From Synechococcus sp. MU1643 (GTDB taxonomy: Bacteria; Cyanobacteriota; Cyanobacteriia; PCC-6307; Cyanobiaceae): a stretch of 64,000 nucleotides of DNA. Of this stretch, positions 1 through 64,000 are shown one piece after another. Both the position numbers and the translations under genes were made by a program. The notes under the pieces were generated by a model, which was not told where the DNA came from, made no database searches, and saw nothing but the letters and a program-made list of their open reading frames with translations. Within the stretch, counting starts at the first letter, position 1. Each line of letters starts with the position of its first letter. The stretch lies in NCBI RefSeq assembly GCF_020514095.1, contig NZ_VTKY01000001.1:620001-684000 (forward strand). Reading direction: 5' to 3'.

Positions 1-131
1 TCCAGTCCCTTGCGCGTGATGAAGGGACCGAACCAATAGGTCACATCAGGGCCTGAGGTCTGAACACGAGCCCACCAAGCGACTCCAAAGCCATTGGCAA
101 GGCTGCGCAGCGGCCGAATCAGGGGACTCAT
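1..131 (-). CDS. DUF1816-like small protein (3' part outside window)
   Basis: The reading frame starts at the ATG whose complement ends at 131 and runs off the left edge. The visible 43 residues begin MSPLIRPLRSLANGF and contain WWARVQTSGPDVTYWFGPF, the aromatic-rich WW...TY.FGPF pattern of the cyanobacterial DUF1816 family. Members are small and of unknown role, sometimes discussed near phycobilisome linker domains. It lies downstream of rlmB on the same strand with a 57-bp gap. The identification rests on this short stretch only. Confidence 0.6.
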   Translation of the reverse strand, partial: MSPLIRPLRSLANGFGVAWWARVQTSGPDVTYWFGPFITRKGL

Positions 132-188
132 GGAAGAAAAGGGACCTTGGAGCATTGTGCCCCGAGATCTTGGGAAACCATGCTGTTT

Positions 189-1766
189 TCAGGGAGATAG
201 CTGGATGTTCTGATCGAACGGCAAGACAGCATCCGGCTGAGATGGATTCAGATCCAGATCAATCCGCTGTTCCGGTGCTGTCTCCACCTGAGCAGCCGTC
301 TCAGAGGCATCTGCCATCTCAACGGGCGATTCAGCACCAGCAAGCTTGGGCCTCCGAATCGGCGGAGACGGCGCTTGGCCATGAATGTCCTTCATCCAGT
401 TGCGCCGCGCCACTTCGTACACGCAAAGAGCTGTGGCAACTGAGGCATTGAGGCTCGGTGTGATGCCCCGCAGCGGGATGCGAACCAACTGGTCGCAATG
501 GCGCCGGGTCATCAGCGACAGGCCCTGGTCTTCAGATCCGGTGACCAGCACCAGCGGCCCAGTGAGGTCGACATCGGTGAGGGTCACGTCCCCTTCAGCG
601 GCAAGACCCACCACCCTGTAGCCGGCGTCTTTGAGCTTTTCCAAGGAGCGGTTGAGGTTCACCACGCGTGCCACCGGCAGGTGTTCCAGGGCTCCTGCGG
701 CCACCTTGGCGGCGGAACCGGTCAAGCCAGCGCTGCGGCGCTGGGGAATCACCACTCCGTGGGCTCCCATGGCCTCAGCGGAACGAACAACCGCCCCAAG
801 GTTGTGGGGGTCGGTGACACTGTCCAAGGCAACCAACAAAGGGGGTTCCCCCAGATCCGAGCAGCCCTCGATAAGGGTCTCGAGGTCGAGGGTTTCCGCC
901 GCCGCCGTCTGCAGGGCAATGCCCTGATGAACGGACCCACCTGTGATCTGTCCCAGCCGAGCCCAGGTCACCTCTTCCACGAGAACGCCCGAAGCCTTGG
1001 CATCGCGAAGCAGCTGGAGAAATTTGGAGGCACTGCGCATCTCGGCAGTGCACCAGATGCGATGGATGGGGCGTCCGGCCTCCAACGCGGCCAGGGTGGC
1101 ATGACGTCCCCAAATCAAATCGTCCGCTGGGGGTGTGGCCGCTGCAGCCTCCGATGCTGCCTCCGGGCGCTGAGAACGGCCCTCGTCATACCGAGATCTG
1201 GAGCGCTGGGACGGTTGGCGCCGTTCATCCCCGGAGCGACGGCGGTCGCCGTAGCGGTCGTTGCGATCGCGAAAACGCCCAGGCCCTGAGCGGTCGTTTT
1301 GAAAGTCCGAACGGGAGGCGTTCTGATCTCGGTCGAAGGAACGGGAGCGATTGCCGAACCGCTCTTTCGGGCGATCACCGAAGCGTTCTCCAGATCGATC
1401 ACCAGAGCGCTCACTGAAACGATCACCAAACCGATTGCCGGGTCGATCACCAGAGCGCTCACCAAACCGATTATTGGGTCGATCACCGCCTCGCGACTGT
1501 TCCCAGCCTCCATCCCGTGGCGCGCGTCGTTCGCGATACCCGCCACCGTCACGTCCAGGCTTGGCATAGGGGGAACGACCGCCATCGGAACGGCGGTTGC
1601 TGGGCATGGGGCGACCGCTATCCGAGCGCCCCATCGAGGAGCGGCCAGCGGAAGCGCGTCCACTGGGCGGCCTGCCTCCTGGTGATCGAGCCCCCCCACT
1701 CCCTCCTGGCCCCGAACGGCCATCGCGGGATGGGCCGCTTGAGCGGCGTTCAAAGCGAGGACTCAT
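189..1766 (-). CDS. rlmB: 23S rRNA 2'-O-methyltransferase, RlmB/TrmH (SpoU) family, with long RG-rich N-terminal extension
   Basis: The C-terminal ~310 residues form a SpoU-type knotted methyltransferase. They open with the substrate-binding motif LIWGRHATLAALEAG, followed by motif 1 (DSVTDPHNLGAVVRSAEA), motif 2 (LVTGSEDQGLS) and motif 3 (IPLRGITPSLNASVA). The family methylates the ribose of a 23S rRNA guanosine using S-adenosylmethionine. The first ~210 residues are low-complexity, rich in Arg, Gly, Ser and Asp, with repeated units such as RSGDRxGxRFGDR; they are probably disordered and may bind RNA. The start at 1766 (MSPRFERRSS) is chosen because the upstream ATG at 1829 would overlap the Mini-RNase III gene. 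Full length is 525 residues, about twice the usual size. Confidence 0.9.
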   Translation of the reverse strand: MSPRFERRSSGPSRDGRSGPGGSGGARSPGGRPPSGRASAGRSSMGRSDSGRPMPSNRRSDGGRSPYAKPGRDGGGYRERRAPRDGGWEQSRGGDRPNNRFGERSGDRPGNRFGDRFSERSGDRSGERFGDRPKERFGNRSRSFDRDQNASRSDFQNDRSGPGRFRDRNDRYGDRRRSGDERRQPSQRSRSRYDEGRSQRPEAASEAAAATPPADDLIWGRHATLAALEAGRPIHRIWCTAEMRSASKFLQLLRDAKASGVLVEEVTWARLGQITGGSVHQGIALQTAAAETLDLETLIEGCSDLGEPPLLVALDSVTDPHNLGAVVRSAEAMGAHGVVIPQRRSAGLTGSAAKVAAGALEHLPVARVVNLNRSLEKLKDAGYRVVGLAAEGDVTLTDVDLTGPLVLVTGSEDQGLSLMTRRHCDQLVRIPLRGITPSLNASVATALCVYEVARRNWMKDIHGQAPSPPIRRPKLAGAESPVEMADASETAAQVETAPEQRIDLDLNPSQPDAVLPFDQNIQLSP

Positions 1767-1782
1767 GGTGTGCGAGGAAACG

Positions 1783-2193
1783 TTATGGGTTGGATCCGGC
1801 TTGCTCCAAGTGATCGAAGAGCTCCGCAAGCCGGGCTGGATTGTTCAGAAACAGCCAGCCCACCATTGTCTCAAACCCTGTGGCCCTTCCATAAACAGCA
1901 GCGTCCGCGCGCCTTGGACCCCGACCGGCACTGTTGCGGCCACGACGAACCAGATCGAGTTCCTCTGAACTGAGGAGTTCACGGTCTTCCAGCCAGCTCA
2001 GCAAGCGGGACTGGGCGTCAGCACGGACATCGGCCACAACGGCCCGATGCAATTGATCAGAGCGTCCAGGCCTCGCGCCATGGCGCAACCGTTGATGCAG
2101 CTCCCACACGGCATCTCCAATCCAAGCCAGTTGCAATGGCCCCAGCTGTTCGTTGATGTCGCTGGGAGACTGGCTTTTAATCCAATCGCTCAA
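1783..2193 (-). CDS. mrnC: Mini-ribonuclease III
   Basis: This 136-residue protein has the RNase III catalytic fold without a double-stranded-RNA-binding domain. It shows the opening LAWIGDAVWELHQRLR, where the Asp is the conserved acid, and a later GRGPRRADAAVYGRATGFETMVGWLF segment, the family's RN..RG....YR.ATGFE.LIG signature. The enzyme matures the ends of 23S rRNA precursor. It sits just upstream of rlmB, so two 23S rRNA maturation enzymes are adjacent and co-oriented. Its start overlaps the STAS gene stop by four bases. Confidence 0.9.
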   Translation of the reverse strand: MSDWIKSQSPSDINEQLGPLQLAWIGDAVWELHQRLRHGARPGRSDQLHRAVVADVRADAQSRLLSWLEDRELLSSEELDLVRRGRNSAGRGPRRADAAVYGRATGFETMVGWLFLNNPARLAELFDHLEQAGSNP

Positions 2194-2579
2194 GCGGCCA
2201 ACTGATTCAGGGCTGTGGGCAGATCCTCCACAAGATGAAGGAACTGCTCAAGACGCACCAACTTGATCGTCTGCATGACCCTGGTGTTGCCCACAAGCAG
2301 AAACGACCGCTTGGCATCTGTGCATTGCTTGGCCAGCTGCACCAGCGCCCCAAGGCCGGATGAATCGAGGAAATCGATCTTGCTGAGATCGAGAACAGAC
2401 GGAAGTTTGTTGGCCTTCAGAACATCCGCCGCATACTCCAAGAATTGCTTCTCGGAGTACGCATCAAGCTGACCGGTGAAATGAAACACCAGACAACCAT
2501 TTTTCTGTTCGAATCCGCCCCGGAGAGAGACGGTCAGTCGCTGCAGTTCGCTGATGGGATCAAGCCCCCCAGGCATCAT
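2190..2579 (-). CDS. STAS-domain protein, anti-sigma-factor antagonist type
   Basis: This ~129-residue protein is a single STAS domain. It contains FTGQLDAYSEKQF near residue 38 and LDLSKIDFLDSSGLGALVQLAK near residue 68; DSSGLG is the SpoIIAA signature with the phosphorylatable serine. Such proteins bind anti-sigma kinases in partner-switching pathways. No cognate kinase or phosphatase gene lies nearby, so the partner is unknown. Start codons at 2585 (GTG), 2579 and 2576 (ATG) are all possible. It overlaps the next gene by four bases, suggesting translational coupling with Mini-RNase III. Confidence 0.85.
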   Translation of the reverse strand: MMPGGLDPISELQRLTVSLRGGFEQKNGCLVFHFTGQLDAYSEKQFLEYAADVLKANKLPSVLDLSKIDFLDSSGLGALVQLAKQCTDAKRSFLLVGNTRVMQTIKLVRLEQFLHLVEDLPTALNQLAA

Positions 2580-2621
2580 CGGCACGAAGTGTAGTGATGC
2601 TGAGCGTTGGCTACCACCTCA

Positions 2622-3761
2622 TCAACGGCGATCGGCCATCAGCGTCACAAAGCGGGCGAAATGATGGTCGGCGTCATGGGGGCCCGGACTCGCTTCCGGG
2701 TGGTATTGCACCCCGAAAACAGGCTTTTGACGATGGGCAATTGCTGCCACGGTGCGGTCGTTCAGATTGAAGTGGGTGACGTCAATCACGTCTGAATCCA
2801 GGGAATCGGCGGAGAGGGCAAAGCCGTGGTTCTGACTGGTGATTTCAACCTGGCCCGTGGTGCCACAGGGATGGTTCAGGCCGCGGTGGCCATAGGACAG
2901 CTTGAACGTCTCTCCGCCAAGGGCCAGACCAAGGATCTGATGGCCCAGACAGATGCCAAACAGGGGTAAATCGGATTCCTCCAGCAACATCTTGGCCAGG
3001 GCAATCCCGTGGGTCACCGCTGCTGGATCGCCAGGGCCGTTGGACAGAAAGACACCATCCGGGCGATGGGAGCGAACCGTGGCCAGATCCGTGTCTGCCG
3101 GCAGAACCGTGACGTCACAGCCATGGGCGACCAGTCGATCGAGAATGGCGCGCTTGATGCCGAAATCGATGGCGACAACGCGGAAGGGCTCGTCGCTGCG
3201 GCGCTGCAAACGCTGATCGAAGCCAACACTGCAGGCCTGATTCCACTGGTAGGGCTCACGGGTGGTGACACGGTCCGCCAGGTTCAGCCCCTGCATCGAC
3301 GGGGCCTGCTTCAGCAGCTCCAGCAACTGCGCCGGGGGCTGGCCGTCACTGCTGATCACGCCATTCATGGCCCCCACCTCACGCAGGTGACGCACCAAGG
3401 CACGGGTGTCCAAACCGCTGATGCCTACAAGCTGATGGGACTGCATCCAGCTTTCAAGCGGCTGTTCACAGCGCCAGTTGCTGGGCAATGGGGCCAGTTG
3501 GCGGGCAATCACGCCACGGGCATGGGGGCGATCAGCTTCTTGATCGTCAGCATTCACCCCTGTGTTGCCGAGTTCGGGATAGGTGAAGCTCACCAACTGT
3601 CCGGCATAGGAGGGGTCTGTAAGCACCTCCTGGTAACCGGTCATGCCGGTGTTGAACACCACCTCACCGATGGTGGTGCCGCGATGGCCGAAGCCAACAC
3701 CGGTGAGGACCGTGCCATCGGCAAGGACGAGATAAGCCTTGTCTGATGGTGAATCGGGCAT
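2622..3761 (-). CDS. carA: carbamoyl-phosphate synthase small subunit
   Basis: The glutaminase subunit of carbamoyl-phosphate synthase releases ammonia from glutamine for the large subunit, feeding arginine and pyrimidine synthesis. The N-terminal domain starts at [16 protein letters not shown] and includes [23 protein letters not shown]. The C-terminal class I glutamine amidotransferase domain has the nucleophile elbow [16 protein letters not shown] and the His-Glu partner [14 protein letters not shown]. Length of 379 residues is normal. The start at 3761 is preferred over 3782 because it gives the usual N-terminus. carB is not in the window, as is common in cyanobacteria. Confidence 0.96.
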
Positions 3762-3789
3762 CGAAGGGCCGCCGCAGGTCATCAGTCAC

Positions 3790-4836
3790 TCATTCTCCAT
3801 CTCCGTCGGACAGGGCATCCCGCAGAGCGACAAGCTTGTCCCAGGCCTTGCCCTCATTGAGAACAGTCAGAGCCTGAGCAACAGCAGCCGGCAGATCGCT
3901 TTGCAGCCCCGCAGCCCAGAGCACCAGTGCTGTGTTGAAGGCCACCACCTCGGTCTGGGCCAGCGATCCCTGCCCCTGCAGAACGTTCTGAAGGATCTGC
4001 TGGTTCACCGCGCAGTCACCACCGCGCAGCAGATCGAGACCGGCACGGGTCAGACCCAGGTCTTCAGGGGAGACCTCTTTTGTGGTGATGCCCCCGGATT
4101 CGATCAAACGCAAGGCATTGGGACCCGCCAACGAAGCCTCATCGAGGCCCCCAGCGCCGTGAACCACGACGGCACGGCTCAAGCCGAGTTGCTGCAAAGC
4201 TCCCGCCATGGGGTCGAGAAGCTCTGGACGCGCCACGCCAAGAACCTGCGCCTGGGGCTGAAGCGGATTAACCAGAGGGCCGAGCAGGTTGAACACCGTG
4301 CGAACCCCCAGGGTCCGTCGCAGCGGCGCCAGATTCACAAGAGCTGGATGCCAGGCGGGAGCGAACAGGAAGGTGACACCGGTTCCCGGCAAAGCCTCCA
4401 CCACTTTGTTTAACGGAGACTTAAGGTTGAGACCGAGCCCCTCGAGCACATCGGCTGAACCCACTTTGCCGCTGGCGCTGCGGTTGCCATGCTTGGCCAC
4501 ATTGACCCCGCAAGCAGCGGCGGTGAAGGCGACCGCCGTGGAGATATTGAAGGTATCTGCACCGTCACCACCGGTGCCGCAGGTGTCGACCATGGCCAGA
4601 TCGGGCTGGGCGCAGGGAAGGGGGCAGGCCTCGCGTAGGACAGCCGCCATGGCCGCCAGCTCATCGGCCACCATCCCTTTGGCTCTCAGTCCAGCCAGGA
4701 ACGCCCCGGTCTGCACGGGCTCGAGCTCTTCAGCTAGCCAGGCACGCATCAGGGCAGTGGCCCCATCGGAGCTGAGGTTGTTGCCCTGCAGCAGATGGTC
4801 CAAGCAACCGGACCAGGAACGCGGGTCTGAGGACAT
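3790..4836 (-). CDS. trpD: anthranilate phosphoribosyltransferase
   Basis: This 348-residue enzyme transfers the phosphoribosyl group from PRPP to anthranilate in tryptophan synthesis. It has the PRPP-binding glycine loop [17 protein letters not shown] near residue 85, the [18 protein letters not shown] segment, and the conserved [19 protein letters not shown] around residue 170. Length is normal for TrpD. It lies 28 bases upstream of carA on the same strand and the two may be cotranscribed. The sRNA-type terminator at 4855-4885 lies just upstream of its start. Confidence 0.96.
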
Positions 4837-4854
4837 GGAAGGGAAGCTGCCAGT

Positions 4855-4910
4855 AAAAAACCCGGGGTGCGAGGCACACCGGGCCAGGTGATGGGAACAA
4901 TCCCACTATC
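4855..4910 (-). ncRNA. candidate small RNA A (anti-SD-like box plus terminator)
   Basis: On the minus strand the box GTTCCCATCACCTGGC (4883-4898) is followed at once by a strong terminator: stem CCCGG-GTGC / GCAC-CCGGG ending in a six-T run at 4855-4860. The arrangement cannot terminate the plus-strand ABC gene and lies in front of trpD, so a short independent transcript is the simplest reading. A near-identical box with its own terminator occurs at 35628-35680. The 5' end is estimated, not mapped. No known family is assigned. Confidence 0.5.
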
Positions 4911-4987
4911 CCTCAGATCAACGGCGAACGACCAGCCGTTGCAGCCGGATGCCTAGGTTGGCCTGCCAACGGGACCAACGAGCTCGC

Positions 4988-6751
4988 ATGGCCGCCCTTC
5001 GTCTCGACCTGATCGGCCGCTATCTGCGTCCCCACCGCCGCACGGTGCTGCTGGGAGCCATTGCCTTGGTGGTGGTCAACGTTTTGCGGGTCACGATCCC
5101 GTGGGAAGTGCGCAGCGTTGTGGACGAGCTGCAGAAGGGATTCAGCTACGCCGGAGTCCTGCGCCAAGCGGGATGGGTTGTGCTGCTTGCGAGCACCATG
5201 GGCGTGATCCGGCTGACCTCGCGCCAACTCATCTTTGGTGTGGGTCGGCAGGTGGAAGTGGATCTGCGACAGCGCCTGTTCGAGCACATGCTCCGCCAGG
5301 AACCCGATTGGATTCAAGGCAAAGGCAGCGGTGAAGTAATCAGTCGAGCCACGAGCGATGTGGAAAACATCCGGCGCCTGCTCGGATTCGCGATTCTTAG
5401 CCTGACCAACACGCTGCTGGCCTATGCGCTGACGCTGCCCGCAATGTTGGCCATCGATCCGTGGCTGACCCTGGCCGCCGTCGGGCTCTACCCCGTGATG
5501 CTCAGCACGGTGCGCCTTTTCGGTGGGCGCATGATGCGTCAAAAGCGCGCGCAGCAGGAAGAACTCTCCGCCCTAAGCAACCTGATTCAAGAAGATCTCT
5601 CTGGGATCGGGGCCATCAAGATCTACGGCCAAGAGGGTGCGGAACAGGAGGCCTTCGCTTCACGTAACCGCCGCTATCGCGACAGCGCTATTCGGCTGGC
5701 GAGAACACAAAGCACCCTGTTCCCGCTGCTTCAGGGCATTTCATCCCTCTCTGTTCTTTTGCTGTTGGCCATCGGCAGCGGGCAACTCGCAGCCGGTCGT
5801 CTGAGCATTGGAGGACTGGTAGCCCTGATCCTTTATGTGGAGCAGCTCGTCTTCCCAACAGCATTGCTGGGATTCACGCTCAACACCTTCCAGACCGGCC
5901 AGGTGAGCCTCGAGCGGGTGGAGGAATTGCTGAAACGGGAACCAGAGATCAAAGACCCTGATCCCTCTGAAGTTCAGCCCCATCCAACAACCGACCGCCG
6001 GGGGCGTTTTGAAGCCCGCGGCCTGACGGTCAAATATCAAGGTGCTGAGCAGAACACCCTCAATGGCCTGCAGTTCTGCATCGAACCAGGGGAGTTGGTT
6101 GCCGTAGTAGGGGCCGTGGGCTGCGGCAAGACCACCCTGGCTCGGGCGTTCGGTCGCATGGTTCCACTGGAACCAGGACAACTGTTCCTGGATGGCGTGG
6201 ATGTCACCCAGATGCCTCTAAAGACGTTGCGCCGTGACGTGGCGATCGTTCCCCAGGAGGGCTTTCTGTTCACCAGCACCCTGGCGGACAACCTCCGCTA
6301 CGGCGATCCTGAGGCCAGTGATCAGCTGGTTGAGTTGGCGGCAGAACAAGCCCGTCTGGCTGATGACGTGAAGGGCTTTCCTGATGGTTTCGGAACCATC
6401 GTTGGGGAACGCGGCATCACGTTGAGTGGTGGTCAACGTCAACGCACAGCCCTGGGGCGGGCTCTTCTGATGTCGGCGCCGGTGTTGATCCTGGACGACG
6501 CCTTGGCAAGCGTCGACAACAACACGGCAGCGGCGATTTTGGATTCGATTCGAGCCCAGGATGATCGGACCATCGTGATGATCAGCCATCAACTTTCAGC
6601 CGCAGCGGCCTGTGATCGCATCCTGGTGATGGAGAACGGACGCATCGTTCAACAGGGACACCACAACGCCTTGATCCAACAGCCGGGTGTGTACAAACGT
6701 CTTTGGGAGCGTCAACAGGCATCTCAACAACTGGATGCGTTGGCTTCCTGA
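4988..6751 (+). CDS. ABC exporter (fused membrane and ATPase domains)
   Basis: This ~587-residue half-transporter has an N-terminal six-helix type 1 exporter membrane domain (about residues 15-310, starting LIGRYLRPHRRTVLLGAIAL) and a C-terminal ATPase. The ATPase shows Walker A VGAVGCGKTTLARA, the Q-loop IVPQEGFLFTSTLADN, signature LSGGQRQRTALGRALL and Walker B VLILDDALASVD with the switch His in MISHQLSAA. It probably works as a dimer exporting a lipid, peptide or drug; the substrate cannot be told. An in-frame ATG at 4949 would add 13 residues; 4988 gives the typical N-terminus. It is divergent from the sRNA/trpD unit. Confidence 0.92.
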   Translation: MAALRLDLIGRYLRPHRRTVLLGAIALVVVNVLRVTIPWEVRSVVDELQKGFSYAGVLRQAGWVVLLASTMGVIRLTSRQLIFGVGRQVEVDLRQRLFEHMLRQEPDWIQGKGSGEVISRATSDVENIRRLLGFAILSLTNTLLAYALTLPAMLAIDPWLTLAAVGLYPVMLSTVRLFGGRMMRQKRAQQEELSALSNLIQEDLSGIGAIKIYGQEGAEQEAFASRNRRYRDSAIRLARTQSTLFPLLQGISSLSVLLLLAIGSGQLAAGRLSIGGLVALILYVEQLVFPTALLGFTLNTFQTGQVSLERVEELLKREPEIKDPDPSEVQPHPTTDRRGRFEARGLTVKYQGAEQNTLNGLQFCIEPGELVAVVGAVGCGKTTLARAFGRMVPLEPGQLFLDGVDVTQMPLKTLRRDVAIVPQEGFLFTSTLADNLRYGDPEASDQLVELAAEQARLADDVKGFPDGFGTIVGERGITLSGGQRQRTALGRALLMSAPVLILDDALASVDNNTAAAILDSIRAQDDRTIVMISHQLSAAAACDRILVMENGRIVQQGHHNALIQQPGVYKRLWERQQASQQLDALAS

Positions 6752-6818
6752 AGAATCTCCGGGCGGTTTCTGACAACTCCAACGTCCGTGGCTTAGCTGT
6801 GTAGGCGACTCCTTGCCT

Positions 6819-7082
6819 ATGACCAGCGGATCCCCCTTTGCGGTGCGCTGCACGCTCACCTTCGGCGATATTTACGGACAGGTGCTGGCCTGGATGGCCG
6901 TCATTTTTGTGAGCCTGGCTGCGGGGCTTGCCTTGATGGGCTCCTCGCGACCATTGTTTGCACTGGTGGGAGTGGGGCTGATTTTGGTGCTCAGCCTGCC
7001 GTTTCTGCTCTTCGCCTTCGTCACAACGCTGCTGAATCACATCCAGCTCAACCCGGTTGAGGGTGAAGCCAAAGTGTCCTAA
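6819..7082 (+). CDS. small two-helix membrane protein
   Basis: The 87-residue product has two clear hydrophobic segments, VLAWMAVIFVSLAAGLALMG and LFALVGVGLILVLSLPFLLFAFV, and a short polar C-terminus. It follows the ABC exporter on the same strand with a 67-bp gap and may be cotranscribed. I do not recognise a family. The ATG at 6819 is preferred to the TTG six bases earlier. Confidence 0.65.
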   Translation: MTSGSPFAVRCTLTFGDIYGQVLAWMAVIFVSLAAGLALMGSSRPLFALVGVGLILVLSLPFLLFAFVTTLLNHIQLNPVEGEAKVS

Positions 7083-7634
7083 GCACTCAAGCCAACACGA
7101 AGCGAAGGCATATCTTCTCCACCTCCGGAACGACTACCCCTAGATCTAGGGAACAGGATTTCTTCTGATTGAAATTCGAATGAAGGAGGTTCCGCAGGAC
7201 GAGACCACTGTTCCTTGATCGGCCATCACCACAAGATCATTCCATAGAGCAGCGATTGACAGTAGACATTTCTGACGCAGGTGGGATGTCTGATTCACCA
7301 GAATCAACAGCCTGTTTTTTTATCAAAAACACCTTTTTGAATCCATAAGCCATTAGTCAATTACTTGCAATGGGCTCATCCATCAAATTCGCCTTGCTTT
7401 CTGGTCATGTGCCAGCCATCAGCAAGATTCAGGTTGAAAGCTGTTGACAAAAGAATCAACAACTTTCTGTAGAACATTGTCCAAATAAGAATCACTCTTC
7501 AATAGAACCTTTGATCGTTGCTTTTCATCCGTTACTTGGAGGAGCAATCGCCGAGAGTTCACTGATTGCCCTCGAGGCGGCGGCATCACTCCATTGAATC
7601 AACTTCCTAAGCTCTCCAAATCGACGTAATCAAC
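7083..7634. other. 552-bp intergenic region without a recognised gene
   Basis: The stretch is AT-richer than its surroundings. No convincing reading frame, tRNA or sRNA was found. Small hairpins occur, for example GTTGA/TCAAC near 7443-7460 and CAAAAA/TTTTTG near 7325-7340, neither followed by a T-run that would mark a clear terminator. It presumably contains the msrA promoter. Confidence 0.5.
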
Positions 7635-8348
7635 ATGCTTCCTTCCTGGCTGTCTCCCCGCGGCGACGCCGAACCATCTGCACCGGCAACACACGCAGTG
7701 TTGGGAACACCGCTGAAGGCCCCACTGATGGCCGACCAGAAAGAAGCAATCTTTGCCTGTGGCTGCTTCTGGGGCGCTGAGAAAGGTTTTTGGCGACTCC
7801 CAGGGGTGATGAGCACTGCCGTGGGCTACGCGGGAGGCCAAACCGAGCAACCGACTTACAACCAGGTTTGTTCCGGCAGAACCGGGCACACGGAAGTGGT
7901 GCGCGTGGTGTGGAGCCGCCCCGCTCTGGATTTCAGCGACCTGCTGAAACTGTTCTGGGAGTGTCACGACCCCACCCAAGGCAACCGGCAGGGCAACGAC
8001 ACCGGCAGCCAATACCGGTCAGCCATTTACACGTTCAATCCGGAGCATCTGCAACTGGCCCTCGCCAGCCGGGACGCCTATCAAGCCGCACTCTCTGCCA
8101 AGGGTTATGGCGCCATCACCACCGAAATCCTGGCAGACCAAACCTTCTATTTCGCCGAGGACTATCACCAGCAGTACCTCGCCAAACCGGGAAGCCGCCC
8201 CTACTGCTCTGCGATGCCAACACAGACGCTGCTTGGTGAGTTCGAAGGATCGAACTACAAACTCCCAAAGCAGGTCTGGGACAAGTACGACTGGTCTGTC
8301 AGCCACTGCGTGCTTCGATCCGACAACAGCCCAATCGCTCTGGGCTGA
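7635..8348 (+). CDS. msrA: peptide methionine sulfoxide reductase MsrA
   Basis: The enzyme reduces methionine-S-sulfoxide in oxidised proteins. The catalytic motif [12 protein letters not shown] is present near residue 38, with the conserved [26 protein letters not shown] and [21 protein letters not shown] segments. Length of 237 residues includes about 30 extra N-terminal residues. Conserved late segments such as [10 protein letters not shown] are seen. It repairs oxidative damage, a constant load in a photosynthetic cell. It stands alone after a long intergenic region. Confidence 0.95.
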
Positions 8349-8358
8349 TTCGGCCAGG

Positions 8359-8547
8359 ATGAGGATTATCCCAATCCATGCCATGCCTGAGCCCTGGTCT
8401 GATCGACAGGTGATCCTGGCCATCGCCCTCACCTTGATTTTGGTTCTGGGCCTGATCCTCGGCAGCGTGTCCCTCAACCGAGAGCAGCAGGCTCCGATGC
8501 TTTGGCGGGAAACACCCCAGCCCAAGTCAACACCATTGGCAATCTGA
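8359..8547 (+). CDS. small single-helix membrane protein
   Basis: The 62-residue frame has one hydrophobic helix, VILAIALTLILVLGLILGSVSL, with a short N-terminus and a polar tail. Starts at 8359 or 8383 (MPEPWSDRQ) are both possible. It lies directly after msrA on the same strand. No family is recognised. The hydrophobic segment and position argue for a real gene. Confidence 0.5.
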   Translation: MRIIPIHAMPEPWSDRQVILAIALTLILVLGLILGSVSLNREQQAPMLWRETPQPKSTPLAI

Positions 8548-8613
8548 CCACCAACCCACAGGCACGCGGCCACTTGGTGCGATCGTGGATGGAGAAGGTT
8601 CCTCCGTTCTGCA

Positions 8614-8949
8614 GTGAGTGAGCGGCCTGATCCATCCGAGCAGCGACAACTGCATCCTCTGCCGAGGGGGCTGGTGGAGCTCTATGGCTTGATCGCCGTT
8701 CTGGTGGTGCTCATCCCCGAATGGCTGGCGGATGGAACCTTGAATCTGGGCCAGTCCAAAGGCCCTGCTTCGCTCCCGATGCGCTCCAGAGCGTGGCGCA
8801 CGCTTCCTGAACTGCGCTTGGCGGCCATGACCCTGGCCGAGCTTCGTCAGGCCGCCGCAGAACTGCGGATATACCAGTACGGATCGGCATCGAGAGACCA
8901 ACTCACCACTCGGTTGCTCAGGCGACTCAGACGCCGGGATGCACTGTGA
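8614..8949 (+). CDS. conserved-looking small protein with helix plus SAP/Rho-N-like C-terminus
   Basis: The 111-residue product has a short membrane-like segment (LYGLIAVLVVLIPEWL) and a C-terminal stretch MTLAELRQAAAELRIYQYGSASRDQLTTRLLRRLRRR. The tail follows the L.ELR..A..L.I.....SR..L...LL pattern of SAP or Rho-N helix-extended-helix motifs, which often bind nucleic acid. The start is a GTG. It ends 14 bp before tRNA-Pro. Function is unknown; the motif call is by eye. Confidence 0.65.
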   Translation: MSERPDPSEQRQLHPLPRGLVELYGLIAVLVVLIPEWLADGTLNLGQSKGPASLPMRSRAWRTLPELRLAAMTLAELRQAAAELRIYQYGSASRDQLTTRLLRRLRRRDAL

Positions 8950-8963
8950 TAACTTAAATCTGA

Positions 8964-9037
8964 CGGGGCGTGGCGCAGCTTGGTAGCGCACCACTTTGGG
9001 GTAGTGGGGGTCGTGGGTTCAAATCCCGCCGCTCCGA
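8964..9037 (+). tRNA. trnP: tRNA-Pro (anticodon TGG)
   Basis: A complete 74-nt cloverleaf is seen. The acceptor stem pairs CGGGGCG with CGCTCCG; the D-arm GCGC...GCGC encloses AGCTTGGTA; the anticodon loop TTTGGGG lies in stem CCACT/AGTGG and reads TGG; and the T-arm has GTGGG TTCAAAT CCCGC. The discriminator is A and CCA is not encoded. Confidence 0.96.
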
Positions 9038-9083
9038 TTCAACCGTCTTGTTTCCCCACCTGAAGATCAACATTTCAGGGTTT

Positions 9084-9111
9084 GAGCCGGCAGTTACGCC
9101 GGCTCTTTTTT
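9084..9111 (+). terminator. intrinsic terminator after tRNA-Pro
   Basis: An eight-base-pair perfect stem GAGCCGGC / GCCGGCTC with loop AGTTAC is followed by six Ts. It lies between tRNA-Pro and the convergent ptrA gene. Confidence 0.85.
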
Positions 9112-9117
9112 GTGCAT

Positions 9118-9765
9118 TCAGCGGCGGCCGGCGCTGGTCACCACCAGATGCCTGGAGGCATCAATCTGAAGCCAGCCTTCATCCCGCAACTGACCCAAGA
9201 CGCGGGTCACAGTCACCCTTGTGGTGCTGAGGGCGCTAGCGATCTCCTGATGGGTCAGGCGAAGGTTTAGGCGAAGACCAGAATCACAGGGTTCGCCAAA
9301 GTCCTTGGCGAGCAGTTCCAGAAAGCCCCGGACTCGTTCTTCAACGCGGCGCAGCCCCAGCAGAGACAGGAGCGACTCCGCTTGGCGGTAGCGGGCGGCC
9401 ATGGCCTTGGCCAAGCCGAGCGCCAACTGAGGAGACTGCTCAAGCTCCGCCAGATTGCAGCAGAGCAGATCGCAATCGGTAAGTGCGACAGCCTCGTAGG
9501 CCTCCACATTGGTGAATGCCGCAGCGAAGGGTTCATTCGGCCCCACAAGGCCAAGCACCAGCTCATCGCCATGGACTGACACAGCCCCCAGCTTCACCAT
9601 GCCGCGAACCACAAACCAAACGCTGTTCTTCAGCAGAGGAATGAGACTTCCTGAGGTGACATATACAACATTGCGATTGTCGTAGCTGCTTTCAAGAAAC
9701 GCCTTGAAACCCAGAGCCTTTGAACTCAGATCAGCGGACGGAGTGGCAAGCATTTGGAATTCCAT
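9118..9765 (-). CDS. ptrA: Crp/Fnr-family transcription regulator, PtrA type
   Basis: The 215-residue protein has an N-terminal cNMP-binding-like beta-roll (about 30-115; GSLIPLLKNSVWFVVRGMVKLG, LGLVGPNEPFA) and a C-terminal winged helix (LTHQEIASALSTTRVTVTRVLGQL, about 165-190). It lacks an obvious cyclic-nucleotide phosphate-binding cassette. Its neighbour is pstS and its promoter region carries a Pho-box-like array. In marine Synechococcus a Crp-family regulator beside pstS, named PtrA, coordinates the second tier of the phosphate-stress response (from memory). The name here rests on family plus location. Confidence 0.8.
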   Translation of the reverse strand: MEFQMLATPSADLSSKALGFKAFLESSYDNRNVVYVTSGSLIPLLKNSVWFVVRGMVKLGAVSVHGDELVLGLVGPNEPFAAAFTNVEAYEAVALTDCDLLCCNLAELEQSPQLALGLAKAMAARYRQAESLLSLLGLRRVEERVRGFLELLAKDFGEPCDSGLRLNLRLTHQEIASALSTTRVTVTRVLGQLRDEGWLQIDASRHLVVTSAGRR

Positions 9766-9814
9766 GAATCCAGGAAAACTGTATTGAGGACAACATCGAT
9801 TCCCAACAAAGAGC

Positions 9815-9855
9815 TGGGAGAGATTTGGGAGAGATTTGGGAGAGATTAGGTTAAG
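9815..9855 (-). promoter_or_regulatory. Pho-box-like array of four octamers upstream of ptrA
   Basis: Read on the minus strand, the octamer CTTAACCT (9848-9855) is followed by AAT and then three CTCTCCCA octamers separated by AAT, giving an exact 11-bp period over four units. CTTAACCT repeated with three-base spacers is the cyanobacterial PhoB box. Only the first unit matches that consensus exactly; the other three keep the period but not the sequence. The array ends 49 bp upstream of the ptrA start. Confidence 0.6.
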
Positions 9856-9895
9856 AAGGCTCTAACATTGATCGCAATTTGAATTATTTAATGCA

Positions 9896-9921
9896 TAAAA
9901 AAAGGGCCCCGAGGGGCCCCC
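9896..9921 (-). terminator. intrinsic terminator downstream of pstS
   Basis: On the minus strand the stem GGGGCCC...GGGCCCT, with GGGCCCC/GGGGCCC pairing around a GAG loop, is followed by seven Ts. It separates pstS from ptrA, so ptrA must have its own promoter. Confidence 0.85.
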
Positions 9922-9957
9922 TTGATGTTTGGTTTCTAAAACCGATTCAAGCCAAAA

Positions 9958-11001
9958 TCACTTGCCGATCTTTTTGACAGCAGCCTTGGACTTGGCCAGG
10001 ATGTCGCCCTTCAGGGGAACGAAGCCCAGGGAAGAAGCTTTGCTCTGAGCAGCGTCGCTCAGCATGTAGTTGAAGGCCTCCTGCACCACCTTGGCGTTGC
10101 GGCCGTTGCCTTTCTCATACGCCAAAACCCAAGTGAGAGTAGCGATGGGATAAGCGCCTTTGGCGGTGGGGTTGGGGTTCTTACCAGCCAGATCCTTGTC
10201 CAGAGTGATTCCGTTCAGGGCAGTAGCACCTGCAGCCACTGAAGGCTTGAGGAATTGTCCTGAAAGGTTCTGAAGAGCAGCAGCTTTGACGTTGCCCTTG
10301 ATGTACGACTGATTCACGTACCCAATAGCACCGACCCGATTCCGGATCAGGCCAGCAACACCAGAGTTGCCTTTGGCGCCAACACCTGCAGGCCACTTGA
10401 CGGATTTGCCTGTGCCGAGTGTCCAGGTCTTGGAGAAGGCCTGCATGGAGTTGGTGAAGGCCTTGGTGGTGCCAGAGCCATCAGAACGGTGAACCCAGGT
10501 GAGGGTGCCGGGCTGGCAGCCAAGCTCCTTCCAGTTCTTGACCACACCCATGGCGACCTTGACAGCCTGCTCCTGAGTCAGCTTGAGGTCGCAGCCAGGC
10601 TTGTTGTAGCCGAAGGCGATGGTGCCACCCACCATCGGGATCTGGACCACTCCACGGCCGACCTTGGCCATGTCCTTCTTCTTCATCGGATCATCCGATG
10701 CACCGAAGTTCACAGTCTGGTCAATGAAAGCTTTGCGGCCGGAACCGGATCCCACCGCCTGATAGTTCACCTTGAGTCCACCGGAGCCGGCGAGATCGGC
10801 GAACCAGCTCTGGTACACCTTGGCGGGGAAGGACGCTCCGGCTGCATTGAGGCTGGACACACTCGAACTACCACCACAGGCGGCAAGGCCAACAGCGAGA
10901 ACGCTCAGGCTGGAAATAACAGGGAACGATGTGCCCAAACCGTTTGTTTGATTTGGTCCATCCTCCCGCGTCGTGAATCCAGGCTCAGGCGGTGTGCGCA
11001 A
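9958..11001 (-). CDS. pstS: phosphate ABC transporter substrate-binding lipoprotein
   Basis: PstS captures phosphate in the periplasm for the PstCAB permease. The mature part begins GAGASFPAKVYQSW-like (AAGASFPAKVYQSWFADL), and has SGSGRKAFIDQ, GASDDPMKKKD and WVHRSDGSGTTKAF, the phosphate-coordinating segments. A lipobox, VGLAAC, follows a hydrophobic stretch. The start is unclear: the only in-frame ATG (11001) overlaps the upstream gene and gives an odd N-terminus; an in-frame TTG at 10938 would give a short signal peptide. pstCAB are not in this window. Confidence 0.93.
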   Translation of the reverse strand: MRTPPEPGFTTREDGPNQTNGLGTSFPVISSLSVLAVGLAACGGSSSVSSLNAAGASFPAKVYQSWFADLAGSGGLKVNYQAVGSGSGRKAFIDQTVNFGASDDPMKKKDMAKVGRGVVQIPMVGGTIAFGYNKPGCDLKLTQEQAVKVAMGVVKNWKELGCQPGTLTWVHRSDGSGTTKAFTNSMQAFSKTWTLGTGKSVKWPAGVGAKGNSGVAGLIRNRVGAIGYVNQSYIKGNVKAAALQNLSGQFLKPSVAAGATALNGITLDKDLAGKNPNPTAKGAYPIATLTWVLAYEKGNGRNAKVVQEAFNYMLSDAAQSKASSLGFVPLKGDILAKSKAAVKKIGK

Positions 11002-11242
11002 CGGTGAGCCGCGTCGCGACTGAATAGCAGCGCAGCCAGCGGTTCACCCGTTTGCGGTGGGGGGCGGGGACCTCCCCAATCAACTGGCTGAGTTCATCAG
11101 CCCCAATGCGTCGCAGGGCGCGCACGTCAACATGCCAGAGCGCTTCGGCTTCACGAATCAACCGCGCCCAGGTACGCACCTGCTGCCACTGGCGCAGGCG
11201 GGAGCGAATTGGACGTTGATGGGGATGCAGAAATGCCGTCAT
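10985..11242 (-). CDS. small basic protein of unknown function
   Basis: The 85-residue product is rich in Arg and Trp (RPIRSRLRQWQQVRTWARLIREAEALWHVDVRALRRIG) and is predicted mostly helical. It lies immediately upstream of pstS, overlapping the farthest possible pstS start by 17 bp. No family is recognised. No competing frame in this stretch is better. Confidence 0.5.
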   Translation of the reverse strand: MTAFLHPHQRPIRSRLRQWQQVRTWARLIREAEALWHVDVRALRRIGADELSQLIGEVPAPHRKRVNRWLRCYSVATRLTVAHTA

Positions 11243-11321
11243 GGCTTCAGCCTGCTGCGCTCAGCGGCGCTCTCTGCAAAACCACCCAGACGCTTCGGAG
11301 TGCTGAAGCAAATGCGCAGGC

Positions 11322-12164
11322 TCAGGCGCTGAGGCGATCGGTCTCGAGCTCAACGGGGGCAACAAGAAAATCAAGTTCCGCCACCTCGCGATCGCTCAAA
11401 CGACGGGTCCAGGCCCCCTTGATCGGATCGTTCCAACGGAAACCCGCTGCTTTGGCCAGATGGCGTTCTTCGAAGGACACCCGGGCACGCATCAACTGGC
11501 GCGGTTCCAGGCCCCGCTCCAACAGCTGCTCAAGGTCGTCACAACGTGCGAACACCTCTGCGATATAGATGCAATCGCTGAGGGCGCGGTGGGCGGCCCA
11601 GACCGGGACGCCATAGGCCAAGGCCAGGTCCCGCACCGACGGCCGCGAACGCAACTGACGCTCCCCCGGCCAACGGATGTCTTCCATGGTGCAAAGCCAC
11701 GGTGTTGCGGTGGCCGGCACGACACCAAGACCAAACCACTGGCGATCAAAGGCCGCGTTATGGGCCACCAGCAGATCGGCAGCAGCTAGCAGATGCTCAA
11801 ACCACACCAGCGCCTCCTGCCAGGGCTGGGGCCGACGGGTGACGGCGGCGGGAATCCGGTTGATCGCCTCTGCCGCGTTGGAATCCACGGGCAGAAGAAA
11901 CGATTGCTGCGCCAGCACCGAACGACTCGGCACATCAAACAAAATGCAGCCCACCTCAAGGCACTGGTCCTGCTGCGGATCCAAACCGGAGGTTTCGGTG
12001 TCAATGATCAGCAAAGTGGTCGGGGAGGCCTCTGGCGCGTGCTCTGGCTGATCAGCCTTGGCCTCGGGCTCGACGGCTGGTGATGAAGGCAACAGGGTTG
12101 GCGCTGTTTGGGTCTCCGCCTGAGGTCTTGAAAACCCCGCAAGCAAATCGAGCTGTTCAGGCAT
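11322..12164 (-). CDS. 3'-5' exonuclease, DnaQ-like (DEDDh)
   Basis: The exonuclease domain spans about residues 45-215. ExoI motif LLIIDTETSGLDP carries the first Asp and Glu, ExoII lies in LLVAHNAAFDRQWF, and ExoIII in AAHRALSDCIYIAEVF carries His and the last Asp. About 45 Pro/Glu/Gln-rich residues precede it. A C-terminal segment (SFEERHLAKAAGFRWNDPIKGAWTRRLSDREV) follows, a feature of cyanobacterial members of this group. It may proofread or trim DNA or RNA ends; no substrate is assigned. Confidence 0.88.
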   Translation of the reverse strand: MPEQLDLLAGFSRPQAETQTAPTLLPSSPAVEPEAKADQPEHAPEASPTTLLIIDTETSGLDPQQDQCLEVGCILFDVPSRSVLAQQSFLLPVDSNAAEAINRIPAAVTRRPQPWQEALVWFEHLLAAADLLVAHNAAFDRQWFGLGVVPATATPWLCTMEDIRWPGERQLRSRPSVRDLALAYGVPVWAAHRALSDCIYIAEVFARCDDLEQLLERGLEPRQLMRARVSFEERHLAKAAGFRWNDPIKGAWTRRLSDREVAELDFLVAPVELETDRLSA

Positions 12165-12250
12165 GGCGCAGTGACTCCTCCCACCACTGATTCTCCCGCC
12201 CCGGGCAAGGTGCCTGCTGCCTAGGGTTCAGCCCTCTTCATTTCAATCCA

Positions 12251-12706
12251 ATGGCCCTCGGGATCGGCGACCGGCTCCCCTCCTTCAGCCTGGAGGATCA
12301 GAACGGTGACCTTCGCACTCCCGCCTCGGTTCAGGGCCGCTGGCTCGTGCTGTTCTTCTATCCCAAGGACGACACGCCAGGCTGCACGGCTGAAGCCTGC
12401 AGCTTCCGCGACAACGCTGAGAGCTTTGCGGCCCTCGATGCAGAGGTTTGGGGCATCAGCGGTGATGACGCCGTCAGCCACCGCCGTTTCGCCACCCGCC
12501 ACAACCTCACGTTTCCTCTGCTTTGCGACCGCAATAACGCCCTGCGCCGCGAGATGGGTGTACCCAAAGCCCTTGGTCTGCTGCCCGGTCGCGTCACCTA
12601 CATCGTTGACGGGGAGGGAGTGATCCGTCACACCTTCAGCAACCTCTTGGATGGTCCGGCCCACGTGCGTGAAGCACAGCAGGTGCTGAATCAGCTGCGC
12701 GGTTGA
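12251..12706 (+). CDS. bcp: thioredoxin-dependent thiol peroxidase, Bcp/PrxQ
   Basis: This 151-residue peroxiredoxin reduces peroxides. It shows FFYPKDDTPGCTAEACSFRDN, with peroxidatic Cys in the PxxxTPGCTxEAC context and the PrxQ-type second Cys five residues later. The C-terminal part (LLPGRVTYIVDGEGVIRHTFSN) is typical. It overlaps no partner but the next gene starts two bases after its stop, so the two are probably cotranscribed. Confidence 0.95.
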   Translation: MALGIGDRLPSFSLEDQNGDLRTPASVQGRWLVLFFYPKDDTPGCTAEACSFRDNAESFAALDAEVWGISGDDAVSHRRFATRHNLTFPLLCDRNNALRREMGVPKALGLLPGRVTYIVDGEGVIRHTFSNLLDGPAHVREAQQVLNQLRG

Positions 12707-12708
12707 GC

Positions 12709-13437
12709 ATGGCCAACTGGCGTCAGCTGGGTGCGATCTGGCAACTGCGGCCGGCCGAACCCAAGGGATTGATCGAATTCATCGGCGGCAGCTATCTGGC
12801 AGCCACACCCCAGATCAGCTACCGCAGGCTGCTGGAAGACCTAGCGGCGGGCGGGTTGGCCGTGCATGCCTGGGCCTATGTGCCTGGGTTCGATCATCAA
12901 CGCCAGGCCCGCGATGCCTGGAGTGCCTTCCGCTCAGCGCGTCGCCAACTTGAGGAGCGCTGCGGGGCCCTTTCAGCTCCGCTGCGGCTTGGCCACAGCC
13001 TGGGATGCAAGCTTCACCTGCTGGCCCCCGATGGGGGTCGCGGCAGCAGGGCCCTGGTGGCCCTGAGCTTCAACAACTTCAACGCCGACCGTTCGATTCC
13101 CCTGCTGGGCGAACTGGCACCCCGGCTCGGGGTGGAAACCGAGTTCAGCCCCAGTCCAGCCGAAACGCTTCGCTTGATCAGCCGCCACTACCAACAGGAG
13201 CGGAATCTGGTGGTGCGCTTCGGCCGCGATGAGCTGGATCAAAGCGGTGATCTGATCGAGGCCCTTCGAGAACGTCCCTCCGACGCCAGCTCAACCCTGG
13301 AACTTCCCGGCGATCACCTCACGCCGGCCAGTGCCGGGCTGCGACGCAGCTTCCTAGGAGACTGGGCGGACGACCCCAAGCGGGTGGCGGTCATCCGTCA
13401 GCTGAGCCAAACCATCGGCAAGGCGATCAGGCCCTGA
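12709..13437 (+). CDS. DUF1350 family protein (alpha/beta-hydrolase-like)
   Basis: The 242-residue product carries [23 protein letters not shown] near the N-terminus and [14 protein letters not shown] around residue 100, where GHSLG resembles the nucleophile elbow of an alpha/beta hydrolase. The segment [16 protein letters not shown] is typical of DUF1350. The family occurs in cyanobacteria and plastids and has no firmly known reaction. The ATG at 12709 is chosen over a TTG at 12703 that overlaps the bcp stop. It converges with acs, overlapping by 11 bp. Confidence 0.82.
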
Positions 13438-15400
13438 GGCGATCCAAAACGGAGCGATCCTCCAGGGTGCTGGTGTCGCCACTCACCTCCTGACCCGCCG
13501 CCAAGGCCCGCAGGATCCGGCGCATGATCTTGCCGCTGCGGGTCTTGGGAAGTGCATCACTGCAACGGATCTCATCCGGCCGGGCGATCGGACCGATCTC
13601 CTTGCCGACGTGGATCCGCAATTCCTTCACCAGGGCGTCATCGCCCTCACGGCCTGACTCGAGGGTGACGAAGGCCACAATGCCTTCGCCCTTGAGGTCA
13701 TCAGGACGACCCACAACGGCCGCCTCCGCCACCGCGGGGTGACTGACCAGAGCTGATTCGATCTCCATCGTGCCGAGACGGTGGCCCGAGACGTTGATCA
13801 CGTCATCGACGCGACCCATGACCCAGAAGTAGCCATCGGCATCACGCCGGGCGCCATCCCCCGCGAAATAGAGGTAGGAACCATCGGCAGGCCGGATGTG
13901 CTCCCAATAGCTCTCGCGGAAGCGTTGGGGGTTGCCATGCACGGTACGCATCATTCCTGGCCAGGGGGCACGCACCGCCAGATACCCGCCTTCATCGGCA
14001 CCACAGCTGTTGCCTTCCGCATCGATGATGTCGGCCTGAATGCCAGGCAGGGGCAGGGTGGCAGAGCCGGGCTTGGTGGGCGTTGCACCAGGCAGGGGGC
14101 TGATCATTACCCCGCCGGTTTCCGTCTGCCACCAGGTGTCGACGATCGAGCAGCGGTTGCCTCCAATCACGTCGCGATACCACATCCAGGCCTCCGGATT
14201 TATTGGTTCGCCAACGGTGCCGAGCAGGCGGAGGCTGCTCATGTCGAACTGATCCGGAACGGAGCGGCCGCTCTTCATAAATGCCCGGATTGCGGTGGGA
14301 GCCGTGTAAAAGATCGTGATTCCGTGCTTCTGAATCAACTCCCAGAAGGCACCGGGCTTGGACGGGCGCGGTGCTCCCTCGTACATCACCGTCGTTGCAC
14401 CGTTCGATAACGGGCCATAGACGATGTAGCTGTGGCCGGTGATCCAACCCACATCGGCGGTACACCAGAAGACATCCTCATCCCGGATGTCGAAAATCCA
14501 CTGGAAGGTGAGATGGGCCCAGAGGTTGTAACCGGCGGTGGTATGAACCACGCCCTTAGGTTTGCCGGTGGAGCCGGATGTGTAAAGAACGAAGAGGCGG
14601 TCCTCGCTAGCCATCGGGGCAGCGGGGCAGTCGTCACTTTGACCCTCCACCAGGTCATGCCACCACTGATCGCGACCGGCAACCATCTCCACGTCCTGCT
14701 TGGTGCGCTGCACCACAAGCACACCGGTCACCGAGGGGCAGGCGCCGTTGGCCAGCGCCGCATCCACCGCGGGCTTGAGAGACACCGGATTGTCCTTGCG
14801 GAAGCCGCCATCAGCGGTAATCACCGCTTTCACTTCGCCGTCATTGAGACGGTCCCTTAGGGCTTCTGCGGAAAAGCCACCGAACACCACCGAATGGGGA
14901 GCACCAATGCGAGCGCAAGCGAGCATGGCGATCGCCGCCTCAGGCACCATCGGCATATAAAGCGCCACAAGATCACCCTTGCCAATGCCCATGGCCTTGA
15001 GGCCATTGGCGGCTTTGCAGACCTCGGCATGCAGTTCCTGGTAGGTGAACCGGCGCACATCCCCCGGCTCTCCTTCCCAGATCAACGCTGTTTTCTGAGC
15101 CTTTGGCCCATCGAGATGACGGTCCAGGCAGTTGTAGGAGAGGTTCGTCGTACCACCCTCAAACCAGCGCGCAAACGGAGGATTGGACCAGTCGAGCACG
15201 GTATGGAAGGGCTCGAACCAATGCAGTTCTCGGCAGGCGGCCTCACCCCAGAACGCATCTGGATCGTTTTTGGCGGCATCGGCCATGGCCCGGTAGGCCT
15301 CGAGGCTGCCGATGCGAGCTTTAGCGGAGGTGTCTGCTGGCGGCTCGAACACCCGCTGCTCCTGCAGCACGCTTTCGATCGTGGTGTTGGCGTCGGTCAC
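13427..15400 (-). CDS. acs: acetyl-coenzyme A synthetase
   Basis: The AMP-forming enzyme activates acetate to acetyl-CoA. It shows the AMP-binding P-loop [15 protein letters not shown] near residue 268, [24 protein letters not shown], the hinge and A10 motif ([27 protein letters not shown] with the acetylatable Lys). Length of 657 residues is typical. It is bordered by convergent DUF1350 and divergent HAD genes, so it is probably monocistronic. Confidence 0.97.
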
Positions 15401-15529
15401 AGCAGACTGCGCAGTGCATCTCCTCGAAGGGTAAGGAGCAGGACCCCGGTTGATCCAGGTCCCGTATCAATCCGTCGGACGATGATGCAGTCGATGCGAA
15501 AGGATTGAGCTGGGCATCACCGTTCCGGG

Positions 15530-16180
15530 ATGAAACTGCCACCTGCCGCTTGCCTGTTCGATCTGGATGGGCTTCTGCTCGACACCGAGCCGCTGCATGG
15601 CCGGGGCTGGTGGGAAGCCGCAGCTCACTTCGGCACCCAGCTGAGCGAGGTCCAGTTGATGCAGCTGAAAGGCCGTCGCCGACTCGACTGTGCGGCCCAA
15701 GTGGATGCATGGCTGGCCAAACCGGTGGGCGCGGATGCCTTGTTGGCGGTGCAGCAACCGATTGTTCGTGCCCTGCTCCCGGATGCTGCCCCGATGCCCG
15801 CAGCGCAGGAGCTGGTAACGCACTGCCACAACCGGGGCATCCCCATGGCGCTGGTCACCAGCAGCAGCCGCGACGCCGTTGAATTCAAAGCAGCCCCCCA
15901 TCCCTGGCTCGAGCAGATCCATGAACGGGTTTACGGCGACGATCCCGACCTTGACGCGGGCAAACCCGACCCCGCTCCCTTTCGGCTTGCCGCCCAGCGC
16001 CTGGGGCTCCACCCCAAAGACTGCTGGGCCCTTGAGGATTCCCAGGCCGGTAGCCAATCAGCCCTTGGCGCCGGTTGTCAGGTCTGGCTAGTGAGCACCA
16101 CAGGCTCTAAGCATCCAAACTTGAACTCCAATCCCTGTGGAATCAATAGCCTGGCTGTTGTGTTGAGTCTGTTGTCTTGA
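15530..16180 (+). CDS. HAD-superfamily hydrolase, phosphatase/phosphomutase type
   Basis: The 216-residue product begins LFDLDGLLLDTEPLHG, with the DxD nucleophile and acid of HAD enzymes. It continues with ALVTSSSRDAV (motif 2 Thr/Ser), and KPDPAPFRLAAQRLG and ALEDSQAG (motifs 3 and 4). The alpha-helical cap after motif 1 places it near beta-phosphoglucomutase and phosphoglycolate phosphatase types. Substrate cannot be told from sequence alone. Confidence 0.88.
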   Translation: MKLPPAACLFDLDGLLLDTEPLHGRGWWEAAAHFGTQLSEVQLMQLKGRRRLDCAAQVDAWLAKPVGADALLAVQQPIVRALLPDAAPMPAAQELVTHCHNRGIPMALVTSSSRDAVEFKAAPHPWLEQIHERVYGDDPDLDAGKPDPAPFRLAAQRLGLHPKDCWALEDSQAGSQSALGAGCQVWLVSTTGSKHPNLNSNPCGINSLAVVLSLLS

Positions 16181-16189
16181 GGTTCCAGT

Positions 16190-17161
16190 TCAGTACAGAC
16201 GGCTGAGGACAAAGTCCGGCAGTTCCATCAAGGCGCGTTGCGCTGCGGACTCCGGCAGCCAGGCGATCGATTCACGGGATTCGCGGGCAAAGGTTTCTGC
16301 AAGCGCACGGGTGCGTTCAATCGCCTTGGATGCCCGAACCATTTCCAGCGCCTTGTCCAGGTCACCGGGCTCAGAGAACTGGCGATCAATCAACGGCTGC
16401 AGCGATGGATGCTCCTCAAGGGCATAGAAAGTGGGAGCGGTTAGATAGCCACTGGCGAGATCACTGGCTGCAGGCTTGCCGAGCTGCTGGTCGTTTCCGG
16501 TGAAATCGAGAATGTCATCAACCACCTGGAAGGCCAAGCCCAACTGGCGGCCGAATTGGTAGAGGCTGTCGAGCTGAGACGGCGAGCAGCCGGTGAGCAC
16601 ACCCGCTGCTCGGGAACTGTTGGCAATTAGTGATGCCGTCTTGCAGTAGCTCTTTTCGAGGTAGGTCTCAAAGGTTTGGGCTGTATCGAAGCGGTATAGA
16701 CCCTGTTTAACCTCACCATCGGCGAGGTCCATGATCACGCGGCTCAGCAGCTTCACCACATCGAGGTCGTCGAGGTTGGCGAGGTGCCAGCTGGCCTGCG
16801 CGAAGAGAAAGTCGCCGGCAAGAACCGCAACGCGGGCATCAAAACGGCTGTGGACCGTGTCCACACCGCGCCGGGTCGAAGCCTCATCTACCACATCGTC
16901 GTGAACAAGCGAGGCGGTATGGATCATTTCCGTGATCTCAGCCAAGCGGCGATGGCGCGGCGAAAGATCTCCTTTCTCCGAAAGAGCGCGCGACAGGAGC
17001 AAAACAATGCCCGGGCGTAAACGCTTGCCACCGGCGCTGAACAGGTGTTCCGCAGCGGCCTGGAGAATGGGGTGACCTGCCCCGATCAGGCTGCGCAGGT
17101 CTCCGAGCAGGGTTTCAAGATCTGTCTCTACCGGTTGGAGTAGCTCGGTAACGGTGCTCAT
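16190..17161 (-). CDS. sds: all-trans polyprenyl (solanesyl) diphosphate synthase
   Basis: The 323-residue prenyltransferase has the first Asp-rich motif SLVHDDVVDEASTRRG and the second FQVVDDILDFTGN, with GGKRLRPGIVLLLSRAL for substrate binding. Long-chain members make the side chain of plastoquinone in cyanobacteria. The start at 17161 (MSTVTELLQ) is preferred to 17362, which would run into murI. Chain length is inferred from family resemblance, with small residues before the first motif. Confidence 0.9.
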   Translation of the reverse strand: MSTVTELLQPVETDLETLLGDLRSLIGAGHPILQAAAEHLFSAGGKRLRPGIVLLLSRALSEKGDLSPRHRRLAEITEMIHTASLVHDDVVDEASTRRGVDTVHSRFDARVAVLAGDFLFAQASWHLANLDDLDVVKLLSRVIMDLADGEVKQGLYRFDTAQTFETYLEKSYCKTASLIANSSRAAGVLTGCSPSQLDSLYQFGRQLGLAFQVVDDILDFTGNDQQLGKPAASDLASGYLTAPTFYALEEHPSLQPLIDRQFSEPGDLDKALEMVRASKAIERTRALAETFARESRESIAWLPESAAQRALMELPDFVLSRLY

Positions 17162-17198
17162 GACTCCCCTCGGCGCCGCGATCCTAGTGGCCCCACGC

Positions 17199-17996
17199 TC
17201 AGTCCTGCAGCAGCTGAAGGCTGACGACAGGCCGCTGGCCCAGCCAGGGGGTGGCGCGCATCGCGAAGGCATCGGGGTCAGCGGTGACGCAGAAGCGGCA
17301 GCTCTCCAATGAAAACGGCCTTGGAGTCGGCGAAATCCGCGCCGGTGGCCCCAAAACGGCATCTAGTTGACGGGCCACACCGATGGCCGGGTCAATGATC
17401 TGGACCGACTCCGGCAGCAGCTGACGCAACAGAGGCACCAGCAGCGGGTAATGGGTGCAACCCAGCACGATCGACTCAACTGAAGCCGCTAGCAAGGGTT
17501 CGAGATAGGCCTGGGCCGCACGGCGCAGGTCTTCGCTGTTCATCTCGCCTGCTTCGATCAGGGGAACAAAAGCAGGACAGGCCTGCTCAATCACCACCGA
17601 CCCTGGGTGAAGTGCTTCGATGCTGGCCCGATAGGCCGAGGAGGCCACGGTGGCTGGTGTGGCCAACACACCAACACGGCCCGTTTCAACCATCGCTGCG
17701 GCAGCGCCGATCAGGCCGATGACTGGCACCCCGGCCTGCCCCTCGGCCACATCCCTTGCCAAGGCATTGGTGGTGTTGCAGGCCATGACCACCGTGGACA
17801 CCTGTTGGTCGCTTAACCAACCCACCACTTCAGCGGCGATGCGCCGGATGTCATCCGGTTGCCGGTTGCCGTAGGGGACCCGGGCCGTGTCGCCGAGGTA
17901 AACGCAAGGAACAGACCCATGGCGTTCGAGCACCCGGCGCAGAACCGTCAAGCCACCAAGTCCGCTGTCGAAGAAGCCCAGCAGTTGCTGCGTCAT
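17199..17996 (-). CDS. murI: glutamate racemase
   Basis: The enzyme makes D-glutamate for peptidoglycan. It shows LGFFDSGLGGLTVLRR, VVMACNTTNALA with one catalytic Cys, and VESIVLGCTHYPLLVPLL with the second. Length of 265 residues is normal. It overlaps the amidase gene upstream by four bases, so the two wall genes are translationally coupled. Confidence 0.96.
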   Translation of the reverse strand: MTQQLLGFFDSGLGGLTVLRRVLERHGSVPCVYLGDTARVPYGNRQPDDIRRIAAEVVGWLSDQQVSTVVMACNTTNALARDVAEGQAGVPVIGLIGAAAAMVETGRVGVLATPATVASSAYRASIEALHPGSVVIEQACPAFVPLIEAGEMNSEDLRRAAQAYLEPLLAASVESIVLGCTHYPLLVPLLRQLLPESVQIIDPAIGVARQLDAVLGPPARISPTPRPFSLESCRFCVTADPDAFAMRATPWLGQRPVVSLQLLQD

Positions 17997-19087
17997 CGCA
18001 CCTCCTGCTTGAGGTAATTGAGAATGCCGGCGGCCAGGGCCAAGGCCAACCGGCGGCGATGGTCGGCATTGGCCAGACGCGGTGCATCAATCGCCCCGGT
18101 GACAAAGCCCATCTCCACCAGGGCAGAAGGCATGGTGCTGCGCCGGATCACGAAGAAGCGACCGCGTCTGACTCCGCGATTCGGTGTTCCGGATGACACG
18201 TCCATCATCTGCTGCTGCAGATACGAGGCCAGGCGCCCAGAACGGGGATCCGAAAAGAAGAAGGTCTCGATCCCATTCACATCCGGACGGTTCATGCTCA
18301 GGGCATTGGCATGGATGCTCACGAAAGCAGTAGCCCCGCTGCGATTCGCCAGGGAAACCCGCGGAGGCAAGTCCACATCCACTTCACGCGTGCGGGTCAA
18401 GCGCACATCCACGCCCCTTGCCCGCAGCAAGTCGGCCACCTGCAGCGACACATCCAAAACCACATCGGTCTCGCGCAGACCACCAATGCCGATAGCCCCC
18501 GGATCTGGGCCGCCATGGCCGGGATCAATCACGATGCGGTAGCGGTTTCGGGCCACCGTGGGCAGCCCGGAAGGGTCGACCGGCGTGCGGGTGGGACGGA
18601 ATCCACCCGGTGGGAGCCAGGCCGTGGCACGACCGGTCAGATCGCCTTCGCCGAAATCATCCAAACCACGGGTCGGCAAGCCGGTGAACACCAGTTCCCA
18701 GCGATCCGGCGCGGTTCCACGCAGGCGCAGATCGTTGGGGTTGAGATCCACATCAGGGCGGAATTCCACTACCAGACGGGTGGCACCCGCGCGGGGCTTG
18801 CCCAGCCGGATCTCACGGACAGCACCACGTCCGGCCAAGCGCCGCGGGAATCTCAGCTCACCAGGAATATCAATCCAGACCCTGGTGCCGCGACCATCGC
18901 TGGCGGCCTGAAAAAACGCCTCCAATCGAGCGTTCCGGCTGGTGCGGAGCTTGAGAACCCCCTCCTCGGTGAAGGCCCAGGCGGCCAAGGCACTGGCGGC
19001 TCGGGCAGGCAACGACTGGGTGAAAGCAGTGCACTGCAGGGCCGCGGCCAGAAGCCAGGCCAGCCGTCGGGACGACGCCGGAGCCAT
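17993..19087 (-). CDS. N-acetylmuramoyl-L-alanine amidase (Amidase_3), AmiC-like
   Basis: A signal peptide (LAWLLAAALQCTAFTQSLPARA) is followed by an AMIN-like beta domain (about 40-150) and a zinc amidase domain. The latter has RIVIDPGHGGPDPGAIG with the first zinc His, and FVSIHANALS with another; the catalytic Glu lies in PSALVEMGFVTG. It cleaves peptide stems from peptidoglycan during cell division. Length of 364 residues is typical. It lies directly upstream of murI. Confidence 0.93.
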   Translation of the reverse strand: MAPASSRRLAWLLAAALQCTAFTQSLPARAASALAAWAFTEEGVLKLRTSRNARLEAFFQAASDGRGTRVWIDIPGELRFPRRLAGRGAVREIRLGKPRAGATRLVVEFRPDVDLNPNDLRLRGTAPDRWELVFTGLPTRGLDDFGEGDLTGRATAWLPPGGFRPTRTPVDPSGLPTVARNRYRIVIDPGHGGPDPGAIGIGGLRETDVVLDVSLQVADLLRARGVDVRLTRTREVDVDLPPRVSLANRSGATAFVSIHANALSMNRPDVNGIETFFFSDPRSGRLASYLQQQMMDVSSGTPNRGVRRGRFFVIRRSTMPSALVEMGFVTGAIDAPRLANADHRRRLALALAAGILNYLKQEVR

Positions 19088-19092
19088 GGCGC

Positions 19093-19914
19093 TCAGAACA
19101 GAGCGGGTTGGCGGTGCCGAAGGCTCGGCATCTGACCCCGAACATGACCAAGGTGATTGGTGTTCACCGGAGCAATGGCTGCTCCTGCCTGCACACCCGC
19201 ATCGGCGAGGACTGTTCCCCAGGGATCAATCACCAGAGAGTGTCCATGGCTCTGACGCCGACCGTGATGGACACCTGTCTGCGCCGGAGCCAGCACGTAG
19301 GCCGTGTTCTCAATGGCCCTGGCCTGAAGAAGCACCTGCCAGTGATCTTTTCCGGTGAAGGCTGTGAATGCCGCAGGAATCATCAACAGGTCTGCGCCGG
19401 CACCGACGAGATGGCGATAAAGCTCAGGAAACCGCACGTCGTAGCAAATGGACAGCCCCACCTTGCAGAGACCAGGAATCTCAACGACTGGAGGCAAATC
19501 CCTGCCTGGGTTCACTGTTGCCGACTCGCGATAGGTGTTGCCGTCCGGCAGGTCGACATCGAAGAGGTGAATCTTGTCGTAACGGCCCAGGAGCATGCCG
19601 TCACGGTCGACGAGCTCAGCGCGGTTAAGGGTTCGCGATCCATCACCGACCGGCACAGGAAAGCCACCGCCAAGAAGCGCCACCTGGTAACGACGCGCCA
19701 TGGTCACCAGGAATCGACTGCTCTGCTCAGCAAGGTCGGGGGCCAGCTCAAGGCGCCGGCTGTCCTCACCCATGAAAGCGAAATTTTCGGGCAGACCAAT
19801 CAGTTCCGCCCCTCGGCGGGCAGCCAGGTCGATCTGCTCTTCAGCCGTATTGAAGTTGAGCTCCGGATCCTGACCGCTCGTCAGCTGGACAGCAGCCGCC
19901 AGGAAGTCGCTCAC
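19093..19914 (-). CDS. carbon-nitrogen hydrolase, nitrilase superfamily (Nit1/Nit2-like)
   Basis: The catalytic triad is visible: Glu in ELIGLPENFAFMG, Lys in YDKIHLFDVDLPDG, and Cys in GLSICYDVRFPELYRHL. The RFPELYR context is typical of Nit-type omega-amidases that hydrolyse deaminated glutathione or alpha-ketoglutaramate. Length of 273 residues fits. It lies six bases upstream of the amidase gene and may share its transcript. The exact substrate is inferred from family. Confidence 0.88.
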   Translation of the reverse strand: MSDFLAAAVQLTSGQDPELNFNTAEEQIDLAARRGAELIGLPENFAFMGEDSRRLELAPDLAEQSSRFLVTMARRYQVALLGGGFPVPVGDGSRTLNRAELVDRDGMLLGRYDKIHLFDVDLPDGNTYRESATVNPGRDLPPVVEIPGLCKVGLSICYDVRFPELYRHLVGAGADLLMIPAAFTAFTGKDHWQVLLQARAIENTAYVLAPAQTGVHHGRRQSHGHSLVIDPWGTVLADAGVQAGAAIAPVNTNHLGHVRGQMPSLRHRQPALF

Positions 19915-19948
19915 ATGAACTGATCAGATAGGCGGATTTTAATGAGGG

Positions 19949-20680
19949 TCAGGCCGCTCGAAGCACCCCGGGCTCGACCTGTGTCGGAACGACACTGAGC
20001 TGGTCGAGGCCAGCACAGCAGCGGAAATCGGCGTCGTGATCGCCCAGGCGAATCAACCGCTGCCCATGGGTCGCCGTGCGAAGGCACTCCTCTGGATCGG
20101 ATTGCCACTGACGCCAGAGGGAAACGGCTGCAGTGAGTTCGTCGTTGGCGGCGCTGCTCCCGGTGGGATCCAGCTCCAGCAACCGATGCCCCAAGGCGCC
20201 AGCGGCCAGTGAATCCTCCAGGGAATAGGCCCCCTCCCAACCGCTGCCAACAACCGCCACATGGCTGGGTTGTTTCGCCAGCAAACGCTGAGCCACGGCA
20301 TCGCGGTTCGGCAACGCCGCCGTCAACAGCAGGGGAACCTGGCGCACACGATCAAGAGCACGGGTGCCATTGGTGGTGCTCATGAACAGACGCTTGCCAG
20401 CCACCCGCTCCGGATTCACGGCAACAGGTGAGTTGCCTAGGTCAAAGCCCTCGAGCATCTGGCCGCCGCGCTCGCCCAGCAGCAGCCGCGCATCGGCCGG
20501 CCACGCCGCTGCCGCACTGCGCAGATCGTCGAGGCTGGCGAAAGCCTGCACCGCCTCTGCACCGTTGTGCAATGCCCAGGCAATGGTGGTGGTGGCCCGC
20601 AACACATCAATCACCACCGCCGCATCGGGGCGTAGATCCTGCGGCATCTCTGCCGGCACATGGAAGTAGGAGATCTGCAT
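19949..20680 (-). CDS. comB: 2-phosphosulfolactate phosphatase family protein (ComB)
   Basis: The 243-residue product contains [42 protein letters not shown] and [13 protein letters not shown], the hallmark segments of the ComB family. In methanogens ComB acts in coenzyme M synthesis; cyanobacteria have homologues whose role is not settled. The start at 20680 ([12 protein letters not shown]) is chosen because the longer frame runs into the divergent ubiD gene. The two start codons are 63 bp apart and share a promoter region. Confidence 0.85.
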
Positions 20681-20743
20681 GGCCACGCTGTACACCGGCG
20701 TGCGACACAGTACCGAGACTGCTTGCGCCGAGACCGTCATCCC

Positions 20744-22306
20744 ATGGCCCTGTTCCAATCCGGTCCGGCCACCCGAGATCTGCGGGGCTTCCTCAAGCTC
20801 CTCGAAGAGCGCGGCCAGCTGCGACGGATCACGGCACCGGTGGACCCCGACCTCGAACTGGCGGCCATTGCCGACCGGGTGCTGAGTCAAGGAGGGCCAG
20901 CCCTGCTGTTCGAGAACGTGATCGGCTCCACGATGCCGGTGGCCGTCAACACCCTCGGCACCGTGGAACGGGTGGTGTGGAGCATGGGCCTCGAACGGGC
21001 CGAGCAGCTGGAGGAGCTGGGGTCACGTCTGGCCCTGCTTCAGCAACCCCGACCGCCCAAGGGGCTGGAGGAAACCAAGCAATTCGCCCGCGTCTTCTGG
21101 GACCTGGTCAAAGCCAAGCCCGACCGCGACCTCACACCCCCCTGCCGTCAGCAGGTTTTCCGTGGTGATGAGGTCGATCTCAACAACATCCCCCTAATCC
21201 GGCCCTGGCCCGGTGATGCCGGGGGCGTGATCACGCTTGGGCTGGTGATCACCAAAGACCCAGAAACCGGTGTCCCCAACGTGGGCGTCTACCGGCTGCA
21301 GAGGCAGTCGGTGAACACGATGACCGTGCACTGGTTAAGCGTGCGCGGCGGCGCCCGCCACCTGCGCAAAGCGGCCGCTATGGGCAAGAAGCTGGAGGTG
21401 GCAGTGGCCATTGGCGTGCACCCGCTGCTGGTGATGGCCGCTGCCACACCGATCCCGGTGCAGCTCAGTGAATGGCTGTTCGCAGGCATCTATGCCGGAG
21501 AAGGGGTGCGTCTGGCCCCCTGCAAAACCATCGACCTTCAGGTGCCCAGCCACAGCGAAGTGGTGCTGGAAGGGACGATCACCCCAGGGGAAGTGCTGCC
21601 GGATGGCCCCTTCGGAGATCACATGGGCTTCTACGGCGGTGTGGAGGACTCACCTCTGGTGCGCTTCCACTGCATGACCCAACGGCGGGATCCGGTGTTT
21701 CTCACCACCTTCAGCGGCCGTCCTCCCAAGGAAGAAGCGATGCTGGCCATCGCGCTGAACCGGATCTACACACCGATCCTGCGGCAGCAGATTCCGGAGA
21801 TCACCGACTTCTTCCTGCCGATGGAAGCGCTCAGCTACAAGCTGGCGGTGATCTCGATTGACAAGGCTTATCCGGGGCAGGCCAAGCGTGCAGCCATGGC
21901 CTTCTGGAGTGCATTGCCGCAGTTCACTTACACAAAATTCGTGGTGGTGGTGGACAGTCACATCAACGTGCGCGACCCGCGCCAGGTGGTCTGGGCCATC
22001 GCGGCCCAGGTGGATCCCCAACGCGACCTGTTCACCCTGGAGAACACCCCTTTCGACACCCTGGACTTCGCCAGCGAGCAGTTGGGCCTTGGGGGACGCC
22101 TGGCCATTGATGCCACCACCAAAGTGGGACCTGAGAAAAATCACGAATGGGGTGAACCCCTCAGCCGTCCTGAGGATCTGGAACAACGGGTCAGCGACCG
22201 CTGGGCCGAGCTGGGTCTGGAAGACCTCGGCAACGACGACCCCGACCCCAGCCTGTTCGGCTATGCCCTTGACCGACTGATTCAGGGCCTGAAGACCGGC
22301 CAATAG
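20744..22306 (+). CDS. UbiD-family decarboxylase
   Basis: The 520-residue product has [18 protein letters not shown] at the N-terminus, [21 protein letters not shown] in the middle, and the conserved [24 protein letters not shown] segment of UbiD, which contains active-site residues. UbiD enzymes use a prenylated flavin; in cyanobacteria this member is taken to act in plastoquinone synthesis. Length is slightly above the E. coli protein. It is followed by aroA after 24 bp on the same strand. Confidence 0.9.
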
Positions 22307-22330
22307 GATCAGCCCAACGACGTTGCGACC

Positions 22331-23656
22331 TTGAGCGGCACAGGCCAATCCGACAACCCCCGTGAGCTCAAGGCCGGAGGAAGCCTCCAGGGACGGGTGA
22401 AGGTCCCGGGAGATAAATCGATCTCGCACAGATCGCTGCTGTTTGGCGCCATCGCTGAGGGCACGACGACGATTGACGGCCTGCTCCCCGCTGAAGACCC
22501 CCTGAGCACAGCCGCCTGCCTGCGGGCCATGGGCGTCAGCATCAGCCCAATTACCGACGGCGACATCGTCACCGTTGAGGGCGTGGGTCTGGATGGATTA
22601 CAGGAGCCAGCAGAAGTGCTCGACTGCGGCAACTCCGGCACCACGATGCGATTGATGCTGGGCCTGCTGGCGGGCCGCGACGGTCGCCATTTCGTGCTGG
22701 ATGGCGATGCGTCCCTGCGCCGCCGCCCCATGCTTCGGGTGGGCCAACCGTTGGCCTCGATGGGAGCAGATGTGCGTGGCCGTGATGGCGGCAACCTGGC
22801 ACCGCTGGCAGTGCAAGGGTGTCAGCTGAAAGGAACGGTGATCGGCACGCCCGTGGCCAGTGCTCAGGTGAAATCGGCACTGCTGCTAGCTGCGCTAACG
22901 GCCGAAAGCCAGACCACAGTGATCGAACCGGCCCAGTCCCGCGATCACAGCGAGCGAATGCTCAAGGCGTTCGGCGCCGATATCAGCGTGGGAGGTGAAA
23001 TGGGACGGCACATCAGCGTGCGTCCCGGCTCCACCCTGAATGGCAAGAGCGTAGTGGTCCCTGGCGACATCAGCTCAGCGGCCTTCTGGCTTGTGGCTGG
23101 AGCCCTGATTCCCGGCGCCGATCTCACCATCGAAAACGTGGGGCTGAACCCAACACGCACCGGGATCTTGGAGGTGTTGGAACAGATGGGTGCCCAGATC
23201 GACGTGCTCAACCCCCGCGATGTTGCGGGTGAACCGGTAGGCGATCTTCGGGTGACCCACGGCCCCTTGAAACCCTTCCACTTCGGCGAGGAGATCATGC
23301 CCCGCCTCGTGGATGAAGTGCCGATCCTCAGCGTTGCCGCCTGTTTCTGCGAGGGCGAAAGTCGAATCAGTGGAGCGTCTGAACTGCGGGTGAAGGAAAC
23401 AGATCGGCTTGCGGTGATGGCCCGTCAGCTCAAGGCCATGGGGGCCGACATTGATGAACAAGAGGACGGCATGACCATCCGTGGAGGTCGTCCACTCAAG
23501 GGAGCTGTGCTGGACAGCGAAACTGATCACCGGGTGGCAATGAGCCTCGGCGTCGCAGCCATGCTCGCCGACGGCAATTCCAGCCTGGCGAGAAGCGAAG
23601 CTGCAGCCGTGTCGTACCCCTCGTTCTGGGACGAACTTGAACGGCTCCGCTGCTGA
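22331..23656 (+). CDS. aroA: 3-phosphoshikimate 1-carboxyvinyltransferase (EPSP synthase)
   Basis: The enzyme joins PEP to shikimate-3-phosphate. It shows [21 protein letters not shown] near residue 22, [19 protein letters not shown] near 98, and [19 protein letters not shown] and [14 protein letters not shown] in the C-terminal half. Length of 441 residues is normal. No ATG sits at the right place; a TTG at 22331 is the best start. It feeds the chorismate used by trpD and menaquinone-type pathways. Confidence 0.95.
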
Positions 23657-24554
23657 GCTCGGCGCGCTCCGCGTCTACCCAACGGCGGATGGCAGCTTCA
23701 GCCTGCACAGCGATCACTTCGGGGAGGCCTTTCACAACTCGGCGGGGGCCCTGAATGAGGCCCGGGCCAAGTTCGTCCAACCCGCAGAGCTGCAGCGCTT
23801 CAGCAGCGGATCTGAATTAAGGATCCTTGATGTGTGCCTGGGGCTGGGTTACAACACGGCCGCCGTGATGGAGGCCTTGCCGTCGGCTGGGCCGCAGGTG
23901 CAGTGGTGGGGGCTTGAGCTGGACCGCCGCCCCTTGGAACAAGCCTTGGAACAGGCAAGCTTCCAATGCCTCTGGTCAGCCCCTGTGCTCGCGAAGCTTC
24001 AAGCCATCCGCGACCACGGCGGCTGGCAGGAGCACAACAGCCAAGGGATCCAGCTCTGGGGAGACGCCCGATCGATGCTCCAGCAGATTCCTGAGCCCGT
24101 TCGCTTCGATCTGATTCTGTTGGATGCCTTCTCGCCCCAGCGCTGCCCAGAACTATGGAGCGAGGAATTCCTGGGAGCCCTGGCACAGCGCTTGGCGCCG
24201 CTGGGACGGTTGCTGACCTACAGCCGTTCAGCTGCAGTGCGGGCCAGCCTGAAACGAGCGGGCTTGAACCTGTTTTCACTGCTGCCAGCCCCGGGGGAAC
24301 GGGTGGGGTGGAGCAGCGGCACGTTGGCCACAACCGCAGACTCCGGCTGTCCTTTTGAAGGCCCCGGTTGGCAGCCCCTCTCGGCCATGGAATTGGAACA
24401 CCTGCAGACGCGAGCGGCTGTGCCGTTTCGCGATCCCCGGGGCAACGCCACGGCTGAAGTCATCCTTGAGCGCCGCTGCCTTGAACAGGAGCATTGCGGG
24501 CACGAACCAACCAATGCCTGGCAAAGGCGCTGGCGCAGGGACAGTCCTTCCTGA
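23637..24554 (+). CDS. MnmC-like tRNA-modification methyltransferase domain protein
   Basis: The 305-residue product has a Rossmann methyltransferase start ([19 protein letters not shown]), an acidic loop [14 protein letters not shown], and [23 protein letters not shown], matching the methyltransferase half of MnmC, which finishes mnm5 at the tRNA wobble uridine. [21 protein letters not shown] is also typical of that family. The oxidase half of MnmC is absent, as in many stand-alone homologues. The start is probably a TTG and overlaps aroA by 20 bp. Confidence 0.78.
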
Positions 24555-24590
24555 GCCCGGTAGATTCCGCCCGTCTTCCCCTCGCTCCGC

Positions 24591-25943
24591 ATGCTCGCCG
24601 TAGCCGTTCTGGCCGCTGGAAAAGGCACCCGCATGAAGAGCGCACTTCCGAAAGTGCTCCAACCCCTGGCGGGAGCCACCCTGGTGGAACGGGTGCTCGC
24701 CAGTGCCGGCAACCTGAAACCGGAACGGCGGCTGTTGATCGTGGGTCATCAGGCGGAACGGGTGGAGCAGCAGCTGGCTCCGCTCGGAGGCCTGGAATTT
24801 GTTCTGCAGCAGCCCCAGAACGGCACGGGGCATGCCGTGCAACATCTGATCCCCTCGCTGGAGGGCTTTGAAGGCGAACTGCTCGTGCTCAACGGTGATG
24901 TGCCGCTGCTGAGGAGTGAAACGGTCGAAGCGTTGGTGCAACAGCACCGGGCCAGCGGTGCCGATGTCACCCTGCTGACAGCACGGCTCGCGGATCCCAC
25001 CGGTTACGGGCGTGTATTCGCCAATGCCGACGGCCAGGTGAGCAGCATCATTGAGCATCGCGATTGCACCGACGAGCAACGCAGCAACAACCTCACCAAC
25101 GCCGGGATCTACTGCTTCAACTGGACGGCCCTGGCCAACGTTCTGCCGAAGCTCAGCACCGACAACGATCAGGGAGAGCTTTATCTCACCGACACGGTGG
25201 CGATGCTGCCCAAGGCCATGCACCTGGAGGTAGCCGATGCCGATGAGGTGAACGGCATCAACAACCGGCGTCAACTGGCCCAGTGCGAAGCCCTGTTGCA
25301 GCAAAGATTGCGCCACCACTGGATGGATGAAGGAGTCACCTTCATTGATCCCGACAGTTGCACCTTGAGCGAAGGCTGCAGCTTCGGCCGTGATGTGGTG
25401 GTCGAACCGCAAACCCATTTTCGTGGCCGCTGCGTGATTGGCGACAACTGCCGAATTGGCCCCAGCAGCATGATCGAGGATGCATCTCTAGGGGCCAACG
25501 TCAGTGCGGTGCACTCCGTAGTGCGTGAGGCCAAGGTGGGCAACGACGTTGCCATCGGTCCCTTTGCTCACCTCCGGCCGGCCGCAGATATAGGCGACGG
25601 ATGCCGCATCGGCAACTTTGTTGAGGTGAAGAAAAGCCAGCTGGGGGCTGGCACCAAGGTGAACCACCTCAGCTACATCGGCGACGCCCAACTCGGGGAA
25701 AAAGTCAACGTGGGGGCCGGAACAATCACCGCCAATTACGACGGGGTGAACAAGCACCGCACCGTGATCGGCAGCAACAGCAAAACCGGTGCCAATTCCG
25801 TGCTGGTTGCCCCAATCAACGTCGGCGAACGCGCCACGATCGGTGCCGGGTCAACGATCACCAAGGATGTGGCGGATGGCGCCCTGGCGATTGGTCGCGC
25901 CCGTCAGATGAGCAAGGACGGCTGGGCAGAACGAAAGGTTTAA
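24591..25943 (+). CDS. glmU: bifunctional UDP-GlcNAc pyrophosphorylase / glucosamine-1-P acetyltransferase
   Basis: The N-terminal uridyltransferase has [20 protein letters not shown] and NGDVPLL; the C-terminal left-handed beta helix carries hexapeptide repeats and the acetyltransferase segment [24 protein letters not shown] with [13 protein letters not shown]. It makes UDP-GlcNAc for peptidoglycan and lipopolysaccharide. Length of 450 residues is normal. It converges with murF, with only ten bases between the stops. Confidence 0.97.
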
Positions 25944-25953
25944 TCCAGCCTTT

Positions 25954-27329
25954 TTAAGGGCATGGCAAGAGCGGTATCAACCGTTCCAGAGCGACACCAC
26001 GGCTGGCCTTGAGCAGCACAACATCCCCTGACTCAAGCCATGCTGCCAAGGGCGCTGCGGCGTCTTCTGGATTTGACACCAGCTGCAAGTGGGGCAGGGA
26101 TGACGCCACTTCAGCCATCGCCTTGCCCTCCTCACCACCATCCACCAGCACCAGGCCATCCAGGCCGAGCTGCACTGCGCGGGCGGCGACCTGCTGATGC
26201 AGCTCCAGGCTGCGATCCCCGAGCTCCAACATCGTGCCCAGCACGGCAAAACGTCGCCCCGGTTGCGCAGCCAACAGTTCGAGAGCCGCCATCACCGCCT
26301 CGGGGGAGGCGTTATAGGTCTCATCGAGGAGCGTCAAACCACCCTGCTGCAGGCGGCGGTTGCGTCCGCCCGGCACCGTCACCTCCATGCCTTGTAACGC
26401 CTTACGAGACACTCCCAATTGATCAGCGACAGCAACGGCCAAGAGCAGATTGCGGGCGTTATGGCGCCCCTGCAACTGAAGCGGGAGACGATCCGCATCG
26501 ATCAGCAACTGGTCGCCCTTGATTTCACCTACTAGATCAGCTTCGATCGGATCACTACCCATCAGATCGGATTCGGCCTCGGGATCGTCAGCCAGGCGCA
26601 CACGCAGCACGCGGCCGGACCAGACCGCCGCCAACGCCGACTCCAGCAGGGGATCACCGGCGGGAATCACCACAGTTCCCTTGGCTTGCAGCCCAGCAGT
26701 GATCTCACATTTGGCCGCTGCAATCGCCTCACGGCTGCCGAGGCGGCCAATGTGGGCCATCCCGATGTTGGTGATCACCACCAGATCAGGCTCGGTGCAG
26801 CAGGAGAGACGCTCGATCTCCCCAGGCCCCCGCATGCCCATCTCGATCACCAGGGCCGCATCAGCTGCGGTGGCGCCCAGCACGGTGAGGGGAACCCCAA
26901 CGTCGTTGTTGTTGTTGCCTTCGCTGGCCTGAATCTCTCCCAGCGGAGCCAATACCGCTCGAATCAACTCGCGTGTTGTGGTTTTGCCGGCTGAGCCCGT
27001 CACCGCCACCAGAGGCGTGCCCAGGGCACGCCGGTGCAGCAAGGCCAGCTGTTGATAAGCCAGCAGTGTGTCGTCCACCCGCCAATGCAGCAGGTCCGGC
27101 GGCAACGGTTCAGCCCAGCTGCAGCTCACAACAGCAGCCTGGACCTTGTGTTCAGGCAATTGGTCGAGGAAGTGATGACCATCGAAGCGCTCGCCCACCA
27201 GGGGGACAAAAAAATCACCTGCCTGAAGCTTGCGGCTGTCGGTACACACCCGTCCAACAAGCGCATCGGGTTCAAACCTGCCGCCCAGGGGGGTTCCCCA
27301 GACATCAATGAGCTGACGCAGCGTCAGGG

Positions 27330-27333
<4 letters not shown>
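25954..27333 (-). CDS. murF: UDP-MurNAc-tripeptide:D-Ala-D-Ala ligase
   Basis: MurF adds D-Ala-D-Ala to the peptidoglycan precursor. The ATP-binding loop VAVTGSAGKTTTREL lies near residue 110, NNNNDVGVPLTVL follows, and the family segments MGMRGPGEIERL and LLDETYNASPEAVMAAL are present. Length of 459 residues is normal. It overlaps the start of its upstream neighbour's stop by four bases. Confidence 0.96.
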
Positions 27334-29647
<2,314 letters not shown>

Positions 29648-29699
29648 TCAGATCGGCGTTGGCGCAGCGACTTTAAGGGGAATTTTTAAATCTGTTCCG

Positions 29700-30245
29700 T
29701 CAGGGGAGAACCGTCACCTGAGTTCCAAGCGACACCTGGCGATACAGGGAACTCACATCTTCGTTGTAAAGCCGCACGCAGCCATGGGAGACGGCCCGTC
29801 CCACCGTCCAGCGGTGGGGGTTGCCATGGAACCCTGTCGTGGTGCATCCCTTGATCGTGATCCAAGCCTCGCCGTCATGGGCATCACGGCCGAGGCAGTC
29901 GCGATGGAAGGTGATCCAGTGACTGCCCAAGGGGTTCTTGGGCGCTTGTTCCTCCACCCGCTCGCCACTCACCGGGTGCACCCACACCGGATTGGGGAAT
30001 TTCTGCAGTACTTCAAAGATTCCGGTGGGAGTCTCCCAGCCGGGCATGCCGATGGCCACCGGAAAGGAGTTGCGCAGCTCGCCGTTGTCGAGCAGAAACA
30101 CACGACGACGGCCGCGCAACATAACCACGTGGCGACTGTTCCGGCCGTGCAGATCCTGAGGCAGTGAGGCCAAGCCTGCCGAAACGGAATCAACAGCCGC
30201 CGCCTGCAGCAGGGCCAGTGGTTCCGGCGCAGGAAGAGGCTGCAT
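29700..30245 (-). CDS. L,D-transpeptidase (YkuD domain)
   Basis: The 181-residue product carries the YkuD catalytic motif, with His in ...FHGNPHRWTVGRAVSHGCVRLYNEDV and Cys in SHGCVRL. The domain starts at RRVFLLDNGELRNSFPVAIGMPGWETPTG. Such enzymes make 3-3 cross-links or anchor proteins in peptidoglycan. No clear signal peptide is visible from the start at 30245, so export would need an upstream start or a non-classical route. It lies between glgA and menB. Confidence 0.88.
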   Translation of the reverse strand: MQPLPAPEPLALLQAAAVDSVSAGLASLPQDLHGRNSRHVVMLRGRRRVFLLDNGELRNSFPVAIGMPGWETPTGIFEVLQKFPNPVWVHPVSGERVEEQAPKNPLGSHWITFHRDCLGRDAHDGEAWITIKGCTTTGFHGNPHRWTVGRAVSHGCVRLYNEDVSSLYRQVSLGTQVTVLP

Positions 30246-30250
30246 TGAAG

Positions 30251-31120
30251 TCAGGGTAACCAGCCCGTCTCGGAAAAATCTGGAGACCGCTTCTCGAGGA
30301 AGGCATTGCGGCCTTCCACGGCTTCTTCAGTTCGATAAAAGAGATGGGTGGCATTGCCGGCCAACTCCTGCAGCCCGGCGAGGCCATCGGTTTCGGCATT
30401 GAATGCGGCCTTGAGGCAACGGATGGCCGTAGGGCTGTGCTGCATCACCTCCCGGGCCCAACGCACCCCCTCCGCCTCCAACTGCTCCAACGGCACAACG
30501 GCATTAACGAGCCCCATCTCCAAAGCCTCCTTGGCGCCATAACGGCGGCAAAGAAACCAAATTTCACGTGCCTTGCGCTGGCCAACCACCCGCGCCAGAT
30601 AGCCCGCACCAAAGCCGCCATCAAAACTGCCGACCTTGGGTCCGGTCTGGCCAAAAACGGCGTTGTCGGCGGCGAGGCTGAGGTCGCAGAGCAGATGCAG
30701 CACCTGGCCGCCGCCCATGGCATAGCCCGCCACCAGAGCGATCACCACCTTGGGCAGGCTGCGGATGATGCGCTGCAGATCCAGCACGTTCAGGCGCGGC
30801 AGGCCGTCCTCGCCGATGTAACCACCGTCCCCACGCACACTCTGATCACCGCCGGAACAGAAGGCATAGCCACCATCAGGGGCCGGCCCAACGCCCGTGA
30901 ACAGCACCACACCGATGTGACGGTCATCCCGAATGCGCGTAAATGCATCACACAGCTCCATCACCGTCTGCGGGCGGAAGGCATTGCGCTTGGCGGGGCG
31001 GTTGATGGCCACGCGAGCCAGGCCGTCCGCGCACCGGTCCACAAGGATGTCCTGGTAGCTGCCCCACGAGGTCCATTGCGCGCTTGGCGCACCAGGGAGC
31101 ACCTGACGCATGTCACTCAT
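30251..31120 (-). CDS. menB: 1,4-dihydroxy-2-naphthoyl-CoA synthase
   Basis: This crotonase-family ring-closing enzyme acts in phylloquinone synthesis, the quinone of photosystem I. The oxyanion-hole segments are seen in [30 protein letters not shown] and [42 protein letters not shown]; the ending [17 protein letters not shown] is typical of MenB. Length of 289 residues is normal. It lies five bases downstream of menD. Confidence 0.96.
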
Positions 31121-31125
31121 CGGGC

Positions 31126-32811
31126 TCAGAGCTCAGTGCATTCATTCTGAGCAGAGGCGCGCAGCTGCTGACGCAGGTCGGCATCACGACCGCGGTCGCT
31201 GCACAACCGCAACAACACCGGCCGCTCCTGCGACAAGCCCCAGGCCAAGGCCTCCTGCAGGTCGTCCAAACAGGCCACCTGGCGTCCTGGCACACCATGG
31301 GCCGCCGCCAGGGCCAGGGGATCCACCTGCTGGGGCATGGCGAAGAGCGATTCGAACCCCGCTGTGGCAATGGGCAACTGCTGAAAAATGCCGCCGCCGC
31401 CGTTGTCGATCAGCAGCACCAGCAGTGGTGGAGGTGCTGCAGCGGACGACGCAAGCAGCCAACCGTTGCTGTCGTGCAAGAGCGCAAGATCACCGGTCAC
31501 CAAGGCCAACGGACCGAGATTCGCCGCCAGACCCATGGCAAGAGACAAGGTTCCGTCAATGCCCGAGGCCCCGCGGAAGCTGAAGCAACGGTGGCGGCCA
31601 CAGGCGGGCCCGCCCCAGGTCAACCAGTCGCGCACCGGCGAACTAGCAGCCAGCATCAGCGGCAAATGCTCCGGCAGGAGCTGGGGAAGCCAGTAGGCCA
31701 GAGCCGGCTCGTTGACGGCGCCATTCAGTGGCAGCTGGGTCTCGAGCCACGGCGACAGGTCGTTGGTGGCTGCTGATGGCTTGGTCGACTGTTCCAGGAC
31801 GGCCTGTTGGGCGATCCAGGCAACCAACCCCCCCGACCATTGGCTGGCTTTTCGCAAGGGATCCAGCGGCCTTGAATCCGTTTCAGTGATCAACAGTTGG
31901 GGACCCTGATGGCGCTGAAGCCAGGTCTCCAGCCGCCGGCTGGCGGGCATCGGTCCAAGCCGCAACAACTGGGCATCGTCAGGGATGTTCAGCCAATCCA
32001 GTTGCAGCTCCCAGTGCTCAATGCGGTTGGGGCAATCGGAAGCAAGTGCGGCAAGGGGATCCGCCAGCACAGGCCAACCGCTGAGGTTCAGCCAACGATG
32101 CAGCGCCTGTTGATAAGCCTCCACCGCGGGCGTAAGTCCACGCCAAGGGCCAGCAATCACCACCCCCGGGCGCTCTGGATCGAGGCGAGGCACAGGCCCA
32201 ATCTCGGGCGAAGGCTTTGAGCAAGCCGCAACTGAACCTGCGCCCGAAACCAGCTGTTGCTGTTGCTCGAGAGTGGCGTGCAGCGGCTCCTCGAAGGGCA
32301 GGTTGAGCTGCACTGGTCCCGGCGGCCCAATGCCTGCACCCTGGGCTCGCTGCCAGGCCTGAACCGCTAGGGCGTTGAGGGCGTCGCTGGCCTGCGTGTG
32401 GACGCCATCTAACGCTCCACTGCCGAACCAGCGACAGGCCGCGAGCAAAAAGGCTTCCTGATTAACGGTCTGGTTGGCGCCGCAGTTTTTGAGCCGAGTG
32501 GGTCGATCTGCCGTGAGCAACAGCAAGGGCTGACAGGAGCGGTCCGCCTCCACCGCAGCGGGAAGAAGGTTGGCCACCGCGGTGCCGGAGGTGGTGACCA
32601 CCGCCACGGCGCGTCCATGGGCGGTCGCCATGCCGAGGGCCAGAAACGCGGCCGACCGTTCGTCGATGGCCGTGACCAAATGCAGCTTCGCCTGGGATGC
32701 CAGCACTCCCGCCGCTGTTGCCAGGGGACCGGAACGGCTGCCAGGGCAGAGCACCAGCTGCTTCAGCCCCTGAAGACAAAGAGCCTCAAGCAGGGTGAGG
32801 GCAGCCTGCAA
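31126..32811 (-). CDS. menD: SEPHCHC synthase (MenD)
   Basis: This thiamine-diphosphate enzyme makes the first committed intermediate of phylloquinone synthesis from isochorismate and 2-oxoglutarate. The N-terminal part has [30 protein letters not shown] with the ThDP-activating Glu, and [16 protein letters not shown]. The cofactor Gly-Asp motif lies in [19 protein letters not shown] with [10 protein letters not shown]. Length of 561 residues is normal. It is divergent from lepB with a 57-bp spacer and forms an operon with menB. Confidence 0.96.
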
Positions 32812-32868
32812 ATTGGCGCGAGCGATGGTCAGTGCAGCAGGCCAGGCTGGTGTGATCTTCGGTCAACG

Positions 32869-33459
32869 ATGACCCAACCCACGACACCTGCTCCAGGAGA
32901 AGACAGCAAGGGCTTCTGGCGCAATCTGATTCTCTGGGCCCTGCTGGCGCTGCTGCTGCGCTGGTTGGTGATGGAGCCGCGCTGGATTCCCTCCGGATCG
33001 ATGCTGCCCACCCTGCAGCTGCAGGATCGCATCCTGGTGGAGAAAGTGAGGCCCCTCCTGGCCCGCAGCCGCCACAGCCATCTGCAGCGGGGCGAAGTGG
33101 TGGTGTTCGCCCCGCCCGAGCAGCTCGTGGCCGCTGGCTACGACGCATCGGCTGCGCTGATCAAACGGGTGGTGGGACTGCCTGGCGATCAGCTGGACGT
33201 GCACGACGGCAGGCTGTTCCGCAACGGCGAACCAGCTGCAGAACCCTGGTTGGCGGAACCGATTGCTTACGCCATGGCCCCGATCACCGTGCCGGCGGAT
33301 CAGCTGTGGGTGATGGGGGACAACCGCAATGCCAGCCTCGATTCCCACCTCTGGGGATCACTGCCAGAAACCAATGTGCTGGGCACTGCGGTCTGGCGGT
33401 ATTGGCCGCTGCAGAGGTTCGGTCCGTTACGGATCACCGACAGCAGCGATGCCGGTTGA
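32869..33459 (+). CDS. lepB: signal peptidase I
   Basis: The 196-residue protein has one N-terminal membrane helix (FWRNLILWALLALLLRWLV). The catalytic Ser is in RWIPSGSMLPTLQLQDRILVEK and the general-base Lys in ALIKRVVGLPGDQLDV; box E is VMGDNRNASLDSHLWG. It removes signal peptides from exported and thylakoid-lumen proteins. The ATG at 32869 is chosen because the longer frame overlaps the divergent menD gene. Confidence 0.96.
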   Translation: MTQPTTPAPGEDSKGFWRNLILWALLALLLRWLVMEPRWIPSGSMLPTLQLQDRILVEKVRPLLARSRHSHLQRGEVVVFAPPEQLVAAGYDASAALIKRVVGLPGDQLDVHDGRLFRNGEPAAEPWLAEPIAYAMAPITVPADQLWVMGDNRNASLDSHLWGSLPETNVLGTAVWRYWPLQRFGPLRITDSSDAG

Positions 33460-33487
33460 ATACGAGTGTCTACGTTAAGGTTTAGTC

Positions 33488-33503
33488 CGTGATGAACATC
33501 ACA
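33488..33503. promoter_or_regulatory. Crp-like inverted repeat upstream of the DUF760 gene
   Basis: The sequence CGTGATGAACATCACA has the form GTGA-N6-TCAC, matching nine of ten bases of the Crp consensus TGTGA-N6-TCACA, and is also the palindrome GTGATG-AA-CATCAC. It ends six bases before the start codon at 33509. Marine Synechococcus carry several Crp-family regulators; which one, if any, binds here is unknown. Confidence 0.35.
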
Positions 33504-33508
33504 GGCGA

Positions 33509-33862
33509 ATGTTTAACCCCGAGTTTTTGACAACTGACAGTAGTGACGGTCAAGCGGGGAACAGCCTGATCCAGTACCTGCAGGAGCAGTCACCAGACAC
33601 TCTTCAGCGGGTCGCCAAATCAGCAAGCAACGATATTCAAGACATCATTCGCCACAACGTTCAGGGCCTGCTGGGGATGCTTCCCGGCGAACACTTTGAA
33701 GTGAAGGTGACAGCCAACCGCGACAACCTCGCCAACATGCTTGCCTCGGCAATGATGACTGGCTACTTCCTGCGCCAGATGGAACAGCGCAAGGAGCTCG
33801 AGGAAACCTTGTTCGCTGACGAACAGATGGCAATCGAACCAGAAGACGAACTCAAGCTTTGA
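33509..33862 (+). CDS. DUF760 family protein
   Basis: The 117-residue product has the cyanobacterial and plastid DUF760 pattern: LIQYLQEQSPDTLQRVAKSAS, then DIIRHNVQGLLGMLPGEHFEVKVTANRDNLANMLASAMMTGYFLRQMEQR. It is soluble and helical with an acidic tail. Function is not established. A Crp-like palindrome lies directly upstream. It converges with the DUF4336 gene, overlapping it by 11 bp. Confidence 0.85.
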   Translation: MFNPEFLTTDSSDGQAGNSLIQYLQEQSPDTLQRVAKSASNDIQDIIRHNVQGLLGMLPGEHFEVKVTANRDNLANMLASAMMTGYFLRQMEQRKELEETLFADEQMAIEPEDELKL

Positions 33863-35048
33863 TCACGGGCTGATCAGGAACAACACCGAGATCCAGCAAA
33901 CGCTGATCAATGGATCCAAGAAACTCCCAGTTCTCTGAACTGGGAGCCCAATCACGCTGTTGCAACGACGCGAGCAGTTGTTGCACGGTTTCGGGGGTAA
34001 ATGTGACTAGCGCGCTGTAGTGGGCCGGCACCAGCCAGCGCAGCTCAGCCAGACCGCTCAACGCGTGCAACCAAGACAAAAGGGCGTCCTGGGCTCTGGG
34101 CAACACCAACCGCTCGAGCACCGGTGCCACCTGCAGCCTGGGCGCTTCTTCGCCGATCAAGCCATCAGCAGCCGCCTGCCAACCGGCCTTCCAACGGAAG
34201 GGGTAGAGGCCAAAGTGGGCCTTCAGGGAACGGAGCCCGGGCTTGAAGGCATCCCGCAGCAACTCAGGGAGCTCTGGAACTTCCAGCGGTTCCGGCCTCA
34301 GGTAGGAGGCAAACAGCACCAGCCGGGCCCAGCCACGGCGACGGGTTTCCGCTGAATCAGTGAGGGGCTCGTCTCCGCGTTCGCGGGCATGGAACAACAA
34401 CGGCGTTGGATCGAGATCGAACAGGGCCGGCGGATCAGCACTGATGCCCACTAGGGCGTCGGTCACCAACAGAGCCCCTGACGGGCGATGGAAACAGGAG
34501 ACCTCCTGGAAACGGCCGACTCCAAGGTCGAGCGGTCCAAGGGAGAACCACTCACAAACATCGCCATGGGGAAGGCCATCGTCGAACAACACCTTGGTGC
34601 GACGTGCCGGCACACCCAGCCAGGCCAGGGGCAACTGCACTGGGAAGCTCCACTGCCCCGGACACACCCAGATGTCCGCATCCGTGAAGGCGCGGGCTAG
34701 GGGACCGAGGGGAAGCTTGTGCTCCAAACCAGAGGCGGTGGGCAGAACGATCGTGCGCACCGGACCGTGCTGTTGTTCCAACTCGTCAATGGCTTGGCGA
34801 ACCTCACCGGTGGGCGGCAGAGGGTTCACCAACATCAAGCCACCGGGCACCTTGGCCACGGTGAGTCGCACCGGCACGGCCACGTAATAAACACCCTGCA
34901 GCTGCTCAAGGCTCCAGAGCTGGCCGGGGATCACCTCACTGAACAGCGTGCGGCGACGGCCGTAGGGATAGAGCGGCAGCAGCGGCCACCAACCCCAGCG
35001 CTGATCAGCACGATTCACACCCGCTCCAGCCACCACGCTCCCCATCAA
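33852..35048 (-). CDS. DUF4336 protein (metallo-beta-lactamase-like)
   Basis: The 398-residue product contains the DUF4336 hallmarks: LWSLEQLQGVYYVAVPVRLTVAKV, GGLMLVNPLPPTGEVRQAIDELE, IVLPTASGLEHKLPLGPLARAF and the ending LRWLVPAHYSALVTF. The fold resembles metallo-beta-lactamases, with His residues in LEHK and PAHY. The family is common in cyanobacteria and plants and has no firm function. The start may be the second Met at 35045. Confidence 0.82.
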   Translation of the reverse strand: MMGSVVAGAGVNRADQRWGWWPLLPLYPYGRRRTLFSEVIPGQLWSLEQLQGVYYVAVPVRLTVAKVPGGLMLVNPLPPTGEVRQAIDELEQQHGPVRTIVLPTASGLEHKLPLGPLARAFTDADIWVCPGQWSFPVQLPLAWLGVPARRTKVLFDDGLPHGDVCEWFSLGPLDLGVGRFQEVSCFHRPSGALLVTDALVGISADPPALFDLDPTPLLFHARERGDEPLTDSAETRRRGWARLVLFASYLRPEPLEVPELPELLRDAFKPGLRSLKAHFGLYPFRWKAGWQAAADGLIGEEAPRLQVAPVLERLVLPRAQDALLSWLHALSGLAELRWLVPAHYSALVTFTPETVQQLLASLQQRDWAPSSENWEFLGSIDQRLLDLGVVPDQPVIKA

Positions 35049-35627
35049 TGCAGTAATTCTGCAAAGGAATGGATCAGGCCATGGTCAAACCACCCATTCC
35101 GGCGCAGAACAGCACCAGCAGCCACGTAGGTTGATGCCAGCTCACCAACACCACTCTCCATCCCTCAAATGAGGGAGTGTTTAAGGCTTCGCCCTCCCTC
35201 AAATGGGGGACTCAACTTGGAACAAGACGCTTTCCAGAATTTGCCGACAACAACGGAATAAGCACGAACGACCTCTCTCACGCTTCAATCAAAGATCAGA
35301 CCACCTGTCGAAGGAAGGGGTCGAATTCAGCGACGATTGGATCGCCTGTAGTGGCTGTATTTCGACGACAAATGCAACAAGCTCGATGCCTTGTCTTGTT
35401 CTTCCACGTTGGTGATCTTTTTCACCAGATTCCAGGTGAATTGCGCAGACATTTCCCCATCTTGCTCCCATTTGATGCTCGACAATTCGGCAGGAGATAT
35501 CAAGGGATGAAGAATTCATTTAAATTAGGGACCACGGTATATCGATGTGACCGTTGCAACCAAGCGATGTCACTTAAGACAATCGGAATATGGTTTCCCC
35601 GGATACAACATCCTGCGATGAGGCAAT

Positions 35628-35680
35628 AAAAAAAGCCCCAGCCGCGCGGACTGAAGCCAGGTGATGGGGAACAAACGGAA
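35628..35680 (-). ncRNA. candidate small RNA B (homologue of candidate RNA A)
   Basis: On the minus strand TTGTTCCCCATCACCTGGC (35656-35674) is followed by the stem GCTTCAGTC / GGCTGGGGC with loop CGCGC, then seven Ts (35628-35634). Upstream lies a fair promoter, TTGATT, 16 bases, TATGTT, placing the 5' end near 35680. The box differs from that of candidate RNA A by one inserted C, while the two terminators differ completely in sequence, which points to conservation of the box. Confidence 0.55.
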
Positions 35681-35935
35681 CATAACTGCCCTGCATCCAC
35701 AATCAAGGGCTTTAGACACCACATCTAGTGGCCGCCACAGCCTTGCCCGGGCAGTTGACACCATTACCCGCCAGCTGAAAAAACCGAAAAGGTCAGTGCG
35801 AACCGAACCAAGGCAACAGGTGCCGAGACGGATCGCCAACAACGCCAGAACGCAAAGCGCCGCAACCACAAACGACAGTCCCTTCAGTTGCTGACGGCGT
35901 TTCTCACTCCTGGCCTCGAATGATCGGCTGCCGTT

Positions 35936-36244
35936 CTACGAAAAATTCCAAATACGCCAATTTACGGGTTTTCTGTAGCTTGCGCTACCAAGGCTGGAGA
36001 GCTGCCTGCAATTCGGCGGCTGCGTGCACTGAGTTGCGTGCGCGCCCTGAGATGACGGTGGCGGCGACAGGGCCTTGCATACAGATCGGCGCTGTTTTTC
36101 CAGGACCGTGGGTAGGGCCAGCTGCGTTTGACTGCAGGCGAATTGGTTGTCCTGCAACACCACCAGGCGTGGAGCCACAGGGCGGTCATGCCACAGATCA
36201 AACCAGTCATGGCTGCATGATGAAACCCATCGGAGCGGCGTCAA
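35936..36244 (-). CDS. weak candidate gene, unknown
   Basis: The 102-residue frame starts MTPLRWVSSCSHDWFDLWHDRPVAP and reads plausibly as a soluble protein up to LEKQRRSVCKAL, after which it is low-complexity. No family is recognised and an overlapping plus-strand frame exists. It is listed only because the first 60 residues look protein-like. Confidence 0.3.
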   Translation of the reverse strand: MTPLRWVSSCSHDWFDLWHDRPVAPRLVVLQDNQFACSQTQLALPTVLEKQRRSVCKALSPPPSSQGAHATQCTQPPNCRQLSSLGSASYRKPVNWRIWNFS

Positions 36245-36365
36245 GCGCAGCCCAGCAACCTACGCAGCGCTGAGGCATCCCCCCGCAGCTCTGCAAGAAT
36301 GAGTGATAAGGCCAGTTGCCAAGTGCCCTTGTGCCGATGCAGAACGGGTGCATCGGATCAACAAC

Positions 36366-36548
36366 ATGGCCAAGCGTCGCTTTCTCGAAAAGCCACCGCT
36401 CACCGAAGCGGAAGGACTGACCGCCCTGATCATGATGGGGGTGGGGCTAACCCTCGGCGGCATCAGCGTGACCATCTTCATGGCGTTAAGTGCTGCAGCC
36501 CAAGGGTCTTGGCAGGAACTCTGGCTCTCAGGCCAACTGAATTTCTGA
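36366..36548 (+). CDS. small single-helix membrane protein
   Basis: The 60-residue product MAKRRFLEKPPLTEAEG... has a polar basic N-terminus, one membrane segment (LTALIMMGVGLTLGGISVTIFMAL) and a short tail. It stops two bases before the convergent flavoprotein gene. The composition is like many small picocyanobacterial membrane proteins. No function is known to me. Confidence 0.6.
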   Translation: MAKRRFLEKPPLTEAEGLTALIMMGVGLTLGGISVTIFMALSAAAQGSWQELWLSGQLNF

Positions 36549-36550
36549 GC

Positions 36551-38188
36551 TCAGGCTAACCAAGGCCAACGGAGTCCCAAAGCCTCCAAGGGATCCATCA
36601 CGAGCTTGTTGAGGGCCCGACCCAAAAGCACTTGGGGCTCTTCGGGACGGATCGGATGCACCGGATGCTCATGACAAGACGATGCATTCGCCCCCCTTGC
36701 CACCCCACTGCGCAGCAGGGAATTGGCCGCCTCAAGACCACAGACGTAGGCCCGTTCCTGGCACAGCCCCTTGGCACCATGCTCGCGTTCGCCCATCCGC
36801 ACCCAATCGCCAGCGCAAACCACAGACGGAAGTGCTGTTTTCAGCGGCGGCCGTTGGTTGAAACTGCCGGGGGAGAACAACGACACAGAGCCCGGGTATC
36901 GCCTCACCTCAAACTCCAGCACCTGAGCGAGCCGAAAGCTCGGCACCGCCTGGGGCAACAGCTCATCCAGCAGTGTTTCAACGATCTCTTGATCACTCAG
37001 CGCTGCGATCGCCGTGGCGTTGTAAAAGTCGCTGGCCACCACAGAGCCCTGGGGCTCGCCACCAAACCAGAGGGCATCTTGATCCGCGTTCTGCAGCTGG
37101 TCGAGCATGAAAAAAGTGGCGCCAGCACCCTGCAATGCGCCAAAGCGCGAAAAGACATTGGCGGGGTCGGCGACCGCTACATAGCGATCCAGCCACAACC
37201 GTACCGACACCACATCGATCGCGCCCAAGCTGCCAGCTGCCACCAGCTCCGGCAGCACATCCCTGCAGCGCGGCGACTGCGCCATCAGGGCATTCATGCC
37301 CTTGGCACCTACCGCCAGCACAACCGCATCAACGTCATCAACAACGCTGAAGCGTCCTGTCGCTTGGGAACGAACCTCCACCGACTGGATCGCTTCACTG
37401 GAGTGATCAAGATTGAGGCGCGTGGCCAACGTTCCTGCCAAGACATTGAGGAGGCCAGAGTCCAGCAAGCGTTCAGCCAAGGGAGCGATCAACTGCTCAG
37501 CGATACTGGCGGAACGAATCCACCGCACATCAAAGGAGTCTTGATGTGCCAGGGCGTAGTAGTAGAGAAGCTCCATGGTGACGGCTGCCGATAATTCCTC
37601 CGGTGGCTTGAACAGCCCCACCAGAAGAATCGGACGCAAAAACTCGTCGATCATCCGCTCACTGATTCCCAGTTGGCGGAACAGGGTCAACGCATCGATG
37701 GCGTCGTAACGCCGGAATGTCTCCTCGTTTCGATTCAGATCAAGCATCGCCACCAACAGGCCGGCAATACTTAAGCGATCGAAAACAGGCAGGCGCTTGA
37801 AGTTCTTGATCGTCGCCATGACCTGCCCCAGGGGGCTGGGGAGCCGCAGCCCATAACCGAACACCGGCGCAGTGGCCTCCAGACCGGCGGGGGACCAGAA
37901 GGCGCTGGTGGTGAAATCAGTAAACACATCGCTGAGTCCAAGCTCATTCGTCAGCGCATTGATGTTGGGGTAATCCCTCCAAAAGCCCCTGGTGCCGGCT
38001 TCAAAGGGTTTGCCAGTAGCGGTGCGCATCGGCGTCCTCCCCGTGGGATCCGACATCCCATCGATCAGAGTGACGCGAACACCTGCTTCACAGAGAGCTT
38101 TGGCTGCACCCCAGCCGGCCCAGCCAGCACCGACCACCACCACATGGGAGGCATCAGCGTTCATGGAGTTGGGTTGCTCAGGCATCAA
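36551..38188 (-). CDS. FAD-dependent oxidoreductase, carotenoid-desaturase-like
   Basis: The N-terminal dinucleotide-binding motif VVVVGAGWAGWGAAKALCEAGVRVTLID is followed by PTGRTPMRTATGKPFEAGTRGFW. The C-terminal FAD motif is VVCAGDWVRMGEREHGAKGLCQERAYVCGLEAANSLL. This is the architecture of phytoene/zeta-carotene desaturase relatives and amine oxidases. Length of 545 residues fits. The substrate is unknown; a carotenoid or another polyisoprenoid is plausible. Starts at 38188 or 38164 are possible. Confidence 0.85.
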   Translation of the reverse strand: MMPEQPNSMNADASHVVVVGAGWAGWGAAKALCEAGVRVTLIDGMSDPTGRTPMRTATGKPFEAGTRGFWRDYPNINALTNELGLSDVFTDFTTSAFWSPAGLEATAPVFGYGLRLPSPLGQVMATIKNFKRLPVFDRLSIAGLLVAMLDLNRNEETFRRYDAIDALTLFRQLGISERMIDEFLRPILLVGLFKPPEELSAAVTMELLYYYALAHQDSFDVRWIRSASIAEQLIAPLAERLLDSGLLNVLAGTLATRLNLDHSSEAIQSVEVRSQATGRFSVVDDVDAVVLAVGAKGMNALMAQSPRCRDVLPELVAAGSLGAIDVVSVRLWLDRYVAVADPANVFSRFGALQGAGATFFMLDQLQNADQDALWFGGEPQGSVVASDFYNATAIAALSDQEIVETLLDELLPQAVPSFRLAQVLEFEVRRYPGSVSLFSPGSFNQRPPLKTALPSVVCAGDWVRMGEREHGAKGLCQERAYVCGLEAANSLLRSGVARGANASSCHEHPVHPIRPEEPQVLLGRALNKLVMDPLEALGLRWPWLA

Positions 38189-38239
38189 CCGGTGAGAGCT
38201 CCGCGAATGATCAATGCATCATGAAGCTCTAACGCTCTA

Positions 38240-38449
38240 TCAGAGCAAGTTCAGAGCTTCAAGCACTTGCACCCGGATGCCACCGAGACGGGCCCATGCC
38301 TGCAAGGCATCAGTTTGAGAGCGGTAAGGCCGCCAGTCGTCTTCATCAATGCGCCGCTGAATGTGACGCATCACCCGTTCAGCGACGACGCGATCACTGG
38401 ATGCTTTCAGAACGATCTGCCGGGCATTCAGCTCAAACGTGTCAGTCAT
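38240..38449 (-). CDS. small soluble protein, unknown
   Basis: The 69-residue product MTDTFELNARQIVLKASSD... ends GGIRVQVLEALNLL and looks like a compact alpha/beta protein. Its start codon overlaps the stop of the upstream membrane-protein gene by eight bases (ATGACTGA), indicating translational coupling. No family is recognised. Confidence 0.65.
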   Translation of the reverse strand: MTDTFELNARQIVLKASSDRVVAERVMRHIQRRIDEDDWRPYRSQTDALQAWARLGGIRVQVLEALNLL

Positions 38450-38594
38450 TTTTGGGTGGTTTGATCAGTTCACCGGTCTGCAACGACACCACAGCGAAGC
38501 TGCCCACAAAGACAACCGCAACCAGGACGAGGAAGGCCGCTGTGAGATTGCTGATCTCAAGCTGCCCGAGCATGAAAGCAAACAAGGACGTCAT
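38442..38594 (-). CDS. small single-helix membrane protein
   Basis: The 50-residue product starts MTSLFAFMLGQLEIS and has one membrane helix (LTAAFLVLVAVVFVGSFAVV), ending KPPKND. It overlaps the start of the 38240-38449 gene by eight bases. The coupling to a clear downstream frame supports it. Function unknown. Confidence 0.6.
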   Translation of the reverse strand: MTSLFAFMLGQLEISNLTAAFLVLVAVVFVGSFAVVSLQTGELIKPPKND

Positions 38595-38618
38595 CAAAAG
38601 CAGCAGCCGCTTTTGAAC

Positions 38619-38705
38619 TTAAACGGACTGGTCAATGTTCAGACTGCCAAGAACAACGCCGGCCATCGACAAACCAATGGCAAGCATCACAACTGCTTCG
38701 ATCAT
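38619..38705 (-). CDS. possible 28-residue membrane peptide
   Basis: The frame MIEAVVMLAIGLSMAGVVLG... is a single hydrophobic helix with an acidic end. It precedes the two small genes on the same strand. The remainder of 38595-38951 shows nothing else. Length makes the call weak. Confidence 0.35.
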   Translation of the reverse strand: MIEAVVMLAIGLSMAGVVLGSLNIDQSV

Positions 38706-38951
38706 GCGGTCTTGTTGGAGACGCTTGGCTTCTTGAGAAGTGACGGTGCAGAAGAAGGCTTCACCTTCACCTGGCCAGAAGAAGCAGGTTGAGCATGGGG
38801 CTGCCAGGTGGATGCGGCTGAACAGCGGGTGGGATTTTTCAACCAAGAACTGCGACCCATCAAGCTCTAATCAGCTGGCTCAATGATTGCGGCAGATGCT
38901 CAGAAGATCTGTCTGATTGGCGACCGACGCCGGAAGTGAGGTGTTTTTTGA

Positions 38952-39599
38952 TCAAGCACTGATGGCGTCGGGCGTTGCTACCGACAAGCGATCACGAATC
39001 TGAACAGCGGCCTGGCAATAGGCCGCCCAGCCCCCCATGCGCCGCAGATCGGCACGACCACGATCATCCACCGCATCCGACACGCAAACACCCTCCGCCT
39101 CTGCTTTTTCAAACGCCGCCAACAAGGGGATTTCCGCCTGCATCACATCCAGATCAAAACCCTCCAAAATTTGGCGTGCTTCCTGGGCGAGCCGTTGTTT
39201 TCTGCTGTCTACTTTCACCAAAAGCGCGGCATGCATGGTGCCCATCTGCCTGAGGATTGAAGAGAGTTCGACGGTGAGCTCTACCGATCTCGCCTGCGGA
39301 GTGGTTGGCAGCAAAACAAGGTCTGCTCCTGCCGAAAGATTCTTAAGTTCGTCCTCTTGGCTGCTGGCTTGCCCGTCGGTGATGATCACTTGGGCATGGC
39401 GGGTGGCTTTCGCTGCCGCCTCCACCGGCACCACCTCAAATGGAAGCATCCCTCGGGCTGCGTAGGCGGTTGCTGAACGGTTGCGATCCGCATCAACAAC
39501 ACACACCGAGAAGCCCTGCTGGGCCCAAACACATGCCAAATGAATGCTGGTGCAGGTTTTTGCCACACCACCCTTCTGGCCAAAGACAGTCAAAAACAT
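38952..39599 (-). CDS. ParA-family ATPase
   Basis: The 215-residue product has the deviant Walker A GQKGGVAKTCTSIHLA at the N-terminus, the Asp of VCVVDADRN, and VIITDGQASSQ in place of the usual Walker A' Asp motif. Such small ParA proteins position plasmids, chemoreceptors or carboxysomes. No ParB or McdB-like partner is obvious, although a 63-residue gene lies directly upstream. It is an orphan relative to the chromosomal segregation locus. Confidence 0.88.
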   Translation of the reverse strand: MFLTVFGQKGGVAKTCTSIHLACVWAQQGFSVCVVDADRNRSATAYAARGMLPFEVVPVEAAAKATRHAQVIITDGQASSQEDELKNLSAGADLVLLPTTPQARSVELTVELSSILRQMGTMHAALLVKVDSRKQRLAQEARQILEGFDLDVMQAEIPLLAAFEKAEAEGVCVSDAVDDRGRADLRRMGGWAAYCQAAVQIRDRLSVATPDAISA

Positions 39600-39608
39600 G
39601 GCTGAGAT

Positions 39609-39800
39609 TTAAATGCGCGGAATGATCGCATCATTGGGAAAGAACTCTTCAAACACACAAATGCGGTCGGCCCAACGGGCCTCCACTTCCAAACGCATCA
39701 AGCGATTGCGCACCCACATCAAGGTGTCCACATCAATAGGTTTATGGAACTTGTGTTGCTGAGCCTTCACCCAATCATCCTTGCTCTGAGCGCTGTTCAT
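39609..39800 (-). CDS. small protein upstream of parA-like gene
   Basis: The 63-residue product MNSAQSKDDWVKAQQHKFHK... contains VDTLMWVRNRLMRLEVEARWADRICVFEEFF. It ends nine bases before the ParA-like start, so the pair is probably cotranscribed. It could be the partner of the ATPase, but no motif shows this. Confidence 0.6.
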   Translation of the reverse strand: MNSAQSKDDWVKAQQHKFHKPIDVDTLMWVRNRLMRLEVEARWADRICVFEEFFPNDAIIPRI

Positions 39801-39923
39801 GACCACTGAAACTGATCTGCCCACACCGTACGGATGGCGTCTGTGGGCGCCATTAGCTTCACACTGAGTAAGCATCAAGGATCACCCAATCGCAGACGAA
39901 CTGTTCAGCAGAACAACGAATTA

Positions 39924-40103
39924 ATGGAAGCTTTGAGTCCGGGCCAGAAGGTTCAGAGCTTGAGTCTCGAGATCGGTAGCCAATCCATCATTCCCACCAT
40001 TCAAGCGGCGACAGAATCAACTCAATTCGCCTTCTACGTAATGACTCAAAAAGCACCACAACTCAAGCCGCGCCCGGTGCATACACCTCCCAAACGTGCT
40101 TAA
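39924..40103 (+). CDS. weak candidate small gene
   Basis: The 59-residue frame MEALSPGQKVQSLSLEIGSQ... ends HTPPKRA. A longer version would start at 39834. No family or good ribosome-binding site is recognised. The rest of 39801-40292 shows no gene. Confidence 0.3.
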   Translation: MEALSPGQKVQSLSLEIGSQSIIPTIQAATESTQFAFYVMTQKAPQLKPRPVHTPPKRA

Positions 40104-40292
40104 AGACTTTTTGAAGGCCTGAGCCGAACAAAATTCTTGTTCTGTAACAGCACGAACGACACGTAGATCGACAGCACTCCTATAAAGGATCTGTAGTAAC
40201 TGCTACGCAATCACGTTCACCTCGTCTTTGGCGAGGCGCAGTTCGATTCAGGCCATGGAACGGGGACCTGAGCTTGCTTCGAGGAACTCATC

Positions 40293-40397
40293 ATGACCCT
40301 GACCTATCGCGGCCAGAAGTACAACCAGAACAACGCTGCTGCATCCAACGCCCAGCGCCCTGCTCTTGTTTATCGCGGTCAGAAAGTAGCCCGCTGA
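40293..40397 (+). CDS. 34-residue DUF4278-like protein with two YRGQK motifs
   Basis: The product begins MTLTYRGQKYNQNNAAAS and ends ALVYRGQKVAR, so the YRGQK motif occurs at both ends. The LTYRG start is typical of the short cyanobacterial DUF4278 family. It is followed by a strong terminator, which supports an independent transcript. The 5' leader (40104-40292) holds no other frame. Confidence 0.7.
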   Translation: MTLTYRGQKYNQNNAAASNAQRPALVYRGQKVAR

Positions 40398-40419
40398 CAA
40401 CAGCACAACCTCCTTGAAG

Positions 40420-40445
40420 TCCCGCCTCGGCGGGGCTTTTTTTTT
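40420..40445 (+). terminator. intrinsic terminator after the DUF4278-like gene
   Basis: The stem CCCGCC / GGCGGG with loop TC is followed by nine Ts. Confidence 0.85.
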
Positions 40446-40450
40446 ATGGC

Positions 40451-40570
40451 TCATTCGCCTTCAGGGTCTGGCTGCTTTGCCTTCCAACGTTCAAACCAAA
40501 CCGCGACGGCGAGGGACACACCCACAGCAAATCCAGCACCAATCAGCACCACGCCAACTTCCACCGGCAT
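40451..40570 (-). CDS. 39-residue single-helix membrane protein
   Basis: The product MPVEVGVVLIGAGFAVGVSLAV... ends RWKAKQPDPEGE: one helix followed by a charged cytoplasmic-type tail. It lies downstream of the J-domain gene on the same strand. Function unknown; the clean helix and tail support it. Confidence 0.55.
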   Translation of the reverse strand: MPVEVGVVLIGAGFAVGVSLAVAVWFERWKAKQPDPEGE

Positions 40571-40649
40571 CAACACCACCTGATTGCTGCCTCAAATCAT
40601 CGGACAACGTCAATCAACACGGCCAGGGCTGCGCCACCGAAACAACGCG

Positions 40650-41435
40650 TTATTGAACCAACGACTGATACGCCTCATTGACGCGCCGAAACGCTTCCGC
40701 CAAACCACCGAGATCCGGATGATGCTGCTTCACCAATTTTCGGTGCGCTTGCTTGATCTCCGCCAGAGACGCGTTGGCGTCCAAGCCCAACACCCTTAAA
40801 GCGGCACGGCGTGGATCACGGGCATCGCCATCGTCCTGACGATCCGTATGACGTTGATCAGTTCGGGTGCGGCGACCCTGCCTTCTGGAGCCTGATCGTT
40901 CCTGGCGCTGACGCAACTGCTCCACCACCCGCCGTGGATCCTCATCCAGCCATTCACTGGCGCGAACTCCAAACAACGCAAACGCCGCCAAAACTGCCGT
41001 TGTTTGCTTGTTTGGCTTGGCTCCTACAGCTGCAATGAGATCTGTTCCCAGACCAAAAACCAGCCGATCCAGTCGCTGTTCAAGGGTTAAGTGGGCAGGG
41101 AAACTGCTGCGGTTGAGCTGATCAATCAACACCTCCAACCTGCTCTGACGCAGTGCCGTCCATCCCGGCTGGTGGGCGAGGGCCTGCCCCCATACCCGCA
41201 CCTGTTGGCTGCTGATGCGCGGTGGAGCTTGAGCCGATGGCTCGTTCCAAGGGCGATGGGATCTGGGTTCCGTAGGAATGCGTTGGCGTTGTTGACGTTG
41301 CAGTCGCTCCAACTCACGGTTGAGCCGCGACAGCTCACGGCGTAGGGCGTCGTTCTCCGCCAACAACGCCTCAACATTGCTGGTGACCCGTTGTTCAGGG
41401 CGCCCGCCTGACCAATGACGCGGATCAAATCCCAA
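40650..41435 (-). CDS. protein with C-terminal J-domain
   Basis: The last 55 residues form a J-domain: LRVLGLDANASLAEIKQAHRKLVKQHHPDLGG with the essential HPD tripeptide, then AFRRVNEAYQSL. The N-terminal part has a coiled coil (about 22-50, LLAENDALRRELSRLNRELERLQRQQ), a basic linker and a central helical domain. It would recruit and stimulate an Hsp70 (DnaK) partner. The architecture, J-domain at the C-terminus, is common in cyanobacteria. Partner and client are unknown. Confidence 0.87.
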   Translation of the reverse strand: MGFDPRHWSGGRPEQRVTSNVEALLAENDALRRELSRLNRELERLQRQQRQRIPTEPRSHRPWNEPSAQAPPRISSQQVRVWGQALAHQPGWTALRQSRLEVLIDQLNRSSFPAHLTLEQRLDRLVFGLGTDLIAAVGAKPNKQTTAVLAAFALFGVRASEWLDEDPRRVVEQLRQRQERSGSRRQGRRTRTDQRHTDRQDDGDARDPRRAALRVLGLDANASLAEIKQAHRKLVKQHHPDLGGLAEAFRRVNEAYQSLVQ

Positions 41436-41450
41436 AGCGTGTCTCCCGTC

Positions 41451-42116
41451 TCACCACGGCAACAACTCACCATTGGCATGCCAGAAGCTGCCGCTGGTGG
41501 CCAGCGTCAAGCCATCAATCCTGGCCAGCAGCCCCTTCACCGACTGCTCGGGCGGAATCCCGCTTGGATTGAAGCCAATCATGCGTGTGCGCACCAATCC
41601 GGGATGCAAAATCGCCACAGCGATGCCCCGCGATTCCAGATCAAGTGCTAGTGATTTTCCAGCCATGTTGAGGGCCACCTTCGACATCCGATAGCCATAG
41701 GAGCCTCCCGAGCTGTTGTCTTCGATAGAACCCATGCGGCTCGTCATCAGCACCAACTTGGCTCCGCTGGGCATCTGATCCACCAAAGCCCTGGCCAGCA
41801 GCAAAGGAGCAAGGGCATTCACCTCAAACTGTCGGCGAATTCCAGCGGGATCCAAATCCATCAGGCCCATCGACTGCAAAATCCCGGCATTGAGGATGAC
41901 GCCATCGAGGGGCGCACCATCCAGACGCTGCACTAGGTCATCAATGGCTTGGCTATCGCTCAACTCAAAGCCGGCTTCCACCCGCACCCCCAAGCCCTCC
42001 AGTCCATCACTGACTTGACGGCAAACCGCCACCACGTCATCGCCTCGGGCCTTGAGCTGGCGGCAGTATTCCAAGCCGATCCCACGGTTTGCGCCGGTAA
42101 CTAGAAACGTCGCCAT
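41451..42116 (-). CDS. short-chain dehydrogenase/reductase (SDR)
   Basis: The 221-residue enzyme has the NAD(P) motif LVTGANRGIGLEYCRQL, the NAG motif in VILNAGILQS, catalytic Ser in MTSRMGSIEDNSSGG and YGYRMSKVALNMAGKSLA with Tyr and Lys. It belongs to the classical C-factor/CsgA-like SDR branch. The substrate is unknown. It lies 15 bp upstream of the J-domain gene. Confidence 0.9.
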   Translation of the reverse strand: MATFLVTGANRGIGLEYCRQLKARGDDVVAVCRQVSDGLEGLGVRVEAGFELSDSQAIDDLVQRLDGAPLDGVILNAGILQSMGLMDLDPAGIRRQFEVNALAPLLLARALVDQMPSGAKLVLMTSRMGSIEDNSSGGSYGYRMSKVALNMAGKSLALDLESRGIAVAILHPGLVRTRMIGFNPSGIPPEQSVKGLLARIDGLTLATSGSFWHANGELLPW

Positions 42117-42167
42117 TGGCAGGTTTCAGCAACCGCCATCCTGCCGGCTCTTGCGTCGCACCTCCGA

Positions 42168-42314
42168 ATGAATCACGCCAAAAAATCTCCATTGACGCCG
42201 TACTGGTGCAAACACTGCTTCACCGTGAGCACCGAAACCGTGCTCCCGGTTTCTGAATGCACGAGCAGGTACGGACAACCTCGGAGAACGCAGCGCCGCC
42301 GTGCGTCGATTTAG
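42168..42314 (+). CDS. possible 48-residue protein with CxxC
   Basis: The frame starts MNHAKKSPLTPYWCKHCFTV and includes WCKHC, a zinc-knuckle-like pair, with another Cys later (SECTS). The C-terminus is basic (RRTQRRRASI). It lies between the SDR gene and a minus-strand small gene. Support is the N-terminal motif only. Confidence 0.35.
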   Translation: MNHAKKSPLTPYWCKHCFTVSTETVLPVSECTSRYGQPRRTQRRRASI

Positions 42315-42495
42315 GCATCAAAAGCATTGAGATGGGAACACTCCTCTACCCAACCTTCACTGCTGAGATACCGCGTGAGGATCATGTCCACAGGCGCCTG
42401 GGCCACTGGTCATGGCTCATGAGATTGAGCATCCCAGGAAGTGACTTGAAGTCTTTGGGATCGCAACAGCCCGGGAAACGCCGAAGCAAGGCTGA

Positions 42496-42681
42496 TCAAT
42501 GGGATTCAGCTGCTCCCTGCACAACGGTGACAACCTGATTCCAGGTGGCATGCACCACGCGATAAGTCTTCAAGGTGGCGCGTGATTTGGTGCGGGCGTT
42601 CACAAAGGCTTTGAACTCCGTTTTGAAGCAGATCTCCTGGATCCACTGCCCTCCTGTATCAAGCCTCTCGATGCAATACAT
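42496..42681 (-). CDS. 61-residue soluble protein, unknown
   Basis: The product MYCIERLDTGGQWIQEICFK... continues with TYRVVHATWNQVVTVVQG, a beta-rich pattern. An upstream in-frame ATG at 42732 would add 17 hydrophobic residues. It lies 80 bp downstream of the Yfr1 terminator. No family is recognised. Confidence 0.5.
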   Translation of the reverse strand: MYCIERLDTGGQWIQEICFKTEFKAFVNARTKSRATLKTYRVVHATWNQVVTVVQGAAESH

Positions 42682-42762
42682 CAGAGATAAATCAGTTAAA
42701 AACATCACAACCGCAAACCATTTGCTGAGCACAAAAACAAAAGGTGCTGTTCGGGATCAATC

Positions 42763-42831
42763 AAAAAAAAGCCCCCGCGAATAGCGGAGGCTCGGGTGGT
42801 GTGAGGAGTCGACGATTTTGCAACTGCCGAC
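42763..42831 (-). ncRNA. yfr1: Yfr1 small RNA
   Basis: On the minus strand the 11-base signature ACTCCTCACAC (42799-42809), nearly invariant in cyanobacterial Yfr1, is followed by the terminator stem GCCTCCGC / GCGGGGGC and eight Ts (42763-42770). A TATGAA box upstream places the 5' end near 42831, giving ~69 nt, close to known Yfr1 lengths. Yfr1 is an Hfq-independent sRNA that represses membrane-protein mRNAs (porins in Prochlorococcus) by pairing through this motif. The 5' end is estimated. Confidence 0.9.
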
Positions 42832-42889
42832 GCTGATTTCATAGCCCGATTTCGGATCAGCAGCGGCGCCAGCCACAAAGCTTTATCCG

Positions 42890-43189
42890 CTACAGATAAA
42901 GAACACTGGCGCGGCAGCGCCGTAGCGCATCACGCACAGCCTCCAGCCTCGTCTCGTCCGGCCGGCGCAGCCCGGCAGGCACCACCATCACGTCGTCCGC
43001 ATCCAGATGAACCCGTGCCGAGAACCAGGTACCAGGTCCTGGCATAGACGCTCGGCAGATCGGATCCTGGTTTTCGTCCAAACGTCGCTCGATCAACCAA
43101 CCCTCCACCCGATCCAAAGGTTGAAACGCCGTTAAGGCAGACGCGACAGGTGCCATCAGGGTGAGCAGCAACAAACGCAGGGCCTGCAT
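42890..43189 (-). CDS. small exported protein, unknown
   Basis: The 99-residue product starts with a signal peptide (MQALRLLLLTLMAPVASALTA). The mature part has WLIERRLDENQDPICRAS and DADDVMVVPAGLRRPD, with two Cys that could form a disulfide. It sits upstream of Yfr1 on the same strand. Function unknown. Confidence 0.6.
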   Translation of the reverse strand: MQALRLLLLTLMAPVASALTAFQPLDRVEGWLIERRLDENQDPICRASMPGPGTWFSARVHLDADDVMVVPAGLRRPDETRLEAVRDALRRCRASVLYL

Positions 43190-43285
43190 CACAAGGCTGG
43201 GGCGAGCGAAACGCACCCATCGTCACAGAGAACACCTGTTAAGCCGCGCCATTGCGTTAGGAGGGGCTGCGCCGCGGAGCCGTCG

Positions 43286-43471
43286 ATGCCGTTATTTCGC
43301 TGTGAAGGTTGCTCCATGCGCATCGAACGTTCGATGGCGGCGTACTGGCGTAACAATGGAAAATTGCTGTGCTCCTCGTGTCTTGACCGCCAGGAGATGC
43401 CTCTGAACACGGCCGAGAGCAACCGAAAGCAAGGTTCTTCCGAATTCCGTGCCAACAGCAACAAAAGCTGA
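43286..43471 (+). CDS. 61-residue zinc-ribbon-like protein
   Basis: The product MPLFRCEGCSMRIERSMAAY... contains CEGC and, 24 residues on, CSSC, a plausible four-Cys zinc ribbon. The start follows a GAGG-like site. Such small ribbons are common in cyanobacteria; no partner is known. Confidence 0.55.
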   Translation: MPLFRCEGCSMRIERSMAAYWRNNGKLLCSSCLDRQEMPLNTAESNRKQGSSEFRANSNKS

Positions 43472-43516
43472 CGTCAGCTGTGGGAATGATGAATACGTAG
43501 TTCCCTCCCCCTATCC

Positions 43517-43600
43517 ATGGGTTTCCTCGCCGTCGCCGGATGCATGCTCCTGGCTTCCGCCATGTCTGCTGCACTCACCACCAAGCCTTCCAAAGCCTGA
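43517..43600 (+). CDS. possible 27-residue membrane or exported peptide
   Basis: The frame MGFLAVAGCMLLASAMSAAL... is a short hydrophobic helix with a basic end, followed 30 bp later by a strong terminator. It may be a small peptide gene or the terminator may belong to the zinc-ribbon gene upstream. Confidence 0.35.
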   Translation: MGFLAVAGCMLLASAMSAALTTKPSKA

Positions 43601-43630
43601 GCGTTCGAAACGCCAGCAAAAGCTGAACAA

Positions 43631-43658
43631 AAACCGGGCCAGCCCCGGTTTTTTTATG
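43631..43658 (+). terminator. intrinsic terminator
   Basis: The stem AACCGGG / CCCGGTT with loop CCAGC (43631-43650) is followed by a run of Ts to about 43656. Confidence 0.85.
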
Positions 43659-43773
43659 GCGATGAGCTTCTAACCATGGATCTTTTCTCCCGCGAAAGAG
43701 ATTTAGAACTGCAAATCAGATGTGCAAGCCGCCCCCTCGCGGCTGTAGATCCTTAATCCACTGAGCGGTTCCT

Positions 43774-43938
43774 ATGGAGAGCATCAGTCGCATCTGCGCC
43801 ACGTCCAAGGGCACAACCATTGATGCCATCGGACAGGGCCGCTACCGCGTCTGCAATCGACATTCTGTCTGCTCTGACGTTGAAGGTCTTTGGCAGGCCT
43901 ATGAAATTCTGCGGCGTCAGGAACAATCCCTAACTTGA
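43774..43938 (+). CDS. 54-residue protein, unknown
   Basis: The product MESISRICATSKGTTIDAIG... contains three Cys (RICATS, YRVCNRHSVCSD) and ends LWQAYEILRRQEQSLT. A terminator (44036-44062) lies about 100 bp downstream. No family is recognised. Confidence 0.55.
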   Translation: MESISRICATSKGTTIDAIGQGRYRVCNRHSVCSDVEGLWQAYEILRRQEQSLT

Positions 43939-44247
43939 TTGCTGAAACCAGTAATAGGTATCAACACTTACAGCATCTGAGTGTTCAGCACGTAACACTT
44001 GGTGCACCCCGGTGAGGGGTAATGCGTCGACTCCGGGAGGGCCTAGGGAACCCTCCTTTTTTATGTAGAGTTTCCAGAGATCCAGAGTTCCTGCACTGTC
44101 TTCCCGGAACTCCAGGGAAAGGCAGCGGGCATCCTCAGCCCGTCCGCATTCAACCAAGTGTTGAACACGTTCACTCCACCACTGCGACACACCAGAACTC
44201 AACTCTTTATTGGGCAGACCGCCGAAGGATTCACTCACAGCAATCAT
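43930..44247 (-). CDS. protein of unknown function
   Basis: The 105-residue frame MIAVSESFGGLPNKELSSGV... contains WWSERVQHLVECGRAEDARCLSLEF, which looks like a genuine helical protein. The last 40 residues run across the plus-strand terminator at 44036 and look less protein-like. It overlaps the stop of the convergent small gene by nine bases. Confidence 0.45.
   Translation of the reverse strand: MIAVSESFGGLPNKELSSGVSQWWSERVQHLVECGRAEDARCLSLEFREDSAGTLDLWKLYIKKEGSLGPPGVDALPLTGVHQVLRAEHSDAVSVDTYYWFQQSS
44036..44062 (+). terminator. intrinsic terminator
   Basis: The stem GGAGGG / CCCTCC encloses CCTAGGGAA's loop and is followed by six Ts. Confidence 0.75.
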
Positions 44248-44319
44248 TCGTATTGAGCAAACGCTAAGCACCGTGATTGACACGCGAATTGGCCTGTTAC
44301 GTGCTGTTAGCAGATGTTG

Positions 44320-44658
44320 TTACCCAAAGGTGTTGCCGTTCCACCCCCAGCAGCTCGCCTGCACATCTTCAAAACCGATGTACACCCGGCTAGAAGGGAT
44401 TCCCGTGCGTGCCTGAATCAGCTCACAGAACGCAGCTGTCATCGCAGGTGGACGCAGGGCACCGATCGATTTCACCTCCACATAGGCACAGGGCTCGTGG
44501 CTGCCGGCGAAGGTCATCGACAGCCCCGTCTCTAGAAGCGTCATTACGTAGGCCTCCGGCTTGCCCGTCTGGTTGGCCAACTCGGACGAAAGCTCCTGCA
44601 GCAAGGCCGATCCATCCTTCAGGGCTGGCAGCGATGTGCGCACATTGATCAGAGGCAT
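44320..44658 (-). CDS. MIF/phenylpyruvate tautomerase-like protein
   Basis: The 112-residue product begins MPLINVRTSLPALKDG, with the catalytic N-terminal Pro2 of the tautomerase superfamily. It continues with LSSELANQTGKPEAYVMTLLETGLSMTFAGSHEPCAYVEVKSIG and ends SSRVYIGFEDVQASCWGWNGNTFG, both typical of the MIF family. The start at 44658 is fixed by Pro2. Cellular role in cyanobacteria is unclear. Confidence 0.93.
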   Translation of the reverse strand: MPLINVRTSLPALKDGSALLQELSSELANQTGKPEAYVMTLLETGLSMTFAGSHEPCAYVEVKSIGALRPPAMTAAFCELIQARTGIPSSRVYIGFEDVQASCWGWNGNTFG

Positions 44659-44802
44659 CGGCTCAAGAAAACTTGCAAAATTTTGGCACTCTCCATCCAT
44701 GAGTGCCAAACCCCACATGTTGATCAAACTGAAATATTTCCAAAAGCAAAGGCCATCAACCTGAACAGTTTGAGCAAAAAAGGTTCATAAATTTCTGAAA
44801 AA

Positions 44803-45075
44803 GTGATCAACTCAATGATTTATCTTCACCTTTTTGGCCTCGGAGACGTTCTGCGTCGCTTCGAACTCAAGCAGATCACGGGCCTCTCAATCACGGGATT
44901 CAGGCCACTCAGCCTCGATGGATTGATGCATTGGTCGCAAAACATGGCCGAACAACACCACTGGGATGGCGAGGCAATTCGACAGGACGTGATGAGCACT
45001 TGGCTTGATCAAGCCGAAGACATCACCCGCTGGAGGCATTGCTCGAATCAGGCACCTGCTGAGGTTGACCGATGA
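44803..45075 (+). CDS. protein of unknown function upstream of GH57-like gene
   Basis: The 90-residue product (MINSMIYLHLFGLGDVLRRF...) contains SITGFRPLSLDGLMHWSQNMAEQHHWDGEAI. A second Met at 44815 is an alternative start. It lies about 90 bp upstream of the glycosidase-like gene on the same strand. No family is recognised. Confidence 0.5.
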   Translation: MINSMIYLHLFGLGDVLRRFELKQITGLSITGFRPLSLDGLMHWSQNMAEQHHWDGEAIRQDVMSTWLDQAEDITRWRHCSNQAPAEVDR

Positions 45076-45168
45076 CCGGCATTGGCGATCAGCACACTTA
45101 GCGCGATCATTGGGAAGGCTTGCTGCGTCAAACACCGCGTGCCGGCAAGTGAAAACGAGCGGAGTGCA

Positions 45169-46629
45169 ATGACAGGCTGTCCACCGATTAGCGGACGAGA
45201 AGCGGACGTCACCGCTGTGATGCTCAAACAACGCCAGGTCTGGACGAACAGCGCGATCGAGCTTGAACAAGTGCGTTCCGGCTTTGCCTGTGCTCTCCAT
45301 ATGCACCAACCGACGGTGCCGGCGGGAGCAAATAACAGCTTGATCTCCCATCTTCAATACATGCTGAATCACCCCAACGAGGGTGATAACCACAACGCCG
45401 AACCATTCGCCCACTGCTACCGGCGTCTTGCCGAACTGCTACCTGAACTGATCAACGAGGACTGCAGCCCAAGAATCATGCTCGACTACTCGGGCAATCT
45501 GCTCTGGGGAATCGAGCAGATGGGGCGTCACGACATTGGCGATGCACTCCACTATCTCGCCTGTGATCCGTTGATGCAGGGGCACGTGGAGTGGCTTGGA
45601 ACTTTCTGGAGCCATGCCGTAGCTCCATCCACACCCATCCCAGACCTGAAACTGCAAATCAGCGCCTGGCAACATCAGTTCGTGGCCTGTTTTGGCAACG
45701 CTGCACTGGAACGGGTCAAGGGTTTCTCTCCACCGGAGATGGCGCTACCCAACCATCCCGACACCCTGTTCGAATTCGTCAAAGCCCTCAAGGAAACTGG
45801 GTATCAGTGGCTCCTGGTTCAAGAGCACAGCGTTGAGTGCATGAACGGCAGTCCACTGCGGCGCAGCCAATGCTTTGTGCCGAATCGGCTTCTCGCCAGG
45901 AACAGCCAAGGCGAGGAGATCAGCATCACTGCACTGATCAAAACCCAGGGATCAGACACCAAACTTGTAGGCCAGATGCAGCCTTATTACGAGGCATTGG
46001 GTTGCGAACGGCAATGCCTTGGTGACGTCGAGGTTCCATCACTGGTGAGCCAGATTGCCGATGGGGAAAACGGTGGGGTGATGATGAATGAATTCCCTGA
46101 AGCCTTCCGGCAGGCCAACTTCCACATCCGAGACAACCCCAACGGCACCGTGGCCATCAACGGCAGTGAATACATCGAAGCCCTAGAGCGCATCGGAGTG
46201 AATGCAGATCAGTTCCCCACCATCCAGGCGGTGCAGCAACATTGCCTTTGGAATCAAATTGGCCTCAACACCTCTGCAGAAGGCGTTGAGGAGGCCATCA
46301 GCAGACTGAGTGCTGACGATTCCAGCTTCAGCATGGAGGGTGCGTCCTGGACCAACAACCTGAGCTGGGTCGAGGGCTACGCCAATGTGCTGGGCCCGAT
46401 GAATCAGCTCAGTGCTCAGTTCCATGCGCTGTTTGATCCATCGGTCGCCGCAGACCCCAGAACAACCAGCACCAAGGCCTATCAGGATTCTTTGCTACAT
46501 GTGCTGCTGCTGGAAACCAGTTGTTTTCGGTACTGGGGGCAAGGTGCCTGGACCGACTACGCCAAGGAAATCCACCGTCGCGGCAAGGAGCTGCTGAGTC
46601 AGACGAACTTCACGACTCCCTCCAGCTAG
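45169..46629 (+). CDS. glycoside hydrolase family 57-like protein
   Basis: The ~486-residue product has the GH57 opening FACALHMHQPTVPAGA with the conserved HxHQP motif, then HNAEPFAHCYRRLAELLPEL, LDYSGNLLWGIEQMG and HVEWLGTFWSHAVAPSTPIPDL, the (beta/alpha)7-barrel segments. GH57 enzymes act on alpha-glucans, so a role in glycogen turnover is plausible. The start is uncertain: 45082, 45169 and 45220 are in frame. An NDNPN-like HIRDNPNGTVAINGSEY segment is unusual and I do not assign the catalytic nucleophile. Confidence 0.82.
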   Translation: MTGCPPISGREADVTAVMLKQRQVWTNSAIELEQVRSGFACALHMHQPTVPAGANNSLISHLQYMLNHPNEGDNHNAEPFAHCYRRLAELLPELINEDCSPRIMLDYSGNLLWGIEQMGRHDIGDALHYLACDPLMQGHVEWLGTFWSHAVAPSTPIPDLKLQISAWQHQFVACFGNAALERVKGFSPPEMALPNHPDTLFEFVKALKETGYQWLLVQEHSVECMNGSPLRRSQCFVPNRLLARNSQGEEISITALIKTQGSDTKLVGQMQPYYEALGCERQCLGDVEVPSLVSQIADGENGGVMMNEFPEAFRQANFHIRDNPNGTVAINGSEYIEALERIGVNADQFPTIQAVQQHCLWNQIGLNTSAEGVEEAISRLSADDSSFSMEGASWTNNLSWVEGYANVLGPMNQLSAQFHALFDPSVAADPRTTSTKAYQDSLLHVLLLETSCFRYWGQGAWTDYAKEIHRRGKELLSQTNFTTPSS

Positions 46630-46660
46630 GGAACACAACCTGAGAATCGCTTTACAGAGC

Positions 46661-46676
46661 GTTACATTCGTGTAAC
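46661..46676 (+). promoter_or_regulatory. perfect inverted repeat with TTCG loop
   Basis: GTTACA-TTCG-TGTAAC is a perfect six-base-pair hairpin closed by a TTCG tetraloop, lying 23 bp upstream of the small gene at 46700. TTCG loops favour an RNA structure. It could also be a DNA operator resembling GTA-N8-TAC sites. No T-run follows, so it is not a classic terminator of the glycosidase gene. Confidence 0.4.
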
Positions 46677-46699
46677 CTGAGGTTGTTCGGGCTTTCGAG

Positions 46700-46822
46700 A
46701 TGGGCGATTACACAACCGCAATCATCGCCATGGTGGGCATTGGCATTGTGTTGACGGCTGCTGTGGTGTTTGCCTTGATGCGACCCAGCGACATGCCACC
46801 CATCGATGAAAACTTCAACTGA
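46700..46822 (+). CDS. 40-residue single-helix membrane protein
   Basis: MGDYTTAIIAMVGIGIVLTA... has one helix and the tail RPSDMPPIDENFN. It is followed two bases later by another tiny membrane frame, so the two form a mini-operon. Size and style resemble small photosystem subunits but no match is recognised. Confidence 0.6.
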   Translation: MGDYTTAIIAMVGIGIVLTAAVVFALMRPSDMPPIDENFN

Positions 46823-46824
46823 GC

Positions 46825-46914
46825 ATGGGAATCGTTACTGAACTACTGGTTGCCGCCACCGAAATCGGCATCGCTCTCTTGGTGGCCGTTTCCCTCCCCG
46901 TTGCTGAATCGTAG
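46825..46914 (+). CDS. 29-residue membrane peptide
   Basis: MGIVTELLVAATEIGIALLV... is a single helix ending in Glu-Ser. It begins two bases after the previous stop and is probably translated with it. Its brevity keeps confidence moderate. From 46915 to 47317 (403 bp, AT-rich) I see no gene. Confidence 0.45.
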   Translation: MGIVTELLVAATEIGIALLVAVSLPVAES

Positions 46915-47317
46915 AACTGATTTCAAATCAGGCCACACCCCTCAAACGGAACTCCGTATAAATCGAGGCGGCATCGCGCTCACGATCCAGATTTTCAAGA
47001 TCGCTGCATCGCGTATGCATCCAACAAACCGTTTCCCTCCAAACTTCCAAGTGGTAACGGCGCTCGAGGTTTTGTCCGGAACCGTCCAAAGCTCAACAAG
47101 CATCTTGCGTTAAATCTAGGAAGATCAGCTTTATATCGTTGGGGATGTCAACATTTAATGATCAGCGCTTGATTACAATCAGTCTATAAATAACTTGACG
47201 CAATGTGTTTTCGTTAGAATGAAGTATGCGGCAGCACACATCGGAGACAAAATGTACCCGTTGTTACGACATCAGAACATCAGGTTAATACTTTGAGTCG
47301 AACCTGTCGACGACACC

Positions 47318-47491
47318 ATGGAGCCCATCTCTCTGACACTTGGCCAACTTTTCGACATCGAACAGCGCAGTCTCGATATCAGTGCGATCACCGATGTCAA
47401 ACAGCTGCAGGAAATCAGCAAAGATCTGCTTTTGGCTTGGCAAGAAGAGATCGCTCGTTCACGCGCAGCAGCCAGCTCACACCCAAAATAA
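47318..47491 (+). CDS. 57-residue NblA-like small protein 1
   Basis: MEPISLTLGQLFDIEQRSLD... continues ITDVKQLQEISKDLLLAWQEEIARSRAAA. The layout, a short LxLxQxF opening, a long helix and a second helix rich in Leu and Arg, recalls NblA, the ~60-residue adaptor that triggers phycobilisome degradation. Sequence identity is low, so the resemblance may be only structural. The next gene shares the pattern. Confidence 0.6.
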   Translation: MEPISLTLGQLFDIEQRSLDISAITDVKQLQEISKDLLLAWQEEIARSRAAASSHPK

Positions 47492-47526
47492 CTCTTCGTT
47501 ACAGTTGGTTAAACTGCTCATGAGTT

Positions 47527-47685
47527 GTGAATTTGAGCCTGCCTCAGCAATTCGAAGCTGAATCGATTAAGCGTTCGATCGACGACACGCATGACCTTGA
47601 TACGTTGAAAGATCTCGCACGGGAACTTGCTGATCTTTATGTGCGCCAGAGAGCTGCAACAGCCTGGGTGATTGCCGAGAAATAA
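47527..47685 (+). CDS. 52-residue NblA-like small protein 2
   Basis: The product (GTG start) reads VNLSLPQQFEAESIKRSIDD..., then DTLKDLARELADLYVRQRAATAWVI. The LSLPQQF opening and LADLYVRQ segment align well by eye with the LSxEQQF and LxxLYRQM segments of NblA. A stop just upstream limits the start to 47527 or the TTG at 47533. It probably shares a transcript with the preceding gene. Function is inference. Confidence 0.6.
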   Translation: MNLSLPQQFEAESIKRSIDDTHDLDTLKDLARELADLYVRQRAATAWVIAEK

Positions 47686-47688
47686 GCG

Positions 47689-47865
47689 TCACACCTTGCT
47701 GTCGTTTCGCCATCGACGTTCCAAGCGCTGACGGGCCTCATCAACCGTTTGTGCACTGTTCACAGTAATTTTGTCTCGAAAAGGGCGCGTGATCGACCAA
47801 AATTTGAAGGCAGAGGCGAGTGCCACTACCACCCATGCGAGCAAAATCCAGCTCGGATTCGTCAT
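47689..47865 (-). CDS. 58-residue single-helix membrane protein
   Basis: MTNPSWILLAWVVVALASAF... has an N-terminal helix and a charged tail (DEARQRLERRWRNDSKV). It converges with the NblA-like gene with three bases between stops. The start at 47865 is preferred to 47883. Confidence 0.6.
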   Translation of the reverse strand: MTNPSWILLAWVVVALASAFKFWSITRPFRDKITVNSAQTVDEARQRLERRWRNDSKV

Positions 47866-47940
47866 CGTTGCCCGGCAATGCACTCCATGATGCCGAACAA
47901 ACAGCGAATCGGCCCTGCATGACCTGCCATCAGTGCGAGC

Positions 47941-48066
47941 GTGGATCCTGAAGTGCGGCAGTTTGTGATTAGCCAGTTGGTGGTGGTCGCACTACCGGTT
48001 GGGACCCTTTTCGGCGTCTGGCTTTGGATGCTCAACTGGAGCGGTCGTTCCCGCAGAGAACAGTGA
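47941..48066 (+). CDS. 41-residue single-helix membrane protein
   Basis: The GTG-started frame VDPEVRQFVISQLVVVALPV... has one helix and a basic end (SGRSRREQ). Its TGA overlaps the GTG start of the DUF1499 gene (GTGA), suggesting coupled translation. Confidence 0.5.
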   Translation: MDPEVRQFVISQLVVVALPVGTLFGVWLWMLNWSGRSRREQ

Positions 48067-48464
48067 CCTTTCTTGCCGGCCTACTGGCGCCCGTCTTGAT
48101 GCTGCTTCATCTTGTTGGGCCCGTGCCTGCTGATCTTGGCTTGAGCAACGGGGCATTACGCAACTGCCCGACCACGGCTCACTGCGCCAGCCAAACCTGG
48201 GAAAGCAACAACCCGATGGCTGAGCTCAGCAGGCTGAGTGAACTTGTGCGGGAATCGCCGCGGACGGTTGTCGTGGATCAAACCGAGACCTACCTCCATG
48301 CCGAAGCCAGCAGCGCTTTTTTTGGCTTTGTGGATGACCTCGAGCTGTTCGCTGATCGCAACAACAGCCAGATCCAGGCACGGTCCGAGTCGCGCCTCGG
48401 CGACTCGGATCTTGGTGTGAACGCCGCAAGATTGGCGACATTACGATCCGGGCTGGAAAGCTGA
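48063..48464 (+). CDS. DUF1499 family protein
   Basis: The 133-residue product has an N-terminal hydrophobic helix (FLAGLLAPVLMLLHLVG) and a DUF1499 domain with LRNCPTTAHCASQTWESNNPM, ESPRTVVVDQTETYLHAEASSAFFGFVDDLELF and SRLGDSDLGVNAARL. The family is widespread in cyanobacteria and plants, with unknown function. The GTG at 48063 gives overlap with the preceding gene; an ATG at 48024 is an alternative. Confidence 0.82.
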   Translation: MTFLAGLLAPVLMLLHLVGPVPADLGLSNGALRNCPTTAHCASQTWESNNPMAELSRLSELVRESPRTVVVDQTETYLHAEASSAFFGFVDDLELFADRNNSQIQARSESRLGDSDLGVNAARLATLRSGLES

Positions 48465-48471
48465 AGGCTGC

Positions 48472-48612
48472 TTAACCCTTGGCGCGACGCAATTTGCTCA
48501 GATCGGTGATCATTTCCTTGATACCAACCACGAAACCGATGGCGGCCAGGGCCACGATGCTCAAGATGATGACCGTGTCGACCATTGAGCGTGGATCGAT
48601 CCAATCGGGCAT
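48472..48612 (-). CDS. 46-residue single-helix membrane protein
   Basis: MPDWIDPRSMVDTVIILSIV... has one helix followed by GIKEMITDLSKLRRAKG. It converges with the DUF1499 gene and is divergent from the DUF2130 gene. Function unknown. Confidence 0.6.
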   Translation of the reverse strand: MPDWIDPRSMVDTVIILSIVALAAIGFVVGIKEMITDLSKLRRAKG

Positions 48613-48699
48613 GGCATGAACCGTGAGCTGATCTCGTATTAGCCAGAGCCGGATAAAATTCCAGCAAGTGGCGCGAACGTTCAACACAAATCGTCAGAC

Positions 48700-50076
48700 A
48701 TGCACGACATCATCTGCCCTCACTGCAACACAGCCTTCAAGGTGGATGAAGCCGGCTATGCCGACATCCTCAAACAGGTGAGAGATCGAGATTTTGAGCA
48801 ACAACTGAACAAGCGACTTGCCCTGGCGCAACAGGACAAACGCAATGCCATCGAGTTGGCCATCGCCAAAAAAGACAGAGAGATGCAAATGCTTGAGGCA
48901 CAACTCAAGCAAAGTTCAATGCATCAAGAACTGGCGATTAAAGATGCCGTTTACAAAGCGGAGAAGCAGCGGGATCGTATTGCCACTGAACTCCAACAAA
49001 TGCGTGAGCAGCAGGCAACAGAGCTACGCCTAGCAGAGACCAAATTCGCAAAAGAAATGCAGGCGGTGACGCTGCAAAAAGACAATGACGTGAGAGATTT
49101 GCAAGCGCAGCTCCAGGCTGGGGCCATGCAGCGCCAGCTGGCCGTGAATGAAGCGGTGAGCTCAGTAGAGAAACAACGGGATGCACTACAGAGCGGCTTA
49201 AAGGAAGCGGAACTAAAGCATCAACTGGAATCACAATCACTGAAAGACCGCTACGAAGCACAGCTCAGTGACCGGGACCAGGCCATTGAACGCTTGCGCG
49301 ACATGAAAGCGCGGCTCTCCACCAAAATGGTGGGAGAAACCCTTGAACAACACTGCGAAACCGAATTCAACAGAATTCGTGCAGCTGCTTTTCCGAGAGC
49401 GTATTTCGAAAAAGACAACGACGCGCGCAGTGGAAGCAAGGGTGATTACATCTTCCGCGACCAAGACGACCTCAACAACGAAATCATCTCAATCATGTTT
49501 GAGATGAAAAATGAGGCCGACACAACGACCACTAAGAAGAAGAATGAAGATTTTCTCAAAGAACTGAACAAAGACAGAAACGAGAAAAGTTGCGAGTACG
49601 CGGTGCTCGTCTCACTACTGGAGCCCGAAAACGAGCTTTACAACTCAGGTATTGTCGACATGTCTCATCGCTTCCCTAAGACCTACATCATTCGCCCACA
49701 ATTCTTTATTCCATTCATCACATTGCTCCGCAATGCTGCGTTGAAATCCTTGGAATACAAAGCGGAGCTCGCTCTGGTGAAAGCCCAGAACATCGATGTA
49801 ACCAACTTCGAGAATGATCTCGAAACCTTTAAAACATCCTTCTCACGCAACTACGACCTCGCCTCAAGACGCTTTCAAACGGCAATTGATGAAATCGATA
49901 AGTCGATTGATCACCTCCAAAAAACCAAGGATGCCCTGTTGGGTGCTGATCGAAACCTGCGGCTCGCCAATGACAAGGCACAGGATGTGACCGTTAAAAA
50001 GTTGACCAGACGCAATCCAACGATGGCTGCCAAGTTCGCCGATGTGGACAACGCAGCTGATCAGAAATCTGCCTGA
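48700..50076 (+). CDS. DUF2130 coiled-coil protein
   Basis: The 458-residue product starts with a zinc-knuckle-like [17 protein letters not shown], then a long coiled coil (about 20-215). The C-terminal DUF2130 domain has [74 protein letters not shown] and [21 protein letters not shown]...ExK resembles a PD-(D/E)xK nuclease core, which is my inference. DUF2130 proteins are patchily distributed. It is followed three bases later by a zinc-finger gene. Confidence 0.85.
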
Positions 50077-50079
50077 GCA

Positions 50080-50577
50080 ATGCCCTCTAGTCCACGCAAC
50101 CGAATCGGCGAGGTTTACGGCAAACTCACGGTTATTCGCTCATCCGAACGGCGAACCAAATCGGGAAACGCCTTTTGGTGGTGCCGCTGCAGCTGTGGGG
50201 CCGAGCGAGAAGTTCCCAGCGACAAGTTGTCGCTGAACACGGCCCGCCGTAAGGCCACAGTGCATGCCTGTGAAACCTGTGCTCGCGAACTCCAAATTGA
50301 AGGTGTGTATCGCAAAAACGATCGTGAGGAAAAACAACGGCGACAGAAGGCACTAGAAGCCAGGTCACAGCTGCAGGGGCAGGTGCCTGAACGCTGGCTT
50401 TCGTTACCACTTACCGATGCACATGCGAGAGAGCTAGGACAGAAACTCTTTTTTCGTGGCACAACTTGTCTACGCGGGCATCTGGCGCCTTACCGAATCA
50501 ATGGCGGCTGTCTGGCTTGCTCCGGTCAGACTCCATCAGCGGCAGATTCGCCACCAACCAAGCCCATAGGGTCATAA
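50080..50577 (+). CDS. zinc-finger protein resembling phage homing-endonuclease accessory domains
   Basis: The 165-residue product has GEVYGKLTVIRSSERRTKSGNAFWWCRCSCGAEREVPSDKLSLN, which follows the G...G.L.V......W.C.CSCG pattern found at the start of many phage HNH/AP2-type endonucleases. Further Cys pairs (HACETCAREL, CLRGHLAPY, GGCLACSG) suggest more zinc sites. No HNH motif is visible. It is co-oriented with the DUF2130 gene, three bases after its stop. Confidence 0.7.
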   Translation: MPSSPRNRIGEVYGKLTVIRSSERRTKSGNAFWWCRCSCGAEREVPSDKLSLNTARRKATVHACETCARELQIEGVYRKNDREEKQRRQKALEARSQLQGQVPERWLSLPLTDAHARELGQKLFFRGTTCLRGHLAPYRINGGCLACSGQTPSAADSPPTKPIGS

Positions 50578-50620
50578 CGGCTGCACCAAAGGTCAACAGC
50601 GCCAGAAGCTTGGCTTCCAT
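50498..50620 (-). CDS. 40-residue membrane protein, overlapping zinc-finger gene
   Basis: MEAKLLALLTFGAAVMTLWAW... has one helix and the tail LPLMESDRSKPDSRH. It starts directly after the stop of the 32-residue frame upstream (TAAATG). It overlaps the 3' end of the convergent zinc-finger gene by 80 bp, which weakens it. Confidence 0.4.
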   Translation of the reverse strand: MEAKLLALLTFGAAVMTLWAWLVANLPLMESDRSKPDSRH

Positions 50621-50719
50621 TTAGAGAAAATCGAAATCGTCTTCCGAATCACCGGAAAATGCATTCATTACGAGAGCAGAAAAGGGCACAAATACTGCCG
50701 CCAGCACAAGTATTTCCAC
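50621..50719 (-). CDS. 32-residue membrane protein with acidic tail
   Basis: The GTG-started frame MEILVLAAVFVPFSALVMNAF... ends SGDSEDDFDFL. It adjoins the next start exactly, forming a two-gene unit. From 50720 to 50890 only a GACTTT/AAAGTC hairpin (50755-50770) is seen. Confidence 0.45.
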   Translation of the reverse strand: MEILVLAAVFVPFSALVMNAFSGDSEDDFDFL

Positions 50720-50890
50720 GGGCCTAAGAAAGAAAGATTAAACCTAACGGAACTGACTTTACAAAAAGTCATCAGCAATACAGTCCAACCTGAGTGAGTT
50801 CAAATACTCATTTCGGATCCAGGCATAGGCATTTCACGCCGTTGTCACCCCTGATGGCCGAATCAGACTGAACTGAGTCGGACAACGACG

Positions 50891-51208
50891 ATGCCAAAGG
50901 TATTGAGGGCAGCCTCACAAACGATTCGCAATCTGCTGAAGCCAGCAGTTCTAAACAACCTGTCGGAAGACAGGCTCCGCAACGACCGTCAGAGCTACGT
51001 TGCCATGACGCGGGCGCTGGTGCATGCCCAACTCGAGTGGCGTGATGCCGAGCTCAGCTCACGCCTCTGGGAAGAGGTTGCCGACCGTGGCATGGATCGC
51101 GGCAGGCTGATTCACCTCTTGTACAGCGTTGAAGCTCATCAGGATGAGGAGGCCATGCAGAACGCCGACATGGCTTATCTGCAGCTGGTTAATCCTAAGG
51201 ATCCCTGA
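50891..51208 (+). CDS. helical protein of unknown function
   Basis: The 105-residue product contains SYVAMTRALVHAQLEWRDAELSSRLWEEVADRGMDRGRLIHLLYSVEAHQDEEAMQ, mostly helical and acidic at the end. No family is recognised. The frame is clean and well placed. Confidence 0.7.
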   Translation: MPKVLRAASQTIRNLLKPAVLNNLSEDRLRNDRQSYVAMTRALVHAQLEWRDAELSSRLWEEVADRGMDRGRLIHLLYSVEAHQDEEAMQNADMAYLQLVNPKDP

Positions 51209-51220
51209 AGCCGAACTCCC

Positions 51221-51454
51221 TCAGAGCTCAAACAGAGTTCCCAACAGCATGGCGGGATGGGTCGACCCCCCAGCCGTGCTGCGTTCGAGCTGAATGGCTA
51301 TAGCGCAGTGGGCCATAAAACGAACGGCCGAAAGAACAGCCAGACCGATGCACAGGGGGCAGTGCGTGAGGGTCAAGACGGGTGCCTACCGGAGTGATGG
51401 ACCCATCCCAAAGCAGAAGCTGGGATGCGCCACGATCTCTTCAACAAGCGTCAT
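51221..51454 (-). pseudogene. small membrane-protein gene interrupted by an in-frame TAG
   Basis: From the ATG at 51454 the frame reads MTLVEEIVAHPSFCFGMGPSLR, meets TAG (51386-51388), then continues in the same frame APVLTLTHCPLCIGLAVLSA... to LLGTLFEL and a TGA at 51221. The second part has a hydrophobic helix and a coherent tail (QLERSTAGGSTHPAM). It may be a gene broken by one nonsense change, or the real gene may start at the TTG (51376). No sequence error can be excluded. Confidence 0.4.
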
Positions 51455-51547
51455 GCAAAACGCTCAGCCCACACTGGGCGGGCTGTGGTGCAGCGGGGAG
51501 AGGAGGGCTGGTAAGGTAGTTGTTTATTGCTCTCTTTCGGGGAACGG

Positions 51548-51724
51548 ATGAGTCAGGTCACAGTCGGCGAAAACGAAGGTATTGAATCCGCATTGCGGCG
51601 CTTCAAACGCTCCGTCGCAAAAGCCGGCATCTTTTCTGATCTGCGTCGGATCCGTCACCACGAGACTCCCGTTGAGAAATACAAGCGCAAGCTGAAGCAG
51701 CGTTCCCGCAACCGTCGTCGCTGA
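51548..51724 (+). CDS. rpsU: 30S ribosomal protein bS21
   Basis: The 58-residue basic protein [20 protein letters not shown]... continues [37 protein letters not shown], the classic bS21 pattern. It binds the platform of the small subunit near the anti-SD and helps initiation. The ATG at 51548 gives the standard N-terminus. A strong terminator follows. Confidence 0.97.
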
Positions 51725-51745
51725 GCCAGCACTTCATTCAAGAAT

Positions 51746-51771
51746 CGGGCCCAAGGGCCCGTTTTTTTTTT
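51746..51771 (+). terminator. intrinsic terminator of rpsU
   Basis: The perfect stem CGGGCCC / GGGCCCG with a two-base loop is followed by nine or more Ts. Confidence 0.9.
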
Positions 51772-51984
51772 GCCAATCCGTCGCTTCTTAAACCTCATCA
51801 ATTGCACACCCACGGTGTGCCCTTGTTTTCGCCAGACTTCAGAAACGCTTAAGACGACCAAGGGCATTCGACAGTGTTGATCAATCCTTTTTGTCCCATC
51901 AGCGCTGCAAAGATCGCTGGCTTGAAAGCCACCGTGGCTTTGCTGTTGATGATGTTGATGAAGTCGAAAATGCTGCGGATCAAA

Positions 51985-52110
51985 ATGTCCCTCCTGGGTT
52001 CTGTTCTTGGATTCGCAATGTTGGTGGGCTTTCTATTAACCACAGGCCTACTCACCGTGATCACTGGCGGAGCAGTTGCTTACGCCGCAATGCAAAACCG
52101 GAGCAACTGA
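51985..52110 (+). CDS. 41-residue membrane protein
   Basis: MSLLGSVLGFAMLVGFLLTT... ends VAYAAMQNRSN, one or two hydrophobic segments. Longer versions starting at 51949 (ATG) or 51874 (GTG) are possible and would add another hydrophobic stretch. It lies three bases upstream of the 228-residue gene and is probably cotranscribed. Confidence 0.55.
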   Translation: MSLLGSVLGFAMLVGFLLTTGLLTVITGGAVAYAAMQNRSN

Positions 52111-52113
52111 GTC

Positions 52114-52800
52114 ATGCGCAACCGTTTACCTTTCCTGAGTGGACTTGCACTGGCAACCCTCGGGGTTTCAGGTCTTGCTGGCGGAGGTTTGCTTTGGAAT
52201 TTTCAGGGCCGCACCCTGGGTCTTGGCAGCACTGTCACGGCATTGGTTCTGCTGGGGATCAGCTTTGTTCTGCTTCGGCCTGAACCGCAACTCGCACCCT
52301 TCGAAGTCTCTGACGTCAGTCAGCCACTCAAGGTCAAAGCACCACAGGCTTCCATTCTCGGCCTGATGCTGGCTGCCCTGGGCACCTTCGGAATGGCGGG
52401 TTCGGGATTGCTGTGGAATTTTCAGGGTCTTGCATTAGGACTCACCGGCACCCTCACGGCCGCCGTTGCTCTTCTCCTGAGTTTCGTTTTCCTATGGCCA
52501 CTCGGCGCAGCCAAGCCCGACAAGCAACAAGCTTCTCCTGCTACAGCCAGCAGCCCATTGAAAACAGAATCGATTGAATCAATCGAAATCGTCTCGCAGA
52601 TCGCGCCTTCTCCGCAAACTACGGCAGAAGCCATTGCTGAACTGTTGGCGGCCGAGCAGAAGGATCGCCCCGAAACCCAATTGGTGAATTTCGCTCCATT
52701 GAACCTTTTGCCAGGCCAAAGTTTGCCCACAAAATCTCGCCGAGCAGGTAGTTCCCTTGGTCGTTATCGCTCGATGGCTAACGACCTATTCAAGAGCTGA
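52114..52800 (+). CDS. membrane protein with internal duplication
   Basis: The 228-residue product contains two copies of a ~50-residue unit: one with LALATLGVSGLAGGGLLWNF QGRTLGL and one with LMLAALGTFGMAGSGLLWNF QGLALGL, each followed by a hydrophobic helix ending in FVLLRP or FVFLWP. The C-terminal half is polar (about 130-228) and probably cytoplasmic. The repeat clearly arose by tandem duplication. No family is recognised. Confidence 0.75.
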   Translation: MRNRLPFLSGLALATLGVSGLAGGGLLWNFQGRTLGLGSTVTALVLLGISFVLLRPEPQLAPFEVSDVSQPLKVKAPQASILGLMLAALGTFGMAGSGLLWNFQGLALGLTGTLTAAVALLLSFVFLWPLGAAKPDKQQASPATASSPLKTESIESIEIVSQIAPSPQTTAEAIAELLAAEQKDRPETQLVNFAPLNLLPGQSLPTKSRRAGSSLGRYRSMANDLFKS

Positions 52801-53086
52801 AATCTCTCCAGATATTACGAAGCTGTCGGTGCCAAGGAGTGATGTTGAGATCACGGCGTTGATCAGATCTCCTGGTCTCGTCAACGTTGTATCCAGCCTC
52901 TTCTATCTCTCGTCTGAGACGACGGGTGACAGGTATGAGTGCGATTGAAAGAAGCAACGCTAAAAGGAGCAAAAAGGGAAGCAACGACAGCAGCCAAATG
53001 GTGGCCATGACGGTGATTAGCCCCGCGCTGCCAGTCTTCAGCCATCGCGGCAGGGTTTTGCCCCGTTGACCTGGAAGTTGCTTCAT
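52790..53086 (-). CDS. membrane protein, unknown
   Basis: The 98-residue product has a strong hydrophobic segment (ITVMATIWLLSLLPFLLLLALLLSIALIPV) and a charged tail (RRLRREIEEAGYNVDETRRSDQR). It is the last of three co-oriented small genes (53437-52790) with gaps of three and six bases. It overlaps the convergent gene by 11 bp. Confidence 0.65.
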   Translation of the reverse strand: MKQLPGQRGKTLPRWLKTGSAGLITVMATIWLLSLLPFLLLLALLLSIALIPVTRRLRREIEEAGYNVDETRRSDQRRDLNITPWHRQLRNIWRDFSS

Positions 53087-53089
53087 GGC

Positions 53090-53275
53090 TCAGGACAACC
53101 CATTCGCTCTTGAAAAAATCCGCTGGAGTTCACGCTGGAACGCTATTGCGCTGAGAGGTTCCCCCAGACGCCTGCGATGGTTACGCCGGAGGGCAGTTCC
53201 AATCCAACAAACCTGAAGAACAATCAGCAGCGAAGCGACGATCAGGAATGGTGATTCAGCATCATTCCACTGCAT
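53090..53275 (-). CDS. 61-residue single-helix membrane protein
   Basis: MQWNDAESPFLIVASLLIVL... has one helix and a basic amphipathic tail (RRNHRRRLGEPLSAIAFQRELQRIF). It lies between two other small membrane-protein genes in an apparent operon. Function unknown. Confidence 0.6.
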   Translation of the reverse strand: MQWNDAESPFLIVASLLIVLQVCWIGTALRRNHRRRLGEPLSAIAFQRELQRIFSRANGLS

Positions 53276-53281
53276 CTCAGG

Positions 53282-53437
53282 TCAATAACTGGATTGAGGC
53301 AGGGTAAAGCCCGACTGCATATGGCCTACATCCAGCATCACGTAGGTCAACCAGATCAACACTGCTGCGATACCAGCTCCTGCGGCAACCTTCGCCAATG
53401 AACGGCCAATCATCTCGAGCATGCTGACCTCTTTCAT
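53282..53437 (-). CDS. 51-residue single-helix membrane protein
   Basis: MKEVSMLEMIGRSLAKVAAG... continues AGIAAVLIWLTYVMLDVGHMQSG, one helix. It is the first gene of the three-gene unit. The GAAAGAGGTC region around the start includes an AGAGG-like ribosome site for the internal Met. Function unknown. Confidence 0.55.
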   Translation of the reverse strand: MKEVSMLEMIGRSLAKVAAGAGIAAVLIWLTYVMLDVGHMQSGFTLPQSSY

Positions 53438-53497
53438 CGCGTTAATCCAACTCTGACGATTCTGACGCGTCTACCCCCCGCACCGTCGTCAACCACG

Positions 53498-53526
53498 AAA
53501 AAAGCCCCGCAATTGCGGGGCTTTTT
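53498..53526 (-). terminator. bidirectional intrinsic terminator
   Basis: The perfect stem GCCCCGC / GCGGGGC with loop AATT is flanked by six As on the left and five Ts on the right, so it works on both strands. On the minus strand it ends the doxX transcript. Confidence 0.88.
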
Positions 53527-53545
53527 CACTTGATCGTGGTGAACT

Positions 53546-54049
53546 TCAACGGCTGGCAACAGCTTCTTCGAGAACAACAGCCTTGCCGTTAGCAAAATCC
53601 GTGTCTTCCGCTGCGGAGAACTGCATGTCGGGCTCGAGTCGTCGGGCAATCAGCTCATCAATAGAAAAGACGCCAGGACCACAGGCCAGAACGGCCACAG
53701 CAGCCGCGAAATAAAGCCCAAGCAGCTCAAGAAGGTAGATGTTGAAGCCGGCGGTGACTATGGCGTGGTAGATGGCAACGGAGATCGTCCCGGCTACTGC
53801 CAACGCTCCCATCCGAGTCAGCAATCCAGTGATCAACAACCAGCTGCCAATCACCTCAGAGAACGCCGCGACGTAAGAGAGAAGGATCGGGAAGGGGAGA
53901 TGCAAGGGTCGAACAAATGCATCAGCAAAATTCTCGATATTGGCGAGCTTCTCGTAACCGTGGTGAATGAGCAGAGCGCCGGTGAAGACCCGAAGCACAA
54001 GGAGACCGAGGTCGCCGGCGATGGGACGGGAGAGGATGGCGCGGATCAC
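53546..54049 (-). CDS. DoxX family membrane protein
   Basis: The 167-residue product has four hydrophobic segments and the DoxX pattern LGLLVLRVFTGALLIHHGYEKLANIENFADAF near the N-terminus, then LPFPILLSYVAAFSEVIGSWLLITGLLTRMGALAVAGTISVA. DoxX-like proteins are linked to thiol and oxidative stress in other bacteria; the role here is not known. A polar tail of 35 residues follows. A 26-bp perfect palindrome sits 18 bp upstream and suggests tight regulation. Confidence 0.88.
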   Translation of the reverse strand: MIRAILSRPIAGDLGLLVLRVFTGALLIHHGYEKLANIENFADAFVRPLHLPFPILLSYVAAFSEVIGSWLLITGLLTRMGALAVAGTISVAIYHAIVTAGFNIYLLELLGLYFAAAVAVLACGPGVFSIDELIARRLEPDMQFSAAEDTDFANGKAVVLEEAVASR

Positions 54050-54066
54050 TACAGAACACGTCGACT

Positions 54067-54092
54067 ACACACAACTTATATAAGTTGTGTGT
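54067..54092. promoter_or_regulatory. 26-bp perfect palindrome upstream of doxX
   Basis: The half-site ACACACAACTTAT is followed directly by its exact complement ATAAGTTGTGTGT, with no spacer. The centre TATATA could be part of a -10 element. It lies 18 bp before the doxX start and 49 bp from the stop of no other gene on that strand, so it is best read as an operator for a dimeric repressor. Confidence 0.65.
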
Positions 54093-54140
54093 TGAGGCGC
54101 GGGCTCGCGCCCTACCGAAGCCAAGAATGAGTACTTCTAC

Positions 54141-54374
54141 TCAGTCGTCGTACACCAGGCACTCGGGCTCATCGGGGTTCTGCTCGCAGAACAGCTCAAG
54201 TGGGGAAGGGTCATGGGGATCTTCAGGAAATTGCTTCTTGTGATCCAACAGCCACTGCAGCTCTTCTGTGAGATGACGCACCTTGCCGTCGTTGTGCTCA
54301 GACAGGGCCTTGAGGAACTCCTCCTGGTCCTTCTGGATGTGCTCGTCAATCGTTTTCATCACTGAAACTGTCAT
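54141..54374 (-). CDS. CP12-like protein without N-terminal cysteine pair
   Basis: The 77-residue product ends SPLELFCEQNPDEPECLVYDD, which is the C-terminal CP12 signature (FC.ENPD..EC.VYED) with the disulfide pair that inserts into GAPDH. The N-terminal half (MKTIDEHIQKDQEEFLKALS) is helical and lacks the first Cys pair of canonical CP12, which binds PRK. CP12 shuts down the Calvin cycle in the dark by linking GAPDH and PRK. This variant might bind GAPDH only. Confidence 0.85.
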   Translation of the reverse strand: MTVSVMKTIDEHIQKDQEEFLKALSEHNDGKVRHLTEELQWLLDHKKQFPEDPHDPSPLELFCEQNPDEPECLVYDD

Positions 54375-54547
54375 CTGGCTGACATTCGGTTGTTAGCGAA
54401 GACAAGCCGGATCGATCAGTCGGTAGATCTACCTTTGTGGCCGAAACCACACAACAGATCCGCTCTGGCGCCCATCACGTCCTGTGACAGCGCAGTGGCA
54501 ATTTGACGTTGGCCGAAGGAAAGTCAGGTCGGCTGATCGTTGAGTGG

Positions 54548-54706
54548 ATGCCATTTTCCGAACGCAGTGTTCTGACGGGACTGCTCGTCTTTGCCATAGG
54601 AGTTGTGGTTGGGATCGGGATTGGCTCAGCCAGTGCTGTTGCCGCCCTGACCCAGGGCGCACCCGATGTTCTCCAGACCTGGTCAGGAGTTGTTGCCCTG
54701 CCTTGA
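54548..54706 (+). CDS. 52-residue single-helix membrane protein
   Basis: MPFSERSVLTGLLVFAIGVV... has one long hydrophobic helix with Gly repeats (GVVVGIGIGSASAVAAL) and a short tail. The start at 54548 is preferred to 54503. No family is recognised. Confidence 0.5.
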   Translation: MPFSERSVLTGLLVFAIGVVVGIGIGSASAVAALTQGAPDVLQTWSGVVALP

Positions 54707-54763
54707 AAACTTGACCTCTCCTCAATACCTGTCTATCAGGGCAGATATCAGGTGAGTCGCGCG

Positions 54764-54853
54764 ATGCCGTCAAATGAGCGAGTGATCTTCAGCCGCGATA
54801 AAAGAACGATGCGGCAATTCCTCAATCGGCTTCAACGTTTTCTGTTCGGATAA
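54764..54853 (+). CDS. possible 29-residue basic amphipathic peptide
   Basis: MPSNERVIFSRDKRTMRQFL... ends NRLQRFLFG. It is basic and amphipathic. It ends just before the stop of the convergent gene at 54854. Evidence is only the frame itself. Confidence 0.25.
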   Translation: MPSNERVIFSRDKRTMRQFLNRLQRFLFG

Positions 54854-55039
54854 TCAGCGTGTTCCAATGCTGATGCTGCCTGCGCCAATCAGGTGTTCGA
54901 GGCGTGCAGTGAGTTTCAGTTCGGTTCGATCAAATCGATCCTGATTGCCGGCGACGTAGGCAAGCTCTTCATTCGTGATCACCTGGTGGGTGACGGCATC
55001 AAGGTAGATCTGAACCAAGGACATCCAAACCGGCACCAT
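54854..55039 (-). CDS. 61-residue protein, unknown
   Basis: MVPVWMSLVQIYLDAVTHQV... contains ITNEELAYVAGNQDRFDRTELKLTARLEHLIGAGSISIG, a plausible helix-rich soluble protein. The second Met at 55024 may be the start. No family is recognised. Confidence 0.5.
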   Translation of the reverse strand: MVPVWMSLVQIYLDAVTHQVITNEELAYVAGNQDRFDRTELKLTARLEHLIGAGSISIGTR

Positions 55040-55101
55040 CCGGCAGCCATCCTGGCAACACTGGAGTGCAAACGGTGAATCGGGCCGCGCGGAACTGAGC
55101 C

Positions 55102-55599
55102 ATGGATCGAGAAACCATTCAGAGCCTGATCAAACAATGCAGTTTGGGACTGTTCGATTTGGCCTGTGCCGTCAGTGGACACCCCAGCTGGGACCTCAAC
55201 CTGCCAGTGGGAGTGATTGATGCACGACGCTCCAAGCCGAAGCTGATGGTGAGCGCCATCGGCACCATCAACTCAACATTGAAAGCCTCATCCACCATTG
55301 CCCACCCGTTGATGGTTCACCTGTTCGAACGTTTCGAAGACGTGGGCCTGGAAGAGGCGCTGACGGAAATGAAACGTGGTGAAGATGGAGAGGCGTTCTG
55401 CGAGGTCTGGCAGGCCTACAGGGATGAACGCCGTAGCGGTGATGCCCCGATGTGGAGCATCGAAGAAGCCACCGCCTTTGTGATGCAGTCCCGCGAAGCT
55501 CACGCTGATCGCGAAGTTGCCTGCGTCGCCATTCTCCCGGGCAAACCTCATCGCATCCTCACGTTTTCGGTGCCCATCTCCTTCCTGACACAAGATTGA
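55102..55599 (+). CDS. protein of unknown function upstream of tauE-like gene
   Basis: The 165-residue product contains LNLPVGVIDARRSKPKLMVSAIGTINSTLKASSTIAHPLMVHLFERFEDVGLEEAL and DAPMWSIEEATAFVMQSREAHADREVACVAILPG. It looks globular and well formed, with no membrane segment. Its TGA overlaps the GTG start of the permease gene by four bases, indicating coupled translation and a possible shared role. No family is recognised. Confidence 0.78.
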   Translation: MDRETIQSLIKQCSLGLFDLACAVSGHPSWDLNLPVGVIDARRSKPKLMVSAIGTINSTLKASSTIAHPLMVHLFERFEDVGLEEALTEMKRGEDGEAFCEVWQAYRDERRSGDAPMWSIEEATAFVMQSREAHADREVACVAILPGKPHRILTFSVPISFLTQD

Positions 55600-56366
55600 G
55601 CGTGTCCGAACTGCTGATGCAAATCGCCCTGCTGGGCATCGCCATTGGCGCCAATGCCCTTTCAGCTCTCGCGGGAGGTGGGGCAGGACTGGTTCAACTG
55701 CCCGCACTGATCCTTCTCGGCCTGCCCTTTGCCATGGCACTGGCCACCCACAAAGTGGCAAGCGTTGCCCTGGGGGTGGGGGCAACAGGGCGTCATTGGC
55801 GTGCCAGCAGCCTTGACCTGAAACGCTCGGCGCTGGTGTTGGCTGCCGGTCTTCCAGGGGTTTTTGTGGGAGCCAGCGTGATTCTTGCGCTACCCGATCA
55901 AGCGGCCACCGCCAGCCTTGGGCTGCTGACACTGGGGCTTGGGCTTTACTCGGCTCGGAAACCAGATCTGGGAACGACAGACCAGCCCCGCCCTCTGACA
56001 GCCCGCACCATCGGGATTGGCAGCTGCGGGCTATTCATCATCGGCATTCTCAACGGCTCACTCACCTCAGGCACGGGATTGTTCGTCACCCTTTGGCTGG
56101 TGCGCTGGTTTGGGCTGAGTTATTCCAGAGCCGTCGCTCACACCCTGGTGCTGGTGGGCCTGGGCTGGAATGGTACCGGGGCGCTGGTGCTGGGTCTGAG
56201 CGGAGAAATCCGTTGGGACTGGCTTCCTGCCCTGGTTCTCGGGTCGCTGATCGGAGGCTTCCTGGGGGCCCACTATTCCCTGGTGAAAGGCAGCCGCCTG
56301 GTCAAACGATCCTTCGAGATCTTGGCGCTGCTCATGGGCGGATCACTCCTGATCCGCAGTTTCTGA
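55596..56366 (+). CDS. TauE/SafE family permease
   Basis: The 256-residue membrane protein has about eight helices in two related halves, starting IALLGIAIGANALSALAGGGAGLVQLPALILLGLPFAMALATHKVASVALGVGAT, the typical GxGGGxxxxP...G.....A..T...... pattern. The second half has NGSLTSGTGLFVTLWLVRWFGLSYSRAVAHT. The family exports sulfonates, sulfite or other organic anions. The substrate here is unknown. It is coupled to the preceding gene by GTGTC overlap. Confidence 0.9.
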   Translation: MSVSELLMQIALLGIAIGANALSALAGGGAGLVQLPALILLGLPFAMALATHKVASVALGVGATGRHWRASSLDLKRSALVLAAGLPGVFVGASVILALPDQAATASLGLLTLGLGLYSARKPDLGTTDQPRPLTARTIGIGSCGLFIIGILNGSLTSGTGLFVTLWLVRWFGLSYSRAVAHTLVLVGLGWNGTGALVLGLSGEIRWDWLPALVLGSLIGGFLGAHYSLVKGSRLVKRSFEILALLMGGSLLIRSF

Positions 56367-56573
56367 ATCGGCATCTGCAAGAAAACGCCCCGAGAACCGT
56401 GTGGCCAAAACCACTGTTGCGGCCCCGTAGGCGATGAACGTCACCGCCTGACCAGAGCTGGCCGTTTCGTAGACCTCACCCGTCAGCAGCATCCAGTCCA
56501 TCAAGGACGCCACCGTTCCCCAAATCACCACCCAGACGGACACGTAAGCAACACCGCGAAAGGTCCGATTCAC
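56343..56573 (-). CDS. 76-residue two-helix membrane protein
   Basis: MNRTFRGVAYVSVWVVIWGT... contains ASLMDWMLLTGEVYETASSGQAVTFIAYGAATVVLATRFSGRF, giving two helices around a short loop. It converges with the permease gene, overlapping by 24 bp. Function unknown. Confidence 0.65.
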   Translation of the reverse strand: MNRTFRGVAYVSVWVVIWGTVASLMDWMLLTGEVYETASSGQAVTFIAYGAATVVLATRFSGRFLADADSETADQE

Positions 56574-56643
56574 AAGGCCATGGGTCGAGCGAACCCGACG
56601 CTAGGGGAAGCCGCTCGAACAAGGAAGGCCGGCGGCTCCCGTA

Positions 56644-56940
56644 ATGTCGGTGATTGATCCGATTGAGGGGATGCCGAAGAAACGTCGCAAGCTCAACAAG
56701 GACATGGAAGCGGAAATGTCTGCTGCCAAGCGAAAGATTGAGCTAGTGGGCGCGTTGATCAACGACATCCGGAATGAAGACATCCAGGCTGAGTACCTCG
56801 GCGCCTTCACGCAGATCCGAAGCGCCGTGGTGAATCTCATCGCGAAGTACACCACCGACGGATTCTGCGAAGAAACAGAAGGCCTGCTTGCGCTTTACAA
56901 GGGGCTGATCCAGCAATTTGAAGAGGAGTACGAGCTCTAG
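56644..56940 (+). CDS. helical acidic protein, unknown
   Basis: The 98-residue product starts MSVIDPIEGMPKKRRKLNKD and is strongly helical (DMEAEMSAAKRKIELVGALINDIRNEDIQAEYLGAFTQIR), ending FEEEYEL. The second Met (56671) is an alternative start. It marks the end of typical host-like genes before the phage-like region. Confidence 0.65.
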   Translation: MSVIDPIEGMPKKRRKLNKDMEAEMSAAKRKIELVGALINDIRNEDIQAEYLGAFTQIRSAVVNLIAKYTTDGFCEETEGLLALYKGLIQQFEEEYEL

Positions 56941-57018
56941 GGGGGCTCGCATTGGTTGGCATTGGAACAGGCACCAGCGCAGTACAGCGTTTAAGTTCAC
57001 ATGCCTTTGTGCCTTGCC

Positions 57019-57144
57019 ATGGCTCTTCGAGAGACCAAACCTCAGGTGTCGCCACTGCGCCTGAAGATCACCGTGTTGGTCGCCGGCTTCGGACCACTAC
57101 TCGCCATCGGCCTGTGGCTTCAGTCCAAAGGTTTTTTCAACTGA
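57019..57144 (+). CDS. 41-residue single-helix membrane protein
   Basis: MALRETKPQVSPLRLKITVL... continues VAGFGPLLAIGLWLQSKGFFN, one helix with a basic N-terminus. An in-frame ATG at 57001 would add six residues. It is the last frame in picocyanobacterial style before the tandem repeat at 57202. Confidence 0.55.
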   Translation: MALRETKPQVSPLRLKITVLVAGFGPLLAIGLWLQSKGFFN

Positions 57145-57201
57145 CCTGACCTAGCCAGACACATTGCAGTAACTGACTGGTGTGCCCTTCTCAACTGAAG
57201 A

Positions 57202-57225
57202 ATAGGGACACACATAGGGACACAT
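57202..57225. repeat. 12-bp tandem direct repeat at the edge of the phage-like region
   Basis: ATAGGGACACAC is followed directly by ATAGGGACACAT, identical in 11 of 12 positions. An inverted partial copy, TGTCCCTA, lies at 57270-57277. Tandem plus inverted copies of this kind can be recombinase arm sites or operators. The position separates host-like genes from phage-like genes. Confidence 0.5.
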
Positions 57226-57303
57226 GAAGGGGCTCTCCCTTGGCTGGCCTTAGTGCCGGCTTGATCACTTGTCCCTAGACCTAGTTGGCTTTGCCGAGCC
57301 TCA

Positions 57304-57483
57304 ATGAACTGGAAGCGTGATGGCCTCGTGATCTGGAGACCAATCAAGGCTCTGCTGTTCGCAGACAAGGACGCCTTCTATTGGATCAAGAACAAGCTCG
57401 GCCTCACTGAGTACCAGATGGCTGCCTTGGTCTGGGTGAAGGGCATCGTCCTTGGCCTGTTGCTGGGCTGGTGGTTGTTCTGA
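57304..57483 (+). CDS. 59-residue membrane protein, unknown
   Basis: MNWKRDGLVIWRPIKALLFA... continues DKDAFYWIKNKLGLTEYQMA and ends with the helix VKGIVLGLLLGWWLF. It is the only plus-strand frame in the phage-like region. Aromatic residues are abundant. It does not match high-light-inducible proteins, and no family is recognised. Confidence 0.6.
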   Translation: MNWKRDGLVIWRPIKALLFADKDAFYWIKNKLGLTEYQMAALVWVKGIVLGLLLGWWLF

Positions 57484-57930
57484 GAAGACCGCCTTCAACA
57501 GATGAGTAGGAGTAGATGAGGAATACGCGAGCCCGGCCATTCTCAACAGCGGCCGGCCTAACGAGAACCCAGTCATACCAATGGATCTCGAGGAATAGCT
57601 AGGCCTGCACTGACCATTGATCGATCCTCCGGTTTCGTCACACGGCCAGTCAGGACAAGGGGTCTGGGCCTGGCCCCACCCCCATCGATCGACCTGGGCC
57701 TACCCCACTCCCTTCCATGACCCCCACCCCCTCTGATTTCTCGAAGCCAGGGGGTATGCGGGGGAAGTTCGCCGCCCCGCATATGGGTATAGGGAACGGA
57801 GATTTCTCCCGATTTCACTCTGAGCCCCACGAGGATCGCCTACAAGGCCGGTCTCGGCTCCGATAGGTACGATCTACCACGCAAGGGGGTCAAGCCCGTT
57901 GCAGAGGGTTGCAGAGAGGTGTCAGGGTGT
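57484..57930. other. C-rich intergenic region at the 3' end of the phage-like operon
   Basis: No credible gene is seen; a minus frame at 57573-57830 is low-complexity. A direct repeat CTGGGCCT..CCCCAC occurs at about 57664-57680 and 57694-57709, and GTTGCAGAG occurs twice in tandem near 57898-57918. Base composition differs from both neighbours. Confidence 0.45.
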
Positions 57931-57967
57931 ACCCCCTCGAGGACGCCAAAGGCGGAGGAGAGGGGGT
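57931..57967 (-). other. strong stem-loop at the end of the phage-like operon
   Basis: ACCCCCTC pairs perfectly with GAGGGGGT, and inside it CGCC pairs with GGCG around AAA. Between the two stems each side carries the same unpaired GAGGA. It starts eight bases after the last gene of the minus-strand operon and has no T-run. It may stop or protect the transcript, or be a processing site. Confidence 0.55.
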
Positions 57968-57975
57968 GCTGAGCT

Positions 57976-58218
57976 TCAGAGGTAGTTCAGGTCGATGGTC
58001 TTCAAAGCGTTCACAAGGCTGATCGTGCCGGGATCTTCTTCTGGGTCGACAGTCACGTCCTGCTGCTTCAGGTACGTGAGCATGTTGCGGACACCAGCGT
58101 TATCAATCTCTCCGGTCATCAGCATCTGTTTGGCCTGGAGTTCAAGGATCTGCACGGTCAGTGCATGAACCTCAGCGGCCTGAGCTTCTGAGACTTTCTT
58201 CTTACTTGGTTTTGCCAT
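57976..58218 (-). CDS. phage-like small protein, unknown
   Basis: The 80-residue product MAKPSKKKVSEAQAAEVHAL... continues LTVQILELQAKQMLMTGEIDNAGVRNMLTYLKQQDVTVDPEED. The basic N-terminus followed by helices recalls small terminase or DNA-packaging proteins of podoviruses, but no motif decides it. It overlaps the upstream gene by 17 bp. Confidence 0.65.
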   Translation of the reverse strand: MAKPSKKKVSEAQAAEVHALTVQILELQAKQMLMTGEIDNAGVRNMLTYLKQQDVTVDPEEDPGTISLVNALKTIDLNYL

Positions 58219-58354
58219 CGTTGTTCTTGGTCTTGATTAGATACTTGGCCAACGACAAAGCGGCTTCCTGTTGTTTAGATAGAGAGGACTTGCCGGCACT
58301 ATCAAGGCTTAAACAAGCTTCGAGGTAAGCCACCTGAAGGTTAGGTAAGTCCAT
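58202..58354 (-). CDS. phage-like 50-residue protein
   Basis: MDLPNLQVAYLEACLSLDSA... ends SLAKYLIKTKNNDGKTK, helical and basic. It overlaps its neighbours on both sides (17 and 14 bp), a packing typical of phage operons. Function unknown. Confidence 0.55.
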   Translation of the reverse strand: MDLPNLQVAYLEACLSLDSAGKSSLSKQQEAALSLAKYLIKTKNNDGKTK

Positions 58355-58523
58355 GTTGGTGGGTGTCGTAGTAGTTAGAGATAAGGGCACTAACCTTGTA
58401 GTGTTCGAGCAGCATCGTGACGCCGCCCAGAACATCAGCAGAGTTGGTGCCGGTGTTCAACATCTTGGATAGCTTTATCTGACCCGTAGGTCTGCCACTC
58501 CGTTTAAGACGGATGATCTTCAT
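58341..58523 (-). CDS. phage-like 60-residue protein
   Basis: MKIIRLKRSGRPTGQIKLSK... continues MLNTGTNSADVLGGVTMLLEHYKVSALISNYYD. The frame overlaps the next gene by 14 bp. A second gene in this region (61468) starts in a similar MKI...R way, but the rest differs. Function unknown. Confidence 0.5.
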   Translation of the reverse strand: MKIIRLKRSGRPTGQIKLSKMLNTGTNSADVLGGVTMLLEHYKVSALISNYYDTHQHGLT

Positions 58524-58552
58524 GTTGTTGTTGTGGGAAAGATGAAATAGGC

Positions 58553-58732
58553 CTAGGAGTTGTCTGTGTCTCGATGTTGAGCCACATCAGCCAAAGCACA
58601 GTGGTTGCAGGGGAGCTCGGCTCTCCGTGCAGCATCTGAGAATGACTTGTATCTGTAGTCGGTAACGCATTGGCAGTGCCGACATTTATACACAATCCTA
58701 TGGCCGTCATCACTAATGATGAGGTGGGCCAT
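58553..58732 (-). CDS. 59-residue zinc-ribbon protein
   Basis: MAHLIISDDGHRIVYKCRHC... contains CRHCQC and, 27 residues on, CNHC, which would make a four-Cys zinc ribbon. It lies in the same orientation as the operon. Another frame overlaps this stretch but lacks the Cys pattern. Function unknown. Confidence 0.6.
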   Translation of the reverse strand: MAHLIISDDGHRIVYKCRHCQCVTDYRYKSFSDAARRAELPCNHCALADVAQHRDTDNS

Positions 58733-58756
58733 TGTTGCTTGTTTGATTAAAAGTGT

Positions 58757-59014
58757 TTAGTAACGCTTGCCCCGTTGTTTCATCTGCCTGAGCTTCCAGG
58801 CGTATGCATTGCGAGAAGCCTGGGCATCGAGCTTTGACTTGTCGGCACGTTCCTGTGCGACCTCAGCTTCGATACGGGCTTCCTCTCTGGCTTGTGCCTT
58901 AGAAGGACCCCGGCCGGAATAAGACCAGCCGAGGGAGTTGACCTTGGTCGGGTCCATCTCTTCAGGGAGAGGATGATCCTTCTCGAATTGGTTGTTGAAC
59001 TCCTCTTGTGTCAC
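58757..59014 (-). CDS. phage-like charged protein
   Basis: The 85-residue product, from a GTG start, reads VTQEEFNNQFEKDHPLPEEM..., then a charged helix (AREEARIEAEVAQERADKSKLDAQASRNAYAWKLRQMKQRGKRY). The start overlaps the upstream stop (GTGA), indicating coupling. Function unknown. Confidence 0.6.
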   Translation of the reverse strand: MTQEEFNNQFEKDHPLPEEMDPTKVNSLGWSYSGRGPSKAQAREEARIEAEVAQERADKSKLDAQASRNAYAWKLRQMKQRGKRY

Positions 59015-59259
59015 GCCGGGTACTCCACGGCGCCTGGTGGCAACTCCGAGTACTCCTGCATGGGTCCGGATCTTTCCCCTGCACCAGCAGCGGTCGAATA
59101 GCACTGGTAGGTCGTAGCGGCCTTGCTATCGATGCGGATGCAGTAGGCGAATTCAGGAAGGTCGCCACCCCGGCTAGGACCGCCGGTAGCGGAGGCAGAG
59201 GCAACGACACGTAAGGGAGCCCCTTCAGCAATGGGGCCGTGAATAGCAACTAGGGGCAT
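59011..59259 (-). CDS. phage-like 82-residue protein
   Basis: MPLVAIHGPIAEGAPLRVVA... contains GGDLPEFAYCIRIDSKAATTYQCYSTA and a Gly/Pro-rich end. It looks like a small beta-rich protein. Its stop overlaps the next gene's GTG. Function unknown. Confidence 0.55.
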   Translation of the reverse strand: MPLVAIHGPIAEGAPLRVVASASATGGPSRGGDLPEFAYCIRIDSKAATTYQCYSTAAGAGERSGPMQEYSELPPGAVEYPA

Positions 59260-59265
59260 TGGTCA

Positions 59266-59538
59266 TTAGTTAGTAGGGCTTGAGTCGGTGTCTGGGTGGT
59301 CAGAGAAACGGCGGAAGTCGTATGCCTCTGTGTCGTATTTGATGGGCTCTTCTGAGGTCTTCAGAACTCGTCCGAGACCGGTGGAGCTGACGTCGGTCAC
59401 CCCAGAGGGCTTACGTGTTCCCTCCGTGACGGTGATACCTCTATCCATCCAGTTCCCTTCGGGAGCCTTGTCGGATGCTTTGGGATGGCGCCCCACCTTG
59501 GGGGCACCGGGGCGGGGGATCTTGATGTCCTTGCTCAT
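59266..59538 (-). CDS. phage-like 90-residue protein
   Basis: MSKDIKIPRPGAPKVGRHPK... is polar and probably partly disordered, with SDKAPEGNWMDRGITVTEGTRKPSGVTDVSSTG. The ATG overlaps the TGA of the upstream gene by four bases. Function unknown. Confidence 0.6.
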   Translation of the reverse strand: MSKDIKIPRPGAPKVGRHPKASDKAPEGNWMDRGITVTEGTRKPSGVTDVSSTGLGRVLKTSEEPIKYDTEAYDFRRFSDHPDTDSSPTN

Positions 59539-60044
59539 GACTGATCACTGCCCTCCAGAGCGTCCAGACGCTTGAGCACCTGGGAGAGCTTCTTCTCCAG
59601 TCGGGTGATGATCCGAGACTTGGCTTGGAGATCTGCCTGGAGGTTGACGGGTTGAGATGCCTCTACCGCTTCGCGGTGGGCTTCAGCTTCCTCAAGCTCC
59701 TGAAGACGACGGTCTGCTTCCTTCTTGTCGAGACGATCAAAGATGCCGGCACTAGGTGCAGTCACCTCTGCTCTGTCGGCATAGGGGCGGGTCACCTTCG
59801 TGATGTCACCGCGCAAGGCAGGGATGTGTGAGGTGGGCTTGTAGGAGGTGGCTGGGGTCAGCTCAACCTCTTCCCGGTCCTCGGGCTGGGAATAGTCGAC
59901 AGGCTCCGCCTTCTTGAGGGTGTTGGAGGCCTGGATCTCTTCCCGGTAACGAGCCTTTGCTTCTTGCTCGATTCTCTCCATAGCTGCCAGAGCAGCATCA
60001 GAGATGGTTGATACTTTCGATGTTGTGGTGTTGTTGTCAGACAT
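59535..60044 (-). CDS. phage-like coiled-coil protein
   Basis: The 169-residue product has helices near residues 15-40 (DAALAAMERIEQEAKARYREEIQAS) and a coiled coil from about 105 to the end (RLDKKEADRRLQELEEAEAHREAVEAS and IITRLEKKLSQVLKRLDALEG). It lies six bases after the scaffold-like gene. In podoviruses the gene after the scaffold is the capsid; this protein is too short and helical for that. Function unknown. Confidence 0.65.
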   Translation of the reverse strand: MSDNNTTTSKVSTISDAALAAMERIEQEAKARYREEIQASNTLKKAEPVDYSQPEDREEVELTPATSYKPTSHIPALRGDITKVTRPYADRAEVTAPSAGIFDRLDKKEADRRLQELEEAEAHREAVEASQPVNLQADLQAKSRIITRLEKKLSQVLKRLDALEGSDQS

Positions 60045-60050
60045 TGTTTA

Positions 60051-60869
60051 TCAGGCGAGTGTGATCGATCCGTCAGAGAGCATCTGCTGTGCAGTTGCTA
60101 GGAGCTGCGGGTCCTTCATGGCCTGGGCCATTGCAGCGGCTTGAGTCAGTTCACCTGATGCAACCTTGTTGCTCAGATCAACAACAGCGTCAGCCTTGGC
60201 GCCATAACGCTCACCCAGCTGTTTGGCATAGGCATCATCGAAACCCATCTTGGTTTGGACGTTGCCCTTAGCGGCTTGTTCCATCCGTGTCTTGGCAACC
60301 GTCATCGCGATGATTGCGTCGTCGGAGTTGTCTGACTGAAGAGCCTTCAACACAGTGCGGGCTTCATCATCTGAGTAATTCTCATTGATGTAGGAGATCA
60401 CCTCATCAGCCTTGTCGGCACCACCCATTGCATTGTTGACATCAACAGCAGCAGGGAGATCTGTGAACCTCTGTTGTGGTTGTTCCTCCACAACCTCTTG
60501 TGCTTTGGGTTCTTCCTGAGCGGGAGTAGAGGCCTTAGGTGTAGCGGGTGCTTTCTTGTCTTGAACGATGGGAACATCGCCAGCCACAAACGCATCGAGC
60601 ATTGCTTCGAGACGCTGTGCTTCGTGATAATCACCACGGTCCTCGGCTTCGTTGCGAGCCTTCAGGAACTTGTGGAGCTGGTGATCACTGTGATCGAGAG
60701 GATCAAGGAATCCCGCACCGGAGTGCCGGTAAGTCAGATTCTCTTGAGCACGATCAAATGACCGTTGTGATTGTTGCTCAGCTTGAGCTTGTAGATCAAC
60801 GGCTTGTTCTTCGGAGCCGCCTCCGGACCATTCAGCTACGTCAGCAGCTGTGGGCACGTATTCGGGCAT
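60051..60869 (-). CDS. phage scaffolding/capsid-assembly-like protein
   Basis: The 272-residue product is acidic and helical. It has DRGDYHEAQRLEAMLDAFVAGD, a Pro/Glu/Gln-rich linker (about 108-140) and a C-terminal region with GGADKADEVISYINENYSDDEARTVLKALQSDNSDDAIIAMTVAKTRMEQAAKG. The late segment resembles the part of T7 gp9-type scaffolds in which a WA...L......FN.AL.SGD..A pattern occurs. The match is by style, not by diagnostic motif. Other helical phage proteins are possible. Confidence 0.5.
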   Translation of the reverse strand: MPEYVPTAADVAEWSGGGSEEQAVDLQAQAEQQSQRSFDRAQENLTYRHSGAGFLDPLDHSDHQLHKFLKARNEAEDRGDYHEAQRLEAMLDAFVAGDVPIVQDKKAPATPKASTPAQEEPKAQEVVEEQPQQRFTDLPAAVDVNNAMGGADKADEVISYINENYSDDEARTVLKALQSDNSDDAIIAMTVAKTRMEQAAKGNVQTKMGFDDAYAKQLGERYGAKADAVVDLSNKVASGELTQAAAMAQAMKDPQLLATAQQMLSDGSITLA

Positions 60870-61467
60870 AGTTTTAAGTACACCGGCACAGGGCCGGGAA
60901 TCAGACGTTGGTGTAGACGCCGCACACGGAGTGGTTACCGGATCACCTTTTCGTGATCTATATTGTGCGAAATGCCAGCATCAGGACTTGCACCTGAAAG
61001 GCAGCTTTGACTGCACTGGAACAACAAGTAAAGAGGCTCTAAGAAAAGAGCTGATAACTCACACTATCAATGATGACGAGCAAATGAAAAGGGGATAGGT
61101 CGTTGGAACTACCCCCTCTTCAACTCACCGCATTTGACCCCGAAAGAAGGGTCTTTATCCACACACGGACCGCACCACTGGTCCCGTGATTAACTCAGCT
61201 GCATTGGTGCCCAGCTGTTGGCACAAGGGTGGCTAGGGAATCGAACCCTAAGAGAATGATGCTATGAACATCGACTCAACCTATACACCCGGGAAACCCA
61301 TGGTCGTCACAACGTCATGGGGCCTTGATCTGTTCAGATATGAAGGGCCAATCCCCGTGGGGAATCTTCCTATCAAGGTGGAGGCTCACCTTAGATAAAC
61401 ACAACCCCAGAACCGTTGCCGGGCCCCGAGTCTCCTCATTACAAAAGTAGTGTTTTACCACCACACT
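60870..61467. other. 600-bp structured non-coding region with tRNA-like pieces
   Basis: No gene is seen. On the minus strand it holds several good hairpins: GTGCC/GGCAC (about 61207-61224), CACGG-GACC/GGTC-CGTG (about 61161-61186) and GACCC/GGGTC (about 61137-61154). A T-arm-like TCAGG-TGCAAGT-CCTGA lies at about 60979-60995, next to TGCTGGC. At about 61400-61476 a D-arm-like GTGT..GGTAAA..ACAC precedes an anticodon-like CTACTTTTGTAATG. The piece at 61226-61290 is listed separately. Confidence 0.5.
61226..61290 (-). other. degenerate tRNA-Met(CAT)-like element
   Basis: On the minus strand the acceptor strands GGGTGTA and GCCACCC pair at five of seven positions. The anticodon loop TTCATAG (CAT) has a four-pair stem GATG/CATC, and the T-arm TAGGG-TTCGATT-CCCTA is canonical. 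The D-arm is cut to about ten bases, so total length is 65. It is either a decayed tRNA or a tRNA-derived attachment remnant. Confidence 0.4.
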
Positions 61468-61686
61468 TCAGTTGGCAGTGGCCGCCACTTGCTTGCGCTT
61501 TGCCACGATCGGGTGATTGGGACATGCAGCAGGGTCTACCCAGAGTGAGGTGTATCCCTCAGGGCGTGGGGAGAACTTACTGTTGCGATAAGTCCTGATC
61601 ACATAGTCGTTAGGCTTCATGGTCTTATTGGTCACCACCACCTGAACAGCAGGGCAGCGGTGCTTTCTGATTGAGAGGATCTTCAT
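61468..61686 (-). CDS. phage-like 72-residue protein
   Basis: MKILSIRKHRCPAVQVVVTN... continues MKPNDYVIRTYRNSKFSPRPEGYTSLWVDPAACPNHPIVAKRKQV. It has Cys-His elements (RKHRCP, AACPNH) that could bind a metal. It lies between the 159-residue gene and the structured region. Function unknown. Confidence 0.55.
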   Translation of the reverse strand: MKILSIRKHRCPAVQVVVTNKTMKPNDYVIRTYRNSKFSPRPEGYTSLWVDPAACPNHPIVAKRKQVAATAN

Positions 61687-61719
61687 TTGTGGGTGGTTGG
61701 GTGGATGGGTGGAATAGAT

Positions 61720-62199
61720 CTAGAAATCGAAGTAGATCTTGTCGACAGAACCTGACGGCACTACCTCAGCGAAGGTCTGTGCAGGCTGACTCTCTTGAAC
61801 AAGTTCGTCACAGCAGTTGAGCTGTAGGCGTACACCTTTGATGTCACCACTTTCCACTGTGCGGATGTGATTGATCTCGATGCGTACCTTGAGGTCTACT
61901 TGAGTTCCCTGTTGGATCTCACCAGAAGTGAGAGGTGTATTGATGGTTTCGAAGACAAGCTCACGAGCAATGATTGCTTCCTGCACAAGCTGTGCTCTAT
62001 TTGCACAGTGCTCGCCAAGGAAACTATCTAGCCACATGGCATAGCTTGTCTGCCATCCGTTGTACGAAGGTTGGACTGCTACCCAGTAGCGTCCCTCTTC
62101 CTTTTCGGTAAGGCTGTGATCACAGACCACTGCATTGAAGCGGAAGTCTTGATCTAGCTCCAGGATATTTCCGAAGCTCTTTGTTCCTGTGAAGGTCAT
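61720..62199 (-). CDS. phage-like protein, unknown
   Basis: The 159-residue product MTFTGTKSFGNILELDQDFR... contains GRYWVAVQPSYNGWQTSYAMWLDSFLGEH and beta-rich segments (VDLKVRIEINHIRTVESGDIKGVRLQLNCCDEL). Its acidic C-terminus with an aromatic end (DKIYFDF) resembles the tail of phage single-stranded-DNA-binding proteins, but the core does not decide this. An in-frame ATG at 62250 would lengthen it. Confidence 0.6.
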   Translation of the reverse strand: MTFTGTKSFGNILELDQDFRFNAVVCDHSLTEKEEGRYWVAVQPSYNGWQTSYAMWLDSFLGEHCANRAQLVQEAIIARELVFETINTPLTSGEIQQGTQVDLKVRIEINHIRTVESGDIKGVRLQLNCCDELVQESQPAQTFAEVVPSGSVDKIYFDF

Positions 62200-62273
62200 G
62201 AATGTTTGAAATGATGTCAGCCCCAGTGGTGTTCTGGGACTGCACACCATCCATCACCCTGTCTAGGGTCATG

Positions 62274-62546
62274 TCATGGAGATTCCAACTGGTGATAAGT
62301 CATAACCAGCATCTGAATCTGTTTCGACAGGTCCTTGATCTGATCAACACTGAGGTGATCAAGCTGATTAGGAGAGATGCCAAGCTGTGTTGGAGAAAGA
62401 CCTAGGGCCTTAGCGTTGCGTCCGTTAGAACGCAGGTTGGTGTTTAGAGCTCTAGGGTTCTCATTGTTAGTCCTAAAGCCATCACCATATCGTGTGGTTT
62501 GCATGGTGTTTGTCTGGTGGAAGGTGGGTAGGTGCCGTCTATTCAT
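62274..62546 (-). CDS. phage-like small protein, unknown
   Basis: The 90-residue frame is polar at first (TTRYGDGFRTNNENPRALNT) and ends with a helical part, ISPNQLDHLSVDQIKDLSKQIQMLVMTYHQL. A start at 62504 (MQTTRYGDG) is also possible. It lies in the same orientation as the polymerase, after a 330-bp gap. Function unknown. Confidence 0.5.
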   Translation of the reverse strand: MNRRHLPTFHQTNTMQTTRYGDGFRTNNENPRALNTNLRSNGRNAKALGLSPTQLGISPNQLDHLSVDQIKDLSKQIQMLVMTYHQLESP

Positions 62547-62878
62547 CCTCGTTTAGATGGGATAGATAGACTGCACTAACTCCGCTACATACGATGTGGA
62601 GGAATCGTTCCGATAGGCCACATAGGTATTAGGGGTATGTGTGACTGAACGGGTAACTGACCTCCGTTTGGTTCCTAAAATAGTTGCCAAACGAAGACCA
62701 GTCTGACCCAATCAGCCGGGGCTGAGTGACTGCTCAAGATTCGGCATAACTCCGTTTTCGGCCGATCTGAGGGGAGAGATCTAGTGTTCTCTATTGGGAT
62801 ACACTTCTCAGCCCAGTTGTAGCAACTAATCTCAGCAAAAATGAGGCTCAAAATGAGCCCCAAACTTGCAAAAACTGA
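62547..62878. other. intergenic region downstream of the phage-type polymerase
   Basis: No gene is seen. It holds the polymerase terminator (62836-62861), an inverted repeat CGTTTGG/CCAAACG spanning about 62665-62695, and, on the minus strand, TAATACC...CCTATCGG (62610-62632), which loosely recalls a T7-type promoter. The promoter idea is weak because the spacing differs by three bases. Confidence 0.4.
62836..62861 (-). terminator. terminator after the T7-type RNA polymerase gene
   Basis: On the minus strand GGGGCTCA / TGAGCCTC, with TTT in the loop, is followed by ATTTTTG. The T-run is moderate. It lies 17 bp after the polymerase stop. Confidence 0.6.
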
Positions 62879-64000
62879 TCAGCAGATGCTGTAGCTGCTG
62901 TGCACAACATCGAGAGGATCGAATGATCCATGTCGTGGAACTGGGTGCTGAGTGACATCACAGGAGGCCATTGCATTGTCGAGGTAGCCAGACGTCATTG
63001 CGGCTAACAAAGCAGCCTTAAAGAACTCCAGACCTGCCTCTAGGGCCCTGCCTGGTGGCAACCCGATGCAGTCATGAATGATCGTCACAGGGACGTTCGA
63101 TTCCAGGCTGTCCAGGTTGTTCACCGTGTGGCCGATCACAAAGGCATCGAGTGCGTGGATCAGGTTCGGCGGTAGTGCCTTCACCATGTCCTTGTGGTCC
63201 ATCTCCTGAAGGATGGTTGTGCCCTTGTGCTGTCGATGCTTCTCACGGGGGTCAAACAAGCTGTGGGTGGTGATGTGGTCCACCCGGAACTGCCGGCCCC
63301 GCTCCTGCTTCTTCGGGTAGCGAAGGATCATCTGAGAGCCATCCGGGATGGTGATTGGTAGAGCCATCACTGGCACCCCGTTCTCATCCACCCGCAGTTG
63401 ATCTGTGATGGTGCCGTCTGCTCCCTTGATCTCCTGGTGTGTTGCCAGGTGACCGAAGCGATGGGCCCAGGCCACGTATTCACCAAGGGCTGGGATGACC
63501 TTGGCCACTGCAGCCTCGAAGAAGTAGCCAACGCCGTAGGCCTCTTCCCAGGACAGTCGAGCGGCTTTGCTCTTCTGATCAAGGATGTGACCGAAGCGGT
63601 ACTCCTTCTTCAGTTCCCCGATGCACTTCCCGTGGCCAGCTCCGTAGAGCTTGGGAAGGAAGGCTTTCTTGATTGCCTTTCTGACGGCACCCATCGAAGC
63701 GGGGTCCTTCTTGAGCAGCTGCTTCACCCGTGAGATCTTCATGCACTTGGTAGTGCCGTTTGCATCTGTGATCTCATTGCCGTGTCGATTCCGAAGGGGA
63801 ATAAACAGGTCGGCATCTTTGATCATCTTCTGCATCTCCCGGTAGGTGTTCTGGTAGATGTCGAACACCTCAGCCCCATTCCTGATGAGGTTGGTGGCCT
63901 TGGCTGTTGCTCCAGAGGTCAGGAGCCCACCGATCAGCTGACCGCCTGAGCAGGTCGCGTCACGGGTGACGATGATCCCGGTGGTCTGGTCCTCGTCCCG
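62879..64000 (-). CDS. T7-type single-subunit DNA-directed RNA polymerase (C-terminal half; 5' part outside window)
   Basis: About 373 codons are visible, running in from the right edge. Three catalytic landmarks of the T7 family are present in order: motif A VTRDATCSGGQ with the first Asp (codon near 63960), motif B KAIKKAFLPKLYGAGHGK with the Lys and Tyr-Gly, and motif C VTIIHDCIGLPPG with the second Asp (near 63073). The end, DPLDVVHSSYSIC, matches the family's D..V..S.Y.F. tail. Distance from motif A to the end (~360 residues) equals that in T7. Such enzymes transcribe phage genomes from their own promoters. No stop or frameshift is visible, so the gene may be functional. Confidence 0.9.
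   Translation of the reverse strand, partial: RDEDQTTGIIVTRDATCSGGQLIGGLLTSGATAKATNLIRNGAEVFDIYQNTYREMQKMIKDADLFIPLRNRHGNEITDANGTTKCMKISRVKQLLKKDPASMGAVRKAIKKAFLPKLYGAGHGKCIGELKKEYRFGHILDQKSKAARLSWEEAYGVGYFFEAAVAKVIPALGEYVAWAHRFGHLATHQEIKGADGTITDQLRVDENGVPVMALPITIPDGSQMILRYPKKQERGRQFRVDHITTHSLFDPREKHRQHKGTTILQEMDHKDMVKALPPNLIHALDAFVIGHTVNNLDSLESNVPVTIIHDCIGLPPGRALEAGLEFFKAALLAAMTSGYLDNAMASCDVTQHPVPRHGSFDPLDVVHSSYSIC

Follow-up and report, generated by a model that had tools for sequence, protein, structure and literature searches.

The window, a stretch of 64,000 nt, corresponded to positions 620001-684000 of contig 1 (C1) in a draft genome of 2.07 Mb and 13 contigs. The contig extends 13.7 kb to the right of the window, and this extension was analysed as L003, in which position p equals contig position 683999+p. 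A frame for a T7-type RNA polymerase (RNAP) was open from the right window edge to a stop at 62879 on the minus strand. Its C-terminal 373 codons occupied 62879-64000 (minus strand), and the remainder, including the N-terminus, lay beyond the window. The complete ORF of 957 aa spanned C1:682879-685752 (minus strand), with no internal stops. Pfam RNA_pol (PF00940) matched the protein with 79.6 bits (cut-off 22), and PHROG 414, "RNA polymerase", matched residues 14-954 (3.5e-90). In the alignment with T7 RNAP, all eight active-site residues checked were kept: D537, R627, K631, Y639, G640, H784, H811 and D812, which we take to be the T7 active-site list and whose letters were confirmed in the T7 record. 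Both the PF00940 match and the catalytic residues are thus present, as expected of a T7-type single-subunit RNAP, and the match is, at these scores, well beyond chance. The preliminary description had claimed intact catalytic motifs in an open T7-type frame on a picocyanobacterial chromosome, and the 957-aa ORF, its Pfam score and its eight residues confirm it. Two of the features that it proposed to look for to the right of the window, the polymerase N-terminus and an integrase, were also found, the former as the ORF runs on to C1:685752 and the latter as a tyrosine integrase (L003:8263-9450) at one end of the element described below.

The RNAP gene lies within an integrated element of 16,342 bp, which runs from window position 57130 to C1:693471 (= L003:9472) between exact 16-bp repeats. 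The portion within the window, 57130-64000, is defined by these end repeats and by the empty site in relatives. The left repeat, GGTTTTTTCAACTGAC, the attL core, was at 57130-57145 (plus strand), and its right copy at L003:9457-9472. The insertion site is the 3′ end of a 41-aa host ORF (57019-57144, plus strand), as placed by the sequence and by the flanks contiguous in relatives, and the insertion leaves this 3′ end undamaged. The host ORF had no NCBIfam match; it is conserved among relatives. At 57202-57226 (plus strand), TAGGGACACA occurs twice with a 12-bp spacing in an arm-site-like arrangement, with a similar pair around L003:9380-9404, and these pairs near both end repeats are putative integrase arm sites. 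The tyrosine integrase (L003:8263-9450, minus strand; at most 395 aa; PF00589 6.8e-7; PHROG integrase 1.1e-28) adjoined the right repeat copy. Chromosomal integration with a predicted integrase of its own and att sites is a satellite feature that the element presents.

The joined flanks (496 bp) were uninterrupted over nearly the whole query in five relatives (G197, G242, G004, G061 and G225), with 93% identity over query positions 4-495 in G197, and the query matched 15 of the 39 genomes searched at least partly, its own genome included. Five relatives carry the joined flanks without a gap, and exact 16-bp repeats stand at the ends, so the element is, on the evidence of these alignments, a clean insertion and no assembly chimera. 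A check for a chimeric join had been proposed across 57000-58000. The region does contain an edge, that of the element at 57130, and the chimera itself was not borne out. Although the assembly is a draft, the repeats, the contiguous empty sites and the occurrence of similar elements in one-contig genomes leave a negligible probability that host and phage DNA were joined artificially.

Directly upstream of the RNAP gene, L003:2132-2737 encoded a partial tyrosine recombinase (PF00589 5.7e-23) resembling the P-SSP7 integrase (E 2e-4, or 1e-6 with three phage integrases). The element also encoded a GIY-YIG/T5orf172 protein (L003:4089-4565; MUG113 3.7e-11), which weakly matched the PADLOC candidate PDC-S57 (8.7e-6), and the PADLOC scan of ten element proteins gave no other match. 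A thioredoxin-like protein (L003:6117-6413) was below cut-off, as were, for Pfam, two ribbon-helix-helix proteins at L003:6617-6967 (minus strand) and L003:7237-7620 (plus strand). Three ORFs, at L003:2922-3398, 3605-3994 and 5524-5922, had no assigned function. On the window side of the RNAP gene, all on the minus strand, a 176-aa protein (61720-62250) had no family matches, and two entries of the ORF list, of 90 aa (62274-62546) and 72 aa (61468-61686), had no accepted ones.

Candidate packaging-related and scaffold-related genes

The left part of the element encoded an 80-aa protein resembling the terminase small subunit (TerS) at 57976-58218 (minus strand; phrog_891, 6.6e-5). When this family was searched genome-wide (2.07 Mb), the sole match was at the same position (1.9e-4), and none of 14 control genomes had one. 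The comparison of the protein with phage TerS by hhalign gave 64%. A profile built from four phage TerS missed it, and its AlphaFold model (single sequence, pLDDT 71.7) had no fold match in PDB or BFVD at E ≤ 0.001. With the TerS profile, 5 of 400 genomes were positive; they all belong to the genus of the window, whose own genome is one of them.

G216 and G249 encode TerS 89-91% identical to that of the window, together with the neighbour gene and the adjacent gene-less stretch, and the blastn matches (L118, L120) covered 1.06 kb at 84-85% nucleotide identity. The neighbour, a 77-aa protein with no assigned function (58202-58435, minus strand), is TerS-linked in other elements, with 81% identity in L118 and L120, where it also adjoins TerS. 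The stretch without a listed gene, 57485-57975, lies beside TerS inside the 1.06-kb match, and we infer from its position that it is a candidate packaging or origin site. The G249 copy begins at a contig end and retains several further genes of the window's element. Matches in L120 were found for proteins of 115 aa (58757-59104; 83% identity over 82 aa), 90 aa (59266-59538; 78% over 86 aa) and 169 aa (59535-60044; 81% over 101 aa), all on the minus strand; the last also had a weak relative after the RNAP of the G034 element (E 2e-4). In the one-contig genome G216, the TerS element (L118:4399-13619) was ~9.2 kb long with 16-bp end repeats, and its ORFs did not include an RNAP. A tyrosine-integrase-like ORF lies there beside a glyS-like gene, both named by eye. 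The RNAP element on contig 10 of G314 (G314c) had the order RNAP, a protein of the scaffold-linked group described below, TerS. Since the G216 element has no RNAP among its ORFs, the predicted TerS packaging module occurs both with and without RNAP.

Another particle-related candidate was the core domain of the T7 gp9 scaffold, encoded by a 67-aa ORF at L003:6410-6613 (minus strand). This ORF was shorter than the initial ORF length limit and surfaced in a six-frame scan (2.3e-7), with PHROG 1052, "head assembly", at 2e-6 and PHROG 1018, "head scaffolding", at 3e-4. A full scaffold is much longer than this predicted domain, which might serve solely as an inhibitor. The scaffold-domain ORF and the start of the thioredoxin-like ORF have four bases in common (within L003:6117-6613), which suggests coupled translation. 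Taken singly, the TerS-like (6.6e-5) and scaffold-domain (2e-6) matches are each weak.

A 272-aa protein downstream of the RNAP gene (60051-60869, minus strand) matched a profile of its likely homologues in G034, G271 and G273b at 4.9e-5 and occupies the site of scaffold-family genes in related elements. Its alignment with the G034/G271/G273b proteins gave an hhalign value of 50% against the four phage scaffolds plus their G156 and G314a homologues (unrelated control, 0.1%) and of 54% against the scaffold-linked group (G147, G123, G343, G314c and G314b), which itself gave 86.7% against scaffolds. The PHROG scan returned no scaffold family for the 272-aa protein or for the G123, G147 and G314c members. 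It is possibly a weaker scaffold candidate.

We scanned in six frames 26 RNAP regions, that is, 25 places in other genomes and the window's, out of 44 listed places. A scaffold without capsid, portal or large terminase subunit (TerL) was found in G156, G314a, G089 and the window's element. The scaffold profile reached only 0.049 in the G123 region, and 18 of the 26 regions had no match to the four-phage scaffold profile at E ≤ 0.5; no decoy scored under 0.5. The scaffold-linked group, if counted, adds G123, G147, G314b, G314c and G343 to the scaffold-bearing elements.

Genes for a complete particle were not detected in the window's element. When 92 proteins of P-SSP7, S-CBP3, T7 and LUZ100 were compared with it by tblastn, the matches at E ≤ 0.01 were limited to RNAP. 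Six-frame profiles from the four phages for MCP, portal, TerL, gp11 and gp12 gave best E values of 0.41-1.3 over the element, and those for DNA polymerase, primase and exonuclease gave none better than 0.4. Scanning the initial list of 20 ORFs with PHROGs revealed no capsid, portal, large terminase or tail. The lack of a full-particle gene set is another satellite feature of the element, as far as such profiles can detect one. The preliminary description had read the locus as an Autographivirus-like prophage and proposed to look for capsid, DNA polymerase and terminase genes to the right of the window. Neither capsid nor DNA polymerase was detected there with the proteins of the four T7-like phages, and for terminase the small-subunit-like gene lies within the window and the large subunit was undetected. 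Because the structural and replication features tested were undetected, we do not regard the 16.3-kb element as a T7-like prophage. An Autographivirus prophage was rejected on the same grounds, with structural, DNA polymerase and primase-helicase genes undetected, and also because the RNAP stands outside the phage and cyanopodovirus branches (see below).

Polymerase relatives and candidate promoters

Of 400 genomes of the bacterial family, 35 had a PF00940 match, counting the window's own genome; the 14 controls had none. Sampling across the class gave 10 positive genomes out of 388, all ten of the same family. The 18 listed places outside the 26 regions are mainly short contigs or partial matches, and L119 and L121-L124 were compared with the window's proteins only. 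For several of the 26 regions, including G314a (15 kb), the contig is short, so that the absence of a gene says little. The fair test is given by the 11 one-contig genomes examined, out of 13 with an RNAP match. Within 34-36 kb around their RNAP, no capsid, portal or TerL matched at E ≤ 0.01; we attribute the TerL match in G271, at 0.34, to chance. The RNAP frame was unbroken in eight of the 11 and broken in G216, G075 and G173.

Among the 26 regions, capsid and portal were found in three (G025, G344 and G362) and TerL in three (G025, G344 and G273a). These four regions are phage-like contigs in fragmented assemblies. Contig 3 of G025, contig 17 of G344 and contig 8 of G362, of 42-45 kb, carry T7-like capsid, portal and tail genes, and they may represent either prophages or phages from infected cells. 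Contig 12 of G273 carries RNAP, TerL and TerS.

End repeats of RNAP elements measured 23 bp in G267, 41 bp in G156 and 20 bp in G075, for element sizes of ~10.6, 15.6 and 11.0 kb, respectively. The search for repeats of at least 14 bp found none in six of the 14 elements tried, and those of G216, G115, G079 and G129 (14-17 bp) are of doubtful meaning. The G267 and G156 elements (L039/L040 and L063/L064), from different genera, have in common the att core GCACGGCACAGCGGTTCACCC and the flanking gene clusters, and for this reason they probably use the same insertion site. We also observed RNAPs of 1062 aa at L047:14556-17744 and L071:3223-6411, with a long N-terminal extension that contains paired cysteines and reads, by eye, like a DNA-binding domain of the HNH/AP2 type. 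The G147 RNAP element encodes a gp2.5-like ssDNA-binding protein (L042:5099-5587; PHROG 112, 3.4e-16), and L068:1395-2770 holds a long array of 15-bp tandem repeats around TGCGGACCTG that resembles pentapeptide-repeat coding sequence.

In the maximum-likelihood tree (35 rows), 20 of the 21 chromosomal RNAPs were on one side of a branch (88/90, unstarred). The other side held ten phage rows, the four phage-like contigs and G144, the exception, which comes from a 5.8-kb contig and groups with phage RNAPs. The starred set that includes the window's RNAP has eight rows, all chromosomal (98/97); the exact place of this RNAP is unsure because its end branch is very long (2.42). When the best 80 of 443 IMG/VR RNAPs were added in FastTree, the 20 chromosomal proteins remained one group (0.92), into which no viral row fell. 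Both trees were midpoint-rooted and left out organellar and plasmid RNAPs. A tree with cyanopodoviruses had been proposed as a check; in it, the RNAP groups near phage RNAPs and lies outside the cyanopodovirus branch. The first IMG/VR scan found no relatives. The later RNAP scan found at least 591, of which the best 80, at 24-27% identity, are outside the trees. Neither a TerS relative in the IMG/VR scans nor a close RNAP relative among the matches listed was seen.

The motif GGGTTGCAC had six exact copies in the element, all on the RNAP (minus) strand (L003 positions 2740, 4067, 4616, 5175, 6957 and 7191), and one in the window's other 57 kb. Five copies were outside listed ORFs, and for three of these a listed gene begins no more than 150 bp downstream; the sixth was inside the longest reading of L003:6617-6967. 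The longer WNRGGGGTTGCAC occurred four times in the whole genome, each time in the element and on one strand, and its reversed control twice. Shuffling is the fairer test here, since the motif pattern was drawn from the element itself: none of 60 dinucleotide shuffles had a 9-mer above five copies, and GGGTTGCAC is among the 9-mers with at least six in the element. The motif may mark promoters of the element. Counter to this reading, one copy is oppositely oriented beside TerS in L118 and L120. In other RNAP elements, 10-mers repeated four times were also found in three of seven control segments, and a search with two mismatches did not clearly exceed its controls, which were noisy too; we therefore restrict the motif claim to the window's element. 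We also considered a resemblance to the Syn5 promoter (15 bp) and dropped it, as it requires a gap. The idea that the element might control its own expression is retained as a possibility, with an intact RNAP and a candidate promoter motif on its side.

Another repeat, TCAAGGGAGC, had eight copies in the element, all on the minus strand, and nine elsewhere in the genome (2.07 Mb). Its sites were at window 63420-63429 and at L003 1711-9191 (minus strand), and several were in coding sequence, spelling I/V-K-G-A in unrelated proteins, as judged by reading.

Interpretation and comparison with known systems

In our judgement, the 16.3-kb element is probably a satellite of T7-like cyanophages, integrated in the chromosome and equipped with its own single-subunit RNAP. 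The features behind this reading are the integrase, the element ends, the intact RNAP, the TerS-like protein, the scaffold domain, the undetected particle genes and the strand-biased motif, all of them seen in sequence. We infer from them a satellite life with helper-dependent induction, own transcription, packaging led by TerS and interference with capsids. Upon infection by a T7-like cyanophage, the integrase would excise the element, and its RNAP would transcribe the element genes from GGGGTTGCAC-type sites, independently of both the host RNA polymerase and the helper's polymerase. The TerS of the element could then steer the helper's large terminase onto satellite DNA, the scaffold domain could divert or block helper capsid assembly, and satellite DNA would exit in helper particles. 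T7-like cyanophages are a major cause of death among ocean picocyanobacteria. T7-like phages shut off host transcription, so a polymerase of its own would benefit a satellite of such phages. Against the satellite, the IMG/VR scans contained neither a TerS relative nor a close RNAP relative and thus no packaging sign, and no helper phage emerged from the analysis.

More broadly, picocyanobacteria may host an old and widespread lineage of T7-phage satellites, defined by own RNAP and promoters and by the lack of particle genes, which would escape host shutoff and the helper's polymerase and seize helper capsids through scaffold and TerS; this generalisation we put forward tentatively, at somewhat short of even chances. 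A polymerase-bearing satellite would be a resident enemy of T7-like cyanophages and a route of gene transfer, as well as a new answer to the question of how a parasite is transcribed in a cell whose transcription a phage has seized. The separate RNAP branch, with its candidate promoters, is open to immediate in vitro work.

The locus could instead be the remnant of an integrated T7-like prophage, in which the structural and replication genes were lost and the polymerase persists. As in P-SSP7 and S-CBP3, a recombinase gene, here partial and related to the P-SSP7 integrase, immediately precedes RNAP, and the RNAP is broken in three of the 11 one-contig genomes (G216, G075 and G173). T7-like cyanophages can integrate transiently (PMC8776855); the same source reports that isolates of marine Synechococcus and Prochlorococcus lack intact prophages. 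However, the window's RNAP is intact and is accompanied by intact element ends and an integrase, and a scaffold without capsid or TerL recurs across elements. Moreover, the 20 chromosomal RNAPs share a branch of their own (88/90; 0.92 with the 80 IMG/VR rows, none inside), a pattern that independent decay of different phages would not produce. We regard a remnant as unlikely.

An anti-phage island is quite improbable as well. Its TerS and scaffold fragments would be decoys that poison T7-like packaging and assembly, and it would move by its integrase, unpackaged. The scaffold piece is indeed a bare 67-aa core domain, the GIY-YIG-like protein has its weak PDC-S57 match, and the silence of the IMG/VR scans on packaging would fit; yet the other element proteins among the ten scanned had no PADLOC match, and the own polymerase, integrase and intact ends fit a mobile element. 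Satellite life and interference are, in any case, compatible. It is highly improbable that the element is a cargo element of the tycheposon kind, with the polymerase serving cargo expression. It shares with tycheposons the character of a tyrosine-recombinase island in picocyanobacteria, and some tycheposons are reported to be satellites (Hackl et al. 2023). The insertion here is at a protein gene and not at a tRNA gene, the target of tycheposons (PMC10872708); the window's one tRNA is at 8964 and L003 has none. Nor was a nutrient cargo recognised.

To our knowledge, no satellite with a T7-type RNAP is known. Among open-access papers, subscription papers and preprints being outside the scope, none was found that joins "phage satellite" with "single-subunit RNA polymerase", or "VEIME" with "RNA polymerase" and "Prochlorococcus", and none, by title and the start of the abstract, that describes such a satellite; a prior mention of single-subunit RNAP in the tycheposon literature is possible.

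Compared with Autographiviridae such as P-SSP7 and S-CBP3, the element has a PF00940 RNAP, a related recombinase just upstream, and TerS and gp9 scaffold homologues, as predicted from profile matches. It differs in that no capsid, portal, TerL, tail, primase or DNA polymerase was detected, and its RNAP, 23-28% identical over the matched parts, is on a separate branch. Tycheposons and VEIMEs likewise form genomic islands in marine picocyanobacteria and in other plankton, and some of them are regarded as satellites, but tycheposons target tRNA genes (PMC10872708), whereas the element targets a protein gene. The PICMIs of Vibrio (PMC10803314) are also small, marine, chromosomally integrating satellites, and their helper is a virulent phage; they have no identifiable packaging or capsid-remodelling genes, whereas the element has candidates for both. 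With P4 and the SaPI/PICI family, the element has in common an integrase, the lack of a full set of particle genes, and, as candidates, TerS and scaffold-type proteins. SaPIs (through TerS and scaffold) and P4 (through Sid) redirect packaging or capsids (PMC10690885). The element differs from them in having its own RNA polymerase. Satellites with integrase, TerS and scaffold are thus already known, and the T7-type RNAP is the added feature.
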